Shown here one piece after another: positions 1 to 64,000 of a DNA stretch of 64,000 nt. Location of the stretch: the NCBI GenBank assembly GCA_036000965.1, contig DASYUT010000253.1, forward strand, positions 1-64,000, read 5' to 3'. Within the stretch, counting starts at the first letter, position 1. Each line of letters opens with the position of its first letter. This DNA comes from Actinomycetes bacterium. Its GTDB lineage: Bacteria > Actinomycetota > CALGFH01. Under the pieces are notes generated by a model. That model was not told the origin of the DNA. It did no database searches and saw nothing but the letters and a program-made list of their open reading frames with translations. The translations under genes were made by a program, and so were the position numbers.

Positions 1-1
1 G

Positions 2-1459
2 ATGAGCGGCCTGGAGTTCCTGGAGCAGGCCATGGACCTGTTCCCGCATGCGCGGCGGGCGCTGCTGACCGCCTACGCCGACACCGACGCCGCGATCCAG
101 GCGATCAACGTGGTGGACCTCGACCACTACCTGCTGAAGCCGTGGGACCCGCCTGAGGAGAAGCTCTACCCGGTCGTCGACGCGCTGATCGAGCTGTGGC
201 TCGTCACCGGGGACAAGCCGGTCACCGAGACCCAGGTGGTTGGGCACCGCTGGTCGGCGCGCTCGTTCGAGGTCCGGGACTTCCTCGCGCGGAACTCGGT
301 GCCGTACCGCTGGCTCACCGTCGAGCAGCCGGAGGGCCAGGGGCTGCTCGAGGCTGCCGGGCTCGACGCCACCAGCATCCCGCTGGTGGTGACGCCCGCC
401 GGCGACTCCCTGGTCGACCCGAGCGTCGAGGAGCTGGCCGCCCGGGTGGGCCTGTCGACCACGCCCGCCACTGACTTCTACGACACGGTGATCGTCGGCG
501 GTGGGCCCGCCGGGCTTGGCGCGGTCGTGTACGCCGCGTCAGAGGGGCTGCGCACGGTCCTGCTCGAGCGGCAGGCCACCGGCGGGCAGGCGGGCCAGAG
601 CTCGCGGATCGAGAACTACCTCGGCTTTCCCGACGGCGTCAGCGGCGCGCAGCTCACCGACCGGGCACGTCGCCAGGCCCACAAGTTCGGCGCGGAGATC
701 CTCACCGCCCGCAGCGTCGCCGGCCTCGAGGTGCGCGGGTCGTCCCGCGTGGTCCGCTTCGCCAACGGCAGCGAGGTCGCCGCCCACACGGTGGTGCTCG
801 CCACCGGTGTCGCCTACCACAAGCTCGATGTGCCCGGCGCCGACCAGCTCACCGGCCTGGGGGTGTTCTACGGGTCGGCCGCGACCGAGGCGCCCGCCTG
901 CGCCGGCGAGGACGTCTACGTGGTTGGGGGCGCCAACGCCGCCGGCCAGGCGGCGGTGTTCCTGTCCAGGCACGCGCGGCGGGTCACGCTGCTGGTGCGC
1001 GCGGACGGCCTGGAGCAGTCCATGTCGTACTACCTCATCCGCCAGATCCGCGACACGCCCAACATCGAGGTGCGACCCCGCACCCAGGTGGTCGGGGCGG
1101 CGGGCCAGGAGCACCTGGAGCGGCTCAGCCTCTGCGACACCCGCGCCGGCACGGTGGAGGAGGTGCCGGCGAGCTTCCTGTTCGTGTTCATCGGCGCGGC
1201 GCCGTGCACCGAATGGCTCGACGGCGTGATCGAGCGTGACCCCAAGGGGTTCCTGCTCACCGGCCCAGACCTGCTGGTCGGCGGGAAGCGGCCAACGGGC
1301 TGGCCGCTGAACCGGGACCCCTACTACCTGGAGGGCAGCGTGCCAGGGATCTTCGCCGCCGGCGACGTGCGCGCCAACTCGGTGAAGCGGGTCGCCTCCG
1401 CGGTCGGTGAAGGGGCGACGGCGATCCAGCTCGTCCACCGTTACCTGGAGACCCAGTGA
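2..1459 (+). CDS. REC / thioredoxin-reductase-like FAD oxidoreductase, 5' partial
   Basis: The gene runs off the left edge. The first visible Met (MSGLEFLEQ) looks like the inside of a response-regulator receiver domain, not a true start. Residues 1-70 are the receiver C-terminal half (TAYADTDAAI, then the Lys of LLKPWDP). Residues 77-150 resemble a glutaredoxin-like fold without a Cys pair. From about 160 follows a thioredoxin-reductase-type flavoprotein with FAD motif GGGPAGLG, an NAD(P) motif VVGGANAAGQAA and the closing GEGATA region. The redox CxxC is absent: only a lone Cys (about residue 300, APACAGED) stands there, so disulfide reductase activity is unlikely. It overlaps the next kinase by 4 bp, so the two probably form one operon and sensory unit. 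Function of the family is poorly known. Confidence 0.88.
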   Translation: MSGLEFLEQAMDLFPHARRALLTAYADTDAAIQAINVVDLDHYLLKPWDPPEEKLYPVVDALIELWLVTGDKPVTETQVVGHRWSARSFEVRDFLARNSVPYRWLTVEQPEGQGLLEAAGLDATSIPLVVTPAGDSLVDPSVEELAARVGLSTTPATDFYDTVIVGGGPAGLGAVVYAASEGLRTVLLERQATGGQAGQSSRIENYLGFPDGVSGAQLTDRARRQAHKFGAEILTARSVAGLEVRGSSRVVRFANGSEVAAHTVVLATGVAYHKLDVPGADQLTGLGVFYGSAATEAPACAGEDVYVVGGANAAGQAAVFLSRHARRVTLLVRADGLEQSMSYYLIRQIRDTPNIEVRPRTQVVGAAGQEHLERLSLCDTRAGTVEEVPASFLFVFIGAAPCTEWLDGVIERDPKGFLLTGPDLLVGGKRPTGWPLNRDPYYLEGSVPGIFAAGDVRANSVKRVASAVGEGATAIQLVHRYLETQ

Positions 1460-2880
1460 CCGAGCGGCTCGGCGCCGAGGCGCTCCGGGAGCTGTTCCTG
1501 TTCGAGAAGCTGAGCGACGAGCAGCTCGCCTGGCTCGCGGAGCGCGGCGAGGTCAGGAGCTACCCGGCCGGCACGACCATGTACACCGCTGGCGAGCCCG
1601 CGACCCGCCTGTTCGTGCTGCTGGATGGCACGCTGTCGATGTCGGTGCGGGCGGGCGGCACCGAGATCGAGATGAACCGCTCCGACTACCGGGGCACCTA
1701 CGCTGGCGCGTTCTTGGCGTACCTGGACGTGCCCCCGCGCTCGTACGTCGGCAGCCTCCGTGCCGTGACCGGCTGCCGCTTCTGGGAGCTGGCCGCCACC
1801 GACTTCGGCTGGGCGGTGCGGGAGTGGTTCCCGATGGCGACGCACCTGCTGCAGGGCTTCGCCATCCAGGGGATGGCTACGCAGCAGACGGTGAGCACGC
1901 GCGAGCGGCTGGTCGCCCTCGGCACGGTCACCGCCGGCCTCACCCATGAGCTGAACAACCCGGCGACCGCCGCCGTCCGCGCCACCGCCACCCTCCACGA
2001 GCGGCTGGCGGGCCTGTGGGGCGAGCTGGCCGCGCTCACCCACCACGGTGAGCTTGCGGCCGGCCGGCTCGCCACGCTGGTCGACCTCGTGCGCCAGGCC
2101 CTCGGTCGTCGTGCCGAGCTGGCGCCCCTGTCCCCGTTGCAGGCGTCCGACCGTGAGGACGAGCTGGGCGGCTGGCTGGAGGAGCACGGCGTCGCCGGTG
2201 GCTGGGACCTCACGCCGCCGCTGGTCGCCGCCGGCGTGGACGCCGCCTGGCTCGAGCAGGTCGCCGCGAGCGTCCCCGCCGAGCTGCTCCCGCATGCTGT
2301 GGGCGTCGTCGCCGTCACCTGCGAAGCCGAGAGCCTGCTCGATGAGCTCGCCGACGCGGCCGCGCGCATCTCCAAGCTCATCGGCGCGGCCAAGCAGTAC
2401 ACGCAGATGGACCGCAGCCCTCTGCAGCACCTCGATGTGCACGACGGGCTCGAGTCGACCCTGACGATGCTCGGGCACAAGCTCGGCACGGGCATCGAAG
2501 TGGTGCGCGACTACGACCGGTCGCTGCCGAAGCTCCCCGCCTACGCGGGCGAGCTGAACCAGGTGTGGACCAACCTGATCGACAACGCCGTCGACGCCAT
2601 GGACGGCCGCGGCATCCTGACGGTGCGCACCCGCCGCGACGGCGACCGCGTGCTGGTCGAGATCGGCGACACCGGCCCGGGCATCCCTGAGCGGGTCGGC
2701 GCCCACATCTTCGAGCCGTTCTACACCACCAAGCCGGTCGGCAAGGGCACCGGCCTCGGCCTCGACATCTGTTGGCGGATCGTCGTGCAACGCCACAGCG
2801 GCGACCTGCGTGTCACCTCAACCCCGGGCGACACCCGCTTCCAGGTGCTGCTGCCCACGGGCGGTCCCCCCACCCAGTAG
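1456..2880 (+). CDS. Cyclic-nucleotide-domain sensor histidine kinase
   Basis: A 474-residue soluble kinase with no membrane segment. Residues 1-140 form a CRP-type cyclic nucleotide-binding domain (YPAGTTMYTAGEPATRLFVLL). The phospho-acceptor is His164 in LTHELNNP. A long helical insert separates it from the ATPase domain, which has the N box NLIDNAVDAMDG (about 373-384), the G box GDTGPGIPE and GKGTGLGL. The GTG start overlaps the TGA of the preceding flavoprotein (GTGA), which indicates translational coupling. The upstream receiver domain fused to the flavoprotein is the likely phosphotransfer partner. This pairing of a CRP-domain kinase with a TrxR-like protein recurs in soil bacteria. 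Assignment to the kinase family is firm; the signal (cNMP, redox or other) is inference. Confidence 0.9.
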   Translation: MTERLGAEALRELFLFEKLSDEQLAWLAERGEVRSYPAGTTMYTAGEPATRLFVLLDGTLSMSVRAGGTEIEMNRSDYRGTYAGAFLAYLDVPPRSYVGSLRAVTGCRFWELAATDFGWAVREWFPMATHLLQGFAIQGMATQQTVSTRERLVALGTVTAGLTHELNNPATAAVRATATLHERLAGLWGELAALTHHGELAAGRLATLVDLVRQALGRRAELAPLSPLQASDREDELGGWLEEHGVAGGWDLTPPLVAAGVDAAWLEQVAASVPAELLPHAVGVVAVTCEAESLLDELADAAARISKLIGAAKQYTQMDRSPLQHLDVHDGLESTLTMLGHKLGTGIEVVRDYDRSLPKLPAYAGELNQVWTNLIDNAVDAMDGRGILTVRTRRDGDRVLVEIGDTGPGIPERVGAHIFEPFYTTKPVGKGTGLGLDICWRIVVQRHSGDLRVTSTPGDTRFQVLLPTGGPPTQ

Positions 2881-2975
2881 GGATGAGCAGCTCGGCCGCT
2901 GCCGGCGCTCGTTGTCGAGCTTGAGCGGCGGCCCCCGGTCGCATCAGGCGAGCTCGAAGCGCAGAGGGAGGTGGC

Positions 2976-4058
2976 TCAGCCGGTGTCGGTACCGGCGCGG
3001 GCCGGGGCGCGGAGAGGGGCGGTGGCGAGCTCGGCCATGCCGTCGGCGAAGCCGACCAGGGCCCGGAAGCCGAGCCGCTCGGCGGCCAGCTCGGGCGAGG
3101 CGACGACGTGGCGGACGTCGCCGGGCCGCCAGCCGCCCACCACCTCGGGGGCCGGCCCGCCCACGGCGGCGGCGATCGCCGCCGCCATCTCCCCCACCGT
3201 GTGCGGCTCGCCGCTGGCCACGTTGAACGCGCCGAGCACCGGCCGGGGAGCGGTCAGCGCCAGCACGTTGGCGCGGGCCACGTCGGCGACGTGGACGAAG
3301 TCGCGCCGCTGGCGCCCGTCCTCGAACACCCGAGGGGGGCGCCCGTCGGCCAGCGCGCTGCGGAAGATGGCGGCCACCCCGGCGTAGGGGGTGTCCCGGG
3401 GCATCCGCGGTCCGTAGACGTTGTGGTAGCGCAGGGCGGTCACGGCCGGACCGCCCTGCAGCATGGCGGCCGTGGCGAGCTGCTCCTGGTGGAGCTTGGT
3501 GGCCGCGTAGACGTTGCGCGGGTCGGTGGGCGCGTCCTCGGTGACGGCGACCGGGCCGACCTCGGCGCCGCAGCACGGGCAGACCGGCTCCCAGCGCCCG
3601 GCCGCGAGCCGTTCGACCGGGCGCGGGGCAGGGCGTACCCCGCCGTGCTCGCCGCACCGGTACCCGCCCTCGCCGTAGACGACCATCGAGCTGGCCAGCA
3701 CCAGCCGGTCGACCTGCCCCCGGCGCCGGTGCAACGCGGCGAGCAGGGCCGCGGTCCCCAGGTCGTTGTCGCGGACGTAGTCGACGACGTCGGCCACGTC
3801 CCGGCCGAGCCCGACCATGGCTGCCTGGTGGCTGACCGCGTCGACGCCGTCGAGGGCGGCGTCGAGCGCCACCCCGGCCGCCGGGTCTGCCAGGTCGACC
3901 TCCCAGAACTCGGCGTCGTCGCGGAGGTGGTCGGGCCGCCCGGCATGCGCGTTGGGGTGCAGCCGGTCGAGCACCCGCACGCGGTGGCCGAGCTCGACCA
4001 GCCGGTCCACGACGTGGCTTCCGATGAACCCGGCCCCGCCGGTGACCAGGACGCGCAT
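2976..4058 (-). CDS. NAD-dependent epimerase/dehydratase (extended SDR)
   Basis: A 360-residue extended short-chain dehydrogenase. The Rossmann motif TGGAGFIGSH is at 6-15 and the catalytic Tyr184-x3-Lys188 in NVYAATKLHQ. It resembles UDP-glucose 4-epimerase-like nucleotide-sugar enzymes. Between strands there is a cysteine-rich insert (Cys135, His138, Cys160, Cys162, Cys163; WEPVCPCCGAEVG) that looks like a small zinc-binding knuckle and marks a subfamily of these epimerases. The start ATG is the first Met and matches the family N-terminus exactly. It is convergent with the kinase upstream and divergent from the response regulator at 4245. The sugar substrate cannot be predicted, but a role in cell-surface glycan precursors is usual. 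Confidence 0.88.
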   Translation of the reverse strand: MRVLVTGGAGFIGSHVVDRLVELGHRVRVLDRLHPNAHAGRPDHLRDDAEFWEVDLADPAAGVALDAALDGVDAVSHQAAMVGLGRDVADVVDYVRDNDLGTAALLAALHRRRGQVDRLVLASSMVVYGEGGYRCGEHGGVRPAPRPVERLAAGRWEPVCPCCGAEVGPVAVTEDAPTDPRNVYAATKLHQEQLATAAMLQGGPAVTALRYHNVYGPRMPRDTPYAGVAAIFRSALADGRPPRVFEDGRQRRDFVHVADVARANVLALTAPRPVLGAFNVASGEPHTVGEMAAAIAAAVGGPAPEVVGGWRPGDVRHVVASPELAAERLGFRALVGFADGMAELATAPLRAPARAGTDTG

Positions 4059-4244
4059 GACCTGGGAGCCTGCCGCCCGCGGCTCCCGCGGTCAACCGTT
4101 CCACCCTTACGAAGTCGTGACGGCGCGCGGGCCGGCCTGGCGGCCGCCGCGCTGGTGTGCCACCGTCGGGCGGGTGGACCGGGACCGGCGTCCGCGTGCC
4201 GCGCTGCCGGCCGACACCGGCCCGACCGGGGAGGAGGGGGCGGG

Positions 4245-4985
4245 ATGGCCGGGGAGCGGGTGCTGGTGGTCGACGACGAGCCGACCGTCGGCGAGGTCGT
4301 CCGGCACTACCTGGAGCGGGAGGGCTACCGGGTCGAGGTGGCCCGCGACGGCGCCCGGGCGCTCGAGGCCGTCGCCACCCGCGCCCCCGACCTCGTGATC
4401 CTCGACCTCATGCTGCCGGCCGTTGACGGGCTGGACGTCTGCCGCCAGGTGCGGGCGGCCGGCGCCACGCCGATCATCATGCTGACCGCCAAGGGCGGGG
4501 AGGCCGACCGGGTCCTCGGCCTCGAGCTTGGCGCCGACGACTACGTCGTCAAGCCGTTCAGCCCCCGCGAGCTGGTCGCCCGCGTCCGCAGCGTCCTGCG
4601 CCGGACCCGGCCGACCGACGGCCCCCGCCCGCTGCCCGTCCGGGCCGGCGACGTCGTGGTCGACCCGGTCACCCGCGAGGTCGAGGTGGCCGGCCGCCAG
4701 GTCGCGCTCACCGTCCGGGAGTTCGACCTCCTGCTGTTCCTCGTCCGCCACCCGCGCCAGGTGTTCACCCGCGGGCAGCTCCTGCAGCAGGTCTGGGAGT
4801 ACGCCTGGCTCGGCGACACGTCGACCGTGACGGTGCACGTGCGCCGGCTGCGCGAGAAGGTCGAGGACGACTCGTCCAACCCGCGACGGGTCCAGACCGT
4901 CTACGGCGTCGGCTACCGGTTCGTGCCCGTCGGGCCAGGCGAGGCGCTGGTCGCCAGGGAGGGCTTGGAAGGAGGGGCGGGATGA
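4245..4985 (+). CDS. OmpR-family response regulator
   Basis: A 246-residue transcription factor. The receiver domain has the acidic pocket VVDDE (9-12), phospho-acceptor Asp54 in LVILDLMLP and Lys103 in DDYVVKPFSP. The C-terminal winged helix (about 150-240) ends with TVYGVGYRF, typical of the OmpR/PhoB class. The ATG at 4245 is preceded by GAGGAGGGGGCGGG, a very strong ribosome site. The stop overlaps the start of the histidine kinase at 4982 (ATGA), so the two form a co-translated pair. Targets are not visible from the sequence. Confidence 0.95.
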   Translation: MAGERVLVVDDEPTVGEVVRHYLEREGYRVEVARDGARALEAVATRAPDLVILDLMLPAVDGLDVCRQVRAAGATPIIMLTAKGGEADRVLGLELGADDYVVKPFSPRELVARVRSVLRRTRPTDGPRPLPVRAGDVVVDPVTREVEVAGRQVALTVREFDLLLFLVRHPRQVFTRGQLLQQVWEYAWLGDTSTVTVHVRRLREKVEDDSSNPRRVQTVYGVGYRFVPVGPGEALVAREGLEGGAG

Positions 4986-6250
4986 AGCGTCGACATGCAC
5001 TCCAACCGGCGCTGTGGTTCGGGATCGGCGTCGCGGGAACCGCCTTGGTCGCCGCTGCTGCGGGCATCCCGTGGCCCGACCTGGCCATGCTGCTCGGCCT
5101 CAGCACCGCCGGCGGGCTCGCGGTCGCCGTGGCCGGGCTCGGCCTGCAGAGCCGGCTGCGCCGGCAGCGGGCCGCCATGGCCAGGCAGACCGCGCTCACC
5201 GCCGCGGTGACGGCTGGCGCCGCCCTGGCTGCGCTCGGCGTCGTGGCCGCGTGCATGCTGGCCAGCCCCCACGACCTGTCCGTCGTCGTCGCCTCGCTCC
5301 CCCTGGCCGCGGGCGCCGGCGTGGCCTACGGCATCGTCAGCTCGCGACGGACCGCGGCCGACCTCGAAGCATTGGCCGAGGTGGCGCGCCGCCTCGAGGC
5401 GGGCGACCTGTCCGCCCGAGCCCGCCTTGGCGGCACGCCCGAGGTGGCCGCCGTCGCGGAGAGCCTGAACGCGGCCGCCGCGCGGCTGGCCGACGCCCGC
5501 GAGCGGGAGCGGGCGGTCGAGGCGAGCCGACGCGACCTGGTCGCCTGGGCGTCGCACGACCTGAGGACCCCGCTCGCGAGCCTCCGGCTGGTGGCCGAGG
5601 CGCTCGCCGACGACGTGGCTCCCGACGAGGCAACTCGCCGCGGGTACCTGGCCGGCCTGGCTGGGCACGTCGACCGGCTCTCGAGCCTGGTCGACGACCT
5701 GTTCGAGCTGTCGGCGATCCAGGCTGGTGCGGTGGTGCCCCAGCTCGAGCCGACCTCCCTGCCCGAGCTGATCCGGGAGGTGCTGGAGCGGTTTCATCCC
5801 GAAGCCGAGGCAGCGGGGGTGCGGCTCGAGGCCGACCTGCCCCAGGAGTTCCGGATCGTGCTGGCCAGTCGTGACCAGCTCAGCCGCGTACTGGCCAACC
5901 TCGTCGTCAACGGCATCCACCACACCCCACCCGGAGGATCCCTGGTGGTCAGCGCGGACGACGCGGACGACGCGGCGGTGGTCCATGTGCGGGACAGCTG
6001 CGGCGGCATCCCCGCCACCGACCTACGCCGCGTGTTCGACCAGCTCTGGCGGGGCGATCAGGCCCGCTCGACCAGGGGGACCGGGCTCGGCCTCGCCATC
6101 GCCCGGGGGCTCGTCGAAGCCCACGGCGGCACCATCCAGGTGGCCAACGTCGACGGGGGCTGCCAGTTCGCCTTCCAGCTGCCCCACCAGGTCGGCTCCA
6201 GCGCGAGCGTCTGCAACGGTCGTCGGCGCACGACGTCGCCACCGTCGTGA
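4982..6250 (+). CDS. Membrane sensor histidine kinase
   Basis: A 422-residue kinase paired with the OmpR regulator. The N-terminus has four hydrophobic segments (about 10-55 and 70-120) with almost no extracytoplasmic domain, then a HAMP-like linker, the H box WASHDLRTPL (His near 192), an N box (VNGIHHTP), a short G1 region (CGGIPATDL) and GTGLGLAIARGL. Such short-loop kinases often sense membrane or transport state. The D of the usual DxGxG box reads DSCGGIP, a mild deviation. The 4-bp overlap with the regulator supports one operon. Confidence 0.92.
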   Translation: MKRRHALQPALWFGIGVAGTALVAAAAGIPWPDLAMLLGLSTAGGLAVAVAGLGLQSRLRRQRAAMARQTALTAAVTAGAALAALGVVAACMLASPHDLSVVVASLPLAAGAGVAYGIVSSRRTAADLEALAEVARRLEAGDLSARARLGGTPEVAAVAESLNAAAARLADARERERAVEASRRDLVAWASHDLRTPLASLRLVAEALADDVAPDEATRRGYLAGLAGHVDRLSSLVDDLFELSAIQAGAVVPQLEPTSLPELIREVLERFHPEAEAAGVRLEADLPQEFRIVLASRDQLSRVLANLVVNGIHHTPPGGSLVVSADDADDAAVVHVRDSCGGIPATDLRRVFDQLWRGDQARSTRGTGLGLAIARGLVEAHGGTIQVANVDGGCQFAFQLPHQVGSSASVCNGRRRTTSPPS

Positions 6251-6319
6251 TCCCGGGACGCCCAGGCGTACGGCTGCGGTGATGAGCGCTGCTGGTGGGA
6301 CGCTCCGAGGCTTCCGCTG

Positions 6320-7003
6320 TCACTCCTGGGGGGCAGGTGCGCGCCGGACGGCCAGCAGGTCGGCCACGGCAGCCCGGGTGCGCGGGCTGCCGTCGAGGTC
6401 ACCGGCCGCGAGCGCAGCCCGCAGGTCCTCGAGCCGGTCCAGGTCGCGCAGCATCGGGACCATCCCGATCCGCAGCCGCCGGCGAATGGCCCGCTCGATG
6501 GTCACGTGGAGCACCGCGTCGGTGCCCATGGGAACGCCGACGAACAGCTCGGGGAGCGCCGCCTTGGCACCCACCAGATAGTAGCCGCCGTCCTCGGCCG
6601 GCCCGAGGACGACGTCGACCTGATCCAGCAGCGCGAACGCCGCATCGTAGGTTTCGCGAGGCACATGCGGAGTGTCGGCCCCGACGATCACCACCCGCTC
6701 GGCGCCGCCGCCGAACAGCGCCGCGAAGCAGGCAGCCAGGCGGTCGCCGAGATCGCCCTCGACCTGGGCGATCAGCCCGCAGCCGGGGGCGAGGCGGGCC
6801 ATCCGCATGCGCGCATCAGGCGGTGCGAAGCACACCCACGGCTCGGCGTCGAGCTCGGCCATGACCGCCAGCGTGTCGGTCAGCATCGCAGCCGCCGCCC
6901 ACGCGGCGCCGTCGGCACCCAGGACGGGCGCAAGGCGCGTCTTGACCGCGCCCGGCACGGGCTCCTTGGCGATGACGACCAGCGCGCGACGAGGCCGCGT
7001 CAT
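6320..7003 (-). CDS. TIGR04282/DUF2064-type glycosyltransferase-like protein
   Basis: A 227-residue CofC/nucleotidyltransferase-fold protein starting RALVVIAKEPVPGAVKTRL, which is diagnostic for the DUF2064 (TIGR04282) family, and carrying the GADTPHVP and GPAEDGGYYLVG motifs. Members are annotated as rSAM/selenodomain-associated transferase 1 or arsenosugar-pathway glycosyltransferase; the true reaction is not settled. It lies 130 bp downstream of a family 2 glycosyltransferase on the same strand, a pairing that is usual for this family (transferases 1 and 2). Confidence 0.9.
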   Translation of the reverse strand: MTRPRRALVVIAKEPVPGAVKTRLAPVLGADGAAWAAAAMLTDTLAVMAELDAEPWVCFAPPDARMRMARLAPGCGLIAQVEGDLGDRLAACFAALFGGGAERVVIVGADTPHVPRETYDAAFALLDQVDVVLGPAEDGGYYLVGAKAALPELFVGVPMGTDAVLHVTIERAIRRRLRIGMVPMLRDLDRLEDLRAALAAGDLDGSPRTRAAVADLLAVRRAPAPQE

Positions 7004-7133
7004 CCGGCGGCCCAGCTCGAGCAGCGCTCTCGCACCAGCATGCGTGTGACCACGGGCAGGCCGACCTCGGACGGGAACAAACGCAAGCGCGGCGGGCCGG
7101 CCGCCGGCCGGCGGCGAACGGGTAAGTGGGGGT

Positions 7134-7853
7134 TCATCTGGCGGTTGGCGTTCCAGGTCGACGGGCGGGCGCCTCTCGCAGGAGACGGTAGGTGACGCGG
7201 GTCATGGCGGCCAGCGCGCGAATGGTCCCAGGCAGCGACCCGGACACCTTGCTGGTCCCCGCGGCCCTGGGCCGGTAGCGCACCGGCACCTCCAGGACCC
7301 GGAGCCGATGCCGGCCGGCCCGGCCGATCATCTCCAGCGGCCAGCCGTGGCCACGGTCGCGGATCCCGAGCGCCAGCAGCGTGTCGCGTCGGACCGCTCG
7401 GAACGGGCCGAGATCGGAGAGCGGGACGTCGAACAGCAGCCGGCAGGCGAAGCCGAGGAGGAGGTTCTCCGCTACCGCGACCGCCGACATCGCACCCGGC
7501 TCGCGGGTGCCTTTCAGACGCGAGCCGACGACAAGGTCCGCTTCCCGCGCGAGTACCGGCCCGGCAACAGCGGCGAGGTCGGCGCCATCGAAGGAGCCGT
7601 CCGCGTCAGCGAACGCGATCACCTCGGCGTCGGGTGAGGCCAGAACCCCGGCCCAGCAGGCAGCGCCGAAGCCGCGGCGCGGCTCGTGCACGACCCGGGC
7701 ACCGGCGGCGGCAGCGGCAGCGCCGGTGCCGTCGGAGGAACCGTTGTCGACCACGACGAGGTCGGCCTCTGCCGGGAACGAGGCGAGGGCGGTCGGCAAG
7801 GCGGCCGCTTCGTTGAGGGCCGGCAGGACGACGGTGACCCCGGTGAGGTCCAT
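7134..7853 (-). CDS. Family 2 glycosyltransferase
   Basis: A 239-residue GT-A enzyme of dolichol-phosphate mannosyltransferase type. VVLPALNEAAALP lies at the N-terminus, VVDNGSSDGT follows, and the DxD-like metal site is FADADGSF. The start is placed at MDLTGVTVV because this is where family homology begins; an in-frame Met 14 codons upstream would add an unrelated extension. There is no C-terminal membrane segment. It probably forms an operon with the DUF2064 protein downstream. Confidence 0.9.
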   Translation of the reverse strand: MDLTGVTVVLPALNEAAALPTALASFPAEADLVVVDNGSSDGTGAAAAAAGARVVHEPRRGFGAACWAGVLASPDAEVIAFADADGSFDGADLAAVAGPVLAREADLVVGSRLKGTREPGAMSAVAVAENLLLGFACRLLFDVPLSDLGPFRAVRRDTLLALGIRDRGHGWPLEMIGRAGRHRLRVLEVPVRYRPRAAGTSKVSGSLPGTIRALAAMTRVTYRLLREAPARRPGTPTAR

Positions 7854-7896
7854 GGCGGAAGTGTACGGGCGGGATCGTTCGAAGTCGGCGTTCACT

Positions 7897-7957
7897 TCTT
7901 ACGGTCTTGCCACAGATGGCCAGCCGATCTTACGGTCTTGCCACAGATGGCCAGCCG
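7897..7957. repeat. Tandem 30-bp duplication, period 31
   Basis: Two exact copies of a 30-bp unit (7897-7926 and 7928-7957) start TCTTACGGTCTTGCCACAGA. They sit in the short divergent spacer between the GT2 gene and the GT-C-like membrane protein, upstream of both starts. The position suggests either a duplicated regulatory site or simple slippage. Confidence 0.85.
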
Positions 7958-7994
7958 GCGGGCGCCATGGCCTTCGGGCCGTTACGCTTCGCGC

Positions 7995-9374
7995 ATGCGG
8001 CCGAAAGCGCTCCGGAGGCAGCTCGAGCAGCCGGCGGACAAGGCGTTTGCCCGAGCGAGCATCGCGGCCGCGGTGACGGTCCTCGCGATCGGGACGCTCG
8101 GTACGTTCTATCTCCGCCACCAGAGCGGGGTCGCGCTCCAGGTCCCGAGCGTCCCGTACTTCTTCAGCCTCCCGTTCTACGTCTTCCCCCACCCGCACCT
8201 CGCCGCCGGCTGGGCCGCCGCTGCCACGCCCGTCATCGCGGCCGCGGCGGCCGCGGTGGTGGCGCTGCATCGCGGCCAGGCCGGATGGCGGGTGCGGGTG
8301 GCGGTCTCGGCGGGCCTCGCCGCCATCCTCGCCCTCGCCGTCTCTGCGCTGGCCGGCGGCCCGTGGGCGTGGCGCAGCCCGTTGGACTACGCGGGCGAGT
8401 ACCCGGCGGGTGTGGGCCATGTCGGCGCGGTCCCGACGTTCCTTCGCCACTTCCCGCAGCTGCTGCCCTCCCTGCCCACCCACGCTGCCGGACACCCGGC
8501 CGGTGCGATGCTCGTGTACGCGCTGGTGAGCAGGGTCTGGCCGGGTCTCACCGCCGCCGCGCTCGCCACGGTGGCCATCGGGTCGCTCGGGGTGGTGGCC
8601 GCCGGCGGCCTGGCGCGCGACGAGCTCGGTGAGGAGGGCGGGCGCCTGGCGCTCGCCGCGTGGGTCCTGTCGCCGGGGGTCGTCCTGTACCTTGCGACCT
8701 CCGCCGACGCGATCTTCGCGACCGTGCTCGGAGCGGCCGCGTGGACCGCTCACCGGGGCCTCACCCGCCGCTCCCCCGCCTGGACGGTGGCTGGCGGAGC
8801 CCTGCTCTGGGCGGGGGCGATGCTCACCTACTCGGCCGTCCTGCTGCTCGCGTTCCTCGGCGTGCGGGCCATTGGCCGGCTGCGCGGCGACCGGGCCTGG
8901 GTCCTGCGCTGGGCGGTGGGTACCGCGGCGGTCTCCACCGGACTGGCCGGGCTGCTCTGGCTCACGACCGGCTACGACGTCGTCGCCGCGGTGCGGGCGG
9001 TCCATCGCGCCTACCAGGCAGCCCCCGGCTCGGCGGGTCGACCCCTTGTCCTGTGGCTGCCAGGCGACATCGTCGCCTTCGGCGGGATGCTGGGCGTGCC
9101 GCTGCTGGCTGCGCTCGCCACGCGCGCCGTGGCGGTGGTCCGCGAGCGGGCATGGACGTCGGTCGACGGGGCCGCGCTTGCGACCCTGCTCGCGGCGGCC
9201 TCCTGGGGCTTCACCAAGGGCGAGGTCGAGCGCATCTTCCAGTTCCTCGTGCCGCTCGTCCTGGTGCCGGCGACCCGCCAGCTCCTCACTTGGCGCGTGC
9301 GCTTCCCGGTCGTCGCGTGCCTGCTCCTGACCCAGGTCCTGGCTGTGCAGGTCCTGTTCGACACGCGCTGGTAG
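7995..9374 (+). CDS. Integral membrane GT-C-like protein
   Basis: A 459-residue protein with about ten hydrophobic helices after a basic N-terminus (MRPKALRRQ). The long first loop (YAGEYPAGVGHVG to THAAGHPAGAMLVY) resembles the catalytic loop of actinobacterial GT-C mannosyl/arabinosyltransferase-like membrane proteins. No clear DxD or ExD is present, so enzymatic function is inferred only from topology and from the neighbouring GT2 and DUF2064 genes. The ATG at 7995 is chosen because the hydrophobic protein begins there; upstream codons translate repeat DNA. Confidence 0.72.
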   Translation: MRPKALRRQLEQPADKAFARASIAAAVTVLAIGTLGTFYLRHQSGVALQVPSVPYFFSLPFYVFPHPHLAAGWAAAATPVIAAAAAAVVALHRGQAGWRVRVAVSAGLAAILALAVSALAGGPWAWRSPLDYAGEYPAGVGHVGAVPTFLRHFPQLLPSLPTHAAGHPAGAMLVYALVSRVWPGLTAAALATVAIGSLGVVAAGGLARDELGEEGGRLALAAWVLSPGVVLYLATSADAIFATVLGAAAWTAHRGLTRRSPAWTVAGGALLWAGAMLTYSAVLLLAFLGVRAIGRLRGDRAWVLRWAVGTAAVSTGLAGLLWLTTGYDVVAAVRAVHRAYQAAPGSAGRPLVLWLPGDIVAFGGMLGVPLLAALATRAVAVVRERAWTSVDGAALATLLAAASWGFTKGEVERIFQFLVPLVLVPATRQLLTWRVRFPVVACLLLTQVLAVQVLFDTRW

Positions 9375-9431
9375 CGGCCGTGTTCGAGGCGGTCCTGGAT
9401 GAGCTCCGCTGGTGGGTGAAGCGGGATCTGG

Positions 9432-9462
9432 GTGAGCCCGACCGGGCTCGTAGCGGCTCACG
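9432..9462. terminator. Hairpin between convergent genes
   Basis: GTGAGCC at 9433-9439 pairs with GGCTCAC at 9455-9461, and an alternative tighter stem GAGCCC/GGGCTC (9434-9449) is nested. It separates the membrane protein (+) from the radical SAM gene (-), ending just before the latter's stop. There is no T-tract, as is common in high-GC actinobacteria. Confidence 0.45.
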
Positions 9463-9463
9463 C

Positions 9464-10294
9464 TCACCTGATGTTGAGCTGGGTGTCGGCTCCCTGGGGG
9501 CGGCCCTCGACGAGGCGGAGCAGGACGCCGGCCGGGGTGCTGAGCGGATCGGTGGTCCGGGTCAGCAGCAGGTCGGTGTCCAGCCGGCCGCCGTGCACGG
9601 TGGGCCCGAACGGGCTCCAGAACGCCCCGTCGGTCGTGATGGTGAGCTCGGCGGGCAGGTCGGCGGGGCCGGCGTCGACGCCCAGGCCGTGGTCGACGGC
9701 ACGGCCGCGGTGGACGATCGGGCGGATGACGTGGTCGTCGTCGGCGACGCCGAGCCGGCGGTGCAGCTCGCACAGCCGCTCCTGCTCGCCGGCGGCCATG
9801 GACGTCACGGTCGTGGCGATGCGCACGCGCACGCCCTGCCCGACCAGCCGGGGGATCGTCTCGACGACCTTGCGGAAGTTCTCCGGGCCGCGCATCGCGT
9901 CGTTGGTGTCGGGCTCGGGCCGGTCGAGGGAGAGCTGGATCGCGGCTGGCAGGTCCGCGAGGGGCTGCAAGCGCGCCAGCCGGTCACGGGTGAACATGGT
10001 CCCGTTGGACAGGCACACGATGGGCAGGATCCCGGCCAGCTCGACGAGCAGCTCGGGCAGGTAGGGCAGCAGGAACGGCTCGCCGCCGGTGACGCCCAAG
10101 GCGGTGAAGCCCAGCGTCCGGGCTTCCTCGGCCAGCTTGAGCATGCGCTCGCGGCCGAGCTCGCGCCGAGCCGCCTTGGGTCCCGACTCGGTCAGGCAGT
10201 AGGCGCAGACCAGGTTGCAGTGGTAGTTGGCGTAGAACCAGACCCGGCCGGGCAGCACACCCTCGGCGACGGCCCTGGCGATGGTCGCGGTCAT
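9464..10294 (-). CDS. Radical SAM protein
   Basis: A 276-residue radical SAM enzyme. The cluster motif C-x3-C-x2-C is Cys26, Cys30, Cys33 (YHCNLVCAYC). The SAM-binding GGE motif follows (VTGGEPFLL), then NGTMFTR and QLSLDRPEP. There is no SPASM cysteine cluster at the C-terminus, so it does not look like a classical peptide maturase with auxiliary clusters. Its ATG overlaps the TGA of the AhpD-like gene by 4 bp, so the two are co-translated. Substrate unknown. Confidence 0.9.
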   Translation of the reverse strand: MTATIARAVAEGVLPGRVWFYANYHCNLVCAYCLTESGPKAARRELGRERMLKLAEEARTLGFTALGVTGGEPFLLPYLPELLVELAGILPIVCLSNGTMFTRDRLARLQPLADLPAAIQLSLDRPEPDTNDAMRGPENFRKVVETIPRLVGQGVRVRIATTVTSMAAGEQERLCELHRRLGVADDDHVIRPIVHRGRAVDHGLGVDAGPADLPAELTITTDGAFWSPFGPTVHGGRLDTDLLLTRTTDPLSTPAGVLLRLVEGRPQGADTQLNIR

Positions 10295-10866
10295 GCCAGC
10301 CCCTCCTGGGCCAGCCGGGCCAGCACCTGTGGGGAGGTGGGCAGGTCCAGCGCGGTGCAGAACCGGTTGAGCAGCACGGTCGCGCCCACGAGCAGGGTGA
10401 GCTCGACCAGCTCGGCGTCGCCGAACCAGACCCGGACGGCGGCCCGGGCCGAGTCGGGCACCGGTCCAGGGCCGAGCGCGACCGTGTCGACCCAGTCGAG
10501 CAGGGCGAGCTCGTGCGGGTCGTCGAAGGCGGCCTCGAGCGGGAGCTCGCCGCGAAGTGCCCGTACCTCGTCCAGCGCCAGCCCGGTGTCGCGGGCGGCC
10601 ACGGTGTGGGTCTGCACGCAGAACCGGCACGCGAGCCGGGCCGAGGTGCGCAGGATGACGAGCTCCTTGGCGCGCGCGCTGATCCAGGACGGGCCGAGCG
10701 CCGCACCCAGGAACGGCATGGCGACCTCGAGCAGCTCGGGCACGTGGGCCAGAGCGGCGACGATCGGCCCCGGGTCGCCGCTGGCGTAGTAGGGCCGGGC
10801 GAGCAGCGGGGCTTGCTCGGCCTTGATCAGATGAACGCCGCCGATGGCTCTGCCCTCCTGAATCAT
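10291..10866 (-). CDS. AhpD-like / carboxymuconolactone decarboxylase-family protein
   Basis: A 191-residue protein with the AhpD-fold redox motif C-x2-C-x3-H (Cys80, Cys83, His87 in ARLACRFCVQTH) preceded by the conserved Glu of KELVILRTS. The family includes peroxidase partners and gamma-carboxymuconolactone decarboxylases; the CxxC form suggests thiol redox or peroxidase activity. The start is set at MIQEGRA; the reading frame is open further upstream, but no family homology is seen there. It is co-translated with the radical SAM gene and lies downstream of the DoxX protein. Confidence 0.85.
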   Translation of the reverse strand: MIQEGRAIGGVHLIKAEQAPLLARPYYASGDPGPIVAALAHVPELLEVAMPFLGAALGPSWISARAKELVILRTSARLACRFCVQTHTVAARDTGLALDEVRALRGELPLEAAFDDPHELALLDWVDTVALGPGPVPDSARAAVRVWFGDAELVELTLLVGATVLLNRFCTALDLPTSPQVLARLAQEGLA

Positions 10867-10964
10867 GGGGCTTGCCCTGTGAACGCTTCCGCCGCTTGCC
10901 TCCCATACGTCCGGACTGGTGCCGCCCCGGCGGGCACGACCCGGGTGCTCACCACTGACCAGGG

Positions 10965-11507
10965 TCAGAACGGCCATCGGTCGCCGAAGCGGGCGACCAT
11001 GCGGCCGTCGAGCCCCCATACCCGGCCCGAGGGCACCAGCGCCAGGATCACGAACGGCACGACATCGGGCAGGAAGTCGAACAGGTAGGCGCCGTTGTCG
11101 ATCGTCATGATCAGCAGCGGCCCGATCAGGCCGACCCCGATCAGCCCACCGAAGCGGCTGGCCAGCCCGATGCAGAGCAGGACCCCGCCCGTGACCTCGG
11201 CCGCAGTGAGGAAGTACTGCCAAAACGCCCAATGGTCGAGCACGACCGAGTTGTAGAACGACTTCATGAACGCTGGCGCGTGCGACTTGGGGCCGGCATA
11301 GACCACCAGCAGCCCACGCGCGACCCCCCGGTCGATGAGACCGAACGAGACGATCTTGAAGTCGTAGGCGCTCTTGTTGACGACTTTGGCCAGCCCGTTG
11401 GTCAACAGCGTGAAACCCATGAAGATCCGGAACGCGGCCAGGCCCTTGGCCACCACCCGGGCTGGGAGCACCCCCACTCCGACAGGCGCCTTGGCGGTTC
11501 TGGCCAT
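10965..11507 (-). CDS. DoxX-family membrane protein
   Basis: A 180-residue protein with four predicted transmembrane helices (AAFRIFMGFTLLTNGLAK; LTAAEVTGGVLLCIGLASRFG and two C-terminal helices). It resembles DoxX/DoxD proteins, which in some actinobacteria work with thiol-redox partners at the membrane. The ATG at 11507 is preceded by AAAGGA at good spacing; an upstream in-frame ATG lacks one. It is the first gene of a three-gene run with the AhpD-like and radical SAM genes. Confidence 0.82.
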   Translation of the reverse strand: MARTAKAPVGVGVLPARVVAKGLAAFRIFMGFTLLTNGLAKVVNKSAYDFKIVSFGLIDRGVARGLLVVYAGPKSHAPAFMKSFYNSVVLDHWAFWQYFLTAAEVTGGVLLCIGLASRFGGLIGVGLIGPLLIMTIDNGAYLFDFLPDVVPFVILALVPSGRVWGLDGRMVARFGDRWPF

Positions 11508-11717
11508 CGGAGTCCTTTCGCAACCACTCGCAACCACGGCCACACCGGGATCCTAGACCTGAACCATCTCGGTCGCCCTGGCAGCAACCTTACGATCTTG
11601 GGACAACACCGGTTCGCCAGGGCCTGGCCGGCCGGTCCCCACGACGCCCGCCCCACGACCGCCGCACGGAGCGCTCACGGCAGGCTTGGCCGGCGGGTCG
11701 CGCTCGTCGAGACAGAT

Positions 11718-12398
11718 TTAGAGGGTGCGTGGTCGCACGCCGACCTCGTCCAGGTGGTCCAGCAGGTCGGCCGGGTCCTCGTACACCCGGTAGGCGCCGG
11801 CCCGCTCCAGCTCCTCACGGCCGTAGCCGCCTGCCAGCAGCCCGATCCCCAGCGCCCGCGCCCGCCGGGCCGCCAGCAGGTCCCACACCGAGTCGCCGAC
11901 CACCATCGCGTCGGCGACGTCGGCGCCCAGCCGCTCGGCGGCGGCCAGGAAGAGGTCCGGGTCCGGCTTGGCGTGAGCGACCTGGTCGCGGGTGATCACC
12001 GGGACGTGGTCGGGGACCCCGAGCAGCTCCAGGGTCGGCCGGGCCGCCTCCGCGAGCCCGCTGGTCGCCACCGCCCAGGGCACGCCCAGGTCGGTCAGAT
12101 GCTCCAGCAGCTCGCGGGCGCCGGGCAGCAGCCGCAGCCGGCCGGCGCGGCGGCGGTAGGCCTCGGCATGGGCCTGCTGCAGCTGGGCCACCGTGGTCGG
12201 GTCGACGGGCTTGCCGGTCTCGCGGAGCAGCGCGCCGACGAACAGCCCGCCGCTCATGCCGATGCGCCGGTGGATCCGCCAGACCGCCAGGTGGATGCCG
12301 GCGCCCTCGAGGGCCTCCTGCCAGGCGAGCACGTGCTGGTAGACGCTGTCGACCAGCGTGCCGTCCAGGTCGAACACGAACACCGTCCGCTGGTTCAT
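11718..12398 (-). CDS. HAD-superfamily phosphatase (phosphoglycolate-phosphatase-like)
   Basis: A 226-residue HAD hydrolase. Motif I is VFDLDGTLVDS (nucleophile and acid Asp), motif II AVATSGLA, motif III Lys in HAKPDPDLF, and motif IV VVGDSVWD. The cap is helical (subclass I), like Gph or beta-phosphoglucomutase-type enzymes. The start MNQRTVFVFDLD is chosen from family length; the frame stays open about 200 bp upstream but reads as repeat-like DNA. The substrate cannot be fixed. Confidence 0.88.
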   Translation of the reverse strand: MNQRTVFVFDLDGTLVDSVYQHVLAWQEALEGAGIHLAVWRIHRRIGMSGGLFVGALLRETGKPVDPTTVAQLQQAHAEAYRRRAGRLRLLPGARELLEHLTDLGVPWAVATSGLAEAARPTLELLGVPDHVPVITRDQVAHAKPDPDLFLAAAERLGADVADAMVVGDSVWDLLAARRARALGIGLLAGGYGREELERAGAYRVYEDPADLLDHLDEVGVRPRTL

Positions 12399-12834
12399 CG
12401 CCTCCGCCACGAAACCGGGAAGTCCAGGAAACCGGGAGCCGGGAAGCCGGGAGGCCGCAGGGAGATGCCGGCCCTGCAGCATGCCTCCATCCAACCGGTT
12501 GCCACCGTGGTGATCCCCTAACCAGACCCCATGCGCGTCGACCGGGTCCGGATGCTGTCCTGCTGCTCCCTCAGGGTACTGCCACCTACTGCGAGCATGC
12601 ACCGCAGGACGAGCTCACGGTTCATGGACCGCCCGGTACGGCTCGCTTGATGCCCGGTACGTCGCACTTGCCGACCCCTGTCCTGATCGTCTAGGCTCAC
12701 CTAAAGCTCTTGGTGATGAGCCAATAACTATTGGCGAAGATGCAATAAGGATCTCCCACCACAGTCGCGACCGACGCGCGCTCTGACCTACCAGCAGCCA
12801 GCAACGCCAACCAAACGCCACCAGGAGGCGGCAC
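12399..12834. other. 436-bp intergenic region before the APC permease
   Basis: This holds CCGGGA-type low-complexity repeats near 12415-12460, then a markedly AT-richer stretch (about 12700-12760) with a 16-bp inverted repeat listed separately. No credible gene is seen. It is divergent between the HAD gene and the permease, so both promoters should lie here. Confidence 0.6.
12721..12736. promoter_or_regulatory. Inverted repeat GCCAATA-N2-TATTGGC
   Basis: A perfect 7-bp inverted repeat (GCCAATAACTATTGGC) lies 99 bp upstream of the APC permease ATG, in the only AT-rich patch nearby. It has the size of a dimeric repressor operator. The cognate regulator is unknown. Confidence 0.45.
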
Positions 12835-14355
12835 ATGGATCAGCCAGTCCTGCAACGCGCGACCGTGCAGGTCGACGACCGGCAGCTCCTGAAGGCGTTG
12901 CACTGGTACGACGGGTTCGTGGTCTGCCTGGCCAACCCTGGCTTTCTCATCGCCAGCCTCGGCGCGTCCATCGGCACCCTCGGCGCGCTGGGCGCCTTCG
13001 TGCTGTGGACGCTGTCGATGCTGATCGGGGTCGCCCAGAACAAGATCTACTCCGAGCCGGCGACCATGTTCCCCGACCGCTCCGGCGGCATCCCGATCTA
13101 CGCCCACGAGGGCTGGCGCCGCTATTGCACCTTCGTCGGACCCATGGCCGCGATCGGCTACTGGGCCGGCTGGACGGTCGTGCTCGCGATCAACGGCCTG
13201 GTCATCGGCTCGCTGGTGCAGGCGCAGTGGTTCCCCAACGCGACCTGGACGATCGACGTCGGCGTGACGCTCACGCTGCCGCGCCTCATCGCCATCCTGT
13301 TGATCGTGGCGGTGTGGGCCTTCAACGCCCTCGGCGTCAAGCCGGCGCTGTGGGTCGCCTATGTGACCGCCGCCCTGCTGGTCATCCCGCTCGCGCTGTT
13401 CATGATCTTCCCCTACCTCACCGGCTACTTCCGCCCGCACAACCTCACCTGGCTCGTTGACGACACCGGCGGCTCGCTGGGGAACAGCTGGCGGCTCGCG
13501 CTGGTCTGGTTCTACCTGATGGGGTGGTCGTCGTACGGCGTCGAGTCGGCCGCCACCTTCGCGCCCGAGTACCAGGACCCGGAGCACGACACCGCTCTGG
13601 CCCTGCGGCGCTCGGCCGCGTTCTCGCTGGTCGTCTACGCGCTGCTGCCGCTTGGAGTAGGCGGCGTGCTGTCGGCCGACAAGATCGCCGCAGGCGCCGT
13701 CGACTACTCCTTCTACGTCGCCGCGATCAACAAGATGATCGGCGTGGGCGCGAACTTCATCCTGCCGCTGCTGATCGCCGCGTTCATCCTGGCCATGAAC
13801 ACCGCCACCATGGACGGGTCGCGCGCCCTGTACGGCATCTCCAAGACGGGGATGACCATCAAGTGGCTCGGGCGCCTGAACCGCTTCCACGTACCGGCGC
13901 GGGCCATGACCGTGGACATGGTCGTGAATATCGTGGTGGTGCTGACGCTCACCAACACCATCGCGATCCTCGCCGCGAGCAACCTCGGCTACATCCTGTG
14001 CCATGTGTTCGCGCTGACGGCCATCCTGCTGCTGCGCCGGGACCTGGCCACCTGGCCGCGGCCGCTGCCCCTGTCGTCGCTGTGGCTGTGGGTCGCGGGC
14101 ATCCTGGCAGCCGCCAACCTCGCCTTCGTGCTGATCGGCGCGCCGTCGTTCAGCCTCACCGGCTACGGCGGCTACAAGGAGCTCCTCATCGGCCTCCTCA
14201 CGCTGGTCGCCGCGTGCGTGCTGTACGCCTACCGGCGAGTGGCCGAGGACCGCGAGCCGCTGCGGCTGCGGGACCTGTCCCCGACCTCGCCCATGCCGAC
14301 GGGCGTGCCCGCGACCGAGGCAGACAGCTATCACCGCGGTAATCAAACGGGGTGA
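12835..14355 (+). CDS. APC-superfamily amino acid permease
   Basis: A 506-residue transporter with about 12 transmembrane helices. It starts with a soluble tail (MDQPVLQRATVQVDDRQLL), then WYDGFVVCLANPGFLIASLG and the Glu-containing stretch MGWSSYGVESAATFAPEYQD typical of the APC/AAT family. Homologues import or exchange amino acids or polyamines. The ATG at 12835 follows AGGAGG at ideal spacing. It stands alone with a possible operator upstream. Specificity cannot be derived. Confidence 0.9.
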   Translation: MDQPVLQRATVQVDDRQLLKALHWYDGFVVCLANPGFLIASLGASIGTLGALGAFVLWTLSMLIGVAQNKIYSEPATMFPDRSGGIPIYAHEGWRRYCTFVGPMAAIGYWAGWTVVLAINGLVIGSLVQAQWFPNATWTIDVGVTLTLPRLIAILLIVAVWAFNALGVKPALWVAYVTAALLVIPLALFMIFPYLTGYFRPHNLTWLVDDTGGSLGNSWRLALVWFYLMGWSSYGVESAATFAPEYQDPEHDTALALRRSAAFSLVVYALLPLGVGGVLSADKIAAGAVDYSFYVAAINKMIGVGANFILPLLIAAFILAMNTATMDGSRALYGISKTGMTIKWLGRLNRFHVPARAMTVDMVVNIVVVLTLTNTIAILAASNLGYILCHVFALTAILLLRRDLATWPRPLPLSSLWLWVAGILAAANLAFVLIGAPSFSLTGYGGYKELLIGLLTLVAACVLYAYRRVAEDREPLRLRDLSPTSPMPTGVPATEADSYHRGNQTG

Positions 14356-14507
14356 TGCTGTTTCGCGTTTCCGCTGGTGAGCAGCCTGACAAGTCACACC
14401 GTTTGGCTGCCCCGTAGTAGGACGAGCGAGGAGGGCGGCACAGGCCTGCGCCCGTCGGTCACCTGCTGCTGTGGCGAGGTCGTGACACCACCGTCCTGCG
14501 GGGGCCT

Positions 14508-14545
14508 GCCCGGGTCCCTGCCCTCGAGCCCGGGTCCCTGCCCTC
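14508..14545. repeat. Direct repeat, 18-bp unit x2
   Basis: Two copies of GCCCGGGTCCCTGCCCTC (14508-14525 and 14528-14545) lie in the 208-bp spacer between the convergent APC permease and DUF742 genes. Their role is unknown; a slippage duplication is likely. Confidence 0.75.
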
Positions 14546-14563
14546 CTTGCCGCGCGGTCGTCG

Positions 14564-14938
14564 CTAGATCGTCCGCAGGCCGGCCAGGACCCGCTCGAGC
14601 AGGACGAGGTCGGGGCGCCCGCCGGAGCTCGCGGGTCGGTGCACGATCACGAGCCGCTCGTTGGCCATGTCGCTGACAAGGATCTTGGCGACGCCGAGAG
14701 GCAGGTCGAGGCAGGCGGAGATCTCAGCGACCGACAGCACGTCCCGGCACAGCATGGCGATCGAGCGCCGCTCGAAGCCGAGCGACGGCGCCGTGGCCTC
14801 GCCGTGGGAGGAGGTCGTGACCAAGGTCTCCAGCTCGAGGTCGTCGCGCTGGGAGTGGGTCCGGCCTCCGGTCACCGCGTAGGCGCGGACCAGGCGGCTC
14901 GGCCCCTCCGAGCTGTCGGCGCCGCCGGTGCTGCTCAT
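14564..14938 (-). CDS. DUF742 conservon protein (CvnC-like)
   Basis: A 124-residue protein of the DUF742 family. It has RLVRAYAVTGGRT near the N-terminus and a helix-turn-helix-like core (SVAEISACLDLPLGVAKILVSDMA) ending LLERVLAGLRTI. DUF742 proteins are the C component of actinobacterial conservons, in which a CvnA kinase, CvnB roadblock protein, CvnC and CvnD GTPase form a membrane complex. Here it follows the kinase directly by 48 bp. No roadblock or GTPase gene lies between or after them. Confidence 0.9.
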   Translation of the reverse strand: MSSTGGADSSEGPSRLVRAYAVTGGRTHSQRDDLELETLVTTSSHGEATAPSLGFERRSIAMLCRDVLSVAEISACLDLPLGVAKILVSDMANERLVIVHRPASSGGRPDLVLLERVLAGLRTI

Positions 14939-14986
14939 CGCGCGTCCTTCTCCTCGCGACCAGGGGGCCGGGCGACCCGTGCCCGG

Positions 14987-17386
14987 CTAGTGCGGCATGT
15001 CATGCGCGCTCCCGGGGAGCAACGGGTCGGAGGGGTCGGCTGCGGGCTGGGTGTGCTGGTCTCTGGTCGCCTCCAGGCGGCCGTGCCGGAGACCGGCCCG
15101 GTAGCTGGTGAGCATATTCCGGATGTCGTCGGGCGAGCGGGTCAGCCCAGACGGTGGCGGTGGCGGCTGCGCCGTCGGCTGGGCCGTGGTGGCCAGCCCG
15201 GGAGCGAGATTCTCCTGCGGGGTCCTGCGCGGCAGGGCGCTCTCGGACATCTTCTCGGGTCGCAGCGGTGGGTGCGTGGTGGCCCAGGCACCGCCCTGGA
15301 ACCACTCCGACCGGGCCGCCTCGAAGATCGGCAGGTCGCCGCCGCGACCGACGCTGGCCATGGCCGGCGCGGGCGGCGGCGGGAGCTGCGCGAGGCGGCT
15401 GTCCTGCGGGAACTCGCCGGCCTCGGTCATTGACAGCTGGGTCGCGCCCGGCTGGGTGAGCAAGCCCGGCGGGATCAGCACCAGCGCGGTCACGCCCCCG
15501 TACCAGGAGTGCCTGAGCTGGACCTTGATGCCGTAGCGCTGCGCGAGGCGGCTGACCACGAAGAAGCCGAGCAGACGCGACAGCGCGAAGTCGATCATCG
15601 GCGGGTTGGCGAGGCGCTCGTTCGCTGCGGCCAGCTGGTCGTCGGTCATGCCGATGCCGCAGTCCTCGATCTCGAGCAGGTGCCCGTTGGGCATGGCCTG
15701 CCCGGCGATCTTCACCGGCGTCTCCGGAGACGAGAAGGTCGTGGCGTTCTCGACCAGCTCGGCGAGCAGGTGCACGACGTCGTTGACCGCGTGGCCGGAG
15801 ACCTGTACCTCGTCGACCGTGATCTGCTGGACCCTGGTGAAGTCCTCGACCTCGGAGATGGCCGCGCGAATCACGTCGGCGAGGGGGACGGGCTCGCTCC
15901 AGCGTCGCGCGGACTCGGCGCTTGAGAGGACGATCAGGTTCTCGGCGTTGCGCCGCATGCGGGTCGCCATGTGGTCGAGCTGGAAGAGCTTCGCGAGCTC
16001 GTCGGGGTCGGTCTCGTCGCGCTCCAGCTCCTCGATGAAGTTGAGCTGCCGGTCGATCAGGCGCTGACTGCGCCGGGCCAGGTTGACGAACATGTCGCCG
16101 ATGCTGCGGCGCAAGGCGGCCTGCTCGGTGGCGACGCGAGTCGCCACCTGGTGCACGGAGTTGAACGCCTCGGCCACCCGGCCGATCTCGTCCTTGGATC
16201 TGATCGGCACCGGTTCCGCCTGCATGGCGGCGAGGTCGACCTCCTGGGCCTGCTGCAGGCGTTCGACCACGCCGGGGAGCTGCTGCTCGGCCACGTCGCG
16301 CGCGCTCCGCTCGAGGAGCTCCAGCGGTCTCGCCATCGAGCGGGCCATCAGCAGCGAGAAGCCGATCGTCGCCTCGAGCACGATGATTGTCAGGAAGAAC
16401 GCGACCGTGGCGCGGTTCTCCGTGCTGGTCCGCACCGACCCGGCAAGCTTCCCCACGTCGCCGGCGAGCTTCTGCTCGACGGCGCGAAGCAGGTCGATCT
16501 TGGCCCGGGCGGAGAAGAACCAGTCGGTGGCGTCGTTGAAGCCGGCCAAGTCGGGGGTGTTCTTGAGGTCGTGGACAAGGTCGTGAGAGTCCTGGGCAGC
16601 GATCGCGGCGTCGTGGATGGCAGTTGCGCGGTTGACGTCTGGCCCCTTGACGGTGTGGTCGAAGAACTCGGTCTGCTCGGTGGCGGCGGTCGCGCGGAAC
16701 TGCTTGCGCCAGGCGCTCTCCTCACCGGTGGCGGTGGTGAAGTCCGCATACTGCGTGCCGACGAACCGGCCGCCCGCCAGGGCCGCGAACAAGATCCCCT
16801 GCTGCTCGGACGCGGCCTCCTTGAGCCGGGAGACGGCGGTGAAGGTGACCAGGTTGCGGGCCAGGTTCCGGTCGGAAGTCTGAGCATCGATCTCGTTGTG
16901 CAACAAGAGCAGGTCGCCGATGACCTGGTTGTAGTACTCGGCGACGTCCTTCACCGACCCGGCTTCCTCGAAGGCCCTCCGCTGGTATCCCTGCGCCTTC
17001 GGGTTGACGAGCTGGTCCGCCCTGGCCACCGTCGCGGTCAGCTGGGCGCGCAGGCGCCCACTGAAGATGTCGAGGTCGAGCTTGGCGAACTCGGCGTCGA
17101 GGGCGCGCTTCGCCTGGTTGGTGATGACCCGGTCCGCGAGCATCGTGCTGCGATAGTGCCGGCGGCTGCTGCCGACGTAGCCGAGCGTGATCCCCCGCTC
17201 CAGCTGCGCGGCGTCGACCATCCGGATCAGCGCCGGCATGAAGTGGCTGATGTCGTTCACGCCACGGGCCTCTTTGCTGTTGCGGGAGGTGGAGATGACC
17301 TGCGACGAAGCGAAGACCGCGAGTGCCGCCAGCGGGAGGATCAGCAGGCTGACGATCTTCGACCTGATTGTCAGATTCTCGAGCAT
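14987..17386 (-). CDS. NIT-domain sensor kinase (CvnA-like)
   Basis: A 799-residue membrane kinase. Helix 1 is at about 11-30; an extracytoplasmic NIT (nitrate/nitrite-sensing type) domain covers about 50-310; helix 2 is near 328-350; a HAMP region follows. The dimerisation region ALRRSIGDMFVNLARRSQRL and LDHMATRMRRNAENLIVL carries the candidate acceptor His. The ATPase domain has LAELVENATTFSSP and EDCGIGM. The last 150 residues are Pro/Gln-rich and disordered. AAAGGG precedes the ATG. Together with DUF742 it makes half of a conservon. NIT ligand identity is not predictable from the sequence. Confidence 0.9.
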   Translation of the reverse strand: MLENLTIRSKIVSLLILPLAALAVFASSQVISTSRNSKEARGVNDISHFMPALIRMVDAAQLERGITLGYVGSSRRHYRSTMLADRVITNQAKRALDAEFAKLDLDIFSGRLRAQLTATVARADQLVNPKAQGYQRRAFEEAGSVKDVAEYYNQVIGDLLLLHNEIDAQTSDRNLARNLVTFTAVSRLKEAASEQQGILFAALAGGRFVGTQYADFTTATGEESAWRKQFRATAATEQTEFFDHTVKGPDVNRATAIHDAAIAAQDSHDLVHDLKNTPDLAGFNDATDWFFSARAKIDLLRAVEQKLAGDVGKLAGSVRTSTENRATVAFFLTIIVLEATIGFSLLMARSMARPLELLERSARDVAEQQLPGVVERLQQAQEVDLAAMQAEPVPIRSKDEIGRVAEAFNSVHQVATRVATEQAALRRSIGDMFVNLARRSQRLIDRQLNFIEELERDETDPDELAKLFQLDHMATRMRRNAENLIVLSSAESARRWSEPVPLADVIRAAISEVEDFTRVQQITVDEVQVSGHAVNDVVHLLAELVENATTFSSPETPVKIAGQAMPNGHLLEIEDCGIGMTDDQLAAANERLANPPMIDFALSRLLGFFVVSRLAQRYGIKVQLRHSWYGGVTALVLIPPGLLTQPGATQLSMTEAGEFPQDSRLAQLPPPPAPAMASVGRGGDLPIFEAARSEWFQGGAWATTHPPLRPEKMSESALPRRTPQENLAPGLATTAQPTAQPPPPPSGLTRSPDDIRNMLTSYRAGLRHGRLEATRDQHTQPAADPSDPLLPGSAHDMPH

Positions 17387-17663
17387 CAGCTACCCTTTGT
17401 CGTAGTCCGATCCTTGGGCCAGCTATCCAAAGCGACCGGATCGCGATGCTCTCGCGCATGACCACGGCAAGCCGGGCCGCCGGTTCCTCGGCGGCGCGAA
17501 ATGGGCAGCCTCTTCGGCTCCATAAGGCAGAGGGTGGCGATATCCGAAGCTTGGACGAGGAGCGGGAACCTACTCGCGCATGCCTGTCACTGCAATAGCC
17601 CCAACAGCGAGATTCCGGCAGTTCAACCCGACAGACTCACCGGCGTCCTGGGAGGGTTTGGCG

Positions 17664-18236
17664 CTACCGGGCCTGGGTGAGCGGCGCCACGGAAGCCGCC
17701 CCGGCCCGAGCTGGCCCGGTCGACCGGCGGACGACCAGCTCGGTGTGGAAGAGCAGCTCCCGGCGGGGCTGCGGGGTGCCGCGGATCTCGTCGAGCAGGG
17801 CGGCGACCGCGTGCTGGCTCATCGCCGGGACGTTCTGTCGCATCGTGGTCACCGGCGGGTCGGTGAAGGCGATCAGCGGAGAGTCGTCGTAGCCCGTCAC
17901 CGAGACGTCCCGCGGCACCTGCAGGCCTTGTCCCCGCACTGCCCGGATCGCGCCGAGCGCCATGAGGTCGCTGCCGCAGACGACCGCGCTCACGCCCCGC
18001 TCCAGCAGGGCCTCGGTGGCCGCCTGGCCCCCCTCGACGGAGTACACCGAGTGGACGACGAGGTCGTCGACCACCTCCGCGGTCGCGCCGGGGTCCGCCC
18101 CGTCGTCCCGGGCCAGCAGCGCCTGCTGGAAGCCGCGGACCTTGCGCTGGCTCGTGACGTACCGGGCCGGGCCCATCGCGCAGCCGATCCGGCGGTGGCC
18201 GAGGCTGCGCAGGTGCTGGACGGCGATCATCATCGC
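17664..18236 (-). pseudogene. LacI-family regulator, C-terminal remnant
   Basis: About 190 codons of a LacI/GalR sugar-binding domain remain, from AVQHLRSLGHRRIGCAMGP to the stop. The remnant includes SDLMALGAIRAVRGQGLQVP, VTGYDDSPL and TTMRQNV. The helix-turn-helix and the first half of the effector domain are missing. In the same frame the DNA beyond 18236 is the reverse strand of a MalE gene, so any translated product would be a chimera. Originally the gene most likely sat divergently from malE as its repressor. The break is abrupt, consistent with one deletion or an assembly join. Confidence 0.85.
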
Positions 18237-18825
18237 CCTCGGCGTCGCCAAGCCGGAGGCCGCCAAGGCGTTCGAGAAGATCGCGGAGCTGGGCGAGAAG
18301 GGGGAGGGCGCGCTCAAGCGCTCGATCAGTGGCGACAACGTGACCAGCGTCTTCACCGGCAGGAAGACCGCCTTCATGATCTCCGGGCCGTGGCAGATCC
18401 CAGACCTCAAGAAGAGCGGCGTCAAGTACGACATCTCACCCGTTCCCTCCTTCCAGGGCGGCAAGCCGGCCCGACCGTTCATCGGCGTGCAGGCCATGTA
18501 CGTCGCCAGCAAGGGCAGGTTCAAGTCGCTGGCGCAGGAGTTCGCGACGAACTACTTCATCCAGCCCGACGTGGCCATCGCGCTCTACAAGGCCGACCAG
18601 CGCCCGCCGCCGCTGAAGGCCGCGTTCGCCGAGGTCGTGAAGACTGACCCGGACATGGCGAAGGTGCTGGCAGCAGGCAAGGGCGGCGACATCATGCGCG
18701 CCATCCCGCAGATGGCGACGGTCTGGGACCCGCTCGGCAAGGCCGAGGCGGCGGTCATCGGCGGGGCGCCGCCGGGATCCACCATCACTGCGGCAGCCAA
18801 CGCGATCCAGTCACAGATCAAGTGA
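18230..18825 (+). pseudogene. MalE-type sugar-binding protein, C-terminal remnant
   Basis: The C-terminal half (about 195 codons) of a maltose/maltodextrin-binding protein is present. It runs from LGVAKPEAAKAFEKIAELG through FTGRKTAFMISGPWQIPDL, IGVQAMYVASKG and VWDPLGKAEAAVIGG to the stop. The signal peptide, lipobox and N-terminal lobe are missing; the sequence begins at the junction with the LacI remnant. The downstream MalG gene is 65 bp away. A MalF gene, expected between malE and malG, is absent. Confidence 0.87.
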
Positions 18826-18889
18826 GCACGTCCGCTGACCGGCCCTGTGCGGGCCGGTCCAGCGGACGTCACCCCGGTAGGAGGCTGAC

Positions 18890-19828
18890 GTGGCGCAACA
18901 AACAGAGATCCCCGCCGACAGCGGCCCCGCCCCGCGGCCGGGCGCCCAGCCGCCCGGTCGGCGACTCAGGTCGAGCACCACCTCCACCACAGGACTCATC
19001 GTCAAGATCCTGCTGCTCGGGCTGGTCCTGGCGATCGCGATCTTCGCGGCGTTCCCCATCGTGTTCGTGGTGTCGGCGGCGCTGAACCCGATCGGCACGC
19101 TGAGCTCGTCGCAGCTCATCCCTACCGGAGCGAGCTTCGAGAACTTCAGCAAGCTCTCCTCGAACACCGAGTTCGTCTCGTGGTACCGCAACACCCTGCT
19201 CATCGCGCTGCTGGCGGTCGTGCTGTCCATGTTCATCTCAGCCTGTGCGGCGTACGCCTATTCCCGCTTCCGGTTCAAGGGGCGGCGCCTGGGGCTGCTG
19301 AGCCTGCTGCTGATCCAGATGTTCCCGCAGTTCCTGGCCATCGTGACCCTCTACCTGATGTTCACGACGATCACCGACTACTACCCGAGGGTCGGCTTCA
19401 ACACCCCATGGGCCCTGATCCTGCTCTACCTCGGCGGTGCGCTCGGGGTGAACACCTGGCTCATGAAGGGGTTCCTGGACACCATCCCGAAGGACCTCGA
19501 CGAGTCGGCCAAGGTCGACGGCGCCACCCACTCGCAGATCTTCTTCGGCATCATCCTGCCGCTGGTCACGCCCATCCTGGCCGTCACCGGGCTGCTCGGC
19601 TTCATCGCCTACGTCAACGAGTTCCTGATCGCCAACATCTTCCTGACCGACCCCAGCTCCAAGACGCTGGCGGTCGGCCTGTGGGGCCTCGTCGCCGGGG
19701 AACGCAACAACAACTTCGGGGTGTTCGCCGCGGGGGCGCTGCTTGCGGCCATCCCGACGGTCGCGCTGTTCCAGGTCCTGCAGCGCTACATCGTCGGCGG
19801 CCTGACCACCGGGGCGGTCAAGGGCTGA
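18890..19828 (+). CDS. malG: Maltose-type ABC permease, MalG subunit
   Basis: A 312-residue membrane permease with six helices after a Pro-rich tail. The EAA loop reads DESAKVDGATHSQIFFGIILP, and it ends GGLTTGAVKG like MalG proteins. The GTG at 18890 follows TAGGAGG. The gene lies 2 bp before the GH13 gene, so the two are co-translated. A MalG needs a MalF partner; none is encoded next to it, so the transporter is probably not functional unless a partner lies elsewhere. Confidence 0.93.
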   Translation: MAQQTEIPADSGPAPRPGAQPPGRRLRSSTTSTTGLIVKILLLGLVLAIAIFAAFPIVFVVSAALNPIGTLSSSQLIPTGASFENFSKLSSNTEFVSWYRNTLLIALLAVVLSMFISACAAYAYSRFRFKGRRLGLLSLLLIQMFPQFLAIVTLYLMFTTITDYYPRVGFNTPWALILLYLGGALGVNTWLMKGFLDTIPKDLDESAKVDGATHSQIFFGIILPLVTPILAVTGLLGFIAYVNEFLIANIFLTDPSSKTLAVGLWGLVAGERNNNFGVFAAGALLAAIPTVALFQVLQRYIVGGLTTGAVKG

Positions 19829-19830
19829 CC

Positions 19831-21672
19831 GTGCACACTCCCCTGCTCGAGCAGCCGCACCACGACGGTGCCGCGCTGCACGTGGCCGACGACGCACCCT
19901 CGCCCGGCGAGACGGTGCCGGTGTTCGTGCGCGTGCCCCACGGCGACGGCGCGACCCGCCTGTGGGTGCGCACGACGCCGGACGCCGAGCCTCACTTCCT
20001 GCCAGGCGAGGTCGACCGGACGACGGCGTCGGAGACCTGGTGGCGCTGCGACGTCAAGGTGCGCAACCCGCTGACGAACTACCGGTTCCTCCTCGACGGC
20101 GGACCCCGGGGCTACCGCTGGCTCAACGGCACCGGCACCCACGCCTACGACGTCCCCGACGCCAACGACTTCCGGCTCTCCGCCTCCCCGCCGCCTCCGG
20201 CCTGGGCCCGCGACGCCGTCGTCTACCAGATCTTCCCCGACCGGTTCGCCCGCTCCGCCGCCGCGGACGGCCGGCGGCTGCCCGAGTGGGCCCGGCCCGC
20301 CGGCTGGGACGACCCCGTCGCCTACCGCGGCGACGACGCCGCGCTGCAGCTCTACGGCGGGGACCTCGATGGGATCGCCGACCATCTCGACCACATCGCC
20401 GCACTCGGCGCCGACACCCTCTACCTGACGCCGTTCTTCCCGGCCGAGTCCAACCACCGCTACAACGCGTCGAGCTTCGAGGAGGTGGACCCGCTGCTCG
20501 GCGGCGACAAGGCCCTGGCCCGGCTGGCGCAGCAGGTCCACGCCCGAGGCTGGCACCTCGTCGGTGACCTGACCGCCAACCACTGCGGCGACACCCACCC
20601 CTGGTTCCGCCTGGCGCGCAAGGACGTCGACTCCCCGGAGCGCGGCTTCTTCTACTTCCCCGGCCCGCACGACGACGCCTACGAGAGCTGGCTCGGGCAC
20701 AGCACGCTGCCGAAGTTCCGGCACGGCTCCGCCGAGCTGCACCGCCGGCTGCTCCTGGGACCCGGTTCCGTGGCCGGGAGGTGGCTGCGACCGCCGTACG
20801 ACCTCGACGGCTGGCGCATCGACGTGGCCAACATGACCGGGCGGCGGGCCACCGACGACTTCAACGCCGAGGTGGCCCACGCCCTGCGCGCGACCCTGGC
20901 GGAGGTGCGGCCGGACACGCTGCTGCTCGCCGAGCACTGCCACGACGCCTCCGGCGACCTCGCCGGCGACGGCTGGCAGGGCACCATGAACTACGCCGGG
21001 TTCACCCTGCCGGTGTGGTCGTGGCTGCGTCACCCCGACGTGCGCCAGCCCTACCTCGGGCTGCCAGTGGACGTGCCGCGCCTGGGCGCGGAGGCCCTGC
21101 TCAGCACCGTCCGCGCGTTCACCGCCGCCGCCCCGTGGCGGTCGACAGCGACCTCGTGGTCGCTGCTCGGCTCGCACGACTCGGCACGGATCCGCACCAT
21201 CGTCGGGGACGCCGACCTCGGCGAGGTCGCGGCCGGGCTGCTGTTCACGATGGCCGGCGCTCCGATGGTCTTCGCCGGCGACGAGATCGGCGTGGAGGGC
21301 CTGCTGGGCGAGGACGCCCGGCGGCCGTTCCCCTGGCACCAGCCCGAGCGCTGGGACCGCGCCACGCTGCGTCGCTACCGCACGCTCGGGGCGCTGCGCC
21401 GCTCCCACGACGCCCTGCGCCGCGGCGGCCTGCGCTGGGTCCACGCCGAGGGCGACGCCCTCGCCTTCCTCCGCGAGAGCGAGCACGAGCGGCTGCTCGT
21501 GCTCGCCGCCCGGGCCGCGCACCGGCCGCTGCGCCTTCCCGCCGGCAGCCTCGGCCTCACCGGCGAGGCCCCCAACCTCTACGGCGGCGCCGACCCGCTC
21601 CATGCCGATCCTGACCACTCCTTGACCCTGCCCGGCGACGGGCCGACGTTCCAGCTCTGGCAGCTCGCCTGA
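19831..21672 (+). CDS. GH13 alpha-glycosidase (neopullulanase/maltodextrin type)
   Basis: A 613-residue cytoplasmic glycoside hydrolase. An N-terminal beta-sandwich (about 1-120) is followed by the catalytic barrel ([11 protein letters not shown], about 131) and a C-terminal beta domain. All three catalytic acids are present: nucleophile Asp331 (GWRIDVAN), acid/base Glu368 (LLLAEHC) and Asp450 (LLGSHD). It probably hydrolyses maltodextrins imported by the neighbouring transporter. The GTG start is 2 bp after the malG stop. This gene is intact although the surrounding import genes are damaged. Confidence 0.93.
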
Positions 21673-21697
21673 CCAGCCAACACGGGAGGGAACCCAG

Positions 21698-22922
<1,225 letters not shown>

Positions 22923-22930
22923 AGCCCCCG

Positions 22931-23075
22931 CCAGAGCTGTGCCGACATCCTTGCGTACCCCGGCGGCGCTGGCATAGGCAAGACCGCGCTGGCCGTTGCC
23001 GACACCACCGCGCTGGCCGTTGCCGACGCCTACCGGCAGCGCAGAGCAGGTCCGGTCATGGTGGTCAGCGGGTGA
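22931..23075 (+). pseudogene. Possible P-loop NTPase remnant with tandem duplication
   Basis: A short frame reads [18 protein letters not shown], a Walker A motif, followed by a repeat of TALAVAD and then [15 protein letters not shown] and a stop. The repeat is a 24-bp tandem duplication (22983-23006, 23007-23030). No start and no further ATPase motifs are present. It lies between convergent genes. It may be a decayed gene fragment; chance cannot be excluded. Confidence 0.3.
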
Positions 23076-25185
23076 GCGCCGCCGTCTCCTCCTCGAGCTC
23101 GCCGAGGTCGACGTCGCGCTTGCGGAACAGGCTGCTGGGCCACCAGATCCAGCGGCCGACGTCGAGGTTCAGCGCGGTGACCAGCACCGAGCGCACGACG
23201 AAGGTGTCCAGCAGGACGCCGAACGCCACCGCGAAGCCGATCTCGGTCACGAACACCAGCGGCAGCGTCCCGAGGGCGGCGAACGTCCCCGCCAGCACGA
23301 CGCCCGCGGAGGTGATCACCCCGCCGGTGGCGGCCAGGCCGATCAGCGCGCCCCGCCGGGTGCCGTGGCGCCTGGCCTCCTCGTGCACCCTGGTCATGAG
23401 GAAGATGTTGTAGTCGGTGCCCAACGCGGCCAGGAACACAAACGCCCACAGCGGGAACGCCGGGTCGGCCCCGGCGAACCCGAAGAGGTGGTCGAAGGCC
23501 AGGGCGCTCACCCCCAGCGCCGCCGCGAACGACAGCACCACCGTGGCGACCAGCAGCAGCGGCGCGACGACCGCGCGCAGCACCAGCCCGAGGATGACCA
23601 GCACCACCACCAGCACCAGCGGCACGACCAGGTTGCGGTCGTGGCGGGAGGCACGCTGGATGTCGAGGTTGACCGCGCTGCCGCCGCCGACCTTGGCGTC
23701 CGCCCCCGGGATCGCGTGCACGCTGGCGCGGAGCTTGTCGACGAGGTCGTAGGAGGCCTGGCTGTCGGCGCTGCTGGACAGCGTTCCCTCGACGTAGGCG
23801 TAGCCGTCCCTGACCACCGGACTCGTGACGGCCGTCACCCCGGCGGTTCCGGACAGGGCGGAGCGGAGCTGCTGGGCGGCGCCGGCGTCGCCGATGACCT
23901 GGACGGGGTTGCCGGCGCCGGCCGGGAAGTGGCGGGCGAGCACCTCTTCGCCCGTCACCGCCTCCGGCTTGGTGCGGAAGGAGTCCTTGCTCTGCAGGCC
24001 GTTGGCCTCCAGTCCCGTCAGCCCCAACGCCAGCGACCCCAGCACCAGGGCGGTCACCAGCCAGACGACCCGGGGCCGGCGGGCCATGCGGACACCGATC
24101 CGGGCCCACAGGCCGCGCTCGGTCGGTTCGGCGGAACCCAGCGCCGGCCGCAGCGGCCAGAAGACCCAGCGGCCGAAGATGACCAGCAGCGCCGGGAGCA
24201 GGGTGATCATGGCGCACAGGCCGACCGCGATGCCGACCGCCATCACCGGGCCGAGGCTCTTGGTGGAGTTGAGCTCGGCGACCAGCAGGGTCAGCAGGCT
24301 CAGGATCACGGTGGCGGCGCTGGCAATGATCGCCGGTGCCGCCCGGTGCAGCGCCACCGCCATCGCCTCGTGCCGGTCGGCATGCCGGCGCAGCTCCTCG
24401 CGGTAGCGGGCGGTCAGCAGCAGCGCGTAGTCGGTGCCGGCGCCAAACACCAGCACGGTCAGGATGAACGCGCTCTGGCCGTTGACCGTCAGCCCCGCGT
24501 GCCGCGCGAGCAGGTAGATCACCGCCTGGGCGGCCGTCAAAGCGACGAACACGCAGGTCAGGGGCAGCAGCCACAGCACCGGGCTGCGGTAGGTGACGAG
24601 CAGGATGACGATGACGATCGCCGCCGTGATGTACAGCAGCGTGGAGTCAAAGCCGGAGAACACGTTGGCGAAGTCGGCGAAGTACCCGGCCGGCCCGGTC
24701 ACATACACCCCGAGCCCGCCGGTGTCGGCCCGCGCGATCGACCGCAGCTCCTTGATCCTCGGGCCGAGCTGCTCCCAGCCGTTGCCCTCCTCCGCGACCT
24801 TGATCGGCACGACCACCTGCAACGCCCGGCCGTCCTTGGCCGGGATGGGGCCAAGGACCTTGCCGCTGACGTCGGTGACGGCGGCGAAGCGCCCGACGTC
24901 GGCGGCGACCTTGGCCCGGTCGGCCGCGGTGACGGCGCCGTCGGCGCGTTCGTACACCACCAGGGCGGGGAAGACGTCGCTTGGCGTGAACTGCTTGGCC
25001 AGCTCGACGACCTGGGTGGACTCGGCGTTCTTCGGCAGCCACGCCGACGCGTCGTTCTGCTGGGCGCTGTTGAGCTTGCCGGCAAGCGGCCCCGCGACCA
25101 CGAACACCCCGATCCAAAAGACCAGGATCGCCCACTTGGTCCAGCGTCCACGCAGAAGCCCTGCGACCCCTCGCCCTCCGTCCAT
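23065..25185 (-). CDS. MMPL/RND-family membrane transporter
   Basis: A 706-residue MMPL transporter with two repeats of one helix, a large extracytoplasmic domain and five helices. The proton-relay Asp-Tyr pairs are in [11 protein letters not shown] and [10 protein letters not shown]. Homologues export lipids, siderophores or drugs in actinobacteria. The promoter region carries a perfect 18-bp palindrome 43-60 nt upstream of the ATG, suggesting repressor control. It is the only gene of its transcription unit. Confidence 0.92.
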
Positions 25186-25227
25186 GACACCCCCACGATC
25201 TCCCAGCCGTCACAGCTCACATGGCCG

Positions 25228-25245
25228 GTCACGATATATCGTGAC
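25228..25245. promoter_or_regulatory. 18-bp palindromic operator upstream of the MMPL gene
   Basis: GTCACGATATATCGTGAC is a perfect palindrome and stands out in GC-rich DNA. A related half site (CATATCGCGTCAC) lies 17 bp further on at 25262-25274. CGATATATCG cores are commonly seen before genes controlled by PadR- or TetR-like repressors. Binding would block the MMPL promoter. No such repressor gene is adjacent. Confidence 0.6.
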
Positions 25246-25315
25246 ACCAGGGTCGTCAAGACATATCGCGTCACTTCGGACGGTGCGAGATCCGCAGCTC
25301 GACCCCCTCGGGCAC

Positions 25316-25365
25316 CCCACCCGCCAACTCCCACCCGCCAACTCCCACCTCCCACCCGCCAACTC
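25316..25365. repeat. CCCACCCGCCAACTC x3
   Basis: Three exact 15-bp copies (25316-25330, 25330-25344, 25351-25365) lie between the MMPL promoter and the DedA-PAP2 remnant. The spacing is irregular by 6 bp. They do not code; a slippage array is likely. Confidence 0.8.
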
Positions 25366-25504
25366 CCCAAGGCGAGCTGCCCGATCCGGCAGCGACGGGT
25401 GGCCGTTGGCCTGCCCCGAGCCTGGGTCGCCGGCGCAGTCGCGTGGAGGACGCACCGTCAGCCGTGGTTCACCGGCTCCGACTCTCGAGGTTACGATCCC
25501 AACA

Positions 25505-26000
25505 ATGAGCGGCGTGCTGCACAGCCTTGGCGACCTGGCGAGCCCGTGGGCCTACCTGGTGATCGGGCTGCTGGCCGTGGCCGAGGCGACCGCCGGCCAC
25601 GCTGGCGCTGGTCGACACCCATGGCGCCTTCGGGTTCCCGTCGGGCCACGCGGCCCAGGTGGCCGCCGTGTACGGGATGCTCGCCTACCTGGCAGCCAGC
25701 GCCGCCACCACCTGGCGGCTGAAGGTCAGCGTGTGGACGGCGGCGTTGCTGGTGACCCTGGTGGTCGGCTTCTCCCGCGCGTATCTCGGGGTGCACTGGC
25801 CGACCGACGTGCTCGGCGGCTGGGCGCTCGGCGGCCTGTGGCTCGCCGTGCTCGTGGTCGCCCACGCCACCCTGGCACGGGCCCGCCAGCACCCGCCGGG
25901 AAGGCCGCCAGCAGCACCCGACGGCGCGGTCCGGACACCGGGGACGGCAGGGGCCGTGGGGGGAGCTCGCTCCCCCCACGGCCAACAGGAGCGCCGGTAG
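25505..26000 (+). pseudogene. DedA-PAP2 fusion gene, internally deleted
   Basis: The first 27 or so codons from ATG 25505 (MSGVLHSLGDLASPWAYLV) match the start of a DedA/SNARE-associated membrane protein. After about 25600 the sequence becomes, in another frame, the second half of a PAP2 phosphatase: ALVDTHGAFGFPSGHAAQ and SRAYLGVHWPTDVLGGW (motifs C2 and C3 with their His residues). DedA-PAP2 fusions are normal actinobacterial proteins of over 400 residues, so most of both domains has been lost and the frame is broken. A TACGAT box 8 nt before the ATG, with TTCACC 18 bp further upstream, could have been a leaderless promoter. Confidence 0.8.
25952..25983. terminator. Strong GC-rich hairpin, bidirectional
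   Basis: The 15-base arm GGCCGTGGGGGGAGC is followed after two bases by its exact reverse complement. It lies between the convergent PAP2 remnant and the PhoX-like gene, 50 bp from the latter's stop. It lacks a T-tract. Position and stability fit a bidirectional terminator. Confidence 0.65.
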
Positions 26001-26032
26001 ACCAGTGGCCGGCAACAGCCAGCAGACACGCC

Positions 26033-27601
26033 TCAGCCTGAGGGACGCAGCAGGAAGAGCTGGCCGTCCTCCACTGTCACCGGCGCACCGCCGGGCGCGG
26101 TCGTGGGCGGGTGTGCCTGGGCGTCGGAGAGCCAGGTGTCGGCGCCGAACAGGGCGGAGGCGTCGATGATGCCGCTCGTCTCCCAGATCCCCGGGCCGAC
26201 CGGGACGCCGTCGCGGCCGGGCGGGTCGAGCTGGGCGACGCGCGTCGCCGTCGAGGCGTCGACGCCGACCGCACCCACCGGGCCCTTGACGAGGGGGAAC
26301 CGCCAGATCGAGCCGTCGCGGCCCTTCGCGGCCATGACGACCCGGCTCTCTGTCGTGCCGTCCTCGTTGATCATGAGGTACTGGCCGCTCACGCCGATGT
26401 TGTCGGGGCTGATCGCGATGTCGCCGCCCGCAGCGACGACCGTGTCGGCGTTGTAGACGGTCGTGAGGGTTGCCGGCTTGAGCGGGTTGCCAGGGTGCAG
26501 CCGCAGGGAGTACAGCCGTCCGAGCTCGTTGACGCCGTTGTCGGCGCCGCTCGACGAGCCGGTGGTGTCGAAGAAGAACTCGTTCGGGTTGTTCGGGTTG
26601 AAGGCGCCGTCCTCCGGGCGCACGAACGTCATCGCGCCGGCGGCGTCGCTCGCCGCCTCGAGCTGCACGTCGGTGAGGTCCTCCGCGTGCGGGATCTCGA
26701 CCCACTCGCCGGTCACCGAGCCGCTCGTGAACGTCCGCTCGCTGTTCCGCGCGGGATCGAGCGAACGGAAGACGTAGAGCGTGCCGTTGTCGAGCCCGTT
26801 CCGCGCCAGGACGGTGGCGTTCGCCGACCGGTCCTGCTTGCCGACGTACATGTAGAGCTGGTTGTCGAGCGTGGCCGGCCCGTCCTCGGTCGCGAAGACC
26901 ACCGTCTGGGTGCCCTGCCCGGGCTGGACGTTGGTGTTCTCCTTGGAGTAGCGGCCGAGCTTCGGCAGTGTGTGGAGCTCGTTGTCGAAGACCGCGACGG
27001 AGAGGCCGCCCTTGCCGTCGAAGGTGTTGGGGCTGTTCTCCTCCTCGTTGGTCAGGTAGATCGGGCGGTCGAAGCCGTTGTCGGGGCCGGCGAGGAAGCC
27101 GGAGCAGAACCGCGCGAGCTGGCGGGGCATCTGCGCCTCGTTGCCGACGACCGGCGCCGGCCCGAGCAGCGTGTTCTCTGCGTAGACCGAGTCGTAGGCC
27201 CGCTTGCCCGCGACCGGGTCCCCGTTCTGGTCGAGGATCCACTGCGACACGATCGCGCCGCGGTTCTTCGGCCCGCCGACGACGGGCTCGGACTGCGTCG
27301 TGAAGCCCAGCTCGTGATTCATGAACAGCGTGCTCGTGCCGTCGCCGTTCGGGTGGGCGCCGAGCCCGTCGGGGATCCCGACCATGCGGTACTGCTGTCC
27401 GGCGGCGCCACCGAGCAGCGGCACCTTGTCATCGACGCTGAAGAGCGCCTTGATCTCGTACGCGCCGCCGACCGGCTCGACGTACGGCTTCACCGACGTG
27501 GCGGCGAGCGCGGAGCCTGCCACCGCCACCGTCACGGCGAGCGCCGCGGCGAAGGCGGCGCGAATCGGGAATCGACTTGCCCTGCGGCTGCGTTCCTGCA
27601 A
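26033..27601 (-). CDS. PhoX-like (DUF839) secreted phosphatase
   Basis: A 522-residue exported protein. A basic N-terminus (RRASRFPIR) precedes a hydrophobic stretch ending SALAAT, a Sec-type signal with possible twin-arginine character. The mature part shows DUF839/PhoX features: LFMNHELGFTT, IYLTNEEENSPNTFDG, FATEDGP, WVEIPHAEDL, FVRPEDGAFNP and IWETSGIIDA. PhoX enzymes are calcium/iron-dependent alkaline phosphatases built as a beta-propeller. The TTG at 27601 is chosen because GGAGGGGAGG lies just upstream; a GTG 22 codons earlier has no ribosome site and adds an unlikely tail. Some of the acidic metal ligands are visible, but the full set was not checked. Confidence 0.82.
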   Translation of the reverse strand: MQERSRRASRFPIRAAFAAALAVTVAVAGSALAATSVKPYVEPVGGAYEIKALFSVDDKVPLLGGAAGQQYRMVGIPDGLGAHPNGDGTSTLFMNHELGFTTQSEPVVGGPKNRGAIVSQWILDQNGDPVAGKRAYDSVYAENTLLGPAPVVGNEAQMPRQLARFCSGFLAGPDNGFDRPIYLTNEEENSPNTFDGKGGLSVAVFDNELHTLPKLGRYSKENTNVQPGQGTQTVVFATEDGPATLDNQLYMYVGKQDRSANATVLARNGLDNGTLYVFRSLDPARNSERTFTSGSVTGEWVEIPHAEDLTDVQLEAASDAAGAMTFVRPEDGAFNPNNPNEFFFDTTGSSSGADNGVNELGRLYSLRLHPGNPLKPATLTTVYNADTVVAAGGDIAISPDNIGVSGQYLMINEDGTTESRVVMAAKGRDGSIWRFPLVKGPVGAVGVDASTATRVAQLDPPGRDGVPVGPGIWETSGIIDASALFGADTWLSDAQAHPPTTAPGGAPVTVEDGQLFLLRPSG

Positions 27602-27871
27602 GGGTTCCTCCCCTCCTTCGAGACCGGATCCGAATCCTACGGCGGTCACGGCGCGCGGGAGTGACACGGCGGTGGCGCCCCGGTGAAGATGCCGCGACCC
27701 CAGTCAAAGAGACGCGGCCAGGTCTTGTGCTCGCACACGCGCAGGCTGGCCGAGCCCGCGCAGTCTGCGGCTGACGGCTGTCGTGGACCGCGGGCTAGGG
27801 GTTTCGCGGGCATGTCCCTGACCCTGCACGCTGGTGCTGCAGGTGTCAACCCGTCGGCGGCGGGGTCGTCA
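27602..27871. other. 270-bp region between PhoX-like gene and E2
   Basis: Both flanking genes are on the minus strand, so it should hold the E2 operon terminator and the PhoX promoter. No gene and no clear hairpin are seen. Confidence 0.5.
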
Positions 27872-29230
27872 CTAGGCCAGGATGCGCAGGGGCTCTTCGA
27901 GGATGGCCTTGAGATCGGCGAGGAACTGCGCGCCGGTGGCGCCGTCCAGGGCGCGGTGGTCGATGGACAGGGTGAGCTTCATCCGCTGGCGGGTGGCGAG
28001 CTGCCCGTCGCGGAGGACCGGCTCGGAGGTGGTCGCACCCACGGCCAGGATGGCGGCCTCAGGCGGGTTGATCACGGCGGTGAACTGGTCGATGCCGAAC
28101 ATCCCCAGGTTGGAGATCGTGAAGGTGCCGCCGGTGAACTCGTCGGGGCGGAGCTTGCCGGCGCGGGCCTTGTCGATCAGCGCCTTGGCGTCCCGGGAGA
28201 TCTGGCTGACGCTCTTCTGGTCGGCGTCGCGGACCACGGGCACGATCAGGCCGCCACCCACGGCGACGGCGATGCCGACGTGGATGCGTCGGTGGCGCAG
28301 GATCTTGTCGCCGGCCCAGGAGACGTTGATGTCCGGGTGGGTGCGCAGCGTGACCGCGCATGCCCTGACCAGCAGGTCGTTCACTGACAGCTTGGTCCCC
28401 TGGTCGGCCAGCCGCTGGTTGAGCTCGGCGCGCAAGCCGAGCAGCGCGTCGGCGTCGACCTGGATGGTCAGGTAGAAGTGGGGTGCTGACTGCATGCTCT
28501 CGACCAGCCGGCGGGCGACCGTCTTGCGCATGCTGGTGAGCGGGATCTCCTCCACGTCCGCCGCGGCCGCGGCAGGAGCGGCAGCGGGCGCGGGCGCGGC
28601 AGGCGCGGCGGCAGCGGGCGCGGCAGGAGCGGCGGCGGCGGCAGGAGGCGGCGCGGCCGCGGCCGGGGGGGGCGGGGCGGGGGTGGCCCGGCCGCCGTCG
28701 CTGGCCGCCAGGGCCTCGACGTCGGCCTTCACCACCCGGCCACCGGGGCCGCTGCCGGTGACGGTGGACAGGTCGATGCCGTGCTCGCGGGCGATGGCGC
28801 GGGCCATCGGCGAGGCCTTGACCTGCTGCTCGCTGGCAGGGGCGGGGGCCTCGCCCGTCGCCGGCGGGACCGGCTGGGCGGTGGCCGCGACGGTGGTCTC
28901 CACCTCCGGGGCGGTCTCGATCGCCGCGGCCGTCTCGGCTGGCGATGCCGGCGCTGCCTCGGCGGGGGCCGCAGGGGAGGCGGCCGCGCCGCCGTCGCCG
29001 GTGCCGATGAGCGCGATCGGCTGGCCGATCGGGACAGTCTCCCCCTCCTGGACCAGGATCTGCTGCAGCACCCCCTCCTCGAAGGCCTCGAGCTCCATCA
29101 CGGCCTTGTCGGTCTCGATCTCGGCCAGGATGTCGCCCCGTTGCACCTGCTCGCCAGGCTGCTTCAGCCAGGCGGACAGCGTGCCCTCCTCCATGGTGTC
29201 GGACAGGCGCGGCATGATGATCTCGGGCAT
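27872..29230 (-). CDS. Dihydrolipoamide acyltransferase (E2)
   Basis: A 452-residue E2 core of a 2-oxoacid dehydrogenase complex. The lipoyl domain is at 1-75 with Lys42 in ETDKAVMELEA. A long Ala/Pro hinge follows, with a peripheral-subunit-binding domain (SPMARAIAREHGIDL, about 136-170), a second Ala/Pro linker and the catalytic domain. Catalytic His425 and Asp429 are in DHRALDG. It transfers the acyl group from E1 to CoA. It is the last gene of the lpd-CBS-E1alpha-E1beta-E2 run, 14 bp after E1beta. Confidence 0.95.
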   Translation of the reverse strand: MPEIIMPRLSDTMEEGTLSAWLKQPGEQVQRGDILAEIETDKAVMELEAFEEGVLQQILVQEGETVPIGQPIALIGTGDGGAAASPAAPAEAAPASPAETAAAIETAPEVETTVAATAQPVPPATGEAPAPASEQQVKASPMARAIAREHGIDLSTVTGSGPGGRVVKADVEALAASDGGRATPAPPPPAAAAPPPAAAAAPAAPAAAAPAAPAPAAAPAAAAADVEEIPLTSMRKTVARRLVESMQSAPHFYLTIQVDADALLGLRAELNQRLADQGTKLSVNDLLVRACAVTLRTHPDINVSWAGDKILRHRRIHVGIAVAVGGGLIVPVVRDADQKSVSQISRDAKALIDKARAGKLRPDEFTGGTFTISNLGMFGIDQFTAVINPPEAAILAVGATTSEPVLRDGQLATRQRMKLTLSIDHRALDGATGAQFLADLKAILEEPLRILA

Positions 29231-29244
29231 GGTCGCGCACCTCC

Positions 29245-30237
29245 CTAGCGGGCACCGGACGCGTCGAGCGTCTCGTGGATGACCTTGACCAGATGATCGG
29301 CGTTGGGCAGGGCGGCCAGCTCCAGCGGCTTGGCATACGGCAGCGGGACCTCGGCCGCGGCCACCCGGCGCACCGGGGCGTCGAGGTAGTCGAAGGCGCC
29401 CTCGGCGATGGTGGCGGCGATCTCGGCGCCGACCCCGTAGGACAGCCAGTCCTCCTCCATGATCACGGCGCGGTTGGTCTTGCGGACCGAGGCCACGACC
29501 GTGTCGCGGTCCAGCGGCCGCAGGCTGCGCAGGTCCACCACCTCGGCGCTGATGCCCTCCTCGTCCTCCAGGCGGCGGGCGACGTCGAGAGCGACCTTGG
29601 CCATGCGGGAGTAGGCCACGATCGTCAGGTCGCTGCCCTGCTTGACGACCTGGGCGCGGCCGAACTCGACGGTGTAGTCACCGTCGGGGACCTCGCCCTT
29701 GGTGTTGTACAGGGCGAGGTTCTCGATGAAGATCACCGGGTCGTTGTCGCGTACGGCGGTGCGCAGCATGCCGCGGACGTCGGCCGGGGTGGCCGGGGTG
29801 ACGACCTTGAACCCGGGGACGTGCGCGTACCAGACCTCGAGGTTCTGGGAGTGGGTGGCCGCCAGCTGCTGGCCGCCGCCGCCCGGGGTGCGCAGCACCA
29901 TTGGCACCGGGGTCTGCCCGCCGAACATGCCGTGGATCTTGGCCCCGTGGTTGACCAGCTGGTCCAGGGCCAGGATCGAGAAGTTGATCGTCATGATCTC
30001 CACGATCGGCCGCAGCCCGAGCATGGCCGCGCCGATCGCGGCGCCGACGAACCCTTCCTCGCTGATCGGGGTGTCGACCACCCGTTTGGGGCCGAACTCG
30101 GCCAGCAGCCCCGCGGTGATCTTGTAGGAGCCCTCGAAGACCCCGATCTCCTCACCCATCAGGAAGACGTCGGGGTCGCGGAGCAGCTCCTCGCGCAGCG
30201 TGTCGTGCAGCGCCTGGCGGTAGGTCATCACGGCCAC
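29245..30237 (-). CDS. pdhB: 2-oxoacid (pyruvate) dehydrogenase E1 beta
   Basis: A 330-residue E1 beta subunit. Family landmarks are FLMGEEIGVFEGSYKIT, DTPISEEGFVGAAIGAA, PGGGGQQLAATHSQ and VVDLRSLRPLD. It binds thiamine diphosphate together with the alpha subunit and feeds acyl groups to E2. The GTG is 4 bp after the E1 alpha stop; an ATG three codons later is possible. Family sequence fits pyruvate better than branched-chain substrates, but this is not certain. Confidence 0.93.
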   Translation of the reverse strand: MAVMTYRQALHDTLREELLRDPDVFLMGEEIGVFEGSYKITAGLLAEFGPKRVVDTPISEEGFVGAAIGAAMLGLRPIVEIMTINFSILALDQLVNHGAKIHGMFGGQTPVPMVLRTPGGGGQQLAATHSQNLEVWYAHVPGFKVVTPATPADVRGMLRTAVRDNDPVIFIENLALYNTKGEVPDGDYTVEFGRAQVVKQGSDLTIVAYSRMAKVALDVARRLEDEEGISAEVVDLRSLRPLDRDTVVASVRKTNRAVIMEEDWLSYGVGAEIAATIAEGAFDYLDAPVRRVAAAEVPLPYAKPLELAALPNADHLVKVIHETLDASGAR

Positions 30238-30241
30238 GGGA

Positions 30242-31348
30242 TCACATCACCTCCACGCTGTGCGGGGCCGAGGCCACCACTGGGTCGCCGGGCAGGCCGC
30301 GCGGCTCGTTGGCGACCGGGGTGGCGTAGGCGTCGGCGAACAGGTCCTCGACGCTCGGGTCGGGGCTTTGGTCGGCGAAGTCGATGGCCTGGGCCACCTC
30401 GCGCTCCACCTCGGCCTCGAGCTCGGCCGCGCCGGTCTCGTCCAGCACCCCGGCGGCGACGAGCCGGGCGCGAAACGCTGGCACCGGGTCGCGGGCCCGG
30501 CCGCGCTCGACCTCCTCATTGGCGCGGTAGCGGGCCGGGTCGACCACCGAGTGGCCGCGCATCCGGAAGCTGGTGGCCTCCAGCAGCGTGGGGAGCGACT
30601 CGGTGCGGGCCCGGTCCACCGCCCGCCGGGCGGCGTCGCGCACCGCGAGCAGGTCGTTGCCGTCCACGCGCTCGCTGGCCATGCGGTACGCGCAGGCCCG
30701 CTGGTACAGCTCCGGCTCGGCCGAGGCCGCCTCCACCGTGGTCCCCATGCCCAACAGGTTGTTGACGATCACGTACACGATCGGGAGCTTCCACAGCTGG
30801 GCCAGGTTCAGGCACTCGTGGAAGGCCCCGGTGTTGGTCGTGCCGTCACCCATCTGGCACATGACCACCTCGTCCGAGCCCCGGTAGGCGATCGCCTGGG
30901 CGGCGCCGGTCGCCAGCGGGATCTGCCCACCGACGATCGCGTACCCGCCGAGCAGGCGCGCACTGGCGTCGAACAGGTGCATCGAGCCGCCGCGACCGTG
31001 CGACACGCCGGTCTGCCTGCCGAACAGCTCCGCCATCACCCGCCCGGGCTCGATCCCCTTGGCGAGCGCGTAGCCGTGCTCCCGGTAGTTGGTGAACAGG
31101 TAGTCACGCGGCTCCAAGGCGGCCAGCAAGCCGACGACGGTGGCCTCTTCACCGAGGTTGAGGTGGCAGTAGCCGCCGATCTTGGCCCGCTGGTACATCT
31201 CGCCGGTGCGCTCCTCGAACCGGCGCATCAGCCACATCATCCGGTAGTAGTCGACCAGGACGTCCGGCTTCTCGTCGGCAAGCGCGTCCGCCGCACGCTG
31301 TGGCTTCCGGCTGCGCCTGCGTGGTGGGGCTTTCTCGTCAGTCGCCAT
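30242..31348 (-). CDS. pdhA: 2-oxoacid (pyruvate) dehydrogenase E1 alpha
   Basis: A 368-residue E1 alpha subunit. The thiamine diphosphate motif starts at Gly167-Asp168-Gly169 (GDGTTNTG) and ends Asn197 (VIVNN). The substrate-side loop is HGRGGSMHL. The phosphorylatable-loop region reads RMRGHSVVDPARYR. ATG 31348 follows AGGAGGAGG; an upstream Met adds seven residues without a ribosome site. The basic N-terminus (PPRRRSRKPQR) is unusual but common in actinobacterial homologues. It heads the E1alpha-E1beta-E2 block. Confidence 0.94.
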   Translation of the reverse strand: MATDEKAPPRRRSRKPQRAADALADEKPDVLVDYYRMMWLMRRFEERTGEMYQRAKIGGYCHLNLGEEATVVGLLAALEPRDYLFTNYREHGYALAKGIEPGRVMAELFGRQTGVSHGRGGSMHLFDASARLLGGYAIVGGQIPLATGAAQAIAYRGSDEVVMCQMGDGTTNTGAFHECLNLAQLWKLPIVYVIVNNLLGMGTTVEAASAEPELYQRACAYRMASERVDGNDLLAVRDAARRAVDRARTESLPTLLEATSFRMRGHSVVDPARYRANEEVERGRARDPVPAFRARLVAAGVLDETGAAELEAEVEREVAQAIDFADQSPDPSVEDLFADAYATPVANEPRGLPGDPVVASAPHSVEVM

Positions 31349-31384
31349 CGCGGTCCTCCTCCTTGTCACCGGCCGCCCCCGGCG

Positions 31385-31852
31385 CTACTCCCCCGGCGGC
31401 TGCTCCTGCCGGGTGAAGCGCTCGGTGGGCTGGCCGCACCGTGGGCACTGGTCGGGCGGCTGCTGGCCGCGGACCGGCTCGCCGCAGACCTCACAGGTCC
31501 ACTCCAGCGCCAGCAGCTCGACCAGGTCGGAGCGGCTGACGATCCCGACCAGCTGCTGCCCGGCCAGGACCGGCACCCGCCGGATCCGCATGTCGACCAG
31601 CAGGGCGCGGACGTGCTCGACGTCGGTGTCCTCGGTGACGCTGATGACCGTCGGCGACATGAGCTCGCGCGCGGTCGCGCCCTGCTTGACCAGCAGGTCG
31701 TACTCGCTGACCAGCCCCACCACCGCGCCGGCTTCGTCAGTGACCGGGACGCCGCTGATCTTGTGCCTGGTGAGCAGCTCGGCCACGTCCGCGGTCGGGG
31801 TGTCGGGCCCGGCGGCGACGACCGGCGTCGTCATGATCTCCTTGACCTTCAC
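31385..31852 (-). CDS. CBS-pair protein with zinc ribbon
   Basis: A 155-residue protein. Two CBS domains (about 1-58 and 62-115, with VTDEAGAVVGLVSEYDLL and VLAGQQLVGIVSRSDLV) form a Bateman module that usually binds adenine nucleotides. A C-terminal zinc ribbon has Cys120, Cys123, Cys136 and Cys139. It sits between lipoamide dehydrogenase and E1 alpha in the same operon. An energy-charge sensor acting on the complex is a reasonable inference; no direct evidence is available. Confidence 0.9.
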   Translation of the reverse strand: MKVKEIMTTPVVAAGPDTPTADVAELLTRHKISGVPVTDEAGAVVGLVSEYDLLVKQGATARELMSPTVISVTEDTDVEHVRALLVDMRIRRVPVLAGQQLVGIVSRSDLVELLALEWTCEVCGEPVRGQQPPDQCPRCGQPTERFTRQEQPPGE

Positions 31853-31918
31853 GCTTCACACCTCCGTGAGATCGACCAGGCCGTGACCATCGTGGGAGCG
31901 ACCAAGCCGTGACAAGGG

Positions 31919-33424
31919 CTAGCGGCGGCGGGGTGGGGCGGTGTGCACCGGCAGGCCGAGCGCGACCATGGCCGCCTCCATCGACCCCTCCCCCAGGGTG
32001 GGGTGGGCATGGACGGTGTCGGCGATGTCGGCAAGCGTGGCCTCCAGGTGCATGGCCAGCACCCCTTCGGGAATCAGGTCGCTGGCGCTGGGCCCGATGA
32101 TGTGCACGCCCAGCACCTCGCCATACTTCCGCTCCGCCACGACCTTGACCAGCCCCTCGGTCGACCCGTAGGTCTGGGCGCGGCCCAGCGCGGAGAACGG
32201 GAACCGGCCGACGACCACGTCGTGGCCAGCCTGGGTGGCCTTGGCCTCGGTGAGCCCCACGCTGGCGACCTCCGGGTGGGTGAAGGTCGCGGCCGGGATG
32301 GCCTTGTAGTCCATGCGCTCGTGGCGGCCGGCGATCACGCCAGCGGCAACCAGCCCCTGGTGGCTGGCCACGTGGGCCAGCAGCACCCTCCCGGTCACGT
32401 CCCCGATCGCGTGCACCCCCGGCACGCTGGTCCGCAGCTGCTCGTCGACCTGGACCCAGCCCTTGGGGTCGGTCGTCACCCCGGTGCGCTCGAGGTCGAG
32501 CCCTTCGGTGTTGGGCCGGCGGCCGACCCCGACCAGCACCACGTCCGCCTGGGCCTGCTCGGGGTTGCCCCCGTCCGGGTCGGCGATGGTGACCCGCAAC
32601 GGCCCGCTCCGCTTCCCTCTGCCCGCATGGGCGATCTCGGCGACCGTCCTGCCCGTCTGGACCCTGATGCCCCGCTTGGCGAACGAGCGCTCGAGGGTCT
32701 TGCCCATGTCGGCGTCCTCGGCCGGGAGCAGCGTCGGCAGCAGCTCGACCAGGGTCACCTGGGCACCGAAGGCGTGGAACATCGTCGCCCACTCGGCACC
32801 CACCGCGCTGGCGCCGATGATCACGATGCGCCGCGGCACCTCGCCGAGCAGGAACGCGCCGTCGGAGGTGACCACCCCGGGCAGGTCGATCCCGGGGATC
32901 GGCAGCAGCACCGGCGTCGAGCCGGTGGCGACGATCACGTTGCGCCCCTCGAGCCTGGCCTGCGGCTGGCCGTCGGGCGCGGGCGGCGCGTTGTACAGCG
33001 GCCCGCCCGCACCGAGCGTGGAGGGGCCGACGCCGACGACCTCCACCGTGGTCGGCCCGACGAAGCGCGCGTGCCCGCTCACCACCGTGACCCCGTTGGC
33101 CTTCAGCAGCCCCGCCACGCCGTCGGTGAGCCCCTTGACGATCTTCTCCTTGCGCTTGAGCACCGCCGAGTAGTCCAGCCGCACGTTGTCGGCCAGCACG
33201 CCGAACTCGGCGCTGTGCTGCATGGTCTCCAGCACCTCGGCCGAGCGCAGCATCGCCTTGGTCGGGATGCACCCCCAGTTCAGGCACACCCCGCCCGGAC
33301 GCTCCTTCTCGACCAGCGCGGTCCTCAAGCCCAGCTGGGCCGCGCGGATCGCGGCCGGGTACCCGCCCGGGCCACCGCCAACGACCAGCAGGTCGAACGC
33401 CTGCTGCTCTGCCTGCTCGGCCAT
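31919..33424 (-). CDS. lpdA: Dihydrolipoyl dehydrogenase (E3)
   Basis: A 501-residue flavoprotein. The FAD motif is VVGGGPGGYPAA. The redox disulfide is Cys47/Cys52 (GGVCLNWGCIPTK). The NAD motif starts IIGASAVGAEWA. The C-terminal catalytic His-Glu region is VHAHPTLGEGSMEAA. It reoxidises the lipoyl arm of E2. It is the first gene of the operon with the CBS protein and E1/E2, which fixes its role in this complex. Confidence 0.95.
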   Translation of the reverse strand: MAEQAEQQAFDLLVVGGGPGGYPAAIRAAQLGLRTALVEKERPGGVCLNWGCIPTKAMLRSAEVLETMQHSAEFGVLADNVRLDYSAVLKRKEKIVKGLTDGVAGLLKANGVTVVSGHARFVGPTTVEVVGVGPSTLGAGGPLYNAPPAPDGQPQARLEGRNVIVATGSTPVLLPIPGIDLPGVVTSDGAFLLGEVPRRIVIIGASAVGAEWATMFHAFGAQVTLVELLPTLLPAEDADMGKTLERSFAKRGIRVQTGRTVAEIAHAGRGKRSGPLRVTIADPDGGNPEQAQADVVLVGVGRRPNTEGLDLERTGVTTDPKGWVQVDEQLRTSVPGVHAIGDVTGRVLLAHVASHQGLVAAGVIAGRHERMDYKAIPAATFTHPEVASVGLTEAKATQAGHDVVVGRFPFSALGRAQTYGSTEGLVKVVAERKYGEVLGVHIIGPSASDLIPEGVLAMHLEATLADIADTVHAHPTLGEGSMEAAMVALGLPVHTAPPRRR

Positions 33425-33959
33425 CCGTCATCACCTCCCGTGCCGTTGCGGCCCTGAAGCGTACATGCCTACAGCCGCTCGAAGACCACCACGACCTCTC
33501 CCTCCCTGGCCACGACCTGTCCCTCCCTGGCCATGCCGACCCCTCTGCTCGTGTGCCACCGGTGCTGGCCGCCTCGTCACATGTACAGGTGTACAGGCCG
33601 CCGTCGATGCCGTACATCTCCCCGGTGCCGCACCTCTCCCCGATGCTTTCCCCGATGCTTTACATCCCCCCGGTGATATACCCCGAATCCGGGTCGGCCG
33701 GGAACCACACCACGCAGCGGTGCTGCTGCGGTGGGCAAGGCGGCAGGGATGGCGGTAGCCGGCAGACGCCCACACCGACTCGAGCCGCCTCAAGTCGGAC
33801 ATCGAGCATGCCGATGGCGGCGTCAAGGCTTTGCAAAGACCAGCCAGCTCGACATGGCCAAGGCCACAATGGGGTGGGCTGGCTCGGGCGCCGGGCCGCC
33901 ACCGCACCGACGGCCGGGCCGCCGGCGATCGCATGGGCCCGCATGACCGAGGTGACAAG
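33425..33959. other. 535-bp region upstream of lpdA and the DUF4118 gene
   Basis: A divergent intergenic region. It contains tandem copies of a 21-bp unit at 33491-33532, a doubled TGTACAGG near 33583-33598 and a doubled CCCCGATGCTTT (33639-33661). A less GC-rich stretch with GTGATATACCCCG near 33673-33685 may be promoter DNA. No gene is convincing in either strand. Confidence 0.55.
33491..33532. repeat. 21-bp tandem duplication
   Basis: Two copies of ACGACCTSTCCCTCCCTGGC (plus a final C), differing at one base (33491-33511, 33512-33532), lie about 70-110 bp upstream of the lpdA start. They may duplicate a promoter-proximal site or be simple slippage. Confidence 0.75.
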
Positions 33960-34742
33960 ATGCGGAGAAGCGACATTGATGGAGAAGGTGTGGCGTGGGC
34001 GCTTGGCGCGTTGGTCGCCAGCCTGCTCGTCGGGGTCGTTGTCGAGCCGTTCCGAGACACCATCGGGCTCGAGAACGTCGTGATCATCTACCTGCTCGTG
34101 GTCGTGGCCGCGGCCGCGATCGGCGGACGGGCAGCCGGGATGGTGGCGGCGCTGTCGGCCGCGCTGTCCTACGACTTCTTCCTGACCCGCCCGTATCACT
34201 CGCTTCGGATCGACTCGCGCGCGCAGGTCATCACGGTGGTGTTGCTGGTTGCCACTGGCATCGTGGTCAGCATCGGCGGCCGGGTGCGACGCCAGTCGGC
34301 CGTGCGGGCCAACGATCACGTCAATGCGATCCGGCTGCTGCACCAGGTCACCGAGATGGCTGCCACCGGGGCTGCCGTTGACCGGGTGACCGCCGAGGGC
34401 CTCCACCAGCTGCTCGGCGCCCGCCGCGTCAGCGTCCTTCGCCGCAGCTCGGGCGGCCTCGTGGTGACGGCCGACGTCGGCGCCACCGGTACGCCGATCG
34501 AGCTGGACGAACTGCCCCACCTGGACCGGGACGGCCGCATCCCGCCTGGGCGCCGCCGTGTGGTCGGCGGCACGATGGTGCTGCCCAACCAGGGCGTCGT
34601 GCTCGACCTTGTTGCCGGCCGGCGGCCGGTGGGGTCGCTGGTCATCATCCCGGGACAGGACGCGCCGGCCGACCGCACGACCCGTCTCGCGGTGGCGGCC
34701 ATGGCCAACGAACTGGCCATCGCAGGCACCCACCAGCCATGA
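33960..34742 (+). CDS. DUF4118 (KdpD-like) membrane sensor protein without kinase
   Basis: A 260-residue protein. Three to four helices (about 14-115) form a DUF4118 module like that of KdpD, with ALSYDFFLTRPYHSLRI and the helix QVITVVLLVATGIVVSIGG. A GAF-like cytoplasmic half follows (about 125-260). No H box or ATPase domain is present, so it is a sensor fragment or stand-alone family member, as is common in actinobacteria. GAGGTGACAAG precedes the ATG. It lies 496 bp upstream of the monooxygenase operon on the same strand. Confidence 0.8.
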   Translation: MRRSDIDGEGVAWALGALVASLLVGVVVEPFRDTIGLENVVIIYLLVVVAAAAIGGRAAGMVAALSAALSYDFFLTRPYHSLRIDSRAQVITVVLLVATGIVVSIGGRVRRQSAVRANDHVNAIRLLHQVTEMAATGAAVDRVTAEGLHQLLGARRVSVLRRSSGGLVVTADVGATGTPIELDELPHLDRDGRIPPGRRRVVGGTMVLPNQGVVLDLVAGRRPVGSLVIIPGQDAPADRTTRLAVAAMANELAIAGTHQP

Positions 34743-35238
34743 CGGGAACATGAGGCACCGAGCAGTGGGGACCCAGCCGGACATGGCTAATCGGGCTGCA
34801 ATTCCGACATGCTTGCAACGGAGGCCCCTTATGCCGGCTGGTGGCTTGTGGCAGTGTTCCCAGCTTCCTACCTTAAGGTCACGGGAGTTCGAGGAGCCAC
34901 CCCCGAACAGGTGCCGTTGCAGCTCACCCTCCGTAGTCGGACGGGTGCGCCTCGATGGTCGCCGGACCGAATTCGGGAGGTCACCTGATGACGGCGGGGC
35001 GAGGAAGGCGCAGCGTGGTCGTTCTGGCCCGGGTCCACGGGCCGGTCGAGCCGCGTGGCAGCCTCCCCCAGCCCGAGCCCTCCGACTCCCTGCTGTCCGG
35101 CCCCGGTGACGGCGGCGCCCGCTGGGCACCCGCCTCCACCCGGGCACAGGACCGGCTGCCTGCCGCGCCGCAGGCCGCCCGCCCCCCGCCTGTCTCGCAG
35201 CACGCAGCGCAGCGACCGAGGCGGAGAAAGGAACAGGC
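34743..35238. other. 496-bp leader region of the copper monooxygenase operon
   Basis: This should contain the operon promoter. A 10-bp palindrome ACCTTAAGGT lies at 34870-34879. A small reading frame with a good ribosome site begins at 34988 (listed separately). Nothing else is recognised; no copper-responsive CsoR box is obvious. Confidence 0.5.
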
Positions 35239-35254
35239 ATGGCGCAAGTACTAA
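34988..35254 (+). CDS. Possible leader protein before the monooxygenase operon
   Basis: An 88-residue Pro/Arg-rich frame. ATG 34988 has GGGAGG at 7 bp spacing, and the stop lies 16 nt inside the C-subunit gene, so the two could be translationally coupled. It has no recognisable domain and low complexity. A non-coding leader is equally likely. Confidence 0.3.
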   Translation: MTAGRGRRSVVVLARVHGPVEPRGSLPQPEPSDSLLSGPGDGGARWAPASTRAQDRLPAAPQAARPPPVSQHAAQRPRRRKEQAWRKY

Positions 35255-36060
35255 CGCCCACGGCCGACGAGCGGGTCTCGAGCGAGCGTCCCGGCAGGGG
35301 GCCGATCGACTGGCTCGGAGGCTGGCGCACCTGCATCGTGGGCTGCGTCGTCTTCTTGCTGCTGGCCATCGCGATCCGCATCTTCCAGCAGTTCACCGCC
35401 TGGACGATCGGGATCGACTCGGCCAGCCGCGACTTCGGCCTGTACTACCGCAGCCTGTTCGTGGCCGAGGTGGTGGGGGTCACGGTCGCCACGCTGTGGT
35501 GGTGGGGCGGCCTGGTCAGGCGGGGCCGCACGGCGGTCAACAAGAAGATCACCCACAGCGAGGAAGTCCGCCGGATCGCGGTCTTCTGGGGCCTGGTCGG
35601 CACCACCTGCGTGATCCTGTACATCATGGCCAGCTTCTGGCCAAACCAGGACGGCGCCTGGCACCAGACGGCCGTCCGGGACACCGCCCTGACGCCCGCC
35701 CACATCCCGATGTTCTTCCTGTTCTTCCCGCTCGGGATCACCTTCACGGTGGGGACCTACCTGTACGGGCGGTACTGGCTGCCGAAGGTCTACGGGGCCG
35801 AGAAGGGCTTCCCCTGGTCGTTCTTCCTGCTGATCGCCGCGTCGGTCACCGAGATGATGCAGGTCGCCATGAACGAGTGGGGCCACAGCCTGTGGATCAC
35901 CGAGGAGATCTTCGCGGTGCCGTTCCACTGGCCGTTCGTCTTCTACGGCTGGCTGGCGGCCGGCATCTTCGCCCTCTGGGCCGAGACGCTCGTGCGCCTG
36001 CTCCAGATCGAGGGCGAGATCGAGCAGCAGGCGACGGAAAGGGAAGAGGAGGTCGCATGA
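35239..36060 (+). CDS. pmoC/amoC: Copper membrane monooxygenase subunit C (PmoC/AmoC family)
   Basis: A 273-residue membrane subunit with about six helices. Both metal sites known from PmoC structures can be read with the right spacing. Asp138-x3-His142-x12-His155 (DGAWHQT and LTPAHIP) corresponds to the CuC site. Asn212-x3-His216-x13-His230 (MNEWGHSLW and AVPFHWPF) corresponds to the CuD site. GAGAAAGGAA precedes the ATG. It is the first gene in the order C-A-B that is conserved in this superfamily. Known actinobacterial relatives (Mycobacterium and Nocardioides hydrocarbon monooxygenases) oxidise short alkanes and alkenes; substrate here is unproven. Confidence 0.95.
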   Translation: MAQVLTPTADERVSSERPGRGPIDWLGGWRTCIVGCVVFLLLAIAIRIFQQFTAWTIGIDSASRDFGLYYRSLFVAEVVGVTVATLWWWGGLVRRGRTAVNKKITHSEEVRRIAVFWGLVGTTCVILYIMASFWPNQDGAWHQTAVRDTALTPAHIPMFFLFFPLGITFTVGTYLYGRYWLPKVYGAEKGFPWSFFLLIAASVTEMMQVAMNEWGHSLWITEEIFAVPFHWPFVFYGWLAAGIFALWAETLVRLLQIEGEIEQQATEREEEVA

Positions 36061-36222
36061 CCCGCTGAGGGGAGGGCCGGAGCCCTCCCCTCGGGGGACC
36101 ACCCGGGAGCACCACGTCCCGCCGCGGGAACCGAAGCTGCGACGGCGACCGTGACGCGGTTCACGGTCTGCCTCGGCCGAGCGCCGCTTCGAGGTCGGGT
36201 TCGAGAGTGGGAGGCACAACAG
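36061..36222. other. 162-bp C-A spacer
   Basis: A comparatively long spacer inside an otherwise tight operon. It contains CCTCCCCTCGGGGGACC-like inverted DNA near 36080-36100 that could form a small hairpin and tune expression of A relative to C. No gene is seen. Confidence 0.4.
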
Positions 36223-36987
36223 GTGGCGACGGACGCGAAGACGCTCGAGCTCCGTGAGCTCGTGAACAAGAAGTACAAGTACATCGACCGGAAATGGGAT
36301 GCGGTCTTCTGGATCACCGCCGCGTTCGTGGTGGGGGCGGCCGCAGACATCACCAAGCAGCTGTTCGCCGGCGACTGGGACTTCTGGACCGACTGGAAGG
36401 ACCGGCAGTGGTGGCCGATCATAACGCCGTTCGCGATCATCATCATCGGGTCGGCCCTGCAGTACATCCAGTGGCTGGCGTGGCGCTTCCCGACCGGGAT
36501 GACCTACACGGCGGTCTGCCTGTTCGTCGCCACGCTGGTGGGTAGATGGGTCCAGTGGGGCGCGTTCGTCTACTACCCGATGAACTTCGTCTGGCCGGCG
36601 ACGATGGTGGCGGCGGCGATCTTCGCCGACTGGGTCTTGTTGAAGACAAAGAGCTTCGTCCTGACGTCGATAGTCGGCTCGATGTTGTTCGCGCTGACCT
36701 GGTGGATATCGAACTACGTCCCACTCGCGCCCTTCCTGCAACCGGCGCAATGGATGGACCGGGTGGTGACGGTCGCCGACATCCAGGGGATCGAGTACGT
36801 CAGGAGCCAGACGCCCGAGTACCTGCGGATCATCGAGCACGGCTCCCTGCGCACCTTCCTGGGAGAGACCCAGTACGTCTCGCTGGTGTTCGGGGCGACC
36901 GTCGCGGTCGGCGGCTACTGGGTCGGGCAGTTCATCGGCAGAGGGTTGGCCATCTGGCCAATCGGCCGCTTCATGAAGAAGTGGTGA
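36223..36987 (+). CDS. pmoA/amoA: Copper membrane monooxygenase subunit A (PmoA/AmoA family)
   Basis: A 254-residue membrane subunit with about seven helices. The family hallmark GDWDFWTDWKDRQWWP is near 50-65; TPEYLRIIEHGSLRTF corresponds to the conserved segment near the C-terminus of PmoA. The DNA at 36370-36387 is GGCGACTGGGACTTCTGG, an exact match to the A189f pmoA primer, while the usual reverse-primer motif AFFSAF is replaced by VFGATV. A GTG at 36223 is chosen over an upstream GTG because GGGAGG precedes it and length then matches the family (about 247-255). Confidence 0.95.
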   Translation: MATDAKTLELRELVNKKYKYIDRKWDAVFWITAAFVVGAAADITKQLFAGDWDFWTDWKDRQWWPIITPFAIIIIGSALQYIQWLAWRFPTGMTYTAVCLFVATLVGRWVQWGAFVYYPMNFVWPATMVAAAIFADWVLLKTKSFVLTSIVGSMLFALTWWISNYVPLAPFLQPAQWMDRVVTVADIQGIEYVRSQTPEYLRIIEHGSLRTFLGETQYVSLVFGATVAVGGYWVGQFIGRGLAIWPIGRFMKKW

Positions 36988-37015
36988 CCCGACGGTAGAG
37001 GAAGGAGGTCGTACG

Positions 37016-38245
37016 ATGCTTCGCCGATACCGCCGCTACCTTTGGGCCGTCCTCGTCGCGGGCGCGCTCGTGGTGTCGTCCGCGCCGGCCGCGAACGCCC
37101 ACGGCGAGCGCGCCCAGGAGGCGTTCCTCCGGATGCGCACCGTCGGGTGGGTAGACGTCACGTTCTCCAAGGACACCGTCAGGCAGGGCGAGACGCTCAC
37201 CGTCACCGGCACGGCCAAGATCCTTGACGCGTGGCCGACCAACCTGGCCAAGGGCAACCCCAACACCGGCTACATGGCAGTGATCGCGCCGGGACCGGTG
37301 GTGATGCTCAAGGAGCGGACCATCAACGGCGAGTCCGCGCCCAGCCGGATCGACATCCAGAAGGGCAGGATCTACGAGTTCAGCATGACCATCGCCGGGC
37401 GGCGGCCCGGCCGCTGGCACGTGCACCCGTCCTTCTCGGTCAAGGGCGCCGGGACCCTGCTCGGGCCGGGCCACTGGATCACCGTCAAGGAGAACCCCGA
37501 CGGCTTCACCAACGACGTGAAGCTCGTGACGGGCGGCACCGTCAACCTCGAGAACTACCAGCTAGGGTTCACGTGGATCTGGCTGATCCTCACCTTCCTG
37601 ATCGGCCTGGCCTGGATGATCTACTGGACGGTGCCGAAGCGGACGGTCACCAACCTGGCCGTCACCAGCCAGATCCCCCTCAACACCGACGGGATGGCGT
37701 ACGGGCTCATCACCAAGAAGGACCACCGCAACATGAACTGGTTCGCCATCGGCACCGCGCTGCTGCTCCTGGCCGGGTGGCTGTACCAGGCGAACGCGTT
37801 CCCGACGAAGATGCCGCTGCAGGTGATCCAGTTCGCGCCGCCGCAGCCCGCCATCGCCGAGGAGCCCGTGTTCGCCAAGGCGGAGGGGGCCGACGCCGGG
37901 GCACGGTACGACCCGGCCACCAAGACGATGACCATGGACGTGAACGTCACCAATACCGGCACCGCGCCCATGGAGCTGAAGCAGTTCAACGCGGCGTACC
38001 TGGGGTTCAAGGCCGGCACGACGCCCGGGCCGGGCGTCGTGACCGTGACGCCCGGGGCCACCGTCGAGCCGGGGGCGACCACGAGGCTGACGTTGACCAT
38101 GAAGGACCCGGCCTGGGAGAACGAGCTCCTGGTGCCCATCGGCGAGTCGCAGCTCCTGGTCACCGGCATCATGGTGTTCGAGAACACCGAGGGCAAGCGG
38201 AACCTCACGGAGGTGGAGGCAAACCTGCAGCCAAGGTTCGCATAA
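37016..38245 (+). CDS. pmoB/amoB: Copper membrane monooxygenase subunit B (PmoB/AmoB family)
   Basis: A 409-residue exported subunit. The signal peptide (about 1-28, ending SSAPAANA) leaves His29 as the first mature residue, as in PmoB. His29 with His135 and His137 (GRWHVHPSF) make the CuB site, so it is intact. Two cupredoxin-like domains flank two transmembrane helices (about 182-203 and 240-260). GAAGGAGG precedes the ATG. The C-terminal cupredoxin (VTNTGTAPMELKQFN) matches family architecture. It completes the C-A-B complex. Confidence 0.95.
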   Translation: MLRRYRRYLWAVLVAGALVVSSAPAANAHGERAQEAFLRMRTVGWVDVTFSKDTVRQGETLTVTGTAKILDAWPTNLAKGNPNTGYMAVIAPGPVVMLKERTINGESAPSRIDIQKGRIYEFSMTIAGRRPGRWHVHPSFSVKGAGTLLGPGHWITVKENPDGFTNDVKLVTGGTVNLENYQLGFTWIWLILTFLIGLAWMIYWTVPKRTVTNLAVTSQIPLNTDGMAYGLITKKDHRNMNWFAIGTALLLLAGWLYQANAFPTKMPLQVIQFAPPQPAIAEEPVFAKAEGADAGARYDPATKTMTMDVNVTNTGTAPMELKQFNAAYLGFKAGTTPGPGVVTVTPGATVEPGATTRLTLTMKDPAWENELLVPIGESQLLVTGIMVFENTEGKRNLTEVEANLQPRFA

Positions 38246-38274
38246 CACGGGAAACCTGGGGAACACAGGGACGC

Positions 38275-38463
38275 ATGAGCGGGTCGATGCTTGCGCACGG
38301 AGGAGGACTGGCGGCCTTTGACGAGGCCGTCATCCTCTTCCTGTTCCTCGCGCTGGGCATCGGCATGGCCCTGGTCCTCAAGGCGGCCACCAACACGAGC
38401 ACGGAGAACGACGACGACGCGGACGCCGAGGGCGCGGACGCCGAGGGCGTGGAGCAGTCATGA
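38275..38463 (+). CDS. Small membrane protein 1 of the monooxygenase operon
   Basis: A 62-residue protein with a short outside tail containing LAHGG, one helix (AVILFLFLALGIGMALVL) and a strongly acidic tail (DDDADAEGADAEGVEQS). It starts 29 bp after the B subunit and overlaps the next small gene by 4 bp. Actinobacterial hydrocarbon monooxygenase operons have a short fourth gene (hmoD/bmoD); whether this is an orthologue cannot be decided here. It could be an accessory subunit or copper-loading factor. Confidence 0.75.
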   Translation: MSGSMLAHGGGLAAFDEAVILFLFLALGIGMALVLKAATNTSTENDDDADAEGADAEGVEQS

Positions 38464-38735
38464 GCGGCATCCTCGCGCACAGCGGGGTGATGGCGGGCAG
38501 CCACACCCTGCTCGTGTTCCTCCCCTTCATCCTGGCCGGGGCCGGCCTGGGGTTCATCGTCATGGCGGTCAACGACAAGGTCGACGCTCGGCCAGACGAC
38601 GGGTCGGTGCGCCTGCCGACCTCGAAGGAGCGGCCGCTGTATCACCTTCACATGCAGATCAGGGCGGGGGGCAAGGACGAAGACCCCGCGCGCGAGTCGG
38701 GGCCCGCCGTCGTGAACCTGCCACGCCGACGGTAG
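38460..38735 (+). CDS. Small membrane protein 2 of the monooxygenase operon
   Basis: A 91-residue protein. Its N-terminus MSGILAHSG resembles that of the preceding protein (MSGSMLAHGG), then one helix (TLLVFLPFILAGAGLGFIVM) and a basic/His-containing cytoplasmic tail (YHLHMQIRAGG). Start and upstream stop overlap (ATGA). The shared LAH-G motif next to a single helix suggests the two genes are paralogues acting together. Function unknown; linkage points to the monooxygenase. Confidence 0.72.
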   Translation: MSGILAHSGVMAGSHTLLVFLPFILAGAGLGFIVMAVNDKVDARPDDGSVRLPTSKERPLYHLHMQIRAGGKDEDPARESGPAVVNLPRRR

Positions 38736-38859
38736 CTGCTCCGCCTGGGTGGGGGCTGCTCCGCCTGGTGGGGGCGCAGGCGGCCCCACACTTGGCTGCG
38801 GTGTACCGCGACCCGGTCCCGGGCCTGCTCAGGGTCTGGACGGCGGCGCGCCCGCCCGG

Positions 38860-38901
38860 GCATCGTTCACCCGCGCCCTCCTGGGTGCGGGTGAACGATG
38901 C
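38860..38901. terminator. Perfect 15-bp stem hairpin after the operon
   Basis: GCATCGTTCACCCGC (38860-38874) pairs with GCGGGTGAACGATGC (38887-38901) over a 12-nt loop, 125 bp after the last operon gene. It is long and perfect, without a T-tract. It may act as the operon terminator; a dimeric regulator site is the alternative because the arms are not simply GC-rich. Confidence 0.6.
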
Positions 38902-38962
38902 TGCGCAGAATTCCTTTCGCGTTTTCCGGAGCGTGGTCCGAGGGTCCGGAACGGGCGAACGT

Positions 38963-39046
38963 CTAGGGCTCGGAAGCCCGCATGACGATGCCGACGCAGG
39001 CAATCGTCGCCAGCGCAATCACGATCGCAAAGATGACTCCGGCCAT
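38963..39046 (-). CDS. 27-residue single-helix membrane peptide
   Basis: A short frame begins MAGVIFAIVIALATIACVG and ends in a charged tail RASEP. It is almost entirely one transmembrane helix. The ATG (39046) follows GACAGGAGCGAGG, a good ribosome site. Codon choice is mixed but compatible. It is antisense to the operon, pointing back towards its terminator hairpin, with its promoter shared divergently with the membrane protein at 39135. Similar tiny peptides often regulate membrane complexes; function unknown. Confidence 0.45.
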   Translation of the reverse strand: MAGVIFAIVIALATIACVGIVMRASEP

Positions 39047-39134
39047 CGTCCTCGCTCCTGTCGCCAGCCCGGCTTTCCGACGAGGCGATAATATCACCTG
39101 GCCAGGACCGTGGTCACGTGCTCATGGAGGGCGG

Positions 39135-39683
39135 ATGGCAGAAGACCGAAGGGTCGAGGGAGTCTCCAGCCTGGAGCGGACGGTCGAGGCCGGCATCCTG
39201 GCCGGAATGGTGGCGGCAGTGCCGATAGGGCTTTTCGCGGCGATCGCCGCCGCGACCTACCAGCACATGGGCTTCTTCACGCCCGTGTACCGCATCGCGG
39301 CCGTCCTGGACCCCACCTCCATGCTGGTTTCGGTGCAGGAGGCCGAAACGGGCTCGCCGTTCTATTTCGATTTGCAGCCGCTGGTCGCCGGCAGCGCCAT
39401 GCATCTGACGATCGGCGGGTTCTTCGGCGTGGTCTTCGCCCTGCTCGCACGGAGCCTCGGGGTACGGGGCCCGGTCGCGATCCCGGTCGGGCTCCTCTAC
39501 GGCCTGGCGGTGATGGCGCTCATGGGCCTCCTGGTGCTCCCCCTGGTCGCCGACCTGCTCGGGGGTGGCCAGCCCGTGGCCGACGCCGCCAGCATCGTGG
39601 GCTGGCCCACGTTCACCGTCGGGCACGGGCTCTACGGGCTCACCCTCGGGGCGTGGACGGTGGCACGGCCGTGGCCGTCGTGA
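39135..39683 (+). CDS. Four-helix membrane protein of unknown function
   Basis: A 182-residue integral membrane protein. A charged N-terminus (MAEDRRVEGVSS) precedes a helix GILAGMVAAVPIGLFAAIAA, then a loop and three more helices, with TVGHGLYGLTLGAW at the end. GGAGGGCGG precedes the ATG at 39135. Its general look is that of actinobacterial membrane proteins related to YagU/DUF1440-like families, but no confident match is made. Location between the monooxygenase operon and the IclR gene suggests a possible link. Confidence 0.6.
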   Translation: MAEDRRVEGVSSLERTVEAGILAGMVAAVPIGLFAAIAAATYQHMGFFTPVYRIAAVLDPTSMLVSVQEAETGSPFYFDLQPLVAGSAMHLTIGGFFGVVFALLARSLGVRGPVAIPVGLLYGLAVMALMGLLVLPLVADLLGGGQPVADAASIVGWPTFTVGHGLYGLTLGAWTVARPWPS

Positions 39684-39766
39684 CGGTGGCGGCGCCTTCT
39701 GCAATGCCTAGGCAGCCGGAGCCGTGCCGGGTAGACTTCGGGCACGGATCCCGAAGAAGGGGGCCG

Positions 39767-40639
39767 ATGGTGCCGGAAGGGAAGAATCCCTCAACGAGCG
39801 CAGCCGCCTCCGGGCGGGTACTGAGCACGGCCCAGCACGCCCTCCAAGCCCTCGAGATCATCGCCCAGCACCCCAAGGGCATCCCGATCAAGGCCCTGGC
39901 CCGCCGCCTGAACATCAGCCTCTCGTCGGGGTACTACCTCATCAGCTCCATGCGGGAGCAGGGCTTCGCCGAGGTCTCGCCGGCCGGGCCGGGCCTCTAC
40001 ACCCTCGGACCGAAGTTCGCCGAGCTGTACGAGGGCTACGTCGCGGCCAGCCTCCAGCCCGAGCGACTGACCCCGGTCCTCGAGGAGCTGCGCGACAAGG
40101 CGTCGGCCCGCGCCTACTCGGCGATGTGGAGCAACGGGGACCTCGAGGTGGTGGAGATCCGGGGCCGGCGCGGCGCGCGGGAGCTGCAGGACGTCACCAA
40201 GGGCTTCCGGGGTGCCGCCCACGGCCTCGCGCTCGGCAAGATCTACCTCGCCCACCTGCACGAGGACGCGTGGCCGGCGAGCCTGAGCGGGTCGAGCTAC
40301 AAGCGCTACACCCCGGCCACGATCACCAGCCCGGCCGCGCTGCGGCGCCACCTGCTCTCGGTGCGGGACAACGACCTCGCGTTCGATCTCCAGGAGTTCT
40401 CGACCGGCGCCTGCTGCGTTGCGGCGCCGGTCCGTGACGGCAGGAACGGGCTGGTGGCGACCTTGGGCATCTCGGTGCCCGCTCGACGGTTCGAGGCCGA
40501 GCAGAAGAACCTGGTCCGGGTGGTCCGGGAGCTGGCCGCCGCGGCGTCCGGGGAGCTGGCGGCGGTGACCGTCGCCTCCGCCCTGGGCGCGCAGGAGTCC
40601 AGCCAGCAGAGCCCGGGCAGCCCGGCCGGAAGCGCGTAG
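39767..40639 (+). CDS. IclR-family transcription regulator
   Basis: A 290-residue regulator. The winged helix-turn-helix (about 18-75) includes ALQALEIIAQHPKGIPIKAL and NISLSSGYYLISSM. The effector-binding GAF-like domain follows with GAAHGLALGKIYLA and FSTGACCVAAPVRDG. IclR proteins often control catabolism of aromatic or small organic acids. GAAGAAGGGGG precedes the ATG. It lies about 1 kb downstream of the copper monooxygenase operon on the same strand and is the nearest candidate regulator; this is inference from distance only. Confidence 0.9.
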   Translation: MVPEGKNPSTSAAASGRVLSTAQHALQALEIIAQHPKGIPIKALARRLNISLSSGYYLISSMREQGFAEVSPAGPGLYTLGPKFAELYEGYVAASLQPERLTPVLEELRDKASARAYSAMWSNGDLEVVEIRGRRGARELQDVTKGFRGAAHGLALGKIYLAHLHEDAWPASLSGSSYKRYTPATITSPAALRRHLLSVRDNDLAFDLQEFSTGACCVAAPVRDGRNGLVATLGISVPARRFEAEQKNLVRVVRELAAAASGELAAVTVASALGAQESSQQSPGSPAGSA

Positions 40640-40644
40640 CAAGA

Positions 40645-40729
40645 GCGGGCCAGCAGCTCGCCCCGGGAGTGCCAAGCTCCCAGGAAGCGGGCCAGCAGCT
40701 CGCCGCCGGGAGCGCCAAGCTCCCAGGAT
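40645..40729. repeat. 42-bp direct duplication with internal hairpin
   Basis: Two near-identical copies (about 40645-40686 and 40687-40729) each begin GCGGGCCAGCAGCTCGCC and contain GGGAG-N7-CTCCC stems. They lie immediately after the IclR stop, so a doubled terminator is plausible. Confidence 0.75.
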
Positions 40730-40770
40730 GCGGGCCAGGCGGGCCGGAGCCTCGAGGAACCGGAGTGGCG

Positions 40771-41103
40771 ATGACCGCGGACGACCAGATGACCGACCGG
40801 CTGGTCAAGATCGTGGTGGTCGTCTTCTTCCTCAAGGCGGCGGGCTTCGTGCTGCTGTTCCTGGCCGCGCCCGTCCGCCCGGTCCCGACCCGCAGCCTGG
40901 TGGTCGCGCTGGTCCTGGCCGCCGCGCTGGCCGGCACGGCGGTCGGCCTGCTGAACCGGAAGCGCTGGGCGTGGCCGCTCGCCCTGGCCGTGCTGCTCTT
41001 CGACGCCATGCTGGTGGAGAGCGTCCTGCGCTGGCTGATCGACCTCGGGCTCGCGCTCGTGCTCATCCAGCCGCGGGTCCGGGCGGGGTTCGGCATGCGC
41101 TGA
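40771..41103 (+). CDS. Small integral membrane protein
   Basis: A 110-residue protein with three to four hydrophobic helices (KIVVVVFFLKAAGFVLLFLA, SLVVALVLAAALAGTAVGLL and WPLALAVLLFDAMLV). No family is recognised. ATG 40771 or the GTG two codons upstream could start it; GAGG lies nearby. It precedes the GNAT gene on the same strand. Confidence 0.6.
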   Translation: MTADDQMTDRLVKIVVVVFFLKAAGFVLLFLAAPVRPVPTRSLVVALVLAAALAGTAVGLLNRKRWAWPLALAVLLFDAMLVESVLRWLIDLGLALVLIQPRVRAGFGMR

Positions 41104-41273
41104 TGCCCACCCGCCGCAGGACCTCTGATCGGGCCGGGCCAGGCGGTGTCGACGCTCGCGGTCGGACTCCCCCACCGCCACGGGCCCGGCCGGGACGCCA
41201 TGGATTCCACCTGACAGGCAGCGCCGGCGGGCCTACGCTGTGGGCGTCGCAGGATCGACCAGCGGGAGGGCCG

Positions 41274-42128
41274 GTGGCCGGCGAACCCTCGATCCGGCCG
41301 GCGACCCCGGCCGACCTCGACCCGGTGCGGGCGCTCGCCAGCGCCTACGGCAACCTGCGGGACTGGCCCGACCGCCCGGACTACCTCGACCACGAGCTCG
41401 CTGCCGGACGGATGCTCCTGGCCGAGGACGGGGCCGGGCTGGCCGGCTTCGCGTCGGCACTCGAACGAGACGGGGTCACCCACCTCGCCGACCTCTTCGT
41501 CCGCCAGGACCGGCTCGGCCAGGGCGTGGGCCGGGCGCTCCTGACCGCCATCCTGCCCGCCCGAGGCGAGCGGATGACGTTCGCGTCCGCCGACCCGCGG
41601 GCGCTGCCGCTCTACGCGCGGGCCGGCATGCGCCCGGTCACCCCCCTGCTGTACCTCCGCGGCGACCGGGCGTCGGCCGCGCGGCTGCCCAATCCCGGCA
41701 CCGCGACCGCGAGCGCCGGGCCGGCCGCGGTCGCCGACCTCGACCGGCACGCGGCCGGACGGCACCGCGGGGCCGACCACGCCTTCCTCGCCGCGGCGGG
41801 GGCCTCGGGGCTGCTGGTCGGCGACGGCGACCGCACCCTCGGCTATGCCTGGGTGCGCGTGCCGGCCGGGGCTGGCCCGGGCCTGGAGGCGTTCCTCGGC
41901 CCGCTCGGCGCCAGCACCGAGGACGACGCGCGGCGGGTGGCGATCGCCGCCGTCCGGTACGCGGCCGCCCGCGCCCAGACCGTGCACGTGCCGCTGCTCG
42001 GCCCCCACCCCGCGCTCGCCCCGCTGCTGGCGGCCGGGTTCCGGGTCGACGACACCGACACCTTCATGGCCTCCCGGGTGAACCTGCTCGACCCGCGGCG
42101 CTACGCCCCCTCGCCCGACCTGGGATGA
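41274..42128 (+). CDS. Double GNAT-fold acetyltransferase
   Basis: A 284-residue protein. The N-terminal GNAT domain has IRPATPADLDPVRAL and the acetyl-CoA loop RQDRLGQGVGRALL. The second half (about 145-284) has a weaker GNAT-like fold (VADLDRHAAGRHRGADHAFL and ARAQTVHVPLLG). Such tandem GNAT proteins acetylate unknown amines. The GTG start follows GCGGGAGGG. Its 3' end overlaps the convergent small gene by 28 bp. Confidence 0.8.
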   Translation: MAGEPSIRPATPADLDPVRALASAYGNLRDWPDRPDYLDHELAAGRMLLAEDGAGLAGFASALERDGVTHLADLFVRQDRLGQGVGRALLTAILPARGERMTFASADPRALPLYARAGMRPVTPLLYLRGDRASAARLPNPGTATASAGPAAVADLDRHAAGRHRGADHAFLAAAGASGLLVGDGDRTLGYAWVRVPAGAGPGLEAFLGPLGASTEDDARRVAIAAVRYAAARAQTVHVPLLGPHPALAPLLAAGFRVDDTDTFMASRVNLLDPRRYAPSPDLG

Positions 42129-42355
42129 GTGGGCCGCGTGCCAGGGCGCCCGCGAAGCTCGGCGAGCCCCGCCGGGTTGGCACCCGCCGCACCCCTGGCG
42201 GGCACCTCGGCGCGGCGGAGCAGCGCCCGCAGGGCCTGGCGGGCGGCCGCCCGCCTGGCCCGCATGACCTCCCTGGCCAGCCGGTCCCCGGCCGCCTGGC
42301 GGTGGAACTCGGCGATGCGCTGGTCGGCGAGTTCTCGGCTGAACGTGGCCTGCAT
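42101..42355 (-). CDS. Small basic hypothetical protein
   Basis: An 84-residue protein with a helical N-terminus (ELADQRIAEFHRQAAGDRLA) followed by Arg/Ala-rich sequence. Such short Arg-rich helical proteins recur in actinobacterial genomes with no known role. ATG 42355 is chosen because AGGAGG precedes it; an upstream Met has none. It overlaps the GNAT gene tail. Confidence 0.55.
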   Translation of the reverse strand: MQATFSRELADQRIAEFHRQAAGDRLAREVMRARRAAARQALRALLRRAEVPARGAAGANPAGLAELRGRPGTRPTHPRSGEGA

Positions 42356-42697
42356 GTCGTCCTCCTGCCGGGTGACCATGGTCCGGGGCCCGTGGAGCCC
42401 CGGCTCTTGCTCCGTGGGACAAGCATGGAGCTAAGGGGCCAGACCCCACATGGGCAGGACGGGGTATCGGCGGCCACGCGGGCTCCTCATTTCCGCCCGC
42501 CCTGGACCGGTGAGGCTCCTTAGCCGCACGTGGCGACGCCGTAGTAGGCGCCTTGCGTGCGTCCGCATGGTCCCGCAAGCCTTCAACCTCCACCAGGCTG
42601 GCGCAGCGGCGCGTCGCGCTCTGATATGCGGTCCGAGCACCGGTCGCTGCCATCAAGGGCCTTGGATGCCTCCGGCATCCACGCCTACGATGTGCAG
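42356..42697. other. 342-bp intergenic region
   Basis: It contains a hairpin CCGGGGC / GCCCCGG (42383-42389, 42397-42403) just upstream of the small minus-strand gene. The remainder should hold the phosphatase promoter. No gene is seen. Confidence 0.5.
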
Positions 42698-43198
42698 ATG
42701 ACCCACGATCCAGCCGCGAGTTCCCGTCCGACTCGGCGCGTTCTTGTCGTGTGTGCGGGGAACATCTGCCGGTCGCCGACCGCAGAAGCCGTGATTCGCC
42801 GCCTTGGAGCCAGCCACCCTGTGGTGGACTTCGAGGTGCGCTCGCGCGGCACGCAGAACTGGAACGTCGGCAAGCATGCTCACCCCGCCATGACCCGCAT
42901 TGCCGCGGAGCGCGGCTACGATCTCTCCAGGCATGTCGCTGCTCAAGTCACCACCGACGACCTGGCATGGGCGGATGATGTTCTCGTGATGGATGACGAG
43001 AACCGTCAGCAGCTTGTCGCAAGACATCCGGACCTTGCGCAGCGCGTTCGGCTGCTGGACTCCCGCAGCATTCCGGACCCCTGGCTGGTTGACGAAGATC
43101 CCGCCTACACCGATTCGCTTGACCGCATCGAGCTAGCTGTCCGCACCTATCTGGCCAGCCTCGAACCCAACGCCGAGCAACGCGGACCGCGTCCCTGA
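42698..43198 (+). CDS. Low-molecular-weight protein-tyrosine-phosphatase-like protein
   Basis: A 166-residue enzyme. The phosphate loop C-x5-R-S is Cys19 to Arg25 (VCAGNICRSP), and the acid loop is DEDPAYTDSL. This fits the LMW-PTP family, which includes arsenate reductases; tyrosine phosphatase is more likely because no extra arsenate-reductase cysteines are present. The ATG is set by family length. It is convergent with nucS. Confidence 0.9.
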   Translation: MTHDPAASSRPTRRVLVVCAGNICRSPTAEAVIRRLGASHPVVDFEVRSRGTQNWNVGKHAHPAMTRIAAERGYDLSRHVAAQVTTDDLAWADDVLVMDDENRQQLVARHPDLAQRVRLLDSRSIPDPWLVDEDPAYTDSLDRIELAVRTYLASLEPNAEQRGPRP

Positions 43199-43226
43199 CC
43201 GGTCTCTGTCGTCCTGGGTGTACCTC

Positions 43227-43268
43227 ATGCTCAGAACAGGGTGAGCGATGCTCAGAACAGGGTGAGCG
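43227..43268. repeat. 21-bp tandem duplication over the nucS stop
   Basis: ATGCTCAGAACAGGGTGAGC plus G occurs twice (43227-43247, 43248-43268). The second copy encodes the last codons and stop of nucS, so the first is a duplicate of the gene end lying downstream of the stop. Confidence 0.85.
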
Positions 43269-43905
43269 CATTGGACTGCACGCCTTTGAGCGCATCGTAG
43301 TCCACCCGAACACAGTCGATACCTCGCTCCGCGGCGAACACCTTCGCCTGCGGCTTGAACTCCTGGGCAACAAGTATGCCTGTTACCGACCCCAGTAGCG
43401 GTCTTAGCCGTGCGATATAGCGCCACAATTGCTCGATGCCGTCGATCTCGCCGCGACGCTTTACTTCAATCGCTACGGGTAGACCTTCTTGATCACGGCA
43501 CAACAAATCCACTGGACCAATATCGGTAGGATACTCGCGCCTGATCAACGTCAGATCCGGCCGGATGACATGGCAACGCTCGGCGAGGAGAGCCTGGAGC
43601 TGCTTCTCGACGCCTTCCTTCACCAACCCTGGGTCGACGCCGAGCTGGTGCACCGAGTCGTGCAGGATCTCCTCCACTGTGACGGTCATGACTTCGCCGA
43701 CGGGGTTGGTCACGCGCCAAAGGCCGTCTTCCTCACAGAATGTGCATGGGGCGGACATCCAGTTGAGCGGCTTGTAGCCGCCGCCGTCGGCGTGGACCAG
43801 CACCGAGCCGTCCGCCTTGACCATGAGCAGCCGCACCGCGCTGGGCAGGTGGGTGGAGAGGCGGCCGGCGTAGTCGACGCTGCATCGTGCGATCACCAGG
43901 CGCAT
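43252..43905 (-). CDS. nucS: NucS/EndoMS mismatch-specific endonuclease
   Basis: A 217-residue nuclease of the non-canonical actinobacterial/archaeal mismatch repair pathway. The N-terminal dimer domain ([16 protein letters not shown]) and PD-(D/E)xK catalytic core are present: [15 protein letters not shown], then [16 protein letters not shown]. It ends NALTLF, a sequence of the beta-clamp-binding type. NucS cleaves both strands at mismatches. Its presence supports an actinobacterial host that lacks MutS/MutL. Confidence 0.95.
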
Positions 43906-43940
43906 GGCGGTGATGGTATCGGGGCCGCCGGCGGGGTTCC

Positions 43941-43988
43941 AGTCAGGAGGGATTCTGGTCAGGAGGGATTCTGGTCAGGAGGGATTCT
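43941..43988. repeat. 16-bp unit x3
   Basis: RGTCAGGAGGGATTCT is repeated three times in tandem (43941-43988) in the short spacer between the nucS start and the DUF202 gene. Each unit contains an AGGAGG-like string. It lies upstream of nucS, so copy number could alter its transcription. Confidence 0.85.
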
Positions 43989-44004
43989 GGTCCGGCGGGC
44001 GGCT

Positions 44005-44412
44005 TCACCGCTTCTCGAGCAGCAGCACCAGCGTGAAGAACGACACCACCGCCACCGTGGCGGTCAGGATCGGCGGCATCAGCGACCTGGGCAGCGGGGT
44101 CGCGGTGCGCATGGCGTGCTCGATGCGGCGCCAGCGCCGGTGGCTGCTGGCGGCTATGAGCATGCCAACGAGCACCAGGCTGGCACCGAGCGCCTCACGC
44201 GCCCCCGGGATCGGCAGCGAGGGCAGGAACCGGATCACGGCGATCCCGGCGCCGACGAGGGCCAGCGCCGTGCGGACCCAGGCCAGGTAGGTCCGCTCGT
44301 TGGCCAGGCTGAAGCGGTAGTCGGGCTCGTGCTCGGGCTGGCCGGGCAGGGAGCGCTCGTCTCCGGCGCGCAGAGGGCGCTCGTCGCCGGGCGGTGACAC
44401 GCCGGCGGTCAC
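44005..44412 (-). CDS. DUF202 (YidH-like) membrane protein
   Basis: A 135-residue protein with three helices. The diagnostic FSLANERTYLAWVRTALALVG opens the DUF202 domain. A Pro/Glu-rich N-terminal tail precedes it. Function of the family is unknown. The GTG start is the only reasonable one; its distance from the acidic small protein suggests a separate start. Confidence 0.85.
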   Translation of the reverse strand: MTAGVSPPGDERPLRAGDERSLPGQPEHEPDYRFSLANERTYLAWVRTALALVGAGIAVIRFLPSLPIPGAREALGASLVLVGMLIAASSHRRWRRIEHAMRTATPLPRSLMPPILTATVAVVSFFTLVLLLEKR

Positions 44413-44417
44413 GGTCG

Positions 44418-44514
44418 GGTGCCGGACGCCAGGAGGGCAAGGCTCCCCCCGAGCCCTCGGCCGAGGACCTGCGGAACCAGGTTGGTGCCGGACGCCGGGA
44501 GGGCGAGGCTCCCC
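44418..44514. repeat. 31-bp direct repeat, two copies 66 bp apart
   Basis: GGTGCCGGACGCCRGGAGGG followed by CRAGGCTCCCC occurs at 44418-44448 and 44484-44514, with two mismatches. It lies between the DUF202 gene and the small acidic gene. Confidence 0.7.
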
Positions 44515-44562
44515 TCAAGGAGTCGTCCCCCGGCGCCGGGCACGCCAGCAGTCTCCATGCAG

Positions 44563-44727
44563 CTACCTGGGCTCGTCCTCGTCGTCGAGGGGGACCGGGA
44601 TCGACTGTTCGAGCGCGTCCGCCTCGGGAATCTCGTCCCCGATCACCGGCACCTCGGGAGCGTCCGGGTCCAGCACGGGTCGCTGCTGCTCCTGTACGTC
44701 GGCTTCGGGCACTGCGTCCTGCGTCAT
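44563..44727 (-). CDS. Small acidic protein
   Basis: A 54-residue very acidic protein starting MTQDAVPEADVQEQQ, with EIPEADALEQ in the middle and DDEDEPR at the end. Short acidic proteins with an EADxxEQ stretch are widespread in actinobacteria and unnamed. ATG 44727 follows AGGAG. No cysteine or helix motif suggests a function. Confidence 0.6.
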   Translation of the reverse strand: MTQDAVPEADVQEQQRPVLDPDAPEVPVIGDEIPEADALEQSIPVPLDDEDEPR

Positions 44728-44894
44728 CGGGCATCAGCTCCTGTACGGACGGGCGCGTCGAGCGCCACGACGGGTGGCCACCGTGCCGGTTCGGCCACGG
44801 CATGGTGTTCTACCCGAGCAGGCACCCGCAACGCACGCCCCCTACCCTAAAGGCACAACCGGACCCTGATGGTACGAGCGGGAAGGAGCCGGCG

Positions 44895-45590
44895 GTGGCG
44901 GACGGGTTGCAAGCCGTGATCCTCGACCTGGACGGCGTGCTGATCGAGTCCGAGGAGGTGTGGGCCGAGGTCAAGGAGGGGCTGGTGCGCGAGCGGGGCG
45001 GCCGCTGGCCGCCCGGGGCGGTGCGCGCCATGCAGGGGATGAGCTCGCCCGAGTGGTCGCGGTACATGGCTGACGAGCTGGGGGTGCCGATGCCCGCGGC
45101 GGCGATCTCCGAGGAGGTGGTCGCCCGCGTCGCGGCCCGCTACCGGGCCGACCTCCCGCTCCTGCCTGGCGCGGCGGCCGCCGTGCGGCGCCTGGCCGGG
45201 CGCTGGCCGCTCGCGCTCGCCAGCTCGGCCAACCGCCCGCTCATCGACCTGGTGCTGGAACGGGCCGGCCTGGCGGGGGTGTTCTCGGTCACGGTGTCGT
45301 CCGAGGAGGTCGCCCGGGGCAAGCCCGCCCCCGACGTGTACCTCAAGGCGGCCGCCCGGCTCGGGGCCGAGCCTGGCCGCTGCGCCGCGGTCGAGGACTC
45401 GGCCAACGGGATCCGCTCGGCGCTCGCCGCCGGCATGCGGGTGGTCGCCGTGCCGAACCGCAGCTACCCGCCCCCAGCCGAAGTGCTGGAAGCGGTCGAC
45501 CTGGTCCTGCCCGCCCTCGACGAGCTCACCGTGCAGACCCTCGAGCGCCTCCCCACCCGCGCCAACGGCACAGCAACGGGATCCGCCTGA
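44895..45590 (+). CDS. HAD phosphatase, beta-phosphoglucomutase-like
   Basis: A 231-residue HAD enzyme. Motif I is VILDLDGVLIESE, motif II ALASSANR, motif III KPAPDVYLKAA and motif IV AVEDSANGIRSA. The EDSxxGI form of motif IV is typical of the PgmB/Gph group. The GTG follows AAGGAG. It is convergent with the sugar ABC transporter, so a role in phospho-sugar handling is plausible. Confidence 0.88.
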   Translation: MADGLQAVILDLDGVLIESEEVWAEVKEGLVRERGGRWPPGAVRAMQGMSSPEWSRYMADELGVPMPAAAISEEVVARVAARYRADLPLLPGAAAAVRRLAGRWPLALASSANRPLIDLVLERAGLAGVFSVTVSSEEVARGKPAPDVYLKAAARLGAEPGRCAAVEDSANGIRSALAAGMRVVAVPNRSYPPPAEVLEAVDLVLPALDELTVQTLERLPTRANGTATGSA

Positions 45591-45670
45591 CCATGGCACA
45601 GCGCCTTTGGGATCCATTCGACCATGGCGCCGGCGCCCTTCGGGATCCGCCCCACCGCGGCACAGGCGCC

Positions 45671-46567
45671 TCACCCTTTCACGGCGCCCATGGTGAATCC
45701 GGTGATGAACCGGTCCAGGAACAGGTTGAACACGAAGGCGATGGGCACCGCCACGACGATGGCCGCGGCCTGCAGGGACTGCCAGAAGAAGACGTCGCCG
45801 CGGATCAGCTCGGTCGGCACGCCCGTGCTCACGACCTTCTGGCTGGTCGGTGAGACGAACGCGAGCGCGTAGATGAACTCGCTCGCGGTGAGCGTGAACG
45901 CGAAGACCACGACCGCGACGATCCCAGGAAACGCCAGCGGCAGCACGGCCCGCGCGAAGGCGCCCAGGCGGCTGTAGCCGTCGACCATGGCCTGCTCCTC
46001 GATGTCCTTCGGGATGGCCTTGAGGAACCCGATGAGCAGCCACACCGACACCGGGATGGTGATGGTCGGGTAGACCAGCACGAGCGACCAGGTGGAGTCC
46101 TGCAGCCCGACAGTGACCACCAGCCGCGACAGCGACAGGAACAGCAGGCTGGGTGGCACCAGGTAGACGAAGAAGATCGCGATGGCCATGCGGCCGGACC
46201 AGGGGCGGTCGAGCCGGGCCAGCGAGTAGGCCGCTGGCAGGCCGAGGGCGAGCGTGATGGCCACGACCAGCGTGCCGACCCACAGGGTGTTCCACACGAA
46301 GGTGAGGAACGCGGTGTCGCGGAACAGGTAGAGGACGTGGTCGGGGGTTGCCGCCCCGTTGAAGAAGAACGGGTTGTTGTCCGGGTTGTAGAGGTCGCTG
46401 TTCTGCTTGAACGCGGTGACCAGGCTCCACAGGAACGGCGCCGCGCACACCAGCGCGGCCAGCAGCGCCGCCAGGTAGAGGCCCACGCGGGCGAGGACGT
46501 GGCGGCGGGCGAACCGCCGCCGCAGCCGCTCGGCCTCGGCCGGGCTCGACACCTCGACGGCGGCCAT
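45671..46567 (-). CDS. Sugar ABC permease, MalG-type
   Basis: A 298-residue permease with six helices. The EAA loop reads EEQAMVDGYSRLGAFARAVLP and the C-terminus FITGFTMGAVKG is typical of MalG/UgpE proteins. Its ATG shares one base with the stop of the upstream permease (TGATG), so they are translated in tandem. It is the last of the four-gene SBP-K-F-G operon. Confidence 0.93.
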   Translation of the reverse strand: MAAVEVSSPAEAERLRRRFARRHVLARVGLYLAALLAALVCAAPFLWSLVTAFKQNSDLYNPDNNPFFFNGAATPDHVLYLFRDTAFLTFVWNTLWVGTLVVAITLALGLPAAYSLARLDRPWSGRMAIAIFFVYLVPPSLLFLSLSRLVVTVGLQDSTWSLVLVYPTITIPVSVWLLIGFLKAIPKDIEEQAMVDGYSRLGAFARAVLPLAFPGIVAVVVFAFTLTASEFIYALAFVSPTSQKVVSTGVPTELIRGDVFFWQSLQAAAIVVAVPIAFVFNLFLDRFITGFTMGAVKG

Positions 46568-47505
46568 CACAGCACCTCCATGCGGCGGACGGCGCGCAGG
46601 ATGGCGATGGCGGCGGCCAGCAGCAGCGGGAACAGGAACAGCGCCACCGCGGCGCCCTGGGCCACGTCGCCGCCTTCGATGCCGCGGATGAACGCCCAGC
46701 TCGCCAGCACCTGGGTGGAGTTGGTCGGCCCCCCGCGGGTGAGCACGTAGACCACGGTCATGTCGGTGAAGGTCAGGATCGCGCCGAACAGCGCGGCGAC
46801 CGCGACCACGGGCAGCGTGAGCGGGATCGTCACCTCGAGCATGCGCCGCCAGAAGCCGGCGCCGTCCACGCGCGCCGCCTCGTGGATGTCCTTCGGGATG
46901 GCGACCAGCCCGGCCATGATGATCACCGCCGACAGCGGGGTCAGCCGCCACACGTGCACCGCGATGACCGAGGCCATGGCCAGGTACGGCCGGCCCAGCC
47001 AGTAGGCGTTGCCGTCGAGGAGCCCGAGCTGGCGCAGGGTCCAGTCGATCGGGCTGTAGATCGAGTCGAGCATCCACAGCCACGCGACCGCCGACAGCGC
47101 CACCGGGGTGGTCCACGGCAGCAGCACCAGGAAGCGCACCAGCCACTTGCCGCGGAAGTCGGCCACCAGGATGTTGGCGAGGACCTTGCCGAGCACCACG
47201 ATGAGGGCCATCGACACCACGGTGAACACGAAGGTGTTGCGCAGCGAGCGCCAGAACACGGGGTCGTCGAGGGCGCGCCGGAAGGTGCGCAGCCCCGCCC
47301 AGTGGAAGGTGGGGTCGCCAGCGGTCACGTCGCTGAAGCTGAACGCGATGGCGAGGAAGAACGGGACCGCGACCAGCGCGACGATGTAGACGATCGACGG
47401 GAGCAGCATGGCCCAGGCCAGGAAGCCATCGCGGTCGGCCAGGCGCCGCCTGGCCGGCTGCGCGCCGTCTCGCGCGCCGCCGCGTTCGAGCGTCACCTCG
47501 GCCAT
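46567..47505 (-). CDS. Sugar ABC permease, MalF-type
   Basis: A 312-residue permease with six helices. The EAA loop is HEAARVDGAGFWRRMLEVTIP. LLPSIVYIVALVAVPFFLAIAFSFSD marks helix 1. The start MAEVTLERGG lies 4 bp after the ATPase stop. It pairs with the MalG-type permease. Confidence 0.93.
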   Translation of the reverse strand: MAEVTLERGGARDGAQPARRRLADRDGFLAWAMLLPSIVYIVALVAVPFFLAIAFSFSDVTAGDPTFHWAGLRTFRRALDDPVFWRSLRNTFVFTVVSMALIVVLGKVLANILVADFRGKWLVRFLVLLPWTTPVALSAVAWLWMLDSIYSPIDWTLRQLGLLDGNAYWLGRPYLAMASVIAVHVWRLTPLSAVIIMAGLVAIPKDIHEAARVDGAGFWRRMLEVTIPLTLPVVAVAALFGAILTFTDMTVVYVLTRGGPTNSTQVLASWAFIRGIEGGDVAQGAAVALFLFPLLLAAAIAILRAVRRMEVL

Positions 47506-47509
47506 CGGC

Positions 47510-48553
47510 TCACCCCCCGACCCGGACGGGTTCGGTGCGCTCCCCGGTGGCCGCGTCGAAGAAGCGCAGCCGGCTGGCGTGCACGGCGAACTCGTGGGTC
47601 TCGCCGGCCGCGATCGGGGTCGGCACGATGGCCGGCAGCCGGGCGATGACGCGGGTGTCCTCACCGATCCGGGAGGCGGTCCCGTAGACGTGCCGGTCGC
47701 CGGAGAGGTACTCGATCCGTTCCACCCGCAGCGGCAGCGTGGTCCGGTCGGTCCCGGGGACGACCTCGACCGGCAGCAGGTGCTCGGGCCGGAACCCGAC
47801 CAGGCGGCCGTCGCGCGGCACCAGGTTCATGGGCGGCGAGCCGAGGAAGGTGGCCACGAAGGTGTCGGCCGGGTCGTCGTAGACCTCCACGGGCGGGCCG
47901 AGCTGGCGCACCTTGCCGTGGTCCATGACCGCGATCCGGTCGCCGAGCCCCATGGCCTCGGCCTGGTCGTGGGTGACGTAGATGGTGGTCGTCCCGACCC
48001 GCTGCTGGAACCGCTTGAGCTCGTCGCGGGCGCTCGCGCGCAGCTTGGCGTCGAGGTTCGACAGCGGCTCGTCGAGCAGGAAGACGCGTGGCTCGCGGAC
48101 CAGGGCGCGGGCCAGCGCCACGCGCTGCCGCTCACCCCCGGAGAGCTGGCGCGGCCTGCGAGCGAGCAGGTGGCCGATGCCGAGCAGGTCCGCCGCCCAC
48201 CGCGCCTTGCGCTCCTGCTCGGCCTTGTCGAGCCGCTCCGCCCGGAGCGGGAAGACGATGTTCTGCCGGACGGTCTTGTGGGGGTAGAGCGCGTAGCTCT
48301 GGAAGACCATGGCGATCTTGCGGGCCCGGGGCGGCAGCTCGTTGACCACGTGCCCGCCGATGCGCACCTCCCCTTCGGTGGGCTGCTCGAGCCCGGCGAT
48401 CGTGCGCAGCAGTGTGGTCTTGCCGCACCCCGACGGGCCGAGCAGCACCAGGTACTCGCCCTCCTCGGTGGCGAGGTCGACCCCGTCGACGGCGTGGACG
48501 CGCCCGCCGTCGAACTCCTTGACGAGCTTCCTGACTTCGACGACGACGGTCAC
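47510..48553 (-). CDS. Sugar ABC ATPase (UgpC/MsmK-type)
   Basis: A 347-residue ATPase. Walker A is GPSGCGKTT, signature LSGGERQRVALARAL, Walker [13 protein letters not shown], and His switch THDQAEAM. The C-terminal OB-fold regulatory domain (about 240-347) is complete, unlike the frameshifted copy at 21698. This single ATPase could energise more than one sugar transporter in the cell. GTG start, tightly packed in the operon. Confidence 0.94.
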   Translation of the reverse strand: MTVVVEVRKLVKEFDGGRVHAVDGVDLATEEGEYLVLLGPSGCGKTTLLRTIAGLEQPTEGEVRIGGHVVNELPPRARKIAMVFQSYALYPHKTVRQNIVFPLRAERLDKAEQERKARWAADLLGIGHLLARRPRQLSGGERQRVALARALVREPRVFLLDEPLSNLDAKLRASARDELKRFQQRVGTTTIYVTHDQAEAMGLGDRIAVMDHGKVRQLGPPVEVYDDPADTFVATFLGSPPMNLVPRDGRLVGFRPEHLLPVEVVPGTDRTTLPLRVERIEYLSGDRHVYGTASRIGEDTRVIARLPAIVPTPIAAGETHEFAVHASRLRFFDAATGERTEPVRVGG

Positions 48554-48563
48554 CGGACACTCC

Positions 48564-50006
48564 TCACGCGCCGCCGACCAGGCCGCGGGAGCGCCACTTC
48601 TCGAAGATCGGCTTGATCTGGGCCTCGGCCTGGGCCACCGCCTGCTTGGGGTTGGCCTCCCCGCGCGCCGCCCTGGCGAACATGGTCGGGATCACGAACG
48701 TCCCGAAGACCTCGCCGATCGCGGTGTTGGACGGCCCGGGGTGGCCGATGTTGGTGCTCCAGTTCGTGGCGTCCTTGAGGAACGCGAGCTTGTTCGCGGG
48801 CTTGGCGCCGAACGGGTCGTTGGCCAGCCAGCCCTCGAGCTGGGGTACCAGCTTCGACCACGCTGGGAAGTCGTAGAGCTTGGAGGCGTAGGTGGCCGCC
48901 GCGAAGTTGGACGTGTAGTGGAGCAGGAACTCCTTGGCCGCGTCGACGTTCTTGGCGTGCTTGGGAACGATCCAGTTGTACATCACGTGCTGGGCGGCGC
49001 GCGCGTCCTTGGGTCCGCGCAGCGCCGGGACGAACGAGATGTCGTCGGCGACCTTGGGGTTGGCGCCCTGGGCGGTGCGCCAGGCCGAGATCGAGTTGAG
49101 GATGTAGGAGAGCTTGCCCGCGATCAGGCCCTGGTTGTTGGATGCGGCGTTCCAGGAGAAGACCTCGTCGGTCATCGCCTGCTTGAACAGCTTGGTCATG
49201 AACTCGACCGCGGCCACGGCCTCGTCGGAGTTGAGCACGACCCGCTCGTTCTGGTCCTGGACCGACGCGCCATAGGACCACAGCAGGGCCCGCCCGGCCA
49301 TGTTGGAGTCGATCTCCTGGGACATGCCGATGCCGAGCTGGGTCCCCTTGCTCTTCTTGATCTCGCTTCCGCCCTTGAGCAGCTCGTCCCAGGTCGAGGG
49401 CCCGTTGGGCAGGCCCACCGCCTGCCACAGCGACGTGCGGTAGTCCCCCGGGTCGGGCACCCAGCCGGGCGCGTACGCGTAGAACCTGCCGGTGGCCGGG
49501 TTGAAGCTGGACTGCTTGCACAGCTCCAGCTGCTGGCCCCAGCGGCTGCTGGCCTCGTCGGTGATGTCCTTGAGGTCGTTGACGCTCGGCTCGAACTGCG
49601 ACAGCGTCGCGATGTACTGGATGAGGTCGTGACCCTGCCCGGCCTGGACCTCGGCGGCGATGCGGGTGGGGATCTGCGCGTTGTCGATGTGGTCGACGGT
49701 GACGTTGACCCCGGCCTGCCTGCCCCACTCCTTGGCGAACGGGTCGAACCACTGGTCGTGGCTGGGCACGAAGTGGCTCCAGAGCAGGATCTTGAGGTCG
49801 CCGGAGAGCTTGGTCCGCGGCTCCGCGAAGGTCGTGGTGGGCGCCGCCGCCCCGGGTACCGCGGTGCCGCCGCCGGGTCCGCCGCCGCCCGGCTCGCTGG
49901 TGCAGGCGCCGAGCGCCACCCCCAGCCCGGCCAGGCCGACCGTCCGTAGGAACTGGCGCCTGTCAGGTGTCCACAGTGGACTCGGTCTTGAACCGCTGTC
50001 GGTCAT
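48564..50006 (-). CDS. Extracellular solute-binding lipoprotein (family 1)
   Basis: A 480-residue sugar-binding lipoprotein. Twin-arginine-type signal (RRQFLRTVGLAGLGVALGAC) with lipobox Cys35, then a Gly/Pro spacer. The mature protein has LKILLWSHFVPSHDQWFDPF and other family 1 SBP features. The ATG follows AGGAGG. It is the first gene of the four-gene ABC operon, which fixes its role in capture of a sugar or glycoside. Confidence 0.92.
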   Translation of the reverse strand: MTDSGSRPSPLWTPDRRQFLRTVGLAGLGVALGACTSEPGGGGPGGGTAVPGAAAPTTTFAEPRTKLSGDLKILLWSHFVPSHDQWFDPFAKEWGRQAGVNVTVDHIDNAQIPTRIAAEVQAGQGHDLIQYIATLSQFEPSVNDLKDITDEASSRWGQQLELCKQSSFNPATGRFYAYAPGWVPDPGDYRTSLWQAVGLPNGPSTWDELLKGGSEIKKSKGTQLGIGMSQEIDSNMAGRALLWSYGASVQDQNERVVLNSDEAVAAVEFMTKLFKQAMTDEVFSWNAASNNQGLIAGKLSYILNSISAWRTAQGANPKVADDISFVPALRGPKDARAAQHVMYNWIVPKHAKNVDAAKEFLLHYTSNFAAATYASKLYDFPAWSKLVPQLEGWLANDPFGAKPANKLAFLKDATNWSTNIGHPGPSNTAIGEVFGTFVIPTMFARAARGEANPKQAVAQAEAQIKPIFEKWRSRGLVGGA

Positions 50007-50297
50007 GGGCGCGCCTCCTGGGGTCTCACCCTTGACGGCACCGGCAAGGCACACCCGCCAGTGGCCGAGAGCATCGCCCTGGCGTCCGCACCATGGCCGC
50101 GTGCCGACCAGATCCTGCCCGGCTGCGGTGGATCCCCCGCTCTGCCGATCCGCCGCGGTTGATCTCAACAGCCCTCTTACCGCGATCTGACCAGACCAAA
50201 CCGGTTCCCACCGCCCGGGCCGCCCGGCTCGCATTCCTGGCCGCCCCGCTTCATAACCATCCGGGCTACGCTTGGCGCGCCGGACCCCGAGGTCCTG
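50007..50297. other. Promoter region of the ABC operon
   Basis: A 291-bp spacer between the SBP and ahpE. GTTGATCTCAAC (50158-50169) is a small inverted repeat, a weak candidate for an operator. No gene is seen. Confidence 0.4.
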
Positions 50298-50759
50298 CTA
50301 CCCCAGAGCGGCCAGGGCCTTGCGGTACTCCTCCGGGTCGCGGGGCTCGGCGGGCTGGTGGACGGTCCGGTAGCGGACCACGCCCTGCTTGTCGACGATG
50401 AAGGTGCCGCGGTTGGCGAAGCCGCGCTCCTCGTTGAACACCCCGTAGGCCCTGGCCGTCTCGCCGTGGGGCCAGAAGTCGCTGAGCAGGGTGAACTCGT
50501 AGCCCTCGCGGTCGGCGAACGCCCGCTGCACGTAGGGGGAGTCCACCGACACGGCCATCGTGGTCACGCGGTCGCTCTCGAAGCTCGGCAGGTCGTCGCG
50601 GAGCTGGCAGAGCTCGGCGGTGCAGATCCCGGAGAAGGCGAGCGGGTAGAAGACGACCACGACGTTCTTGGCGCCGCGGAGCTCCGCCAGCCGCTGCACG
50701 GCGCCGTTCTGGTCCTTGAGGGCGAAGTCGGGGGCCTCCTGGCCGATCTCGATGGGCAT
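50298..50759 (-). CDS. ahpE: AhpE-type peroxiredoxin
   Basis: A 153-residue peroxiredoxin. Peroxidatic Cys46 lies in FYPLAFSGICTAELC, matching the AhpE subgroup (PLAFTGIC in mycobacteria). Another Cys at position 51 could act as a resolving or structural thiol. The ATG at 50759 fits family length; GAAAGGA lies upstream. AhpE reduces peroxides with mycothiol/mycoredoxin electrons in actinobacteria. Confidence 0.92.
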   Translation of the reverse strand: MPIEIGQEAPDFALKDQNGAVQRLAELRGAKNVVVVFYPLAFSGICTAELCQLRDDLPSFESDRVTTMAVSVDSPYVQRAFADREGYEFTLLSDFWPHGETARAYGVFNEERGFANRGTFIVDKQGVVRYRTVHQPAEPRDPEEYRKALAALG

Positions 50760-51317
50760 GACAGCGAACGTCCTTTCTGTACGGCAGCCACCATCCCGGC
50801 CAGGTCTGGGCCGGGACTCTGAGTCTACGTACAGCCTGCGGCCAAAGGTGAAGAATCTGGGGATTGACCTGAGCAACATGGTCTAGTTAGAGTCGGCGGT
50901 GCTGGCACGGAGGCATGCCTTGCGCCCCCGTGCCAGAGAACGGTAGGTCGGGCGATTTCCGCCGGACCAAGCGCCCCGGTCTCCTCCCGGGACTGGGGCG
51001 TGATCCGTCGGGGCCGGTGCTGCCGGTCGCGGCGGGCTGGACTCGTTCCCCGGGGCGGGTTCGGAGGGTGCCGTTCGGGGATGGAGAGCCCCGAGAGGGT
51101 CGAGGGCGCGGTGCACTCGAGGCCTGCTCGGGGCTCTTCAGTGCGCGCTGGTCAGTCTGCGCCCCTGGTGGCCTGCCACACCCGGTCCGCTGGAGGGGTG
51201 GCCTCCCGCACCGGTTGCCGCGCCGGTTCAGCCGCAGGGCCGGCCGGCCGCGTCGGTTCAGCCGGAAGGCCAGCCTGCCGCAGCGGTTCAGCCGGAGGGC
51301 CGGCTGGCCGCAGCGGT
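50760..51317. other. 558-bp region between ahpE and xdhC
   Basis: A hairpin CTGGCACGG / CCGTGCCAG lies at 50902-50910 / 50928-50936 with a 17-nt loop. A 30-bp minisatellite starts at 51224 (listed). The rest is GC-rich with no convincing gene on either strand. Confidence 0.55.
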
Positions 51318-51343
51318 TCAGCCGGAAGGGTGGCCCACGATGT
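51224..51343. repeat. 30-bp minisatellite, four units
   Basis: Units beginning CGGTTCAGCCG start at 51224, 51254, 51284 and 51314, an exact 30-bp period with scattered mismatches. The last unit covers the final codons and stop of xdhC, so the array may have grown from the gene's 3' end. In a different minus-strand frame it reads as a repeated decapeptide (PAEPLRQAGL-like). Confidence 0.85.
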
Positions 51344-52055
51344 CGAGGCTGCCGCCGGCGCGGCCCCGGGTCGCGGCCAGGACCTCGGCCAGGATCGACA
51401 GGGCGATCTCGGGCGGCACGCGCGCGCCGACGTCGAGCCCGGTGGGGCTGTGCAGCCTAGCGAGGTCCAGCCCGGCCTCCCGCAGGATGGCCACGAACCC
51501 GGGGGTGTGGCGCCGGCTCCCCATGACCCCGACGTACCCCGCCTGCCCCTCGAGGACCCTGGTGACCGCGGGCACCAGGTCGGGGTCGTCGTGGTCGACG
51601 AAGACCACCGCGTCGCCCGGCCCAAGGCCGGTGCTGGCCTCGGCGAACGTCGCCGACCCCGGCGGCTCGGCCGTGACGGCCAGGCCCAGCACCTCGCCGA
51701 TGGCGGCGAGCGCGCCGGCCACCGGGCCGCCGCCGCCGACCACCAGCCGGGCCTGCCCGGCGAACGCCTCCAGGAAGACCTCGACGACGCCCTCCCCCGG
51801 CTCCCCCTCGAAGCTGGTGTAGCGGCGCAGCCCCGACCGCTCCCCGGCCTCGAGCAGGCCGTGCCCGTCAGCCCCGGTCCTGCGGTCGAGCCCGTTGCAG
51901 CCGATCGTGCCGGCCAGCAGCTCCCCGCGAGCGCCGAACAGGGCCCGGTTGCCCGGCGCCGAGGGCGGGTCGCCCTCGATGCGGACCGTGGTGCCCATCA
52001 CCACCGGTCGCCCCGCCCGCCGGGCCGTGGCAAGGGCCTCGAACACGTCACTCAT
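51318..52055 (-). CDS. XdhC/CoxI-family protein
   Basis: A 245-residue protein. The XdhC_CoxI N-terminal domain (MGTTVRIEGDPPSAPGNRAL, then AGTIGCNGLD) is followed by a Rossmann domain with VVGGGGPVAGAL, FVDHDDPDLVP and VGVMGSRRHT. XdhC proteins sulfurate or insert molybdenum cofactor into xanthine dehydrogenase-type enzymes. No molybdenum hydroxylase gene is in the window, though a rhodanese, a possible sulfur donor, is next door. Confidence 0.88.
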   Translation of the reverse strand: MSDVFEALATARRAGRPVVMGTTVRIEGDPPSAPGNRALFGARGELLAGTIGCNGLDRRTGADGHGLLEAGERSGLRRYTSFEGEPGEGVVEVFLEAFAGQARLVVGGGGPVAGALAAIGEVLGLAVTAEPPGSATFAEASTGLGPGDAVVFVDHDDPDLVPAVTRVLEGQAGYVGVMGSRRHTPGFVAILREAGLDLARLHSPTGLDVGARVPPEIALSILAEVLAATRGRAGGSLDIVGHPSG

Positions 52056-52228
52056 CCCAGATCACCCCGCCCATCCGGATCACCCCGCCCCTCCAGATCA
52101 CCCCTGCCCGGCCAAGTCCTCCCTGCCCGGCCAGGTCACCCCTGACCAGCCAGATCACCCGGCCCGGCCAGGTCACCTGCCCGGCCAGGTCACCCCTGCC
52201 CGGGCAGATCACCCCTGCCCCCGGCAGA
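52056..52228. repeat. Degenerate GATCACCCCTGCCCGGCCAG repeats
   Basis: About seven to eight degenerate units of 17-25 bp fill the whole spacer between the rhodanese and xdhC genes. There is no regular spacer, so this is not a CRISPR. Copy number is likely variable. Confidence 0.8.
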
Positions 52229-52600
52229 TCACTCCTGCCCGGCGTCGAGGTCCGGCACGGGCACCGCGCCCAGTCCGGCCGCCTTCCAGCCTGCCAGCCC
52301 GCCCAGCAGGACGCCCACCCGCGGGAACCCGGCCCGGCGCAGGCGGGTGCCGAACCCGAGGCTGCCTGCCTCGCCTGGGCAGTCGCAGTAGGCGACCACC
52401 AGCCGGTCCCGGTCCAGCGAGGCGAGGTCGGTCGGGCTCGGGCTGGCCGGGAAGCGCCGGTCGCCGGGCACGTGCTCGCCCGACTGCTCGTAGAGCGCGC
52501 CCGAGCGGATGTCGAGGAGCAGGACCGTGCCGGCCTCCATGCCCGCCTTCACCTCGACCGGAGCGAGCTCGAGGATGTCGGGGTCGTAGTGGTGGGTCAC
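52229..52600 (-). CDS. Rhodanese-domain protein
   Basis: A 123-residue single rhodanese domain. LLLDIRSGALYEQS is the family's conserved start; the catalytic loop is VVAYCDCPGEAGS with Cys72 (and Cys74). The C-terminal GGLAGWKAAGLG motif is complete. It may carry persulfide sulfur. The GTG start is 13 bp after the aconitase stop, so they share an operon; a start further upstream would overlap the aconitase gene. Confidence 0.88.
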   Translation of the reverse strand: MTHHYDPDILELAPVEVKAGMEAGTVLLLDIRSGALYEQSGEHVPGDRRFPASPSPTDLASLDRDRLVVAYCDCPGEAGSLGFGTRLRRAGFPRVGVLLGGLAGWKAAGLGAVPVPDLDAGQE

Positions 52601-52613
52601 CTGCTGCCCGCCT

Positions 52614-54548
52614 TCACCTGCTGCCCGCCTGCTGCTTGAGCTGGTTGACCACGCCGCCGGCCACGACCACCTCGCGCTCGCGGGGGGAGAGGTCGAGCCG
52701 GGCCTGGAAGCCACCCTTGCCCTCGACCTCCACGTCCACCTGCTGGGCGCCACCGGCCACCGCCTCGCGCAGCCCGCCGATCGAGAGCTGGTCGCCGACC
52801 TCGAGCCGCTCGTGGGCCTCGGCGTCGATGAACAGCGGCACCAGGCCCTGCGCGATCAGGTTGCGCCGGTGGATGCGCGCGAACCCCCGGGCCAGCACGC
52901 CCCTGATGCCGAGCTGCAGCGGGGCGAGCGCGGCGTGCTCGCGGCTCGAGCCCTGACCGTAGTTCTCCCCGGCCACGATGAAGCCGCCCCCCCAGTCCTT
53001 GGCCCGCTGCACGAACTCCGCGTCCTCCTTCATGAAGGTGTACTCGGCGATCGCGGCCACGTTGGAGCGGTCTGCCATGACGATCGCCCCGTCGGGCGCC
53101 ATCGACCCGGTGGAGATGTTGTCTGGCAGGACGATCAGGACCCGGCCGGTCATGTCGTCGGGCAGCGGTGGCGGGATCGGCGGCGTCTTGATGTTCGGGC
53201 CGCGGATGATCTCGATGCGCTCGCGCTCGGCGGGCGGGGCCGGGTCGAGGATCATGAAGTCGTCCACCACCGGGTCCGGGTCGTCGATCTCGGGAGGGTC
53301 ACCCAGGGTGCGTGGGTCGGTGATCCTGCCGTGCAGGCCGGTGGCTGCCGTGGTCGCCGGCGAGGCCAGGTACACCTGGTCGTCCACGGTCCCCGAGCGG
53401 CCCTTGAAGTTCCGGTTGAAGGTGCGCACGCTCGCCTTGCCCGACGGGGGCGCCTGCCCGATGCCCACGCACGGGCCGCAGGCCGGCTCGAGGATGCGCG
53501 CCCCGGCCCGCTCCAGGTCCTCGAGCACGCCCGAGGTGGTGATCGTGGTGAGGATCTGGCGGCTGCCCGGGGAGACGGTGCCGGCCGTGGTCGCGGGCAG
53601 GTGGCTGCCCCGCAGGACGGCGGCGGGGATGGCCAGGTCCTCGTACCAGGAGTTCACGCTCGACCCGAAGCAGACCTGGAACACCTCGGTGCCCGCGACC
53701 TCCTCCACCGCCACCACGTTGTCGGGCTGGGACGGCTTGGCGATCAGCGGCTCGAGGGTGGACAGGTCGACCTCGACCTGCTCGTCGTAGCTGGCGTCGG
53801 GGTCGGGGCCGAGCTCGACCCAGTCGTGCTCCCGCTGCTGGCGGCGCAGGAACCGGCGCGTCTGCTCGTCGGACGGGAAGATCGCGGTGGTCCCGCCCAG
53901 CTCGGTGATCATGTTGCACACGGTGGCCCGCTGGGTGACCGGCAGGGCGGCCACGCCCGGCCCGGTGAACTCGAAGATCCGGTTGAGGCCACCCTTCACC
54001 GTGTACTTGCGGATGAGCCACAGGATGAGGTCCTTGGAGGCCACCCAGGCCGGCAGCTCGCCGTCGAGCCGCACGCCGACCACGGTCGGCGTGGGCGTCC
54101 GGAACGGCTGGCCGGCCATTGCCAGCGCCACCTCGAGCCCGCCGGCGCCGATGGCGATCGAGCCGACCGACCCCGAGGTCGGCGTGTGGGAGTCGGCGCC
54201 GAGCAGGGTCGCGCCCGGCCGGGCCACCCGCTCGGTGTGGACCTGGTGGCAGATGCCGTTGCCGGCCCGGGAGAAGCGGATGCCGTACCGGGCCGCGAAC
54301 GTCTGCAGGAACAGGTGGTCGTCGGCGTTGCGGTGGTCGAACTGGAGCATGTTGTGGTCGACGTACTGCATGGCGGTGCCGACCTTGACCTCGTCAAAGC
54401 CGAGGGCCTCCAACTCCATGCAGGCCATCGTGCCGGTGGCGTCCTGGAGCAGGGTCTGGTCGATCCCCAGGGCGATCTCCTCGCCCGGGGCGAGCCGCCC
54501 CTCGACCAGGTGCGCCTCGAGGATCTTGGCGGTCAGCGTGCCCTGCAT
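52614..54548 (-). CDS. Aconitate hydratase, Aquifex-type (short)
   Basis: A 644-residue aconitase family protein. DHNMLQFDHRN (64-74), GICHQVHTERVARPGATLLGADSHTPT and the C-terminal swivel domain (VAGENYGQGSSREHAAL) fit. The iron-sulfur Cys pair is Cys357/Cys360 (EPACGPCVGIG). The third usual ligand region GSCTNS reads GSSVNS (Ser297 in the Cys position). This matches my memory of the short Aquifex-type group, but should be checked. The ATG at 54548 has GGAGG upstream; a GTG four codons earlier is less likely. It isomerises citrate in the TCA cycle or a related hydroxyacid. Confidence 0.9.
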   Translation of the reverse strand: MQGTLTAKILEAHLVEGRLAPGEEIALGIDQTLLQDATGTMACMELEALGFDEVKVGTAMQYVDHNMLQFDHRNADDHLFLQTFAARYGIRFSRAGNGICHQVHTERVARPGATLLGADSHTPTSGSVGSIAIGAGGLEVALAMAGQPFRTPTPTVVGVRLDGELPAWVASKDLILWLIRKYTVKGGLNRIFEFTGPGVAALPVTQRATVCNMITELGGTTAIFPSDEQTRRFLRRQQREHDWVELGPDPDASYDEQVEVDLSTLEPLIAKPSQPDNVVAVEEVAGTEVFQVCFGSSVNSWYEDLAIPAAVLRGSHLPATTAGTVSPGSRQILTTITTSGVLEDLERAGARILEPACGPCVGIGQAPPSGKASVRTFNRNFKGRSGTVDDQVYLASPATTAATGLHGRITDPRTLGDPPEIDDPDPVVDDFMILDPAPPAERERIEIIRGPNIKTPPIPPPLPDDMTGRVLIVLPDNISTGSMAPDGAIVMADRSNVAAIAEYTFMKEDAEFVQRAKDWGGGFIVAGENYGQGSSREHAALAPLQLGIRGVLARGFARIHRRNLIAQGLVPLFIDAEAHERLEVGDQLSIGGLREAVAGGAQQVDVEVEGKGGFQARLDLSPREREVVVAGGVVNQLKQQAGSR

Positions 54549-54620
54549 CCTACCCTCCACGGTCGAGCGGCGACGGCGCCCCCGATCCTACGCCCCGGCC
54601 AGGGCGGCAGCCGGCCGCTC

Positions 54621-55355
54621 CTACCCGCCGGCCAGGGCGGCAGCCGGCCGCCGGTCGTCGGGCAGGCGCACCGGGTCGTCCCGCACCCGGCCGAGCAGGG
54701 CGAGGTAGTCGGCCCTGGGGATCTCGCGCGCGCCCAGGCGCACGAGATGGGGGGTGAGCACCTGCACGTCGACGAGGCAGCCGCCCCCCTCGGCGAGCCG
54801 GGTCACCAGGTCGACCAGGGCGACCTTGGATGCGTCGGTGGTTCGGTGGAACATGGACTCGCCGGTGAACACACCCCCGAGCAGGAGCCCGTACAGCCCG
54901 CCGGCCAGGGTCCCGTCGTCCCAGACCTCGAGGCTGTGTGCCCAGCCGATCCGGTGTAGGCGCCGGTAGGCGGCCCGCATCCGTCCGGTGATCCAGGTGC
55001 CCTCGCCCCGCCGGTCCGCGCAGGCGGCGATCACCGCGTCGAACGCCTGGTCCACGGTGGTGTGCCAGCCGCAGCCGCGCAGCCGCTGGCGGAGCGAGCG
55101 CGACACCTCCAGCCCTTCGAGAGGCAGAACGCCCCGGGGGTCGGGCGAGAACCACGGCAGCGGCACTCGCGGGTGGGGCCAGGGGAAGATCCCGTGCCGG
55201 TAGGCGTGCACGAGCGTCTCCGGCTCGAGGTCGGCCCCGAAGCCGACCACGCCGTCGGGCCCGGCCGCGGCCGGGTCCGGGAACTCCCACCGGGACGCCG
55301 CCACCCGGAGCGGCGCGCCCGGGCCGTCGTGCAGTCCCCCACCCTCTCGATCCAA
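54621..55355 (-). CDS. aat: Leucyl/phenylalanyl-tRNA-protein transferase
   Basis: A protein of about 227-244 residues. ASRWEFPDPAAA and VVGFGADLEPETLVHAYRHGIFPWP open the family domain; GEGTWITGRMRAAY, GWAHSLEVWDDGTLAGGLYG and GESMFHRTTDASKVAL follow. It attaches Leu or Phe to N-terminal Arg/Lys of proteins for ClpS-ClpAP degradation. The start is uncertain: TTG 55355 has GGGAG upstream, whereas GTG 55304 starts just before family homology. Confidence 0.9.
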   Translation of the reverse strand: MDREGGGLHDGPGAPLRVAASRWEFPDPAAAGPDGVVGFGADLEPETLVHAYRHGIFPWPHPRVPLPWFSPDPRGVLPLEGLEVSRSLRQRLRGCGWHTTVDQAFDAVIAACADRRGEGTWITGRMRAAYRRLHRIGWAHSLEVWDDGTLAGGLYGLLLGGVFTGESMFHRTTDASKVALVDLVTRLAEGGGCLVDVQVLTPHLVRLGAREIPRADYLALLGRVRDDPVRLPDDRRPAAALAGG

Positions 55356-55383
55356 GCCTGGACTCCCGGCCACCCTCGTCCCA

Positions 55384-55530
55384 CGGCCGCTCGTGGCTGC
55401 CTGGCCCTGCGTGCCCGCCTGGCCCTGCCGTGCCCGCCTGGCCCTGCCGTGCCCGCCTCGCCCGGTCCCGCCCGCCTCGCCCCGCCACGCCCGCCTCCAC
55501 GATACCGACACAGCGCCGATACCGACACAG
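55384..55530. repeat. Short tandem repeats before aat
   Basis: Three 18-20-bp units of GCCCGCCTGGCCCTGCCGT near 55410-55470 are followed by two copies of GATACCGACACAGCGCC (about 55502-55532). They lie just upstream of the aat start and blur the choice of start codon. Confidence 0.75.
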
Positions 55531-55624
55531 CGCCCGCCGCGTTCCATCGCCGCCCAGAGCGGGCTCAGCGGCCCGAGGCGGCCAGCCGCACACCGAGGGC
55601 GACCAGCACCGAGTCCATGCCGGC

Positions 55625-56011
55625 TCAGTCGGCGTTCTCGCGCCGCAGCATGTACCACTCCCGGAACTCCCGGCAGCGGCCCTCGCCGTCGAACCGGAGC
55701 GCGAAGACGTTGTGGTACTCCCGCTGGAGGGTGCCGTCGGGCTCGAAGTAGCGGCTGCGGCCGGTGGCCACGGCCAGGTCGCCGTCGACCGCGAGCGGCT
55801 CGTAGCTGCCCTTGTAGGTGCCCGGCTCGTCCCGCTCCTCCAGCCACGCCGCGACGATCGCCTCCCGGCCCCGTTCCGGCTCCCCCCACGGCTCGTACGC
55901 GTACACGGCGTCCTCGCTGAACAGCTCGCCGATCGCCTTGGGGTCATAGGTCCGCCACGCCTGCACGTACGCGTCGAGCCAGGCGGCCACCTGCTGCCTG
56001 TCAACGGCCAT
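55625..56011 (-). CDS. SnoaL/NTF2-like protein
   Basis: A 128-residue cone-shaped NTF2-like fold protein (SnoaL-like). AWLDAYVQAWRTYDPKAIGEL and FSEDAVYAYEPWGEP are family features, as is HNVFALRFDGEGRCREFREWY. Such proteins are small isomerases, hydrolases or binding proteins; no catalytic set can be assigned. GGGAGGAGCA precedes the ATG. Confidence 0.85.
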   Translation of the reverse strand: MAVDRQQVAAWLDAYVQAWRTYDPKAIGELFSEDAVYAYEPWGEPERGREAIVAAWLEERDEPGTYKGSYEPLAVDGDLAVATGRSRYFEPDGTLQREYHNVFALRFDGEGRCREFREWYMLRRENAD

Positions 56012-56253
56012 TGCTCCTCCCCTCGGCGGCGCCCCGGCCGCCCCGCAAACCCTACGTCAGGATGTCGTCGAGGCGGTGATGCGAACGTCGGGGCTACCAG
56101 GGCAGGCCGTCGCCGGCGTGGGCCAGGTGCTCGTCGCAGAACTCGCAGAACTCCTGGAAAGATGGCCGCATCCGCGTCACCGCAGCAGGGCGCAGCAGTC
56201 GCCAAGGAGGAAACCTTCGCGATGAGAGCGATGACTTCCTCCCCGTCGACCGG

Positions 56254-56300
56254 TCTCTACTCTACGGGGGACCGCGAGTCTCTACTCTACGGGGACCGCG
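56254..56300. repeat. 23-bp direct repeat
   Basis: TCTCTACTCTACGGGGACCG plus CGA occurs twice (about 56254-56277 with one extra G, and 56278-56300), directly upstream of the STAS gene's ribosome site. It may duplicate promoter DNA. Confidence 0.75.
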
Positions 56301-56351
56301 AAAGGAGCTCCGCTGTCGCCGCGACCGCTTCCCGAGTCGAGCACGACCGTC

Positions 56352-56714
56352 GTGGTCATCGACGGTTCGCTCACTGGCGCCGATGTGCCGCGCCTGTGCG
56401 ATCGCGTGCGCGTCCTGCTCGAGGGCACTGACGCCGAGCTGGTCGTCTGTGACGTGGGCGCGGTTGTCCATCCGAACGTCTGCACGGTCGACGCTTTGGC
56501 CCGGCTGCAGCTCATGGCGCGGCGGCTCGGGCGCCAGGTTCGGCTGCGCCACGCCTCGTCGGAACTGCAGGAGCTCCTCACCTTCGTCGGGCTGAGCGAC
56601 GTCCTACCGCTCAGCGCCGGCCTACCGCTCGGGCGGCGAAGCTGGCAGACCGAAGAGCGGGAACAGAGTCGCCGTGTCCAGGAAGGCGTTGAATCCGACG
56701 ATCCGCCTGCCTGA
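56352..56714 (+). CDS. STAS-domain (anti-sigma antagonist-like) protein
   Basis: A protein of about 120-133 residues. [20 protein letters not shown] and [14 protein letters not shown] then [23 protein letters not shown] make a STAS fold, though the usual phospho-Ser position is not evident. The first normal start is GTG 56352, but AAAGGAG at 56301-56307 sits 5 bp before an in-frame CTG (56313) that would add 13 residues and better match relatives. Its 3' end overlaps the convergent sigma-factor remnant. Confidence 0.72.
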
Positions 56715-56880
56715 GATCTCGATGACCTGGAGCGCCCACGGCTCGTAGCTCCCTCCGGGGCCGCTGGGCCGGTACGGGCCGAACGCCGGCAGACCGTTCG
56801 CCACTGTCGGGACGAGCCGCGAGCCGCGACAGCCCGCTCCTGGCCCGACCCACCACCGCAAGGAAATCCTGGTCGGGGCG
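56622..56880 (-). pseudogene. ECF sigma factor C-terminal (SnoaL) remnant
   Basis: About 85 codons match the C-terminal NTF2-like domain of SigG/TIGR02960-type ECF sigma factors. They include [20 protein letters not shown] and then [20 protein letters not shown], and end [11 protein letters not shown]. The sigma-2 and sigma-4 DNA-binding regions are absent; upstream codons do not continue the family. It overlaps the STAS gene by about 93 bp in antisense. Confidence 0.7.
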
Positions 56881-56942
56881 CGAGCGATTGGGTGACAACC
56901 GCGGGGCTCGATGAACCAGTTTGAAGGAGCCGGCAGCAACGA

Positions 56943-57524
56943 TCAGCTCGGGGTCCGCCCGAAGAACCCCGCGAGACGGTCGTAGAGCGGCGCGTCGGCG
57001 CGCACCGCCACTTCGGGCCCGAACACGCGTCCGCTTGCCTCGTCGCCGCGGAACTGCGGCTGGAGGTTCTGTCTGGCCCAATCGAGCGCCAGCTGCCCAA
57101 GTTCAGGGTCAAGGTCGGTCGACTGCCCGGTCGCCTTGGCGATGTCCCAGCCGTGGACGGCGAGGTCGGCGATCTGCTGGTCGACCCGCCAGGTGGCCGG
57201 GACCTCGCCGGAGGGTAGCTGCACCGTCTGGTCGAGGGCACCCTCATGCTGCCAGGCCGCCAGCAGCGAGCCGGCCGCCTGGCGATAGGCTGCGGCCCAG
57301 TCGTCGCCGATGACGTCGGTGTCGCGCTGTTCCCACGCTCCGCCGCCCGCCATCACGGTGAACTGTTGCACGTCCTGGACGACGTGGTTGACCAGGGCGC
57401 GCACGTCCCAGGAACGGCACGGGGTCGGCATCGTCGCCTGCTCGGACCGAACCCGGGAGATGATGACGCCGGTCTGATCCAGCGCACGGGCAAGCAGGGC
57501 GATAGGGCCGCGGACCACGGTCAT
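56943..57524 (-). CDS. TIGR03086 family metal-binding protein
   Basis: A 193-residue DinB/mycothiol-maleylpyruvate-isomerase-fold protein. TPCRSWDVRALVNHVVQD and IADLAVHGWDIAKATGQ supply the metal-binding His residues typical of the group; DPELGQLALDWARQNL is conserved. Members are thought to use or process mycothiol, or to be thiol transferases. The ATG (57524) matches the family start. Confidence 0.88.
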   Translation of the reverse strand: MTVVRGPIALLARALDQTGVIISRVRSEQATMPTPCRSWDVRALVNHVVQDVQQFTVMAGGGAWEQRDTDVIGDDWAAAYRQAAGSLLAAWQHEGALDQTVQLPSGEVPATWRVDQQIADLAVHGWDIAKATGQSTDLDPELGQLALDWARQNLQPQFRGDEASGRVFGPEVAVRADAPLYDRLAGFFGRTPS

Positions 57525-57815
57525 CGATCACGTCTCCTGGTGTGGGCTGGGTGACGGCTCTTCCCCTCGCGGATGCCGGCTGCCGGGACGGTGTCACGTG
57601 CTGCAGCAGTTGTCACCCCAACCCCCAGACCCTCTGGGCGACCCACGGTCTTGGGTCGAGACCTTCAGCTTCAACTCAGGCGACCACTTCAACACCCGGC
57701 CGGACGGCACGGTCAACGAGTTCTTCCACTGCCACTGGCCCTCGACCGTTCGCGGCTCCGCCAGCCATGCGCCGGGCCTGGCGGGGCCGCTTTGCTGCCA
57801 GGCGCCCGATCTCCT
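57525..57815. other. 291-bp spacer
   Basis: A plus-strand frame (from 57598) containing FSFNSGDHFNTRPDG can be read, but has no ribosome site or family. I treat it as intergenic. Confidence 0.45.
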
Positions 57816-59924
57816 TCAACCAGCCGTTTGAGCAGATGGCCGCATCCCTATGAGGCGGGCGGCCCAGGATGGCAGCCACCAGTTCCAGCGGCCGAACAGG
57901 GAGACGAGTGCCGGGACCAGCAGCGCGCGCACCACGGTGGCGTCGAGCAGGATGCCGGCGCCCAGGCCGGTGGCCATGATCTTGATGTCGGTCCCGGGCG
58001 CGCTCGCCAGCGAGACGAAGGACAAGAACAGGATCAGCGCGGCGCTGGTGACCAGCCGGCCAGTGCGGCCGAGCCCCTCGGTGATGGCGGTGTCGGTGGA
58101 GCCGCTGCGGTCGTACTCCTCGCGCATGCGGGCCAGGATGAAGACCTCGTAGTCCATGGACAGGCCGTAGAGGAAGGCGAAGGTCATCAGCGGCACCCAG
58201 AAGGTGATGGCGCCGGTGGCGGGGATGCCCCAGATCGCCTGGGAGCCGTAGCCGCGCTGCCACACCAGCACCAGCACCCCGTACGTGGCGCCGACCGAGA
58301 CCAGGTTGAGCAGCACCGCCTTGGCCGGCAGCAGCAGCGAGCGGAACGCCCTGGCCAGCAGCACGAAGGTGACGGCGGCGATCACGCCGAGCATCAGCGG
58401 GAAGTTGCCGTAGATGGCGTGGAGGCCGTCGATCAGGTCCGCGCCGGCGCCGCCGACCCGCACACCGGGAAGCTCGGCGACGGTGTCGCGCACCCGGGTC
58501 ACCACCTCCCGGCCCGCGCTCGTGCCGGGCTCGTCGACCGGCAGCACGCTGACGAGCGCCGTGCCGTCCCGGCGCCACGCCTGGCCTGCGGGCGCGACCG
58601 CGTCACGCACGCCGGGCACGTTGGCCAGCCGCGCCGCGGCCGCGGCCGGGTCGGTGCCTGCGGGCACCAGCACCTCGATCGGGCTGAGCACCCCGGCGGG
58701 CACGCCGGCGCGCCGCAGCGCGGCCAGGCCCTCGGCCGGCGGGCCGGAGGTGGCCAGGGTGTCGGCCCTGGCGTCGCCGACCTGGATGCCGAGCGCGGCG
58801 AAGCCGAGCGCTCCCAGGACCACGGCGGCGCCGAGCGTCGCCGCCCAGCGGGCACGAATGACGCCGTGCGCCCAGGCCGTCCAGCCGCGGCTGGCCACCG
58901 TCTCGCTGCGCAGCCGCGGCCAGTCGATCCGGCGACCCACGGAGGCCAGCAGCACGGGCAGCAGCGTGACGGCGACGAGCACGCTGACCAGCGGAATCAG
59001 CATGCCGCCGAAGCCGATGCTGCGCAGGAAGGGCACTGGCAGCAGCACCAGGGCGAGCAGCCCGATGGCGACGGTCACGCCGCTGAAGAGCACCGACCGA
59101 CCGGCGCTGGCCATGGCACGGTGCACCGCCTCGGCGGCGGGGTGGCCGTGGGCGAGCTCCTCGCGCCAGCGGGTCACCAGCAGCAGCGAGTAGTCGATCG
59201 CCACCCCGAGGCCGATGAGCGCGACCAGGAACTGCACGATGAAGTTGACGTCGGTGAAGGTGGTCAGCCCGAGGATCACCAGGAAGGTCGCCAGGATCGA
59301 GACCGCCGCGATCAGCAGGGGGACGAAGGCAAGCAGCGAGCCGAACACGAAAGCCAGCACGGCCAGGGCGCCGAGCCCGCCGAGCAGCGTCTCGGTGAGC
59401 ACGCCGGTGCCGCCGCCGTCGCCGGCGGACAGCTCGTCGAAGCCGGTCACCCGCAGGGTCGCTTCCGGCGGCAGGGCGCCGCGCATCGCCGCGCTCACCG
59501 CCGGGCCGAGGTCGGGGCCGCCCGGGCCGCTCGGCGGTGGGAACACCAGGCCGAAGGTGGTGCGGCCGTCGGCGGAGACGAAGCCGCGGTCGCCGCTGGA
59601 GGCCCAGGAGACGACCCGCAGACGCGGGTCCCGGGCGACCGCGCCGAACGCCCGGCCGAGGTCCTGCCTGACCCCGGGGCTGTCCACGGTGGTGTCTGCC
59701 GGCAGCGTGACGACCGGCACCAGAGGGCGGGCGTCGGCGCCGTTGCCGTAGACGCGGAGGATGGCCTGGTTGGCCTCGTAGCTCTTGGCCCCGGGCAGCG
59801 AGAAGTCGGTGGCGAGCCGGCCGGACACCGTGCCGGCGGTCGCGACGCCCACGGCCAGGACGGCGAGCCAGCAAAGCCCGACGGCCAGCCGGTGGCGGAG
59901 CAGGAACCTCGACAGTCGCTCCAT
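57816..59924 (-). CDS. MMPL/RND-family membrane transporter
   Basis: A 702-residue MMPL transporter with twelve helices in two halves. Proton-relay motifs are GLGVAIDYSLLLVTR and GLSMDYEVFILAR. It differs from the MMPL at 23065 and is closer to actinorhodin-type and drug/lipid exporters. ATG at 59924 follows AAAGGTG. It is downstream of a NarL-type regulator and kinase on the same strand, so it may be their target. Confidence 0.92.
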   Translation of the reverse strand: MERLSRFLLRHRLAVGLCWLAVLAVGVATAGTVSGRLATDFSLPGAKSYEANQAILRVYGNGADARPLVPVVTLPADTTVDSPGVRQDLGRAFGAVARDPRLRVVSWASSGDRGFVSADGRTTFGLVFPPPSGPGGPDLGPAVSAAMRGALPPEATLRVTGFDELSAGDGGGTGVLTETLLGGLGALAVLAFVFGSLLAFVPLLIAAVSILATFLVILGLTTFTDVNFIVQFLVALIGLGVAIDYSLLLVTRWREELAHGHPAAEAVHRAMASAGRSVLFSGVTVAIGLLALVLLPVPFLRSIGFGGMLIPLVSVLVAVTLLPVLLASVGRRIDWPRLRSETVASRGWTAWAHGVIRARWAATLGAAVVLGALGFAALGIQVGDARADTLATSGPPAEGLAALRRAGVPAGVLSPIEVLVPAGTDPAAAAARLANVPGVRDAVAPAGQAWRRDGTALVSVLPVDEPGTSAGREVVTRVRDTVAELPGVRVGGAGADLIDGLHAIYGNFPLMLGVIAAVTFVLLARAFRSLLLPAKAVLLNLVSVGATYGVLVLVWQRGYGSQAIWGIPATGAITFWVPLMTFAFLYGLSMDYEVFILARMREEYDRSGSTDTAITEGLGRTGRLVTSAALILFLSFVSLASAPGTDIKIMATGLGAGILLDATVVRALLVPALVSLFGRWNWWLPSWAARLIGMRPSAQTAG

Positions 59925-60067
59925 GTCGGCACCTTTCGTGGGTCTGTCGGTCTTGGACACGGAGCGACGCTACGGGCCGGCGGCGCGGGCGTCGTCAGAC
60001 CAGCGGCGCGAGTTGGCTGCACCGTTGGGGGTAGGCGCCGGCGGCGTCCGCTGCACCCAGGGAGTAC

Positions 60068-60739
60068 TCAGGACTGGCCGGGGGTGACCAGGCCGGTCTC
60101 GTAGGCGACCACGACCAGCTGGGCGCGATCGCGGGCGCCGAGCTTGGCCATGGCCCGGCTCACGTGGGTCTTGGCAGTCGCCGGGCTCATGAACAGGCGC
60201 TGGCCGATCTCCTGGTTGGAGAGGCCGCCGGCCACCAGGGCCAGCACCTCGCGCTCCCGCTCGGTCAGCGCCGCCAGCCGCGCGGGGTCGCTCGGCGGCC
60301 GGGCGGGCCGGGTCGCGAACTCGGTGATCAGCCGGCGGGTGACGCTCGGCGACAACAGCGCGTCGCCGCCGGCCACCACCCGCACCGCCTGGCGCAGGTC
60401 GTCGGGGTCGATGTCCTTGAGCAGGAAGCCGCTGGCTCCGGCGCGCAGCGCCTCGAAGACATACTCGTCGAGCTCGAACGTGGTCAGCACGACCACGCGC
60501 ACGCCAGCGAGCAGCTCGTCGGCGACGATCCGCCTGGTCGCCTCCAGGCCGTCCAGCACCGGCATGCGGATGTCCATGAGCACGACGTCGGGGCGCGCCG
60601 CCCTGGCCGCGTCGACCGCCTCCGCGCCGTCGGCGACGTCCCCGACCACCTCGATGTCGTCGCCGCGCTCCAGCAGCACCCGGAACCCGGCCCGGACCAG
60701 CTTCTGGTCGTCGGCGAGCAGCACCCGGATCGGCGGCAT
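60068..60739 (-). CDS. NarL-family response regulator
   Basis: A 223-residue regulator. Receiver acidic pair DD (10-11), phospho-acceptor Asp56 (VVLMDIRMP) and Lys (LLKDIDP), then a LuxR-type helix-turn-helix (LTEREREVLALVAGGLSNQEIG, about 156-178). The kinase gene ends upstream 3 bp before the start, so they form a pair. Confidence 0.95.
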   Translation of the reverse strand: MPPIRVLLADDQKLVRAGFRVLLERGDDIEVVGDVADGAEAVDAARAARPDVVLMDIRMPVLDGLEATRRIVADELLAGVRVVVLTTFELDEYVFEALRAGASGFLLKDIDPDDLRQAVRVVAGGDALLSPSVTRRLITEFATRPARPPSDPARLAALTEREREVLALVAGGLSNQEIGQRLFMSPATAKTHVSRAMAKLGARDRAQLVVVAYETGLVTPGQS

Positions 60740-60742
60740 GGC

Positions 60743-61927
60743 TCACACCCCCCGCTCGGCCGGGAGCGACGACCAGACCCGGAACCCGCCGGCGGGCCGC
60801 GGGCCGACCTCCAGCCGTCCGCCGACCGCCGCCGCCCGCTCCGCCATGCCCGCCAGGCCGTGGCCGCGCTGCACTGCGGCGGGCGCGCCGGCCGCGCCGC
60901 GCCCGTCGTCGCAGACCTCGATGACGACGCTGTCGGGCTGGTAGCGGACCGCCACCCTCGCGGTGGTCGCCTGGGCGTGGCGGGCCACGTTGGTGAGCGA
61001 CTCCTGCAGAATCCGGTAGGCGGTCAGGTCGACCGCCGGTGGCAGCGGTCGCGGGTCGCCGGCCACCACGGTCTCGACGCGCAAGCCCCCGCGGCGGGCG
61101 GCCTCGAGCAGGCCGTCGAGCTGGCTGAGGCCGGGCGTCGGCGCCAGCGGGGCGCTCTGGCCATCGCCGCCGCGCAGCACGCCCACGGTGGCCCGCAGCT
61201 CGGCCATCGCCTCCCGGCTGGCCGCCCGGATCGTGCCGAGCGCCTGCCGGGCCTCATCGGGGGCGTCGGCCAGCACGTCGGCGGCCACCCCGGCCTGCAC
61301 GGTGATGACCGAGATCGTGTGCGCCATGACGTCGTGCAGCTCGCGGGCGATCCGCAGCCGCTCCTGCTCCACCCGGCGCGCCGCCTCCCGCTCGCGCTCG
61401 ACCTCCGCGCGGGCCAGCCGCTCGCGCACCTCGGCCAGCCACGCCTGGCGGCTGCGCACCGCCTCGCCGAGCAGCAGCAGGGTGACCAGCAGCGAGGCCT
61501 GGGGGAGGAAGCCGGCGAACACCTCGGCCGGCGGCGTCCCCTCCCTGACGCCGGTGACGAACACGCCAGCGGTCATGAAGAACGCGGTGACCAGCAGGCC
61601 CCAGCGGAAATACCCGGCGACCGCGGCCGTGTACAGCGCGACCGCCAGCGGGAAGGCCGGGCTGACGCCCGGGTAGTCGAGCGAGTAGTAGAGGAACAGG
61701 GCCGCGGTCGACGCCAGCAGCACGCCGAGCGGCCAGCGTCGCCTGGCCAGCAACAGGACACCGTAGCTGGCGGCCAGCGCGTAGGCGAGCGGGTTCAGCG
61801 GCCGTGAGCCTGGCTCGGTCGCCACGCCGATCGCGATCACGTTGACGACCACGACCGCCACGGCCAGGCCGGCGTCGACCACCGGCGCGGGCACCCGCCG
61901 CAGCCGCTCCCACAGGCGCGTCTCCAT
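60743..61927 (-). CDS. NarL-type sensor histidine kinase (HisKA_3)
   Basis: A 394-residue kinase with five to six helices (about 15-155) and almost no extracytoplasmic loop. The HisKA_3 H box ARELHDVMAHTISVI gives His198. The ATPase domain has LTNVARHAQA (N box) and CDDGRGAAG, ending RGHGLAGMAERAAAVGG. It starts at METRLW; 12 more codons upstream are possible. Kinases of this form often sense membrane-active drugs and control nearby exporters. Confidence 0.93.
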   Translation of the reverse strand: METRLWERLRRVPAPVVDAGLAVAVVVVNVIAIGVATEPGSRPLNPLAYALAASYGVLLLARRRWPLGVLLASTAALFLYYSLDYPGVSPAFPLAVALYTAAVAGYFRWGLLVTAFFMTAGVFVTGVREGTPPAEVFAGFLPQASLLVTLLLLGEAVRSRQAWLAEVRERLARAEVEREREAARRVEQERLRIARELHDVMAHTISVITVQAGVAADVLADAPDEARQALGTIRAASREAMAELRATVGVLRGGDGQSAPLAPTPGLSQLDGLLEAARRGGLRVETVVAGDPRPLPPAVDLTAYRILQESLTNVARHAQATTARVAVRYQPDSVVIEVCDDGRGAAGAPAAVQRGHGLAGMAERAAAVGGRLEVGPRPAGGFRVWSSLPAERGV

Positions 61928-62201
61928 GCGGCTACGGTAGGGGACCGGCGCCCGACCCGGCATCCCCCGTGGGGTGCGGCCCGGCTACCACTGTCAGGGT
62001 ATCGGCATGGCCTGTACCTGCATCCCGTCGCTCCACAGGACGATCTCGCCAGCCGTCCTCAGTAGCCGGCGCCAAGCAGACGACGCGCGAGCCGGCCCTG
62101 CAGCGAAGTGATTCCCTTGACGACCCACGGGTCCCGAACAGGAGCACGGCGTCCACCTCGTAGGTGCTCAGCGGACGAGACGATGGTCCTTGTGTTGGCT
62201 C
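61928..62201. other. 274-bp spacer with a possible nucleotidyltransferase remnant
   Basis: On the minus strand 62121-62170 reads STYEVDAVLLFGTRGS, which resembles the start of a MNT/KNTase-like domain (LFGSRARG), but it has no continuation. The rest shows no gene. Confidence 0.3.
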
Positions 62202-63443
62202 TCACCGCCCCGACCGGAGCTGGTCGGCGGCCCAGGCGCCGAGCAGGCCGCGGTAGTGGGCGACGAACTGCTCGTGCTCGTGCGGCGGGAACGCGTGCTG
62301 GATCGTGGTGACCAGTAGGTCGTCGAACTGGGCGCTCTGGACGTAGTCGCGCATGCAGTCGTCGGCGGAGGCCAGGTGCTGGTCGCAGAACTGGGTGAAG
62401 CGGTCCACCTCGTAGTAGTCGTCGACCAGCGCCCGGTAGGCGGCCAGCTTCTCCTCCCACTCGAGCTCGGGATCGTCGGCGACCGCGTACCAGCGGCTGA
62501 TCTCGGTGTCCAGCCGCATCGCCCGGCCGGTGGTCACGCAGTACAGCGACCACTTGGCCAGGGCTGTGATGGCCCACGGGAAGTAGTAGCCCAGGCTGAT
62601 CAGGGCCATGTCCGGGGTGGCGTTGGCGAAGTCGATCGGGTAGGTGCGGCCGTCGCGGACGACCACCTCGAAGGAGTTGAACTCCCATCGGAAGAAGGCG
62701 CCGACCAGCATGCCGAAGGTGACCACCTCGTTGCCCAGCTCCGGCGTCAGGAACCCGTGGTCGACCTGGTAGCGCAGGTGGAGCGGCCGGGTCGGGTCGT
62801 AGTGCATCACCTGCGTCTGCGGCCCGATGGCCAGCCCGCGGGTGAAGACGTCGTAGCCCTCGACGCCGGCTTGGACGTGCATCAGCTCCCGCCCGGAGGC
62901 GTCGTAGGCACGGTGAAGCTCCTCAGGGTCGCCGATACGGGTCACGTTCACCCAGCCGCCGCCGTGGAACGGCTTCATGTACATCGGATACCCGACCCGC
63001 TCCCCCACCGCCCCCAGGTCGAACGCGCGGTTGTAGCGCGAGGCGGTGGGGGCGAAGCGCTCGTTGTCGGGTGGGACCTTGTGGGGCAGCAGCCAGGTCT
63101 CGGGCACGTCGAACCCCAGCCGCATCGCCGCGCAGTACCCGGCGTGCTTCTCCATCGACTGGAACGTGAAGGGGTTGTTGAGCAGGTAGGTCTGGTCGAG
63201 AAGAGCGAGCTTCTTGAGCCACTCGCGCGGGTGGTCGTACCAGTAGGACAGCCGGTCGACGACCAGCGCGTGGCGGGCCGGCTGGCGCAGGCCGAACGGT
63301 TCGATCGTGACGCGCTCGGTGGTCACCTCGTGGGTCTGGCCGCCGTGGTGGATGCGCGGCGCGAGCCGGCCGAGGTACTCCTCGAAGGCGGTCGGCCAGT
63401 CGTCCTCGGTACCGAGCAGCAGTCCGATCAGGTGGGTGACCAC
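62202..63443 (-). CDS. ATP-grasp-like protein of unknown function
   Basis: A 413-residue protein. GYPMYMKPFHGGGWVNVTRI and ELMHVQAGVEGYDVFTRGL resemble the nucleotide-binding loops of ATP-grasp ligases, and EFNSFEVVVRDGRTYPIDFANATPD fits their metal-binding Glu/Asp-Asn end. The N-terminal 100 residues form a separate region. The GTG at 63443 is placed after GGAGGTGCC; earlier codons are repeat-like. A carboxylate-amine or peptide ligase is possible; no substrate is suggested by neighbours. Confidence 0.7.
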   Translation of the reverse strand: MVTHLIGLLLGTEDDWPTAFEEYLGRLAPRIHHGGQTHEVTTERVTIEPFGLRQPARHALVVDRLSYWYDHPREWLKKLALLDQTYLLNNPFTFQSMEKHAGYCAAMRLGFDVPETWLLPHKVPPDNERFAPTASRYNRAFDLGAVGERVGYPMYMKPFHGGGWVNVTRIGDPEELHRAYDASGRELMHVQAGVEGYDVFTRGLAIGPQTQVMHYDPTRPLHLRYQVDHGFLTPELGNEVVTFGMLVGAFFRWEFNSFEVVVRDGRTYPIDFANATPDMALISLGYYFPWAITALAKWSLYCVTTGRAMRLDTEISRWYAVADDPELEWEEKLAAYRALVDDYYEVDRFTQFCDQHLASADDCMRDYVQSAQFDDLLVTTIQHAFPPHEHEQFVAHYRGLLGAWAADQLRSGR

Positions 63444-63727
63444 GGCACCTCCGTCTAGGTCGACCGGCCAGCGGCGGCTCACTGTAGTTGCTGGTCCCCT
63501 GCGACGGCCAGGGAGCAGGACCCGCTCGTTCCGGTCCTGGCGCCGGCCTCCGGGTGCGTGCGAAGGCCTTCGCATCCTGGCCACCGTCCCACCGAAGCCC
63601 GGCACGCAGGTGCGCGGTTCCGCCCGGGCCACTGGCGGGATCGGCGCGGCGCCGGTAGGGTCGAGGCCGGGCTGGCGTCCGGCGTCCTGACCTCCCGACC
63701 ACCTCGACCGCACCGGCGGGTGATCGC

Positions 63728-64000
63728 GTGCTCCTGCAAGTCCTCTTGCTCGCCCTCCCTCCGAGCGGCGCGTCTCTCAGGGAGGCATGCGGCCCCGCCG
63801 AGCAGGCGGGCGCCATCTGCACCTCGGTGTACGAGGCGACCAGCAACGCCGCCCTGGCCCGCCTGGCCGACCTGCTGCTGGCCCGCCCAGCCGGGGTGCT
63901 GCTGATCCTGGCGGTCGCGTTCGTGGTCAACCGGCTCGTGCGCCGGGCCGTCCGCCGGCTGGTGGCGTCGATGACCAAGGACAAGGTGCAGCGGGGACTC
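63728..64000 (+). CDS. MscS-family mechanosensitive channel, 3' partial
   Basis: The first 91 codons of a membrane channel run off the right edge. A signal-like helix (VLLQVLLLALPPSG) is followed by AGAICTSVYEATSNAALARL and a helix AGVLLILAVAFVVNRLVRRA typical of MscS proteins. The GTG start is inferred from homology. No stop is reached. Confidence 0.7.
   Translation, partial: MLLQVLLLALPPSGASLREACGPAEQAGAICTSVYEATSNAALARLADLLLARPAGVLLILAVAFVVNRLVRRAVRRLVASMTKDKVQRGL

Follow-up and report, generated by a model that had tools for sequence, protein, structure and literature searches.

Two overlapping genes at a contig edge

The DNA analyzed here, called the window, is a 64,000-nucleotide stretch from an Actinomycetes bacterium (assembly GCA_036000965.1) that starts at base 1 of contig DASYUT010000253.1 (C253). 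It opens with two forward-strand genes, A and B (Table 1), and both reading frames are present where an initial annotation of this DNA had placed them. Because the window opens at the first base of the contig, gene A starts before the ATG at base 2, which lies within its coding sequence. The Pfam Response_reg match in gene A starts at profile position 55, covering the last half of the domain, and an 85%-identical orthologue has 70 extra N-terminal residues. We searched the rest of the genome assembly for the missing 5' end and did not find it.

The gene A product has a receiver (REC), followed by a cysteine-less glutaredoxin (Grx)-like domain and then a thioredoxin reductase (TrxR)-like flavoprotein. 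Pfam reports these as the last half of Response_reg, a stretch with no named domain, and Pyr_redox_2, which bears out the receiver fusion described by the initial annotation. That annotation had also looked to the full upstream gene and its phosphoacceptor Asp. The window copy is truncated on its 5' side by the contig edge, and the Asp falls in the missing part together with the acidic pair; these residues are intact in all 80 close relatives, the phosphoacceptor being Asp64 in orthologue L009.

Gene B starts with a GTG codon that overlaps the stop codon of gene A. A fold prediction of its product gave a pLDDT of 83.8 and a pTM of 0.42. The kinase had been called a cNMP-domain kinase, which holds for the fold, with a cyclic nucleotide-binding (CNB) domain match barely above the Pfam cutoff (28.6 versus 27.5 bits). 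In CRP-type domains, a glutamate binds the cyclic nucleotide. At this cassette position gene B has Ala, as do 96 of the 116 relatives compared (11 have Glu), which makes cyclic-nucleotide sensing doubtful. We disfavored such a cue, and classical binding of cyclic nucleotides by the sensor of gene B is improbable. Farther along the same strand (about 4270 to 6250), the translation shows what looks like a conventional two-component system, in which the genes for an OmpR-like response regulator and a histidine kinase share a few bases.

Table 1. Features of genes A and B in the window
Feature	Position	Strand	Basis or remark
Gene A, response regulator with flavoprotein output	2..1459	+	485 codons present, ~70 N-terminal codons beyond contig edge
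Receiver (REC), C-terminal part	2..196	+	Conserved Thr (LLTAYAD) and Lys (LLKPW)
Glutaredoxin/mycoredoxin-like domain	227..460	+	No cysteine at either active-site position (RWSARS)
TrxR-like FAD/NAD(P)H flavoprotein domain without CxxC	473..1456	+	Pfam, alignment, structure search
Place of the TrxR CATC motif: G-S-A-A-T, residues 291-295	872..886	+	Sequence alignment
Cys300	899..901	+	Invariant in 80 close relatives, variable further out
Overlapping A stop and B start codons (GTGA)	1456..1459	+	Same kind of 4-nt overlap in 40/80 relatives
Gene B, cytosolic sensor histidine kinase, 474 aa	1456..2880	+	Pfam, alignment
CNB/CRP-fold sensor domain, atypical cassette (GTYAGAF, Glu to Ala)	1483..1830	+	Pfam, alignment
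H-box phosphoacceptor His164 (HELNNP)	1945..1947	+	His in 116/116 relatives
HATPase_c catalytic domain	2551..2859	+	Pfam, alignment

Absent cysteine pairs and conserved cofactor motifs

Where the genome's own TrxR (contig C277) reads STCATCDG, gene A reads FYGSAATEA, with G-S-A-A-T-E replacing the TrxR CxxC, and no CxxC occurs anywhere in its 485 residues. The active-site CxxC was found in none of 155 aligned homologues and in none of the eight receiver-bearing plasmid records, which come from four phyla. The single CxxC among 81 aligned rows (CTCC in L064) is not at the TrxR site. The loss of the redox cysteine pair, which the initial annotation had pointed out, is thus a property of the aligned family. 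Without a dithiol, the TrxR cycle is closed to the flavoprotein, and the statement that it is not a reductase is supported in the sense of not a TrxR-type disulfide reductase.

The Grx-like assignment of the middle domain also proved real at the profile level. A family profile matched the glutaredoxin Rv3198.1 (PDB 2lqo; E value of 2.9e-6), a mycoredoxin/glutaredoxin that is the closest solved sequence to this domain, and the WCGYC of that protein aligns to RWSxxS in the family. The predicted order of strands and helices is E-H-E-H-E-E-H. Pfam Glutaredoxin gave a weak match in four of seven relatives and none in the closest orthologue. By profile, the middle domain is a Grx fold, and no CxxC was found in it in 30 alignment rows. 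Since the TrxR-like and Grx-like sites each have no cysteines, both cysteine pairs expected in cis are gone.

The cofactor motifs, on the other hand, are kept. The FAD motif positions GxGxxG, GGQ, ATG, and GD are each retained in 154 or 155 of the 155 rows, and NSA of the dinucleotide site is present in all 155. The HRRxxxR motif binds the 2'-phosphate of NADPH. Its first Arg is found in 153 of the 155 homologues, and the His and the second Arg are mostly changed; because two of the three HRR residues are not conserved, gene A may use either NADPH or NADH. An inserted segment of about 20 conserved residues (GPDL...W.L.R.P..LE) precedes the GD motif and is absent from the genome's own TrxR. Gene A scored 212 bits against the NCBIfam thioredoxin reductase model TIGR01292 (cutoff, 343.45 bits; full-length orthologue, 215.5 bits) and 64.3 bits against TIGR04018, the YpdA bacillithiol disulfide reductase model (cutoff, 339.9 bits).

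We modeled the L009 orthologue with AlphaFold2, with middling confidence (pLDDT of 79.7 and pTM of 0.60). The list of structure matches is filled by the TrxR domain and therefore covers that domain, not the REC or Grx-like domain. The model superposed on TrxR entry 5mh4, which is in the flavin-reducing arrangement, with a Z score of 33.9 and 2.0 Å over 300 residues, compared with 6.6 Å for 5mjk, in the other TrxR arrangement, and about 6 Å for most other TrxR entries. This is a hint, within the limits of a predicted model, that gene A may fit the flavin-reducing arrangement better than the other one. The match to 8c16, representing a comparison with TrxR-like ferredoxin/flavodoxin-NADP reductases, was weaker (Z score of 27.1, 21% identity).

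Known relatives place the family further. Thioredoxin reductase TrxB (C277; PDB 5mh4 and 1f6m) shares the fold and the FAD and dinucleotide motifs with gene A, and the solved TrxRs in the match list have 26 to 35% identity to it. Gene A differs from TrxB in having no CxxC, in the insertion before GD, in the fused REC and Grx-like domains, and in falling below the NCBIfam cutoff. AhpF (Foldseek ranks 2, 3, and 5) resembles gene A in having thioredoxin (Trx)-fold domain(s) ahead of a TrxR-like module. However, AhpF retains both CxxC pairs, while gene A has neither. A Deinococcus aquaticus protein, named "cyclic nucleotide-binding domain-containing thioredoxin-disulfide reductase" in RefSeq, shares the Grx-like and CxxC-less TrxR-like core. 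It differs from gene A in that a CNB domain, which keeps a GEL motif, is fused in place of REC, and no kinase was seen beside it.

We considered Cys300 as a lone catalytic cysteine, as in YpdA, and rejected it. Cys occupies this position in all 80 close relatives. In the raw split of a second set of homologues described below, it was found in 28 of 35 kinase-paired and 2 of 34 kinase-less members, the position being taken elsewhere by Tyr, Phe, His, Val, Thr, Met, Leu, and others. Because it is replaced in more distant homologues, Cys300 is not a family-wide catalytic residue.

Kinase linkage and receiver residues across the family

In a scan of genomes, 484 relatives were confirmed, and the 80 with the best scores were kept (L009 and L099 denote a single contig). 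Genes A and B were on the same strand in 80 of these 80 loci and within 154 nucleotides of each other in 78, the exceptions being L011 (793 nucleotides) and L039 (3,874 nucleotides). As they are same-strand neighbors in all 80 of these loci, their pairing is not a chance arrangement. Together with the GTGA overlap, this upholds the coupling to a kinase described in the initial annotation. The invariance across the 80 loci partly reflects closeness, since they were chosen by score as the top 80 out of 484. The window's phylum was sampled with 296 genomes, and 54 of these had a relative at an E value of 1e-90 or better.

Relatives were also found on plasmid records of Deinococcus, Caballeronia, Paraburkholderia, Nostoc, and Gloeothece. 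The receiver Asp-Thr-Lys set was kept in all eight receiver-bearing plasmid records, and a B-like kinase lay directly beside gene A in seven of them; in Nostoc edaphicum, a transposase gene and another gene separate the two. The Caballeronia (L174) and Paraburkholderia (L177) loci have a B-like kinase on each side of gene A. A role in anti-phage defense was rejected, as neither A nor B had a PADLOC match. Two further paralogues in the window's genome look broken, as pseudogenes or through assembly faults: L093 (contig C211), where the flavoprotein is divided between two frames next to a CNB-like fragment, and L097 (contig C281), where the frame contains a TGA.

The initial annotation had suggested that the flavoprotein could be phosphorylation-gated, and for this the receiver residues give indirect support where a kinase is adjacent. 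Asp-Thr-Lys was intact in all 80 best loci. A second set comprised 69 receiver-bearing homologues (the receiver-less L093, L096, L111, L158, L170, and L171 were left out). The first automatic split of this set gave an intact trio in 35 of 35 kinase-adjacent homologues versus 6 of 34 with no kinase detected. All 34 kinase-less rows were rechecked, four of them with gene calls, and three were moved to the kinase-adjacent group. L131 and L140 carry gene B fragments at contig ends, the L131 fragment being judged by eye from the gene call (tblastn gave no match there), and L143 has a B-type kinase with REC instead of the CNB sensor, ending just upstream of A. All three moves shift the counts toward our reading. 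The trio was then intact in 38 of 38 kinase-adjacent homologues versus 3 of 31 where no kinase was found (Fisher P value of 2.7e-16, with rows treated as independent and kinship ignored). The three are L145, itself cut at its 5' end, L152, and L154. In L110, L149, and L156, less than 900 nucleotides follow gene A, and a kinase may be cut off there too.

Phylogenetic analysis used every fourth of the 80 loci as a subsample and midpoint rooting. The phosphoacceptor Asp was lost at least eight times on this tree, always among kinase-less members, versus no loss in 58 kinase-linked leaves. Kinase linkage itself changes once, and the correlation between receiver and kinase is therefore a contrast of two clades; the only replicated part is the recurrent loss of the Asp within a single clade. 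Three paralogues in the window's genome have Ala (contig C229), Gly (C112), or Asp and Lys but not Thr (C148), and no kinase was found near any of the three. Because kinase-less members keep the same flavoprotein, phosphorylation gating is not essential to the flavoprotein chemistry.

We also looked for candidate partners. A gene for a small UBP-type zinc finger (zf-UBP) protein was found in 30 of the 80 best loci and, in the second set, in 12 of 38 kinase-paired versus 1 of 32 kinase-less loci; it overlaps gene B in the Streptomyces fungicidicus and Tsukamurella records. The window has no zf-UBP gene, and three lie elsewhere in the genome. One zf-UBP gene of this genome (L101, positions 5101 to 5927 on contig C124) overlaps what we take to be a DsbA-like gene (CPYS), near a presumed NhaA-like gene. 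Among the 13 largest open reading frame clusters listed, there was no recurrent Trx-fold gene beside the kinase-paired form. L096 (contig C294 of the window's genome) and L111, from two different genomes, are TrxR-like cousins with neither REC nor CxxC in similar neighborhoods, where we take the nearby genes to be DnaJ-like, ClpB-like, and a thioredoxin with WCGPC. On a Gloeocapsa plasmid, a Grx-like and TrxR-like protein without REC or CxxC (L181, positions 2775 to 5311) directly follows two Trx-fold genes (CPNC and CPWC), a possible clue to an electron partner.

A putative two-component system with a redox output

Judged from sequence, A-B is probably a two-component system. Its output would be an NAD(P)H:flavin redox protein gated by phosphorylation, and not a disulfide reductase. 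Gene B would sense a cytosolic cue via its atypical CNB-fold domain and autophosphorylate at His164, and the phosphate would pass to the receiver Asp of gene A (Asp64 of L009). Phosphorylation, acting through a conserved linker and the cysteine-less Grx-like domain, would make the FAD/NAD(P)H flavoprotein at the C terminus more or less active, with a presumed direction of gating. The flavoprotein would most likely take electrons from NAD(P)H and pass them via FAD directly to another acceptor.

The initial annotation, whose observations are confirmed and whose interpretation is partly supported, had instead proposed a flavin sensor. As a redox or NAD(P)H sensor, the flavoprotein would be an input to the kinase or to partners, and the receiver would report or reset it. 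This possible reading, which we do not favor and consider unlikely, fits the retention of cofactor motifs without an obvious catalytic pair, the existence of a REC-sensor version of the kinase, and the missing nucleotide-binding Glu in the kinase CNB of most relatives, which leaves room for a protein input. However, a receiver-first, effector-last order is that of ordinary response regulators, and no feature examined points to signaling from flavin to receiver; since the flavoprotein sits where a response regulator has its output, we rate a gated redox effector no less likely than a sensor. Still less of our confidence goes to a gene A that remains a disulfide reductase, using cysteines of a Trx-fold partner or zinc finger protein that docks on the flavin, which we regard as improbable. 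The zf-UBP neighbors and their distribution, the Trx-fold genes with CxxC near the REC-less cousins L096, L111, and L181, and two statements on SCO7298 in the available text of PMC9952706, its grouping with thioredoxin genes and its induction by sulfane sulfur, agree with such docking. Yet zf-UBP is absent from most loci and from the window, the 13 largest clusters listed show no recurrent Trx-fold neighbor of the kinase-paired form, the fused Grx-like domain no longer has its own active-site cysteines either, and the genes overexpressed according to that text (trxA, trxA3, trxA4, and trxB only) do not include SCO7298, called trxB3. A pseudoenzyme, in which FAD and NAD(P) have a purely structural or docking role and the protein, when phosphorylated, is a scaffold or binding switch, would explain the loss of both redox motifs and could use the family-specific insertion as a partner surface. 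The FAD and dinucleotide motifs, near-invariant over 155 homologues, are more than a scaffold needs, and we consider this very unlikely.

The A-B pair has a probable counterpart that is already catalogued. In the available text of a review of Streptomyces coelicolor two-component systems (PMC9739842), TrxB is listed among enzymatic regulators, and SCO7298 and SCO7297 form a response regulator-histidine kinase pair for which that text gives no function. Like A-B, this TrxB class (P2CS/P2RP) is a receiver-TrxR-like fusion beside a histidine kinase; unlike the catalogue, which in the same text treats the output as a TrxB enzyme, we find a family with no TrxR cysteines and a degenerate Grx-like domain. 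SCO7298 is probably the Streptomyces orthologue of gene A, and each of six genomes of one genus in the 296-genome sample, presumably Streptomyces, had one match. According to the portions available, SCO7298 is upregulated after acid shock (PMC2631018), receiver-thioredoxin reductase regulators are mentioned in archaeal metagenomes (PMC5847659), a TrxB-type regulator was counted in 1 of 17 cyanobacteria (PMC9953108), and the accessible part of PMC8945050 has nothing on the A-B family. In the literature searched, which leaves out most subscription papers, we found no functional study of the family, no report of the missing CxxC, and no assay of FAD, NAD(P)H turnover, or phosphotransfer for A-B.

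What was already known is the catalogued class of TrxB-type regulators, and what is added here is the CxxC loss and the degenerate Grx-like domain across the family. As judged from the alignments, the family is widely conserved in bacteria and is annotated and discussed as thioredoxin reductase though the active site is absent. More tentatively, and with less confidence than we give to the reading of A-B itself, the output of a two-component system in several phyla may be electron flow and not transcription, a dead Grx and dithiol-less TrxR switch gating an NAD(P)H:flavin protein with zf-UBP as a possible partner or electron/zinc target. If the reading of A-B as a pair with a redox output is right, expression studies that count SCO7298 as "trxB3" would need another interpretation, and actinomycetes, Deinococcus, Burkholderia relatives, and cyanobacteria would carry a signaling pathway whose direct targets are the electrons of NAD(P)H and flavin.

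Follow-up and report, generated by a model that had tools for sequence, protein, structure and literature searches.

A complete copper membrane monooxygenase operon of the HMO/BMO branch, accompanied by genes for AHGG mini-proteins, in an uncultured actinobacterial lineage

An operon for a copper membrane monooxygenase (CuMMO) in an actinobacterial genome raises the questions of whether it is intact, whether it belongs to its host, and what it oxidizes. We analyzed such a locus in a stretch of 64,000 nucleotides (nt) of contig DASYUT010000253.1, hereafter the window. ORF calls on the DNA gave three plus-strand ORFs arranged head to tail in the order C-A-B: xmoC (35239..36060, 273 aa), xmoA (36223..36987, 254 aa), and xmoB (37016..38245, 409 aa), encoding HmoC-, HmoA-, and HmoB-type subunits. 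The products matched the Pfam families AmoC (4.7e-44), AMO (9.6e-56), and Monooxygenase_B (1.3e-84), respectively, with scores far above the family cut-offs. In addition, sequence matches to pMMO and AMO chains in the PDB (PmoC for XmoC, PmoA/AmoA for XmoA, and PmoB for XmoB) covered nearly the entire length of each protein. The xmoA gene starts with a GTG at 36223 that is preceded by GGGAGG, and homologues agree with this start. The combination of AmoC, AMO, and Monooxygenase_B in a single operon, which marks the CuMMO superfamily, is present. These data confirm a real, intact, and complete CuMMO operon; the first-pass annotation had described all three genes as full length, in agreement with the ORFs and with the Pfam and PDB coverage.

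The copper sites were analyzed with residue numbers recomputed from the DNA. XmoB carries the three CuB histidines, His29, His135, and His137, and His29 is the mature N-terminus after a signal peptide. XmoC carries the CuC ligands Asp138, His142, and His155 and the CuD ligands Asn212, His216, and His230. All nine superfamily residues (three His for CuB, one Asp and two His for CuC, one Asn and two His for CuD) are thus in place, exactly at the positions that had been listed from the first reading of the sequence. In an alignment, the CuB, CuC, and CuD columns were invariant in 26/26 HMO-branch relatives; among 18 CuMMOs from outside this branch, the CuB histidines were absent from only one sequence. 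Where Methylococcus PmoB has its bis-His CuA site, the XmoB of the window has Gly and Lys, and this site has no counterpart across the whole HMO branch.

Equivalog models gave a first sign of the kind of enzyme. The subunits reached 139.5, 180.6, and 215.6 bits with the NCBIfam pMMO models (cut-offs 280.6, 318.15, and 394.9) and 163.4, 201.6, and 282 bits with the bacterial AMO models (cut-offs 319, 290, and 336). The top NCBIfam scores belonged to the AmoA, AmoB, and AmoC models, yet they too were below the cut-offs. Because all scores were far below these thresholds, the enzyme seemed to be neither a pMMO nor an AMO. A maximum likelihood tree of concatenated C, A, and B (LG+F+G4, 1000 ultrafast bootstraps) showed the window and two genomes of the same family, G001 (CALGFH010000434.1, "uncultured actinobacterium") and G002, as a monophyletic group (support 100) with the Acidimicrobiia genome OF_bin.28 as its sister (100). 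This group was nested (100) among enzymes of Nocardioides luteus, Acidimicrobiia, Binatota, and Rokubacteria. Next outward were Alicyclobacillaceae Bu37 (JASBVN01) and then the Mycobacterium/Rhodococcus HMOs with Smaragdicoccus (100), while pMMO, AMO, pxm, and a second Binatota cluster all fell outside the HMO branch. The HMO/BMO grouping was supported at 99-100. The single-subunit trees of A (0.91) and B (0.95) agreed with this placement, and the C-only tree left it unresolved at the depth of the HMO branch. Thus, the tree of PmoA and PmoB that had been proposed as a check on the first-pass annotation puts the window in the HMO/BMO branch, apart from pMMO, AMO, and pxm. Membership in this branch was previously reported for AR15 (PMC8780371), the Binatota enzymes (PMC8262859), and JASBVN01 (PMC12533140). 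By phylogenetic placement, the enzyme is an added member of this already-known branch.

The distribution of xmoB was narrow within the phylum. Scores above the family cut-off were found in 3/397 genomes sampled across the phylum, all three from the class of the host, and xmoB was present in 4 of 220 Nocardioides genomes. The earlier view of a rare operon in Actinobacteria holds in this respect; the picture of an isolated occurrence does not, since a collection-wide scan detected close XmoA relatives (65-90% identity) in Acidimicrobiia, Nocardioides, Binatota, "Deltaproteobacteria", Chloroflexi, and Rokubacteria MAGs. Beyond these relatives, XmoA identity falls to 45% or less. Within the host's class, xmoB was present in 3/3 genomes examined (the window genome, G001, and G002). 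Within the limits of a three-genome sample, xmoCAB is vertically shared across this class-level uncultured lineage, and possession of a CuMMO seems to be the norm in this poorly known group.

The occurrence of this enzyme clade in several phyla, together with an estimated contamination of 4.2% in the 6.47-Mb, 99.1% complete genome, invites the question of whether the operon is a contaminant or sits on a mis-binned contig. The operon lies near the middle of a contig of 79,849 bp (79.8 kb). Tetranucleotide usage of this contig correlated at 0.974 with that of 1.4 Mb taken from different contigs of the same genome. For the 14-kb region surrounding the operon, the score was 0.884, compared to a mean of 0.890 over 53 genome pieces. 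The same contig harbors DUF742, Roadblock/LC7, and GTPase genes, an arrangement of the actinobacterial conservon type; a second DUF742 gene adjoins a nitrate-sensor kinase. The window genome has 10 WhiB genes and the two other genomes of the class have 9 and 4, and among 14 control genomes only Corynebacterium gave a match. The operon also recurs in G001 and G002, and in G002 the IclR gene and the small ORFs described below are syntenic with the window. Contamination is, in view of all this, so improbable as to be negligible. A proteobacterial clade combined with a contig-edge location, which had been named earlier as evidence against the actinobacterial assignment, was checked for and not seen; the phylogeny, the location within the contig, the sequence composition, and the recurrence of the operon rule out proteobacterial origin and edge contamination. 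The host, an uncultured bacterium of soil type, is a genuine member of the Actinomycetota, as the first-pass annotation had it. Its genome belongs to the family of the MAG CALGFH01 and to a different genus; CALGFH01 is an order, family, and genus name in Actinomycetota, from paddy soil (PMC13248718).

Regarding the substrate, the first reading had called it open and had noted that neither hydroxylamine oxidoreductase (HAO) nor methanol dehydrogenase is nearby. The latter statement stands: neither was found on the annotated part of the window contig, and genome-wide searches agree. The former was overstated, because the tree places the enzyme in the HMO/BMO branch, and C2-C4 hydrocarbon activity was reported for tested members of this branch (PMC8780371, PMC8262859, PMC12533140). 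We consider it probable that xmoCAB encodes an HMO/BMO-type enzyme which hydroxylates short-chain alkanes, e.g., propane or butane, or epoxidizes alkenes. This reading has its limits: the nearest tested enzymes are just 38-41% (A) and 28-32% (B) identical to those of the window, and no published CuMMO substrate for the immediate clade was found in the literature searched. It would be very surprising if the enzyme were instead an ammonia monooxygenase and the host a nitrifier. The best NCBIfam scores were indeed those of the AmoA, AmoB, and AmoC models, but they stay under the equivalog cut-offs, and the tree position is far from AMO. Moreover, HAO (PF13447) was not detected in the three genomes of the class, whereas the Nitrosospira positive control matched at 2.5e-159; with this control result, the nitrifier reading was rejected. 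An actinobacterial methanotroph, possibly one using trace methane, is unlikely. It would be compatible with the catalytic copper ligands, all of which are in common with pMMO, and with HMO-branch Binatota, some of which carry a methanol dehydrogenase and for which methane and gaseous alkanes were both kept as possible substrates (PMC8262859). However, the enzyme is positioned outside every pMMO clade and scored below the pMMO equivalog cut-offs, and Nocardioides sp. CF8 was reported to oxidize C2-C4 compounds and not methane (PMC8262859). In the three genomes, a XoxF/MxaF-type methanol dehydrogenase (TIGR03075) was represented only by partial repeats below the cut-off, and the best match to the NDMA-methanol dehydrogenase of strain NBB4 was 27% identical in the window genome and no more than 32% identical in G001 and G002, both searches lacking a true positive control. 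That the main substrates are other small molecules (ethene, propene, isoprene, ketones such as acetone, chlorinated or plant volatiles), or that oxidation is co-metabolic without growth, is also rather unlikely: no result of the analysis specifically favors such substrates. CuMMO substrate ranges are broad, though, acetone oxidation by a pMMO homologue has been reported (PMC8630023), and the alcohol dehydrogenase cluster of a sister genome is compatible with any alcohol product.

For short-chain hydrocarbon oxidation, the following scheme can be proposed. The complex would take electrons, probably from quinol, and activate O2 at copper. Short-chain (about C2-C5) alkanes would then be hydroxylated, or alkenes epoxidized, and cytoplasmic alcohol and aldehyde dehydrogenases would pass the products on to central metabolism. 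A regulator of the cluster is probably encoded nearby. The plus-strand gene at 39767..40639 encodes an IclR-family protein (Pfam IclR_C 4.8e-24, HTH_IclR 5.3e-7) with a syntenic orthologue in G002 (phmmer 5.8e-135), making it a candidate regulator of the operon. It is preceded on the same strand by a gene for a hydrophobic membrane protein (39135..39683), which resembles DUF1440 weakly (0.0037, below the cut-off) and is syntenic in both G002 (phmmer 4.3e-41) and N. luteus (2.5e-16).

Upstream of xmoC, the gene content differs between relatives. In the window, a DUF4118 gene lies about 500 bp before xmoC, whereas in G001 the C-terminal part of a Zn-alcohol dehydrogenase (ADH) gene, an amidohydrolase gene, and a DUF59 Fe-S assembly gene directly precede xmoC. 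Genes of these types (Amidohydro_2, FeS_assembly_P [DUF59], and Zn-ADH) are also located upstream of xmo in N. luteus and other clade members, and ADH, amidohydrolase, and DUF59 genes were found near xmo in at least seven loci besides G001. Clusters for soluble di-iron alkane monooxygenases also contain amidohydrolase and iron-sulfur assembly genes (PMC9213486), and the gene content upstream of xmoC in G001 speaks for the alkane reading. Such genes were absent from the window contig, and a 1.47-Mb sample (23%) of the genome contained no orthologous ADH-amidohydrolase-DUF59 cluster, only weak ADH relatives; this also limits the alkane reading.

Two small plus-strand ORFs directly follow xmoB. 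The first (mini 1, 38275..38463, 62 aa) encodes a single-helix membrane protein with an AHGG...DE motif, and the second (mini 2, 38460..38735, 91 aa) a single-helix membrane protein with an AHSG motif and an orthologue in G002 (phmmer 1.9e-35). The interval given in the first-pass annotation ended at 38735 and spans both ORFs, which were not mentioned there. Neither protein had a Pfam, NCBIfam, or PDB match. Proteins like mini 1 recur beside xmoB in HMO-branch loci. The recurrent ORFs are short, encode a single hydrophobic helix, and share an A-H-[GSM]-G-like motif that in most cases precedes an acidic residue. An AHGG-type mini-protein gene was present beside xmoB in about 34/37 HMO-branch loci and in 0/34 other CuMMO loci. 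This fraction is approximate, since it was obtained with relaxed criteria: a stricter earlier scan yielded 23/37 versus 0/34, the match in locus L017 is doubtful, and L026 and L030 were scored as misses though an ORF is visible by eye. One HMO-branch locus, L045, was without a mini ORF. The motif His was invariant across a 17-row alignment. In Binatota, the ORF is located between A and B (C-A-x-B), and its product has a signal peptide-like AxA|HGG start; after cleavage, His would be the first residue, as in PmoB at CuB. These "x" genes were recorded as hypothetical (PMC8262859).

The mini-proteins probably serve as accessory subunits or handle copper. An identity as PmoD-like proteins was rejected: PmoD has a cupredoxin domain and conserved Cys ligands (PMC6189053), while the mini-proteins have 62-91 aa, one helix, and no Cys. 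An extra subunit in the HMO branch has a precedent, because archaeal AMO contains the additional small helical subunits AmoX, AmoY, and AmoZ (PMC10030591). The linkage between mini-proteins and xmoB looks unreported, provisionally, as the search, in which no earlier description was found, reached only part of the HMO literature. We tentatively raise the possibility that the mini-protein is a fourth subunit of the HMO branch, whose exported AHGG...[DE] segment may bind copper or complete the complex and may set hydrocarbon monooxygenases apart from those for methane and ammonia. In this scenario, the subunit was duplicated in the lineage of the host, which has two copies in the window, and the CuMMO would be a core trait of a class of hydrocarbon oxidizers. 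The linkage of mini-protein genes to xmoB is a simple genomic marker by which HMO-branch loci can be told apart from pMMO and AMO loci, and it points to a candidate subunit. On a broader scale, consumers of the short-chain hydrocarbons of air and soil are mostly unidentified, and an intact HMO-type enzyme in every examined genome of this class suggests a plausible hydrocarbon sink and provides a probe for it. The weight of this is limited by the fact that HMO-type operons are already known from several phyla.

Compared to known systems, the window shares fold, subunits, and CuB/CuC/CuD ligands with pMMO, AMO, and pxm, which form separate clades. The window lacks bis-His CuA equivalents, and no methanol dehydrogenase or HAO partner was found. 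The CuMMOs of Binatota, Rokubacteria AR15, and Kyrpidiaceae JASBVN01 belong to the same branch as the window and have the copper ligands, but come from other phyla; in Binatota, the mini-protein gene lies between A and B and encodes a signal peptide, unlike in the window. The HMOs of Mycolicibacterium chubuense NBB4, Rhodococcus sp. ZPP, and M. dioxanotrophicus are on the same tree branch, with CAB followed by two small ORFs and an AHGG mini-protein present. They differ by being plasmid-borne and by their low identity (38-41% for A, 28-32% for B). In NBB4 and ZPP, moreover, an NDMA-methanol dehydrogenase gene is close by and an AMP-binding gene is located downstream, unlike in the window. The pBMO of Nocardioides sp. 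CF8, likened here to the window by published description and not by sequence identity, forms a third, deep lineage in addition to AMO and pMMO and supports growth on short n-alkanes (PMC3703597). Closer to the window is the locus of N. luteus BAFB (L037; 71% identity for A, 65% for C, and 45% for B), a strain described as a degrader of C8-C11 alkanes (PMC5270706). Here, CAB is likewise followed by a mini-protein gene and then a membrane protein gene, but amidohydrolase, DUF59, and ADH genes are immediately upstream. The closest loci are those of G001 and G002, with the C-A-B order and identities to the window of 90-93% for A, 73-76% for B, and 81-84% for C. G001 differs by the ADH-amidohydrolase-DUF59 genes upstream, and G002 has counterparts of both mini-protein genes, the membrane protein gene, and the IclR gene in the same order as in the window.

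A small ORF with an AHGG motif adjoins xmoB across the HMO branch, the hydrocarbon-monooxygenase-type CuMMOs (about 34 of 37 loci). It was not found at pMMO, AMO or pxm loci (0/34 non-HMO-branch CuMMO loci scanned). Two copies, both single-helix membrane proteins, are encoded on the plus strand of the window: mini 1, with the AHGG motif, next to xmoB (38275-38463), and mini 2 (38460-38735). Among the compared CuMMO loci, counterparts lie in L007 (9238-9453), L036 (6798-7058) and Nocardioides luteus L037 (8060-8374).

Downstream of xmo, genes for a hydrophobic membrane protein weakly matching DUF1440 (39135-39683, +) and an IclR regulator (39767-40639, +) keep their synteny in two genera. Just upstream, on the opposite strand, lies a 2-oxoacid dehydrogenase complex cluster (27872-33424, -; E1 alpha, E1 beta, lipoyl E2 and dihydrolipoamide dehydrogenase) with a CBS-domain-like ORF. 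DUF742 with a nitrate/nitrite-sensing kinase adjoining it, and a DUF742/Roadblock/GTPase cluster, were located at 14564-17386 and in L014 (3584-4963); the latter arrangement is typical of actinobacterial conservons.

In Binatota, an HMO-branch CuMMO operon and another belonging to a distant second cluster occurred together within single genomes (OX638322.1, L027 and L053; OY282457.1, L025 and L066). CuMMO operons of Binatota type and proteobacterial type were present in L035 and L089. The names in the titles of these two MAG records, Klebsiella pneumoniae and Bordetella parapertussis, look like mislabelling.

In clade members, genes for a Zn-alcohol dehydrogenase, an amidohydrolase and a DUF59 Fe-S assembly protein adjoin xmoC (L015, 1-2000; L017, 1-1681; L019, 2285-4997; L037, 2282-5036); these genes are not on the window contig. 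The set resembles the accessory genes found with soluble di-iron propane monooxygenases.

Follow-up and report, generated by a model that had tools for sequence, protein, structure and literature searches.

What do the two tiny genes immediately behind the copper monooxygenase (CuMMO) operon of an Actinomycetes bacterium encode? We addressed this question in a 64,000-nucleotide stretch of contig DASYUT010000253.1 (GenBank assembly GCA_036000965.1), here called the window. The assembly (6.47 Mb, 358 contigs) belongs to an actinobacterial class in which PmoB is present in 3/3 genomes examined. An earlier note on this DNA described the two genes, D1 and D2, as a duplicated accessory pair, possibly for copper loading or complex stability, and as a possible departure from the single hmoD/bmoD gene of known operons. 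For comparison, we used a relative from the same family and another genus (G001), together with other actinobacterial CuMMO operons.

The host enzyme is a CuMMO, encoded by xmoC, xmoA, and xmoB with the CuB histidine ligands; His29, His135, and His137 of the window PmoB are invariant in the PmoB alignment. This CuMMO is deep-branching, and its substrate is putatively a gas. The window PmoB is 31–33% identical to actinobacterial HMO and to proteobacterial CuMMO subunit B alike, and its scores against the AmoB and PmoB families of NCBIfam stay under the cut-offs. No relative of it was found in the viral contigs searched. The start of pmoA is ambiguous, as a GTG near 36223 matches the N-terminus of the relative (VAVDSKTLEL) better than the ORF start does; the true start is probably this later GTG, as in the relative. 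After the operon, both genera carry an approximately 180-aa membrane protein and then an IclR-type regulator, which is a candidate controller of the CuMMO operon. A one-helix micro-ORF in the same region is kept in the relative as MAGILFAVLIFLATIACIGIVIWGS..., where its orientation with respect to pmoB is the reverse of that in the window; it was thus inverted between the two genera. It has no Pfam match over the cut-off.

Table. Features of the window and of related loci
Feature	Location	Strand	Remarks
pmoCAB trio	window 35239-38245	+	D1, then D2 behind
pmoC/xmoC, CuMMO subunit C	window 35239..36060	+	Pfam AmoC PF04896, E 4.7e-44
pmoA/xmoA, CuMMO subunit A	window 36151..36987	+	Pfam AMO PF02461, E 1e-55
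pmoB/xmoB, CuMMO subunit B	window 37016..38245	+	Pfam Monooxygenase_B PF04744, E 1.3e-84
D1, 62-aa one-helix microprotein, acidic C-terminal tail	window 38275..38463	+	HmoD-like by position and motif
ATGA, overlap of D1 stop and D2 start, 4 bp	window 38460..38463	+	sequence
D2, 91-aa one-helix microprotein	window 38460..38735	+	conserved tail LPTxxERPLYHxHMQIR
27-aa one-helix micro-ORF MAGVIFAIVIALATIACVGIVMRASEP	window 38963-39046; L003 from 3225	-; +	AGGAGCG ribosome site
~180-aa membrane protein	window 39135-39683; L016 3783-4289		weak DUF1440
IclR-type regulator	window 39770-40639; L016 4334-5131		
Dx, 37 aa, between D1 and D2 of G001	L003 2817-2930		helix and acidic tail, without LAHxG
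Multi-helix protein of G724, starting ...LLAHGLGGSTDLPIP	L022 4277-5644	-	beside hydrocarbon monooxygenase operon
Small lipoprotein-like protein of G724	L022 5651-6139	-	HVH and HH motifs

The D1 start lies 29 bp beyond the stop codon of pmoB, directly downstream of that gene and in the same orientation. As the earlier note had described, D1 and D2 overlap by 4 bp, each has one transmembrane helix (at about residues 17–35), and the N-termini, MSGSMLAHGGG in D1 and MSGILAHSG in D2, have LAH(G/S)G in common. Its account of an acidic tail in D1 and a His-containing basic tail in D2 also holds: the D1 tail has a net charge of -8 after the helix, and the His-containing D2 tail is mixed and slightly basic (net +2; +6 in the D2 of the relative). 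Neither protein contains cysteine. Chance ORFs are ruled out by codon composition and conservation. GC by codon position is 0.71/0.44/0.90 for D1 and 0.71/0.46/0.92 for D2, near the pmoCAB values, and a GGAG-type ribosome site precedes D2. Even the looser motif [LV]AHxG has only 9 occurrences in the window ORFs (76,601 residues in all), which gives an expectation of about 0.002 for an N-terminus of 20 residues; the presence of LAH[GS]G at both N-termini is thus unlikely to have arisen by chance.

Searches of Pfam and NCBIfam gave no match to D1 or D2 at E values up to 1. Profile searches of the PDB gave no meaningful match for the D proteins, the chains of pMMO and AMO entries included; the PDB has several pMMO and AMO structures, and no listed PmoB relative is named as actinobacterial. 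An AlphaFold model of D2, made with two sequences, shows a single helix at residues 3–42; its mean pLDDT of 60 and pTM of 0.28 are too low to base a fold search on.

Behind pmoCAB, G001 carries a 55-aa D1 (MPGYTVAHMGGIDEL...), Dx, and a 91-aa D2. Neighboring genes in this D1-Dx-D2 series overlap by 4 bp, and a GGAG-type site stands before every start. The D2 proteins of G001 and the window are 62% identical, lie in the same place after pmoCAB, and conserve HxHM in the tail. With a pN/pS between window and relative of 0.46, as compared with 0.47 for PmoB, D2 is under purifying selection, as PmoB is. The corresponding values for D1 (38% identity and a pN/pS of 1.17, from an uncertain alignment) indicate that it probably evolves much faster than D2, and its similarity between the two genomes exceeds that of 2000/2000 segment-wise shuffles. 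One reading of this disparity is that only D2 matters, D1 being a duplicate in decay or without function. We consider this very unlikely: in both genera D1 retains an open frame, coding composition, the motif, the helix, and the acidic tail, and the first gene is D1-like in all distant operons. A scan of genome contigs for relatives returned only one truncated relative (L002), and in G002, of the same family, the contig stops inside pmoB.

Tandem duplication was assessed with 2000 shuffles per pair, each of which preserves the composition of the N-terminus, of the helix, and of the tail individually. None of the shuffles was as good as the match of window D1 to relative D2 or of relative D1 to Dx, and 12/2000 were as good as that of window D1 to window D2. 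A D2 profile scored window D1 above 5000/5000 shuffles. The comparisons of relative D1 with window D2 (308/2000) and of Dx with relative D2 (505/2000) were not significant. Dx resembles the second half of the D1 of its own genome, and it appears to be a truncated tandem copy. Because some of the cross-comparisons are not significant, tandem duplication of D1 and D2 is the best reading that these sequences support, short of proof. The proposal of a duplicated accessory pair is supported by the shuffles, by the third tandem copy in the relative, and by the occurrence of D genes only beside CuMMO genes, described below.

Following a check suggested in the earlier note, we sought homologues beside other actinobacterial CuMMO operons. 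A tblastn search with PmoB matched five plasmids, four of them actinobacterial. Two small one-helix genes overlapping by 4 bp follow subunit B in Mycolicibacterium NBB4, M. dioxanotrophicus PH-06, and Rhodococcus ZPP and WAY2. Here the first protein begins (M)xxxx(I/Y)LAHGGQ(L/M)T.DE and the second is without this histidine motif; the second gene is absent from the gene tables of both Rhodococcus plasmids. Three further operons came from a search of 401 Mycobacteriaceae genomes. One of them (G724) has D1 and a second small gene after a 22-bp gap, and the other two (G423 and G396) have a single D, PLAHIGG(I/V)PVVEG..., with an acidic tail and a start 4 bp inside the pmoB end. Overall, the gene directly behind subunit B is D-type, with (L/V)AHxG and one helix, in 9/9 complete CuMMO operons found in actinobacteria (the window; G001; the plasmids of NBB4, ZPP, PH-06, and WAY2; G724; G423; and G396), and the A, H, and G of the motif are invariant in the alignment of the nine D1/D-type proteins.

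Among the operons seen, a single D is confined to one genus (g238). Two genes are thus the usual state, and for these records the premise that known operons have one hmoD/bmoD gene fails. The claim that the window departs from it is not supported: NBB4, M. dioxanotrophicus, ZPP, WAY2, and a further mycobacterial genome also carry pairs. What sets the window apart is that both members have LAHxG and the second has another tail. Beside the hydrocarbon monooxygenase operon of G724 lie a multi-helix protein and a lipoprotein-like neighbor, neither with a Pfam match. The similar N-terminal LAHG of the multi-helix protein, an unrelated membrane protein, suggests that the D family may share the motif with other proteins.

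We use "HmoD-type microprotein" for an operational family defined from the nine loci. Window D1 has the position of this family as well as (L/V)AHxG and one helix, and D2 also has LAHxG and a helix. The genes at the HmoD/BmoD position, which in NBB4 encode WP_014805759.1 and its neighbor WP_041783847.1, are annotated as hypothetical proteins only. Shared features are the place directly after subunit B, a first protein with LAHGG...DE, one helix, and often an acidic tail. The second protein of the mycobacterial and rhodococcal pairs is without LAHxG and ends in another domain, GLGxVSLHEE..EFIxxVExG, whereas window D2 has LAHxG and ends in the conserved tail given in the table. Full-sequence homology of window D1 to mycobacterial HmoD was not upheld, as whole-sequence comparison with the Mycobacterium and Rhodococcus HmoD proteins was not significant (37–520/2000 shuffles as good pairwise; 800/5000 with a profile). 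Position and motif are the basis for relating window D1 to the HmoD-type proteins of mycobacteria.

Two other groups of small CuMMO-linked proteins invite comparison. PmoD combines a signal peptide and a C-terminal helix with a periplasmic domain in which two strictly conserved Cys residues form a CuA-like site; sequences under 150 aa were left out of the trimmed PmoD set (PMC6189053). D1 and D2 resemble PmoD/AmoD in being small membrane-anchored proteins encoded by genes linked to a CuMMO operon. They differ from PmoD in their size (62 and 91 aa), their lack of cysteine and of a periplasmic domain, and the location of the helix near the N-terminus; the absence of Cys and the wrong architecture rule out membership in PmoD/AmoD. 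In the archaeal AMO, native gels and cross-links support AmoX, AmoY, and AmoZ as small helical subunits, described as unique to ammonia-oxidizing archaea (PMC10030591). Like D1 and D2, these are small helical membrane proteins with CuMMO-linked genes, a likeness by description, and by analogy they may serve as a precedent for small CuMMO subunits.

The earlier note reasoned that homologues common in genomes without a copper monooxygenase would count against its proposal. No D-type gene was found in about 590 genomes and 72,000 plasmids without a CuMMO. Searches with NBB4 D1 and D2 each matched only the four CuMMO plasmids among 72,556 (E up to 1). A D profile (A1) run against 296 Actinomycetota genomes recovered the window and G001 only, besides one fragment with two internal stops, with nothing convincing in the 293 Actinomycetota genomes without PmoB. 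As a control, A1 detected G724 (E 3e-9) and missed the single D of G396 and G423; its negative result therefore excludes close relatives only. A broader profile (A6) was run against 301 Mycobacteriaceae genomes, where two PmoB-bearing genomes matched at E 4e-23 and 3e-22 and the rest at 6e-5 or above. A6 found both G396 and G423 but was built with them. The top of the remaining A6 matches is mostly the last helix of what we take to be DedA-like proteins, without LAHxG. A widespread small membrane protein unrelated to CuMMO is unsupported by these genome and plasmid searches.

Taken together, D1 and D2 are, in our judgment, probably accessory proteins of the neighboring CuMMO, with a single helix each and an origin by tandem duplication, acting as small subunits or as assembly or copper-acquisition factors. 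D1 and D2 would be the last two genes of an xmoCAB-D1-D2 operon, presumably co-transcribed, with translation of D2 coupled to that of D1 via the ATGA overlap. The D proteins have R/K after the helix and neutral-to-acidic N-termini, which by the positive-inside rule predicts an N-out/C-in orientation: LAH(G/S)G would face the same side as the copper domain of PmoB, and the charged tail would be inside. Within the membrane, the helices are probably packed onto the PmoA/B/C bundle. Produced in step with PmoB, the two proteins could be structural subunits or could aid assembly or copper acquisition. By analogy with archaeal AmoX/Y/Z, a small accessory subunit or assembly factor is the most economical reading. 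Against it count the poor conservation of D1, in which a precise binding surface is not evident, the absence of a PDB match, and the position-and-motif basis of the link between window D1 and mycobacterial HmoD. Recombinant hmoCAB of NBB4 is also reportedly active in M. smegmatis; if that construct was without D genes, they would be dispensable there.

Copper delivery or retention by the pair would make a permanent subunit unnecessary: the external His of LAH(G/S)G, together with the free N-terminus and residues close by, could bind copper transiently and hand it to the PmoB/PmoC sites. This His is invariant in the nine D1/D-type proteins, present in both window proteins, and predicted on the copper-domain side, and the D proteins are linked to a copper enzyme only. 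The HxHM in the D2 tail, conserved in both genera, would add to this picture but is predicted to be cytoplasmic. A single His without Cys or a Met cluster is a weak metal site and may be structural, and the second protein of the mycobacterial pairs is without this His. Copper loading by D1 and D2 is possible, and we hold this version of their role to be unlikely. Quite unlikely, in our view, is that the pair modulates something else, such as membrane organization, the supply of reductant or quinone, or quality control of the membrane complex. The acidic or mixed tails, predicted to be cytoplasmic, do diverge rapidly, like scaffold or regulatory tails, but the place in the CuMMO operon and the absence elsewhere favor a direct role.

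The genes at the D position of known hydrocarbon monooxygenase operons are already public as hypothetical proteins, and similar pairs are present, unnoticed, in known hydrocarbon-oxidizing actinobacteria. New here are a tandem pair with LAHxG in both members, a set of three in the relative, a D2 tail specific to the class, and the tally of 9/9 operons. The window extends the D-type family to a little-sampled class (three genomes) in a doubled LAHxG version. A more speculative idea, which we consider unlikely, is that actinobacterial CuMMOs are four- to six-subunit enzymes in which the LAHxG His of the one-helix subunits would form an extra copper-handling site at the outer membrane face and copy number (one, two, or three) would tune the enzyme between lineages. 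On purification, methane and ammonia monooxygenases frequently become less active or inactive, and the absence of small components is among the suspected reasons. The unannotated microprotein family found at each complete CuMMO operon of actinobacteria in this survey supplies concrete candidates for add-back and deletion experiments in a genetically tractable host.
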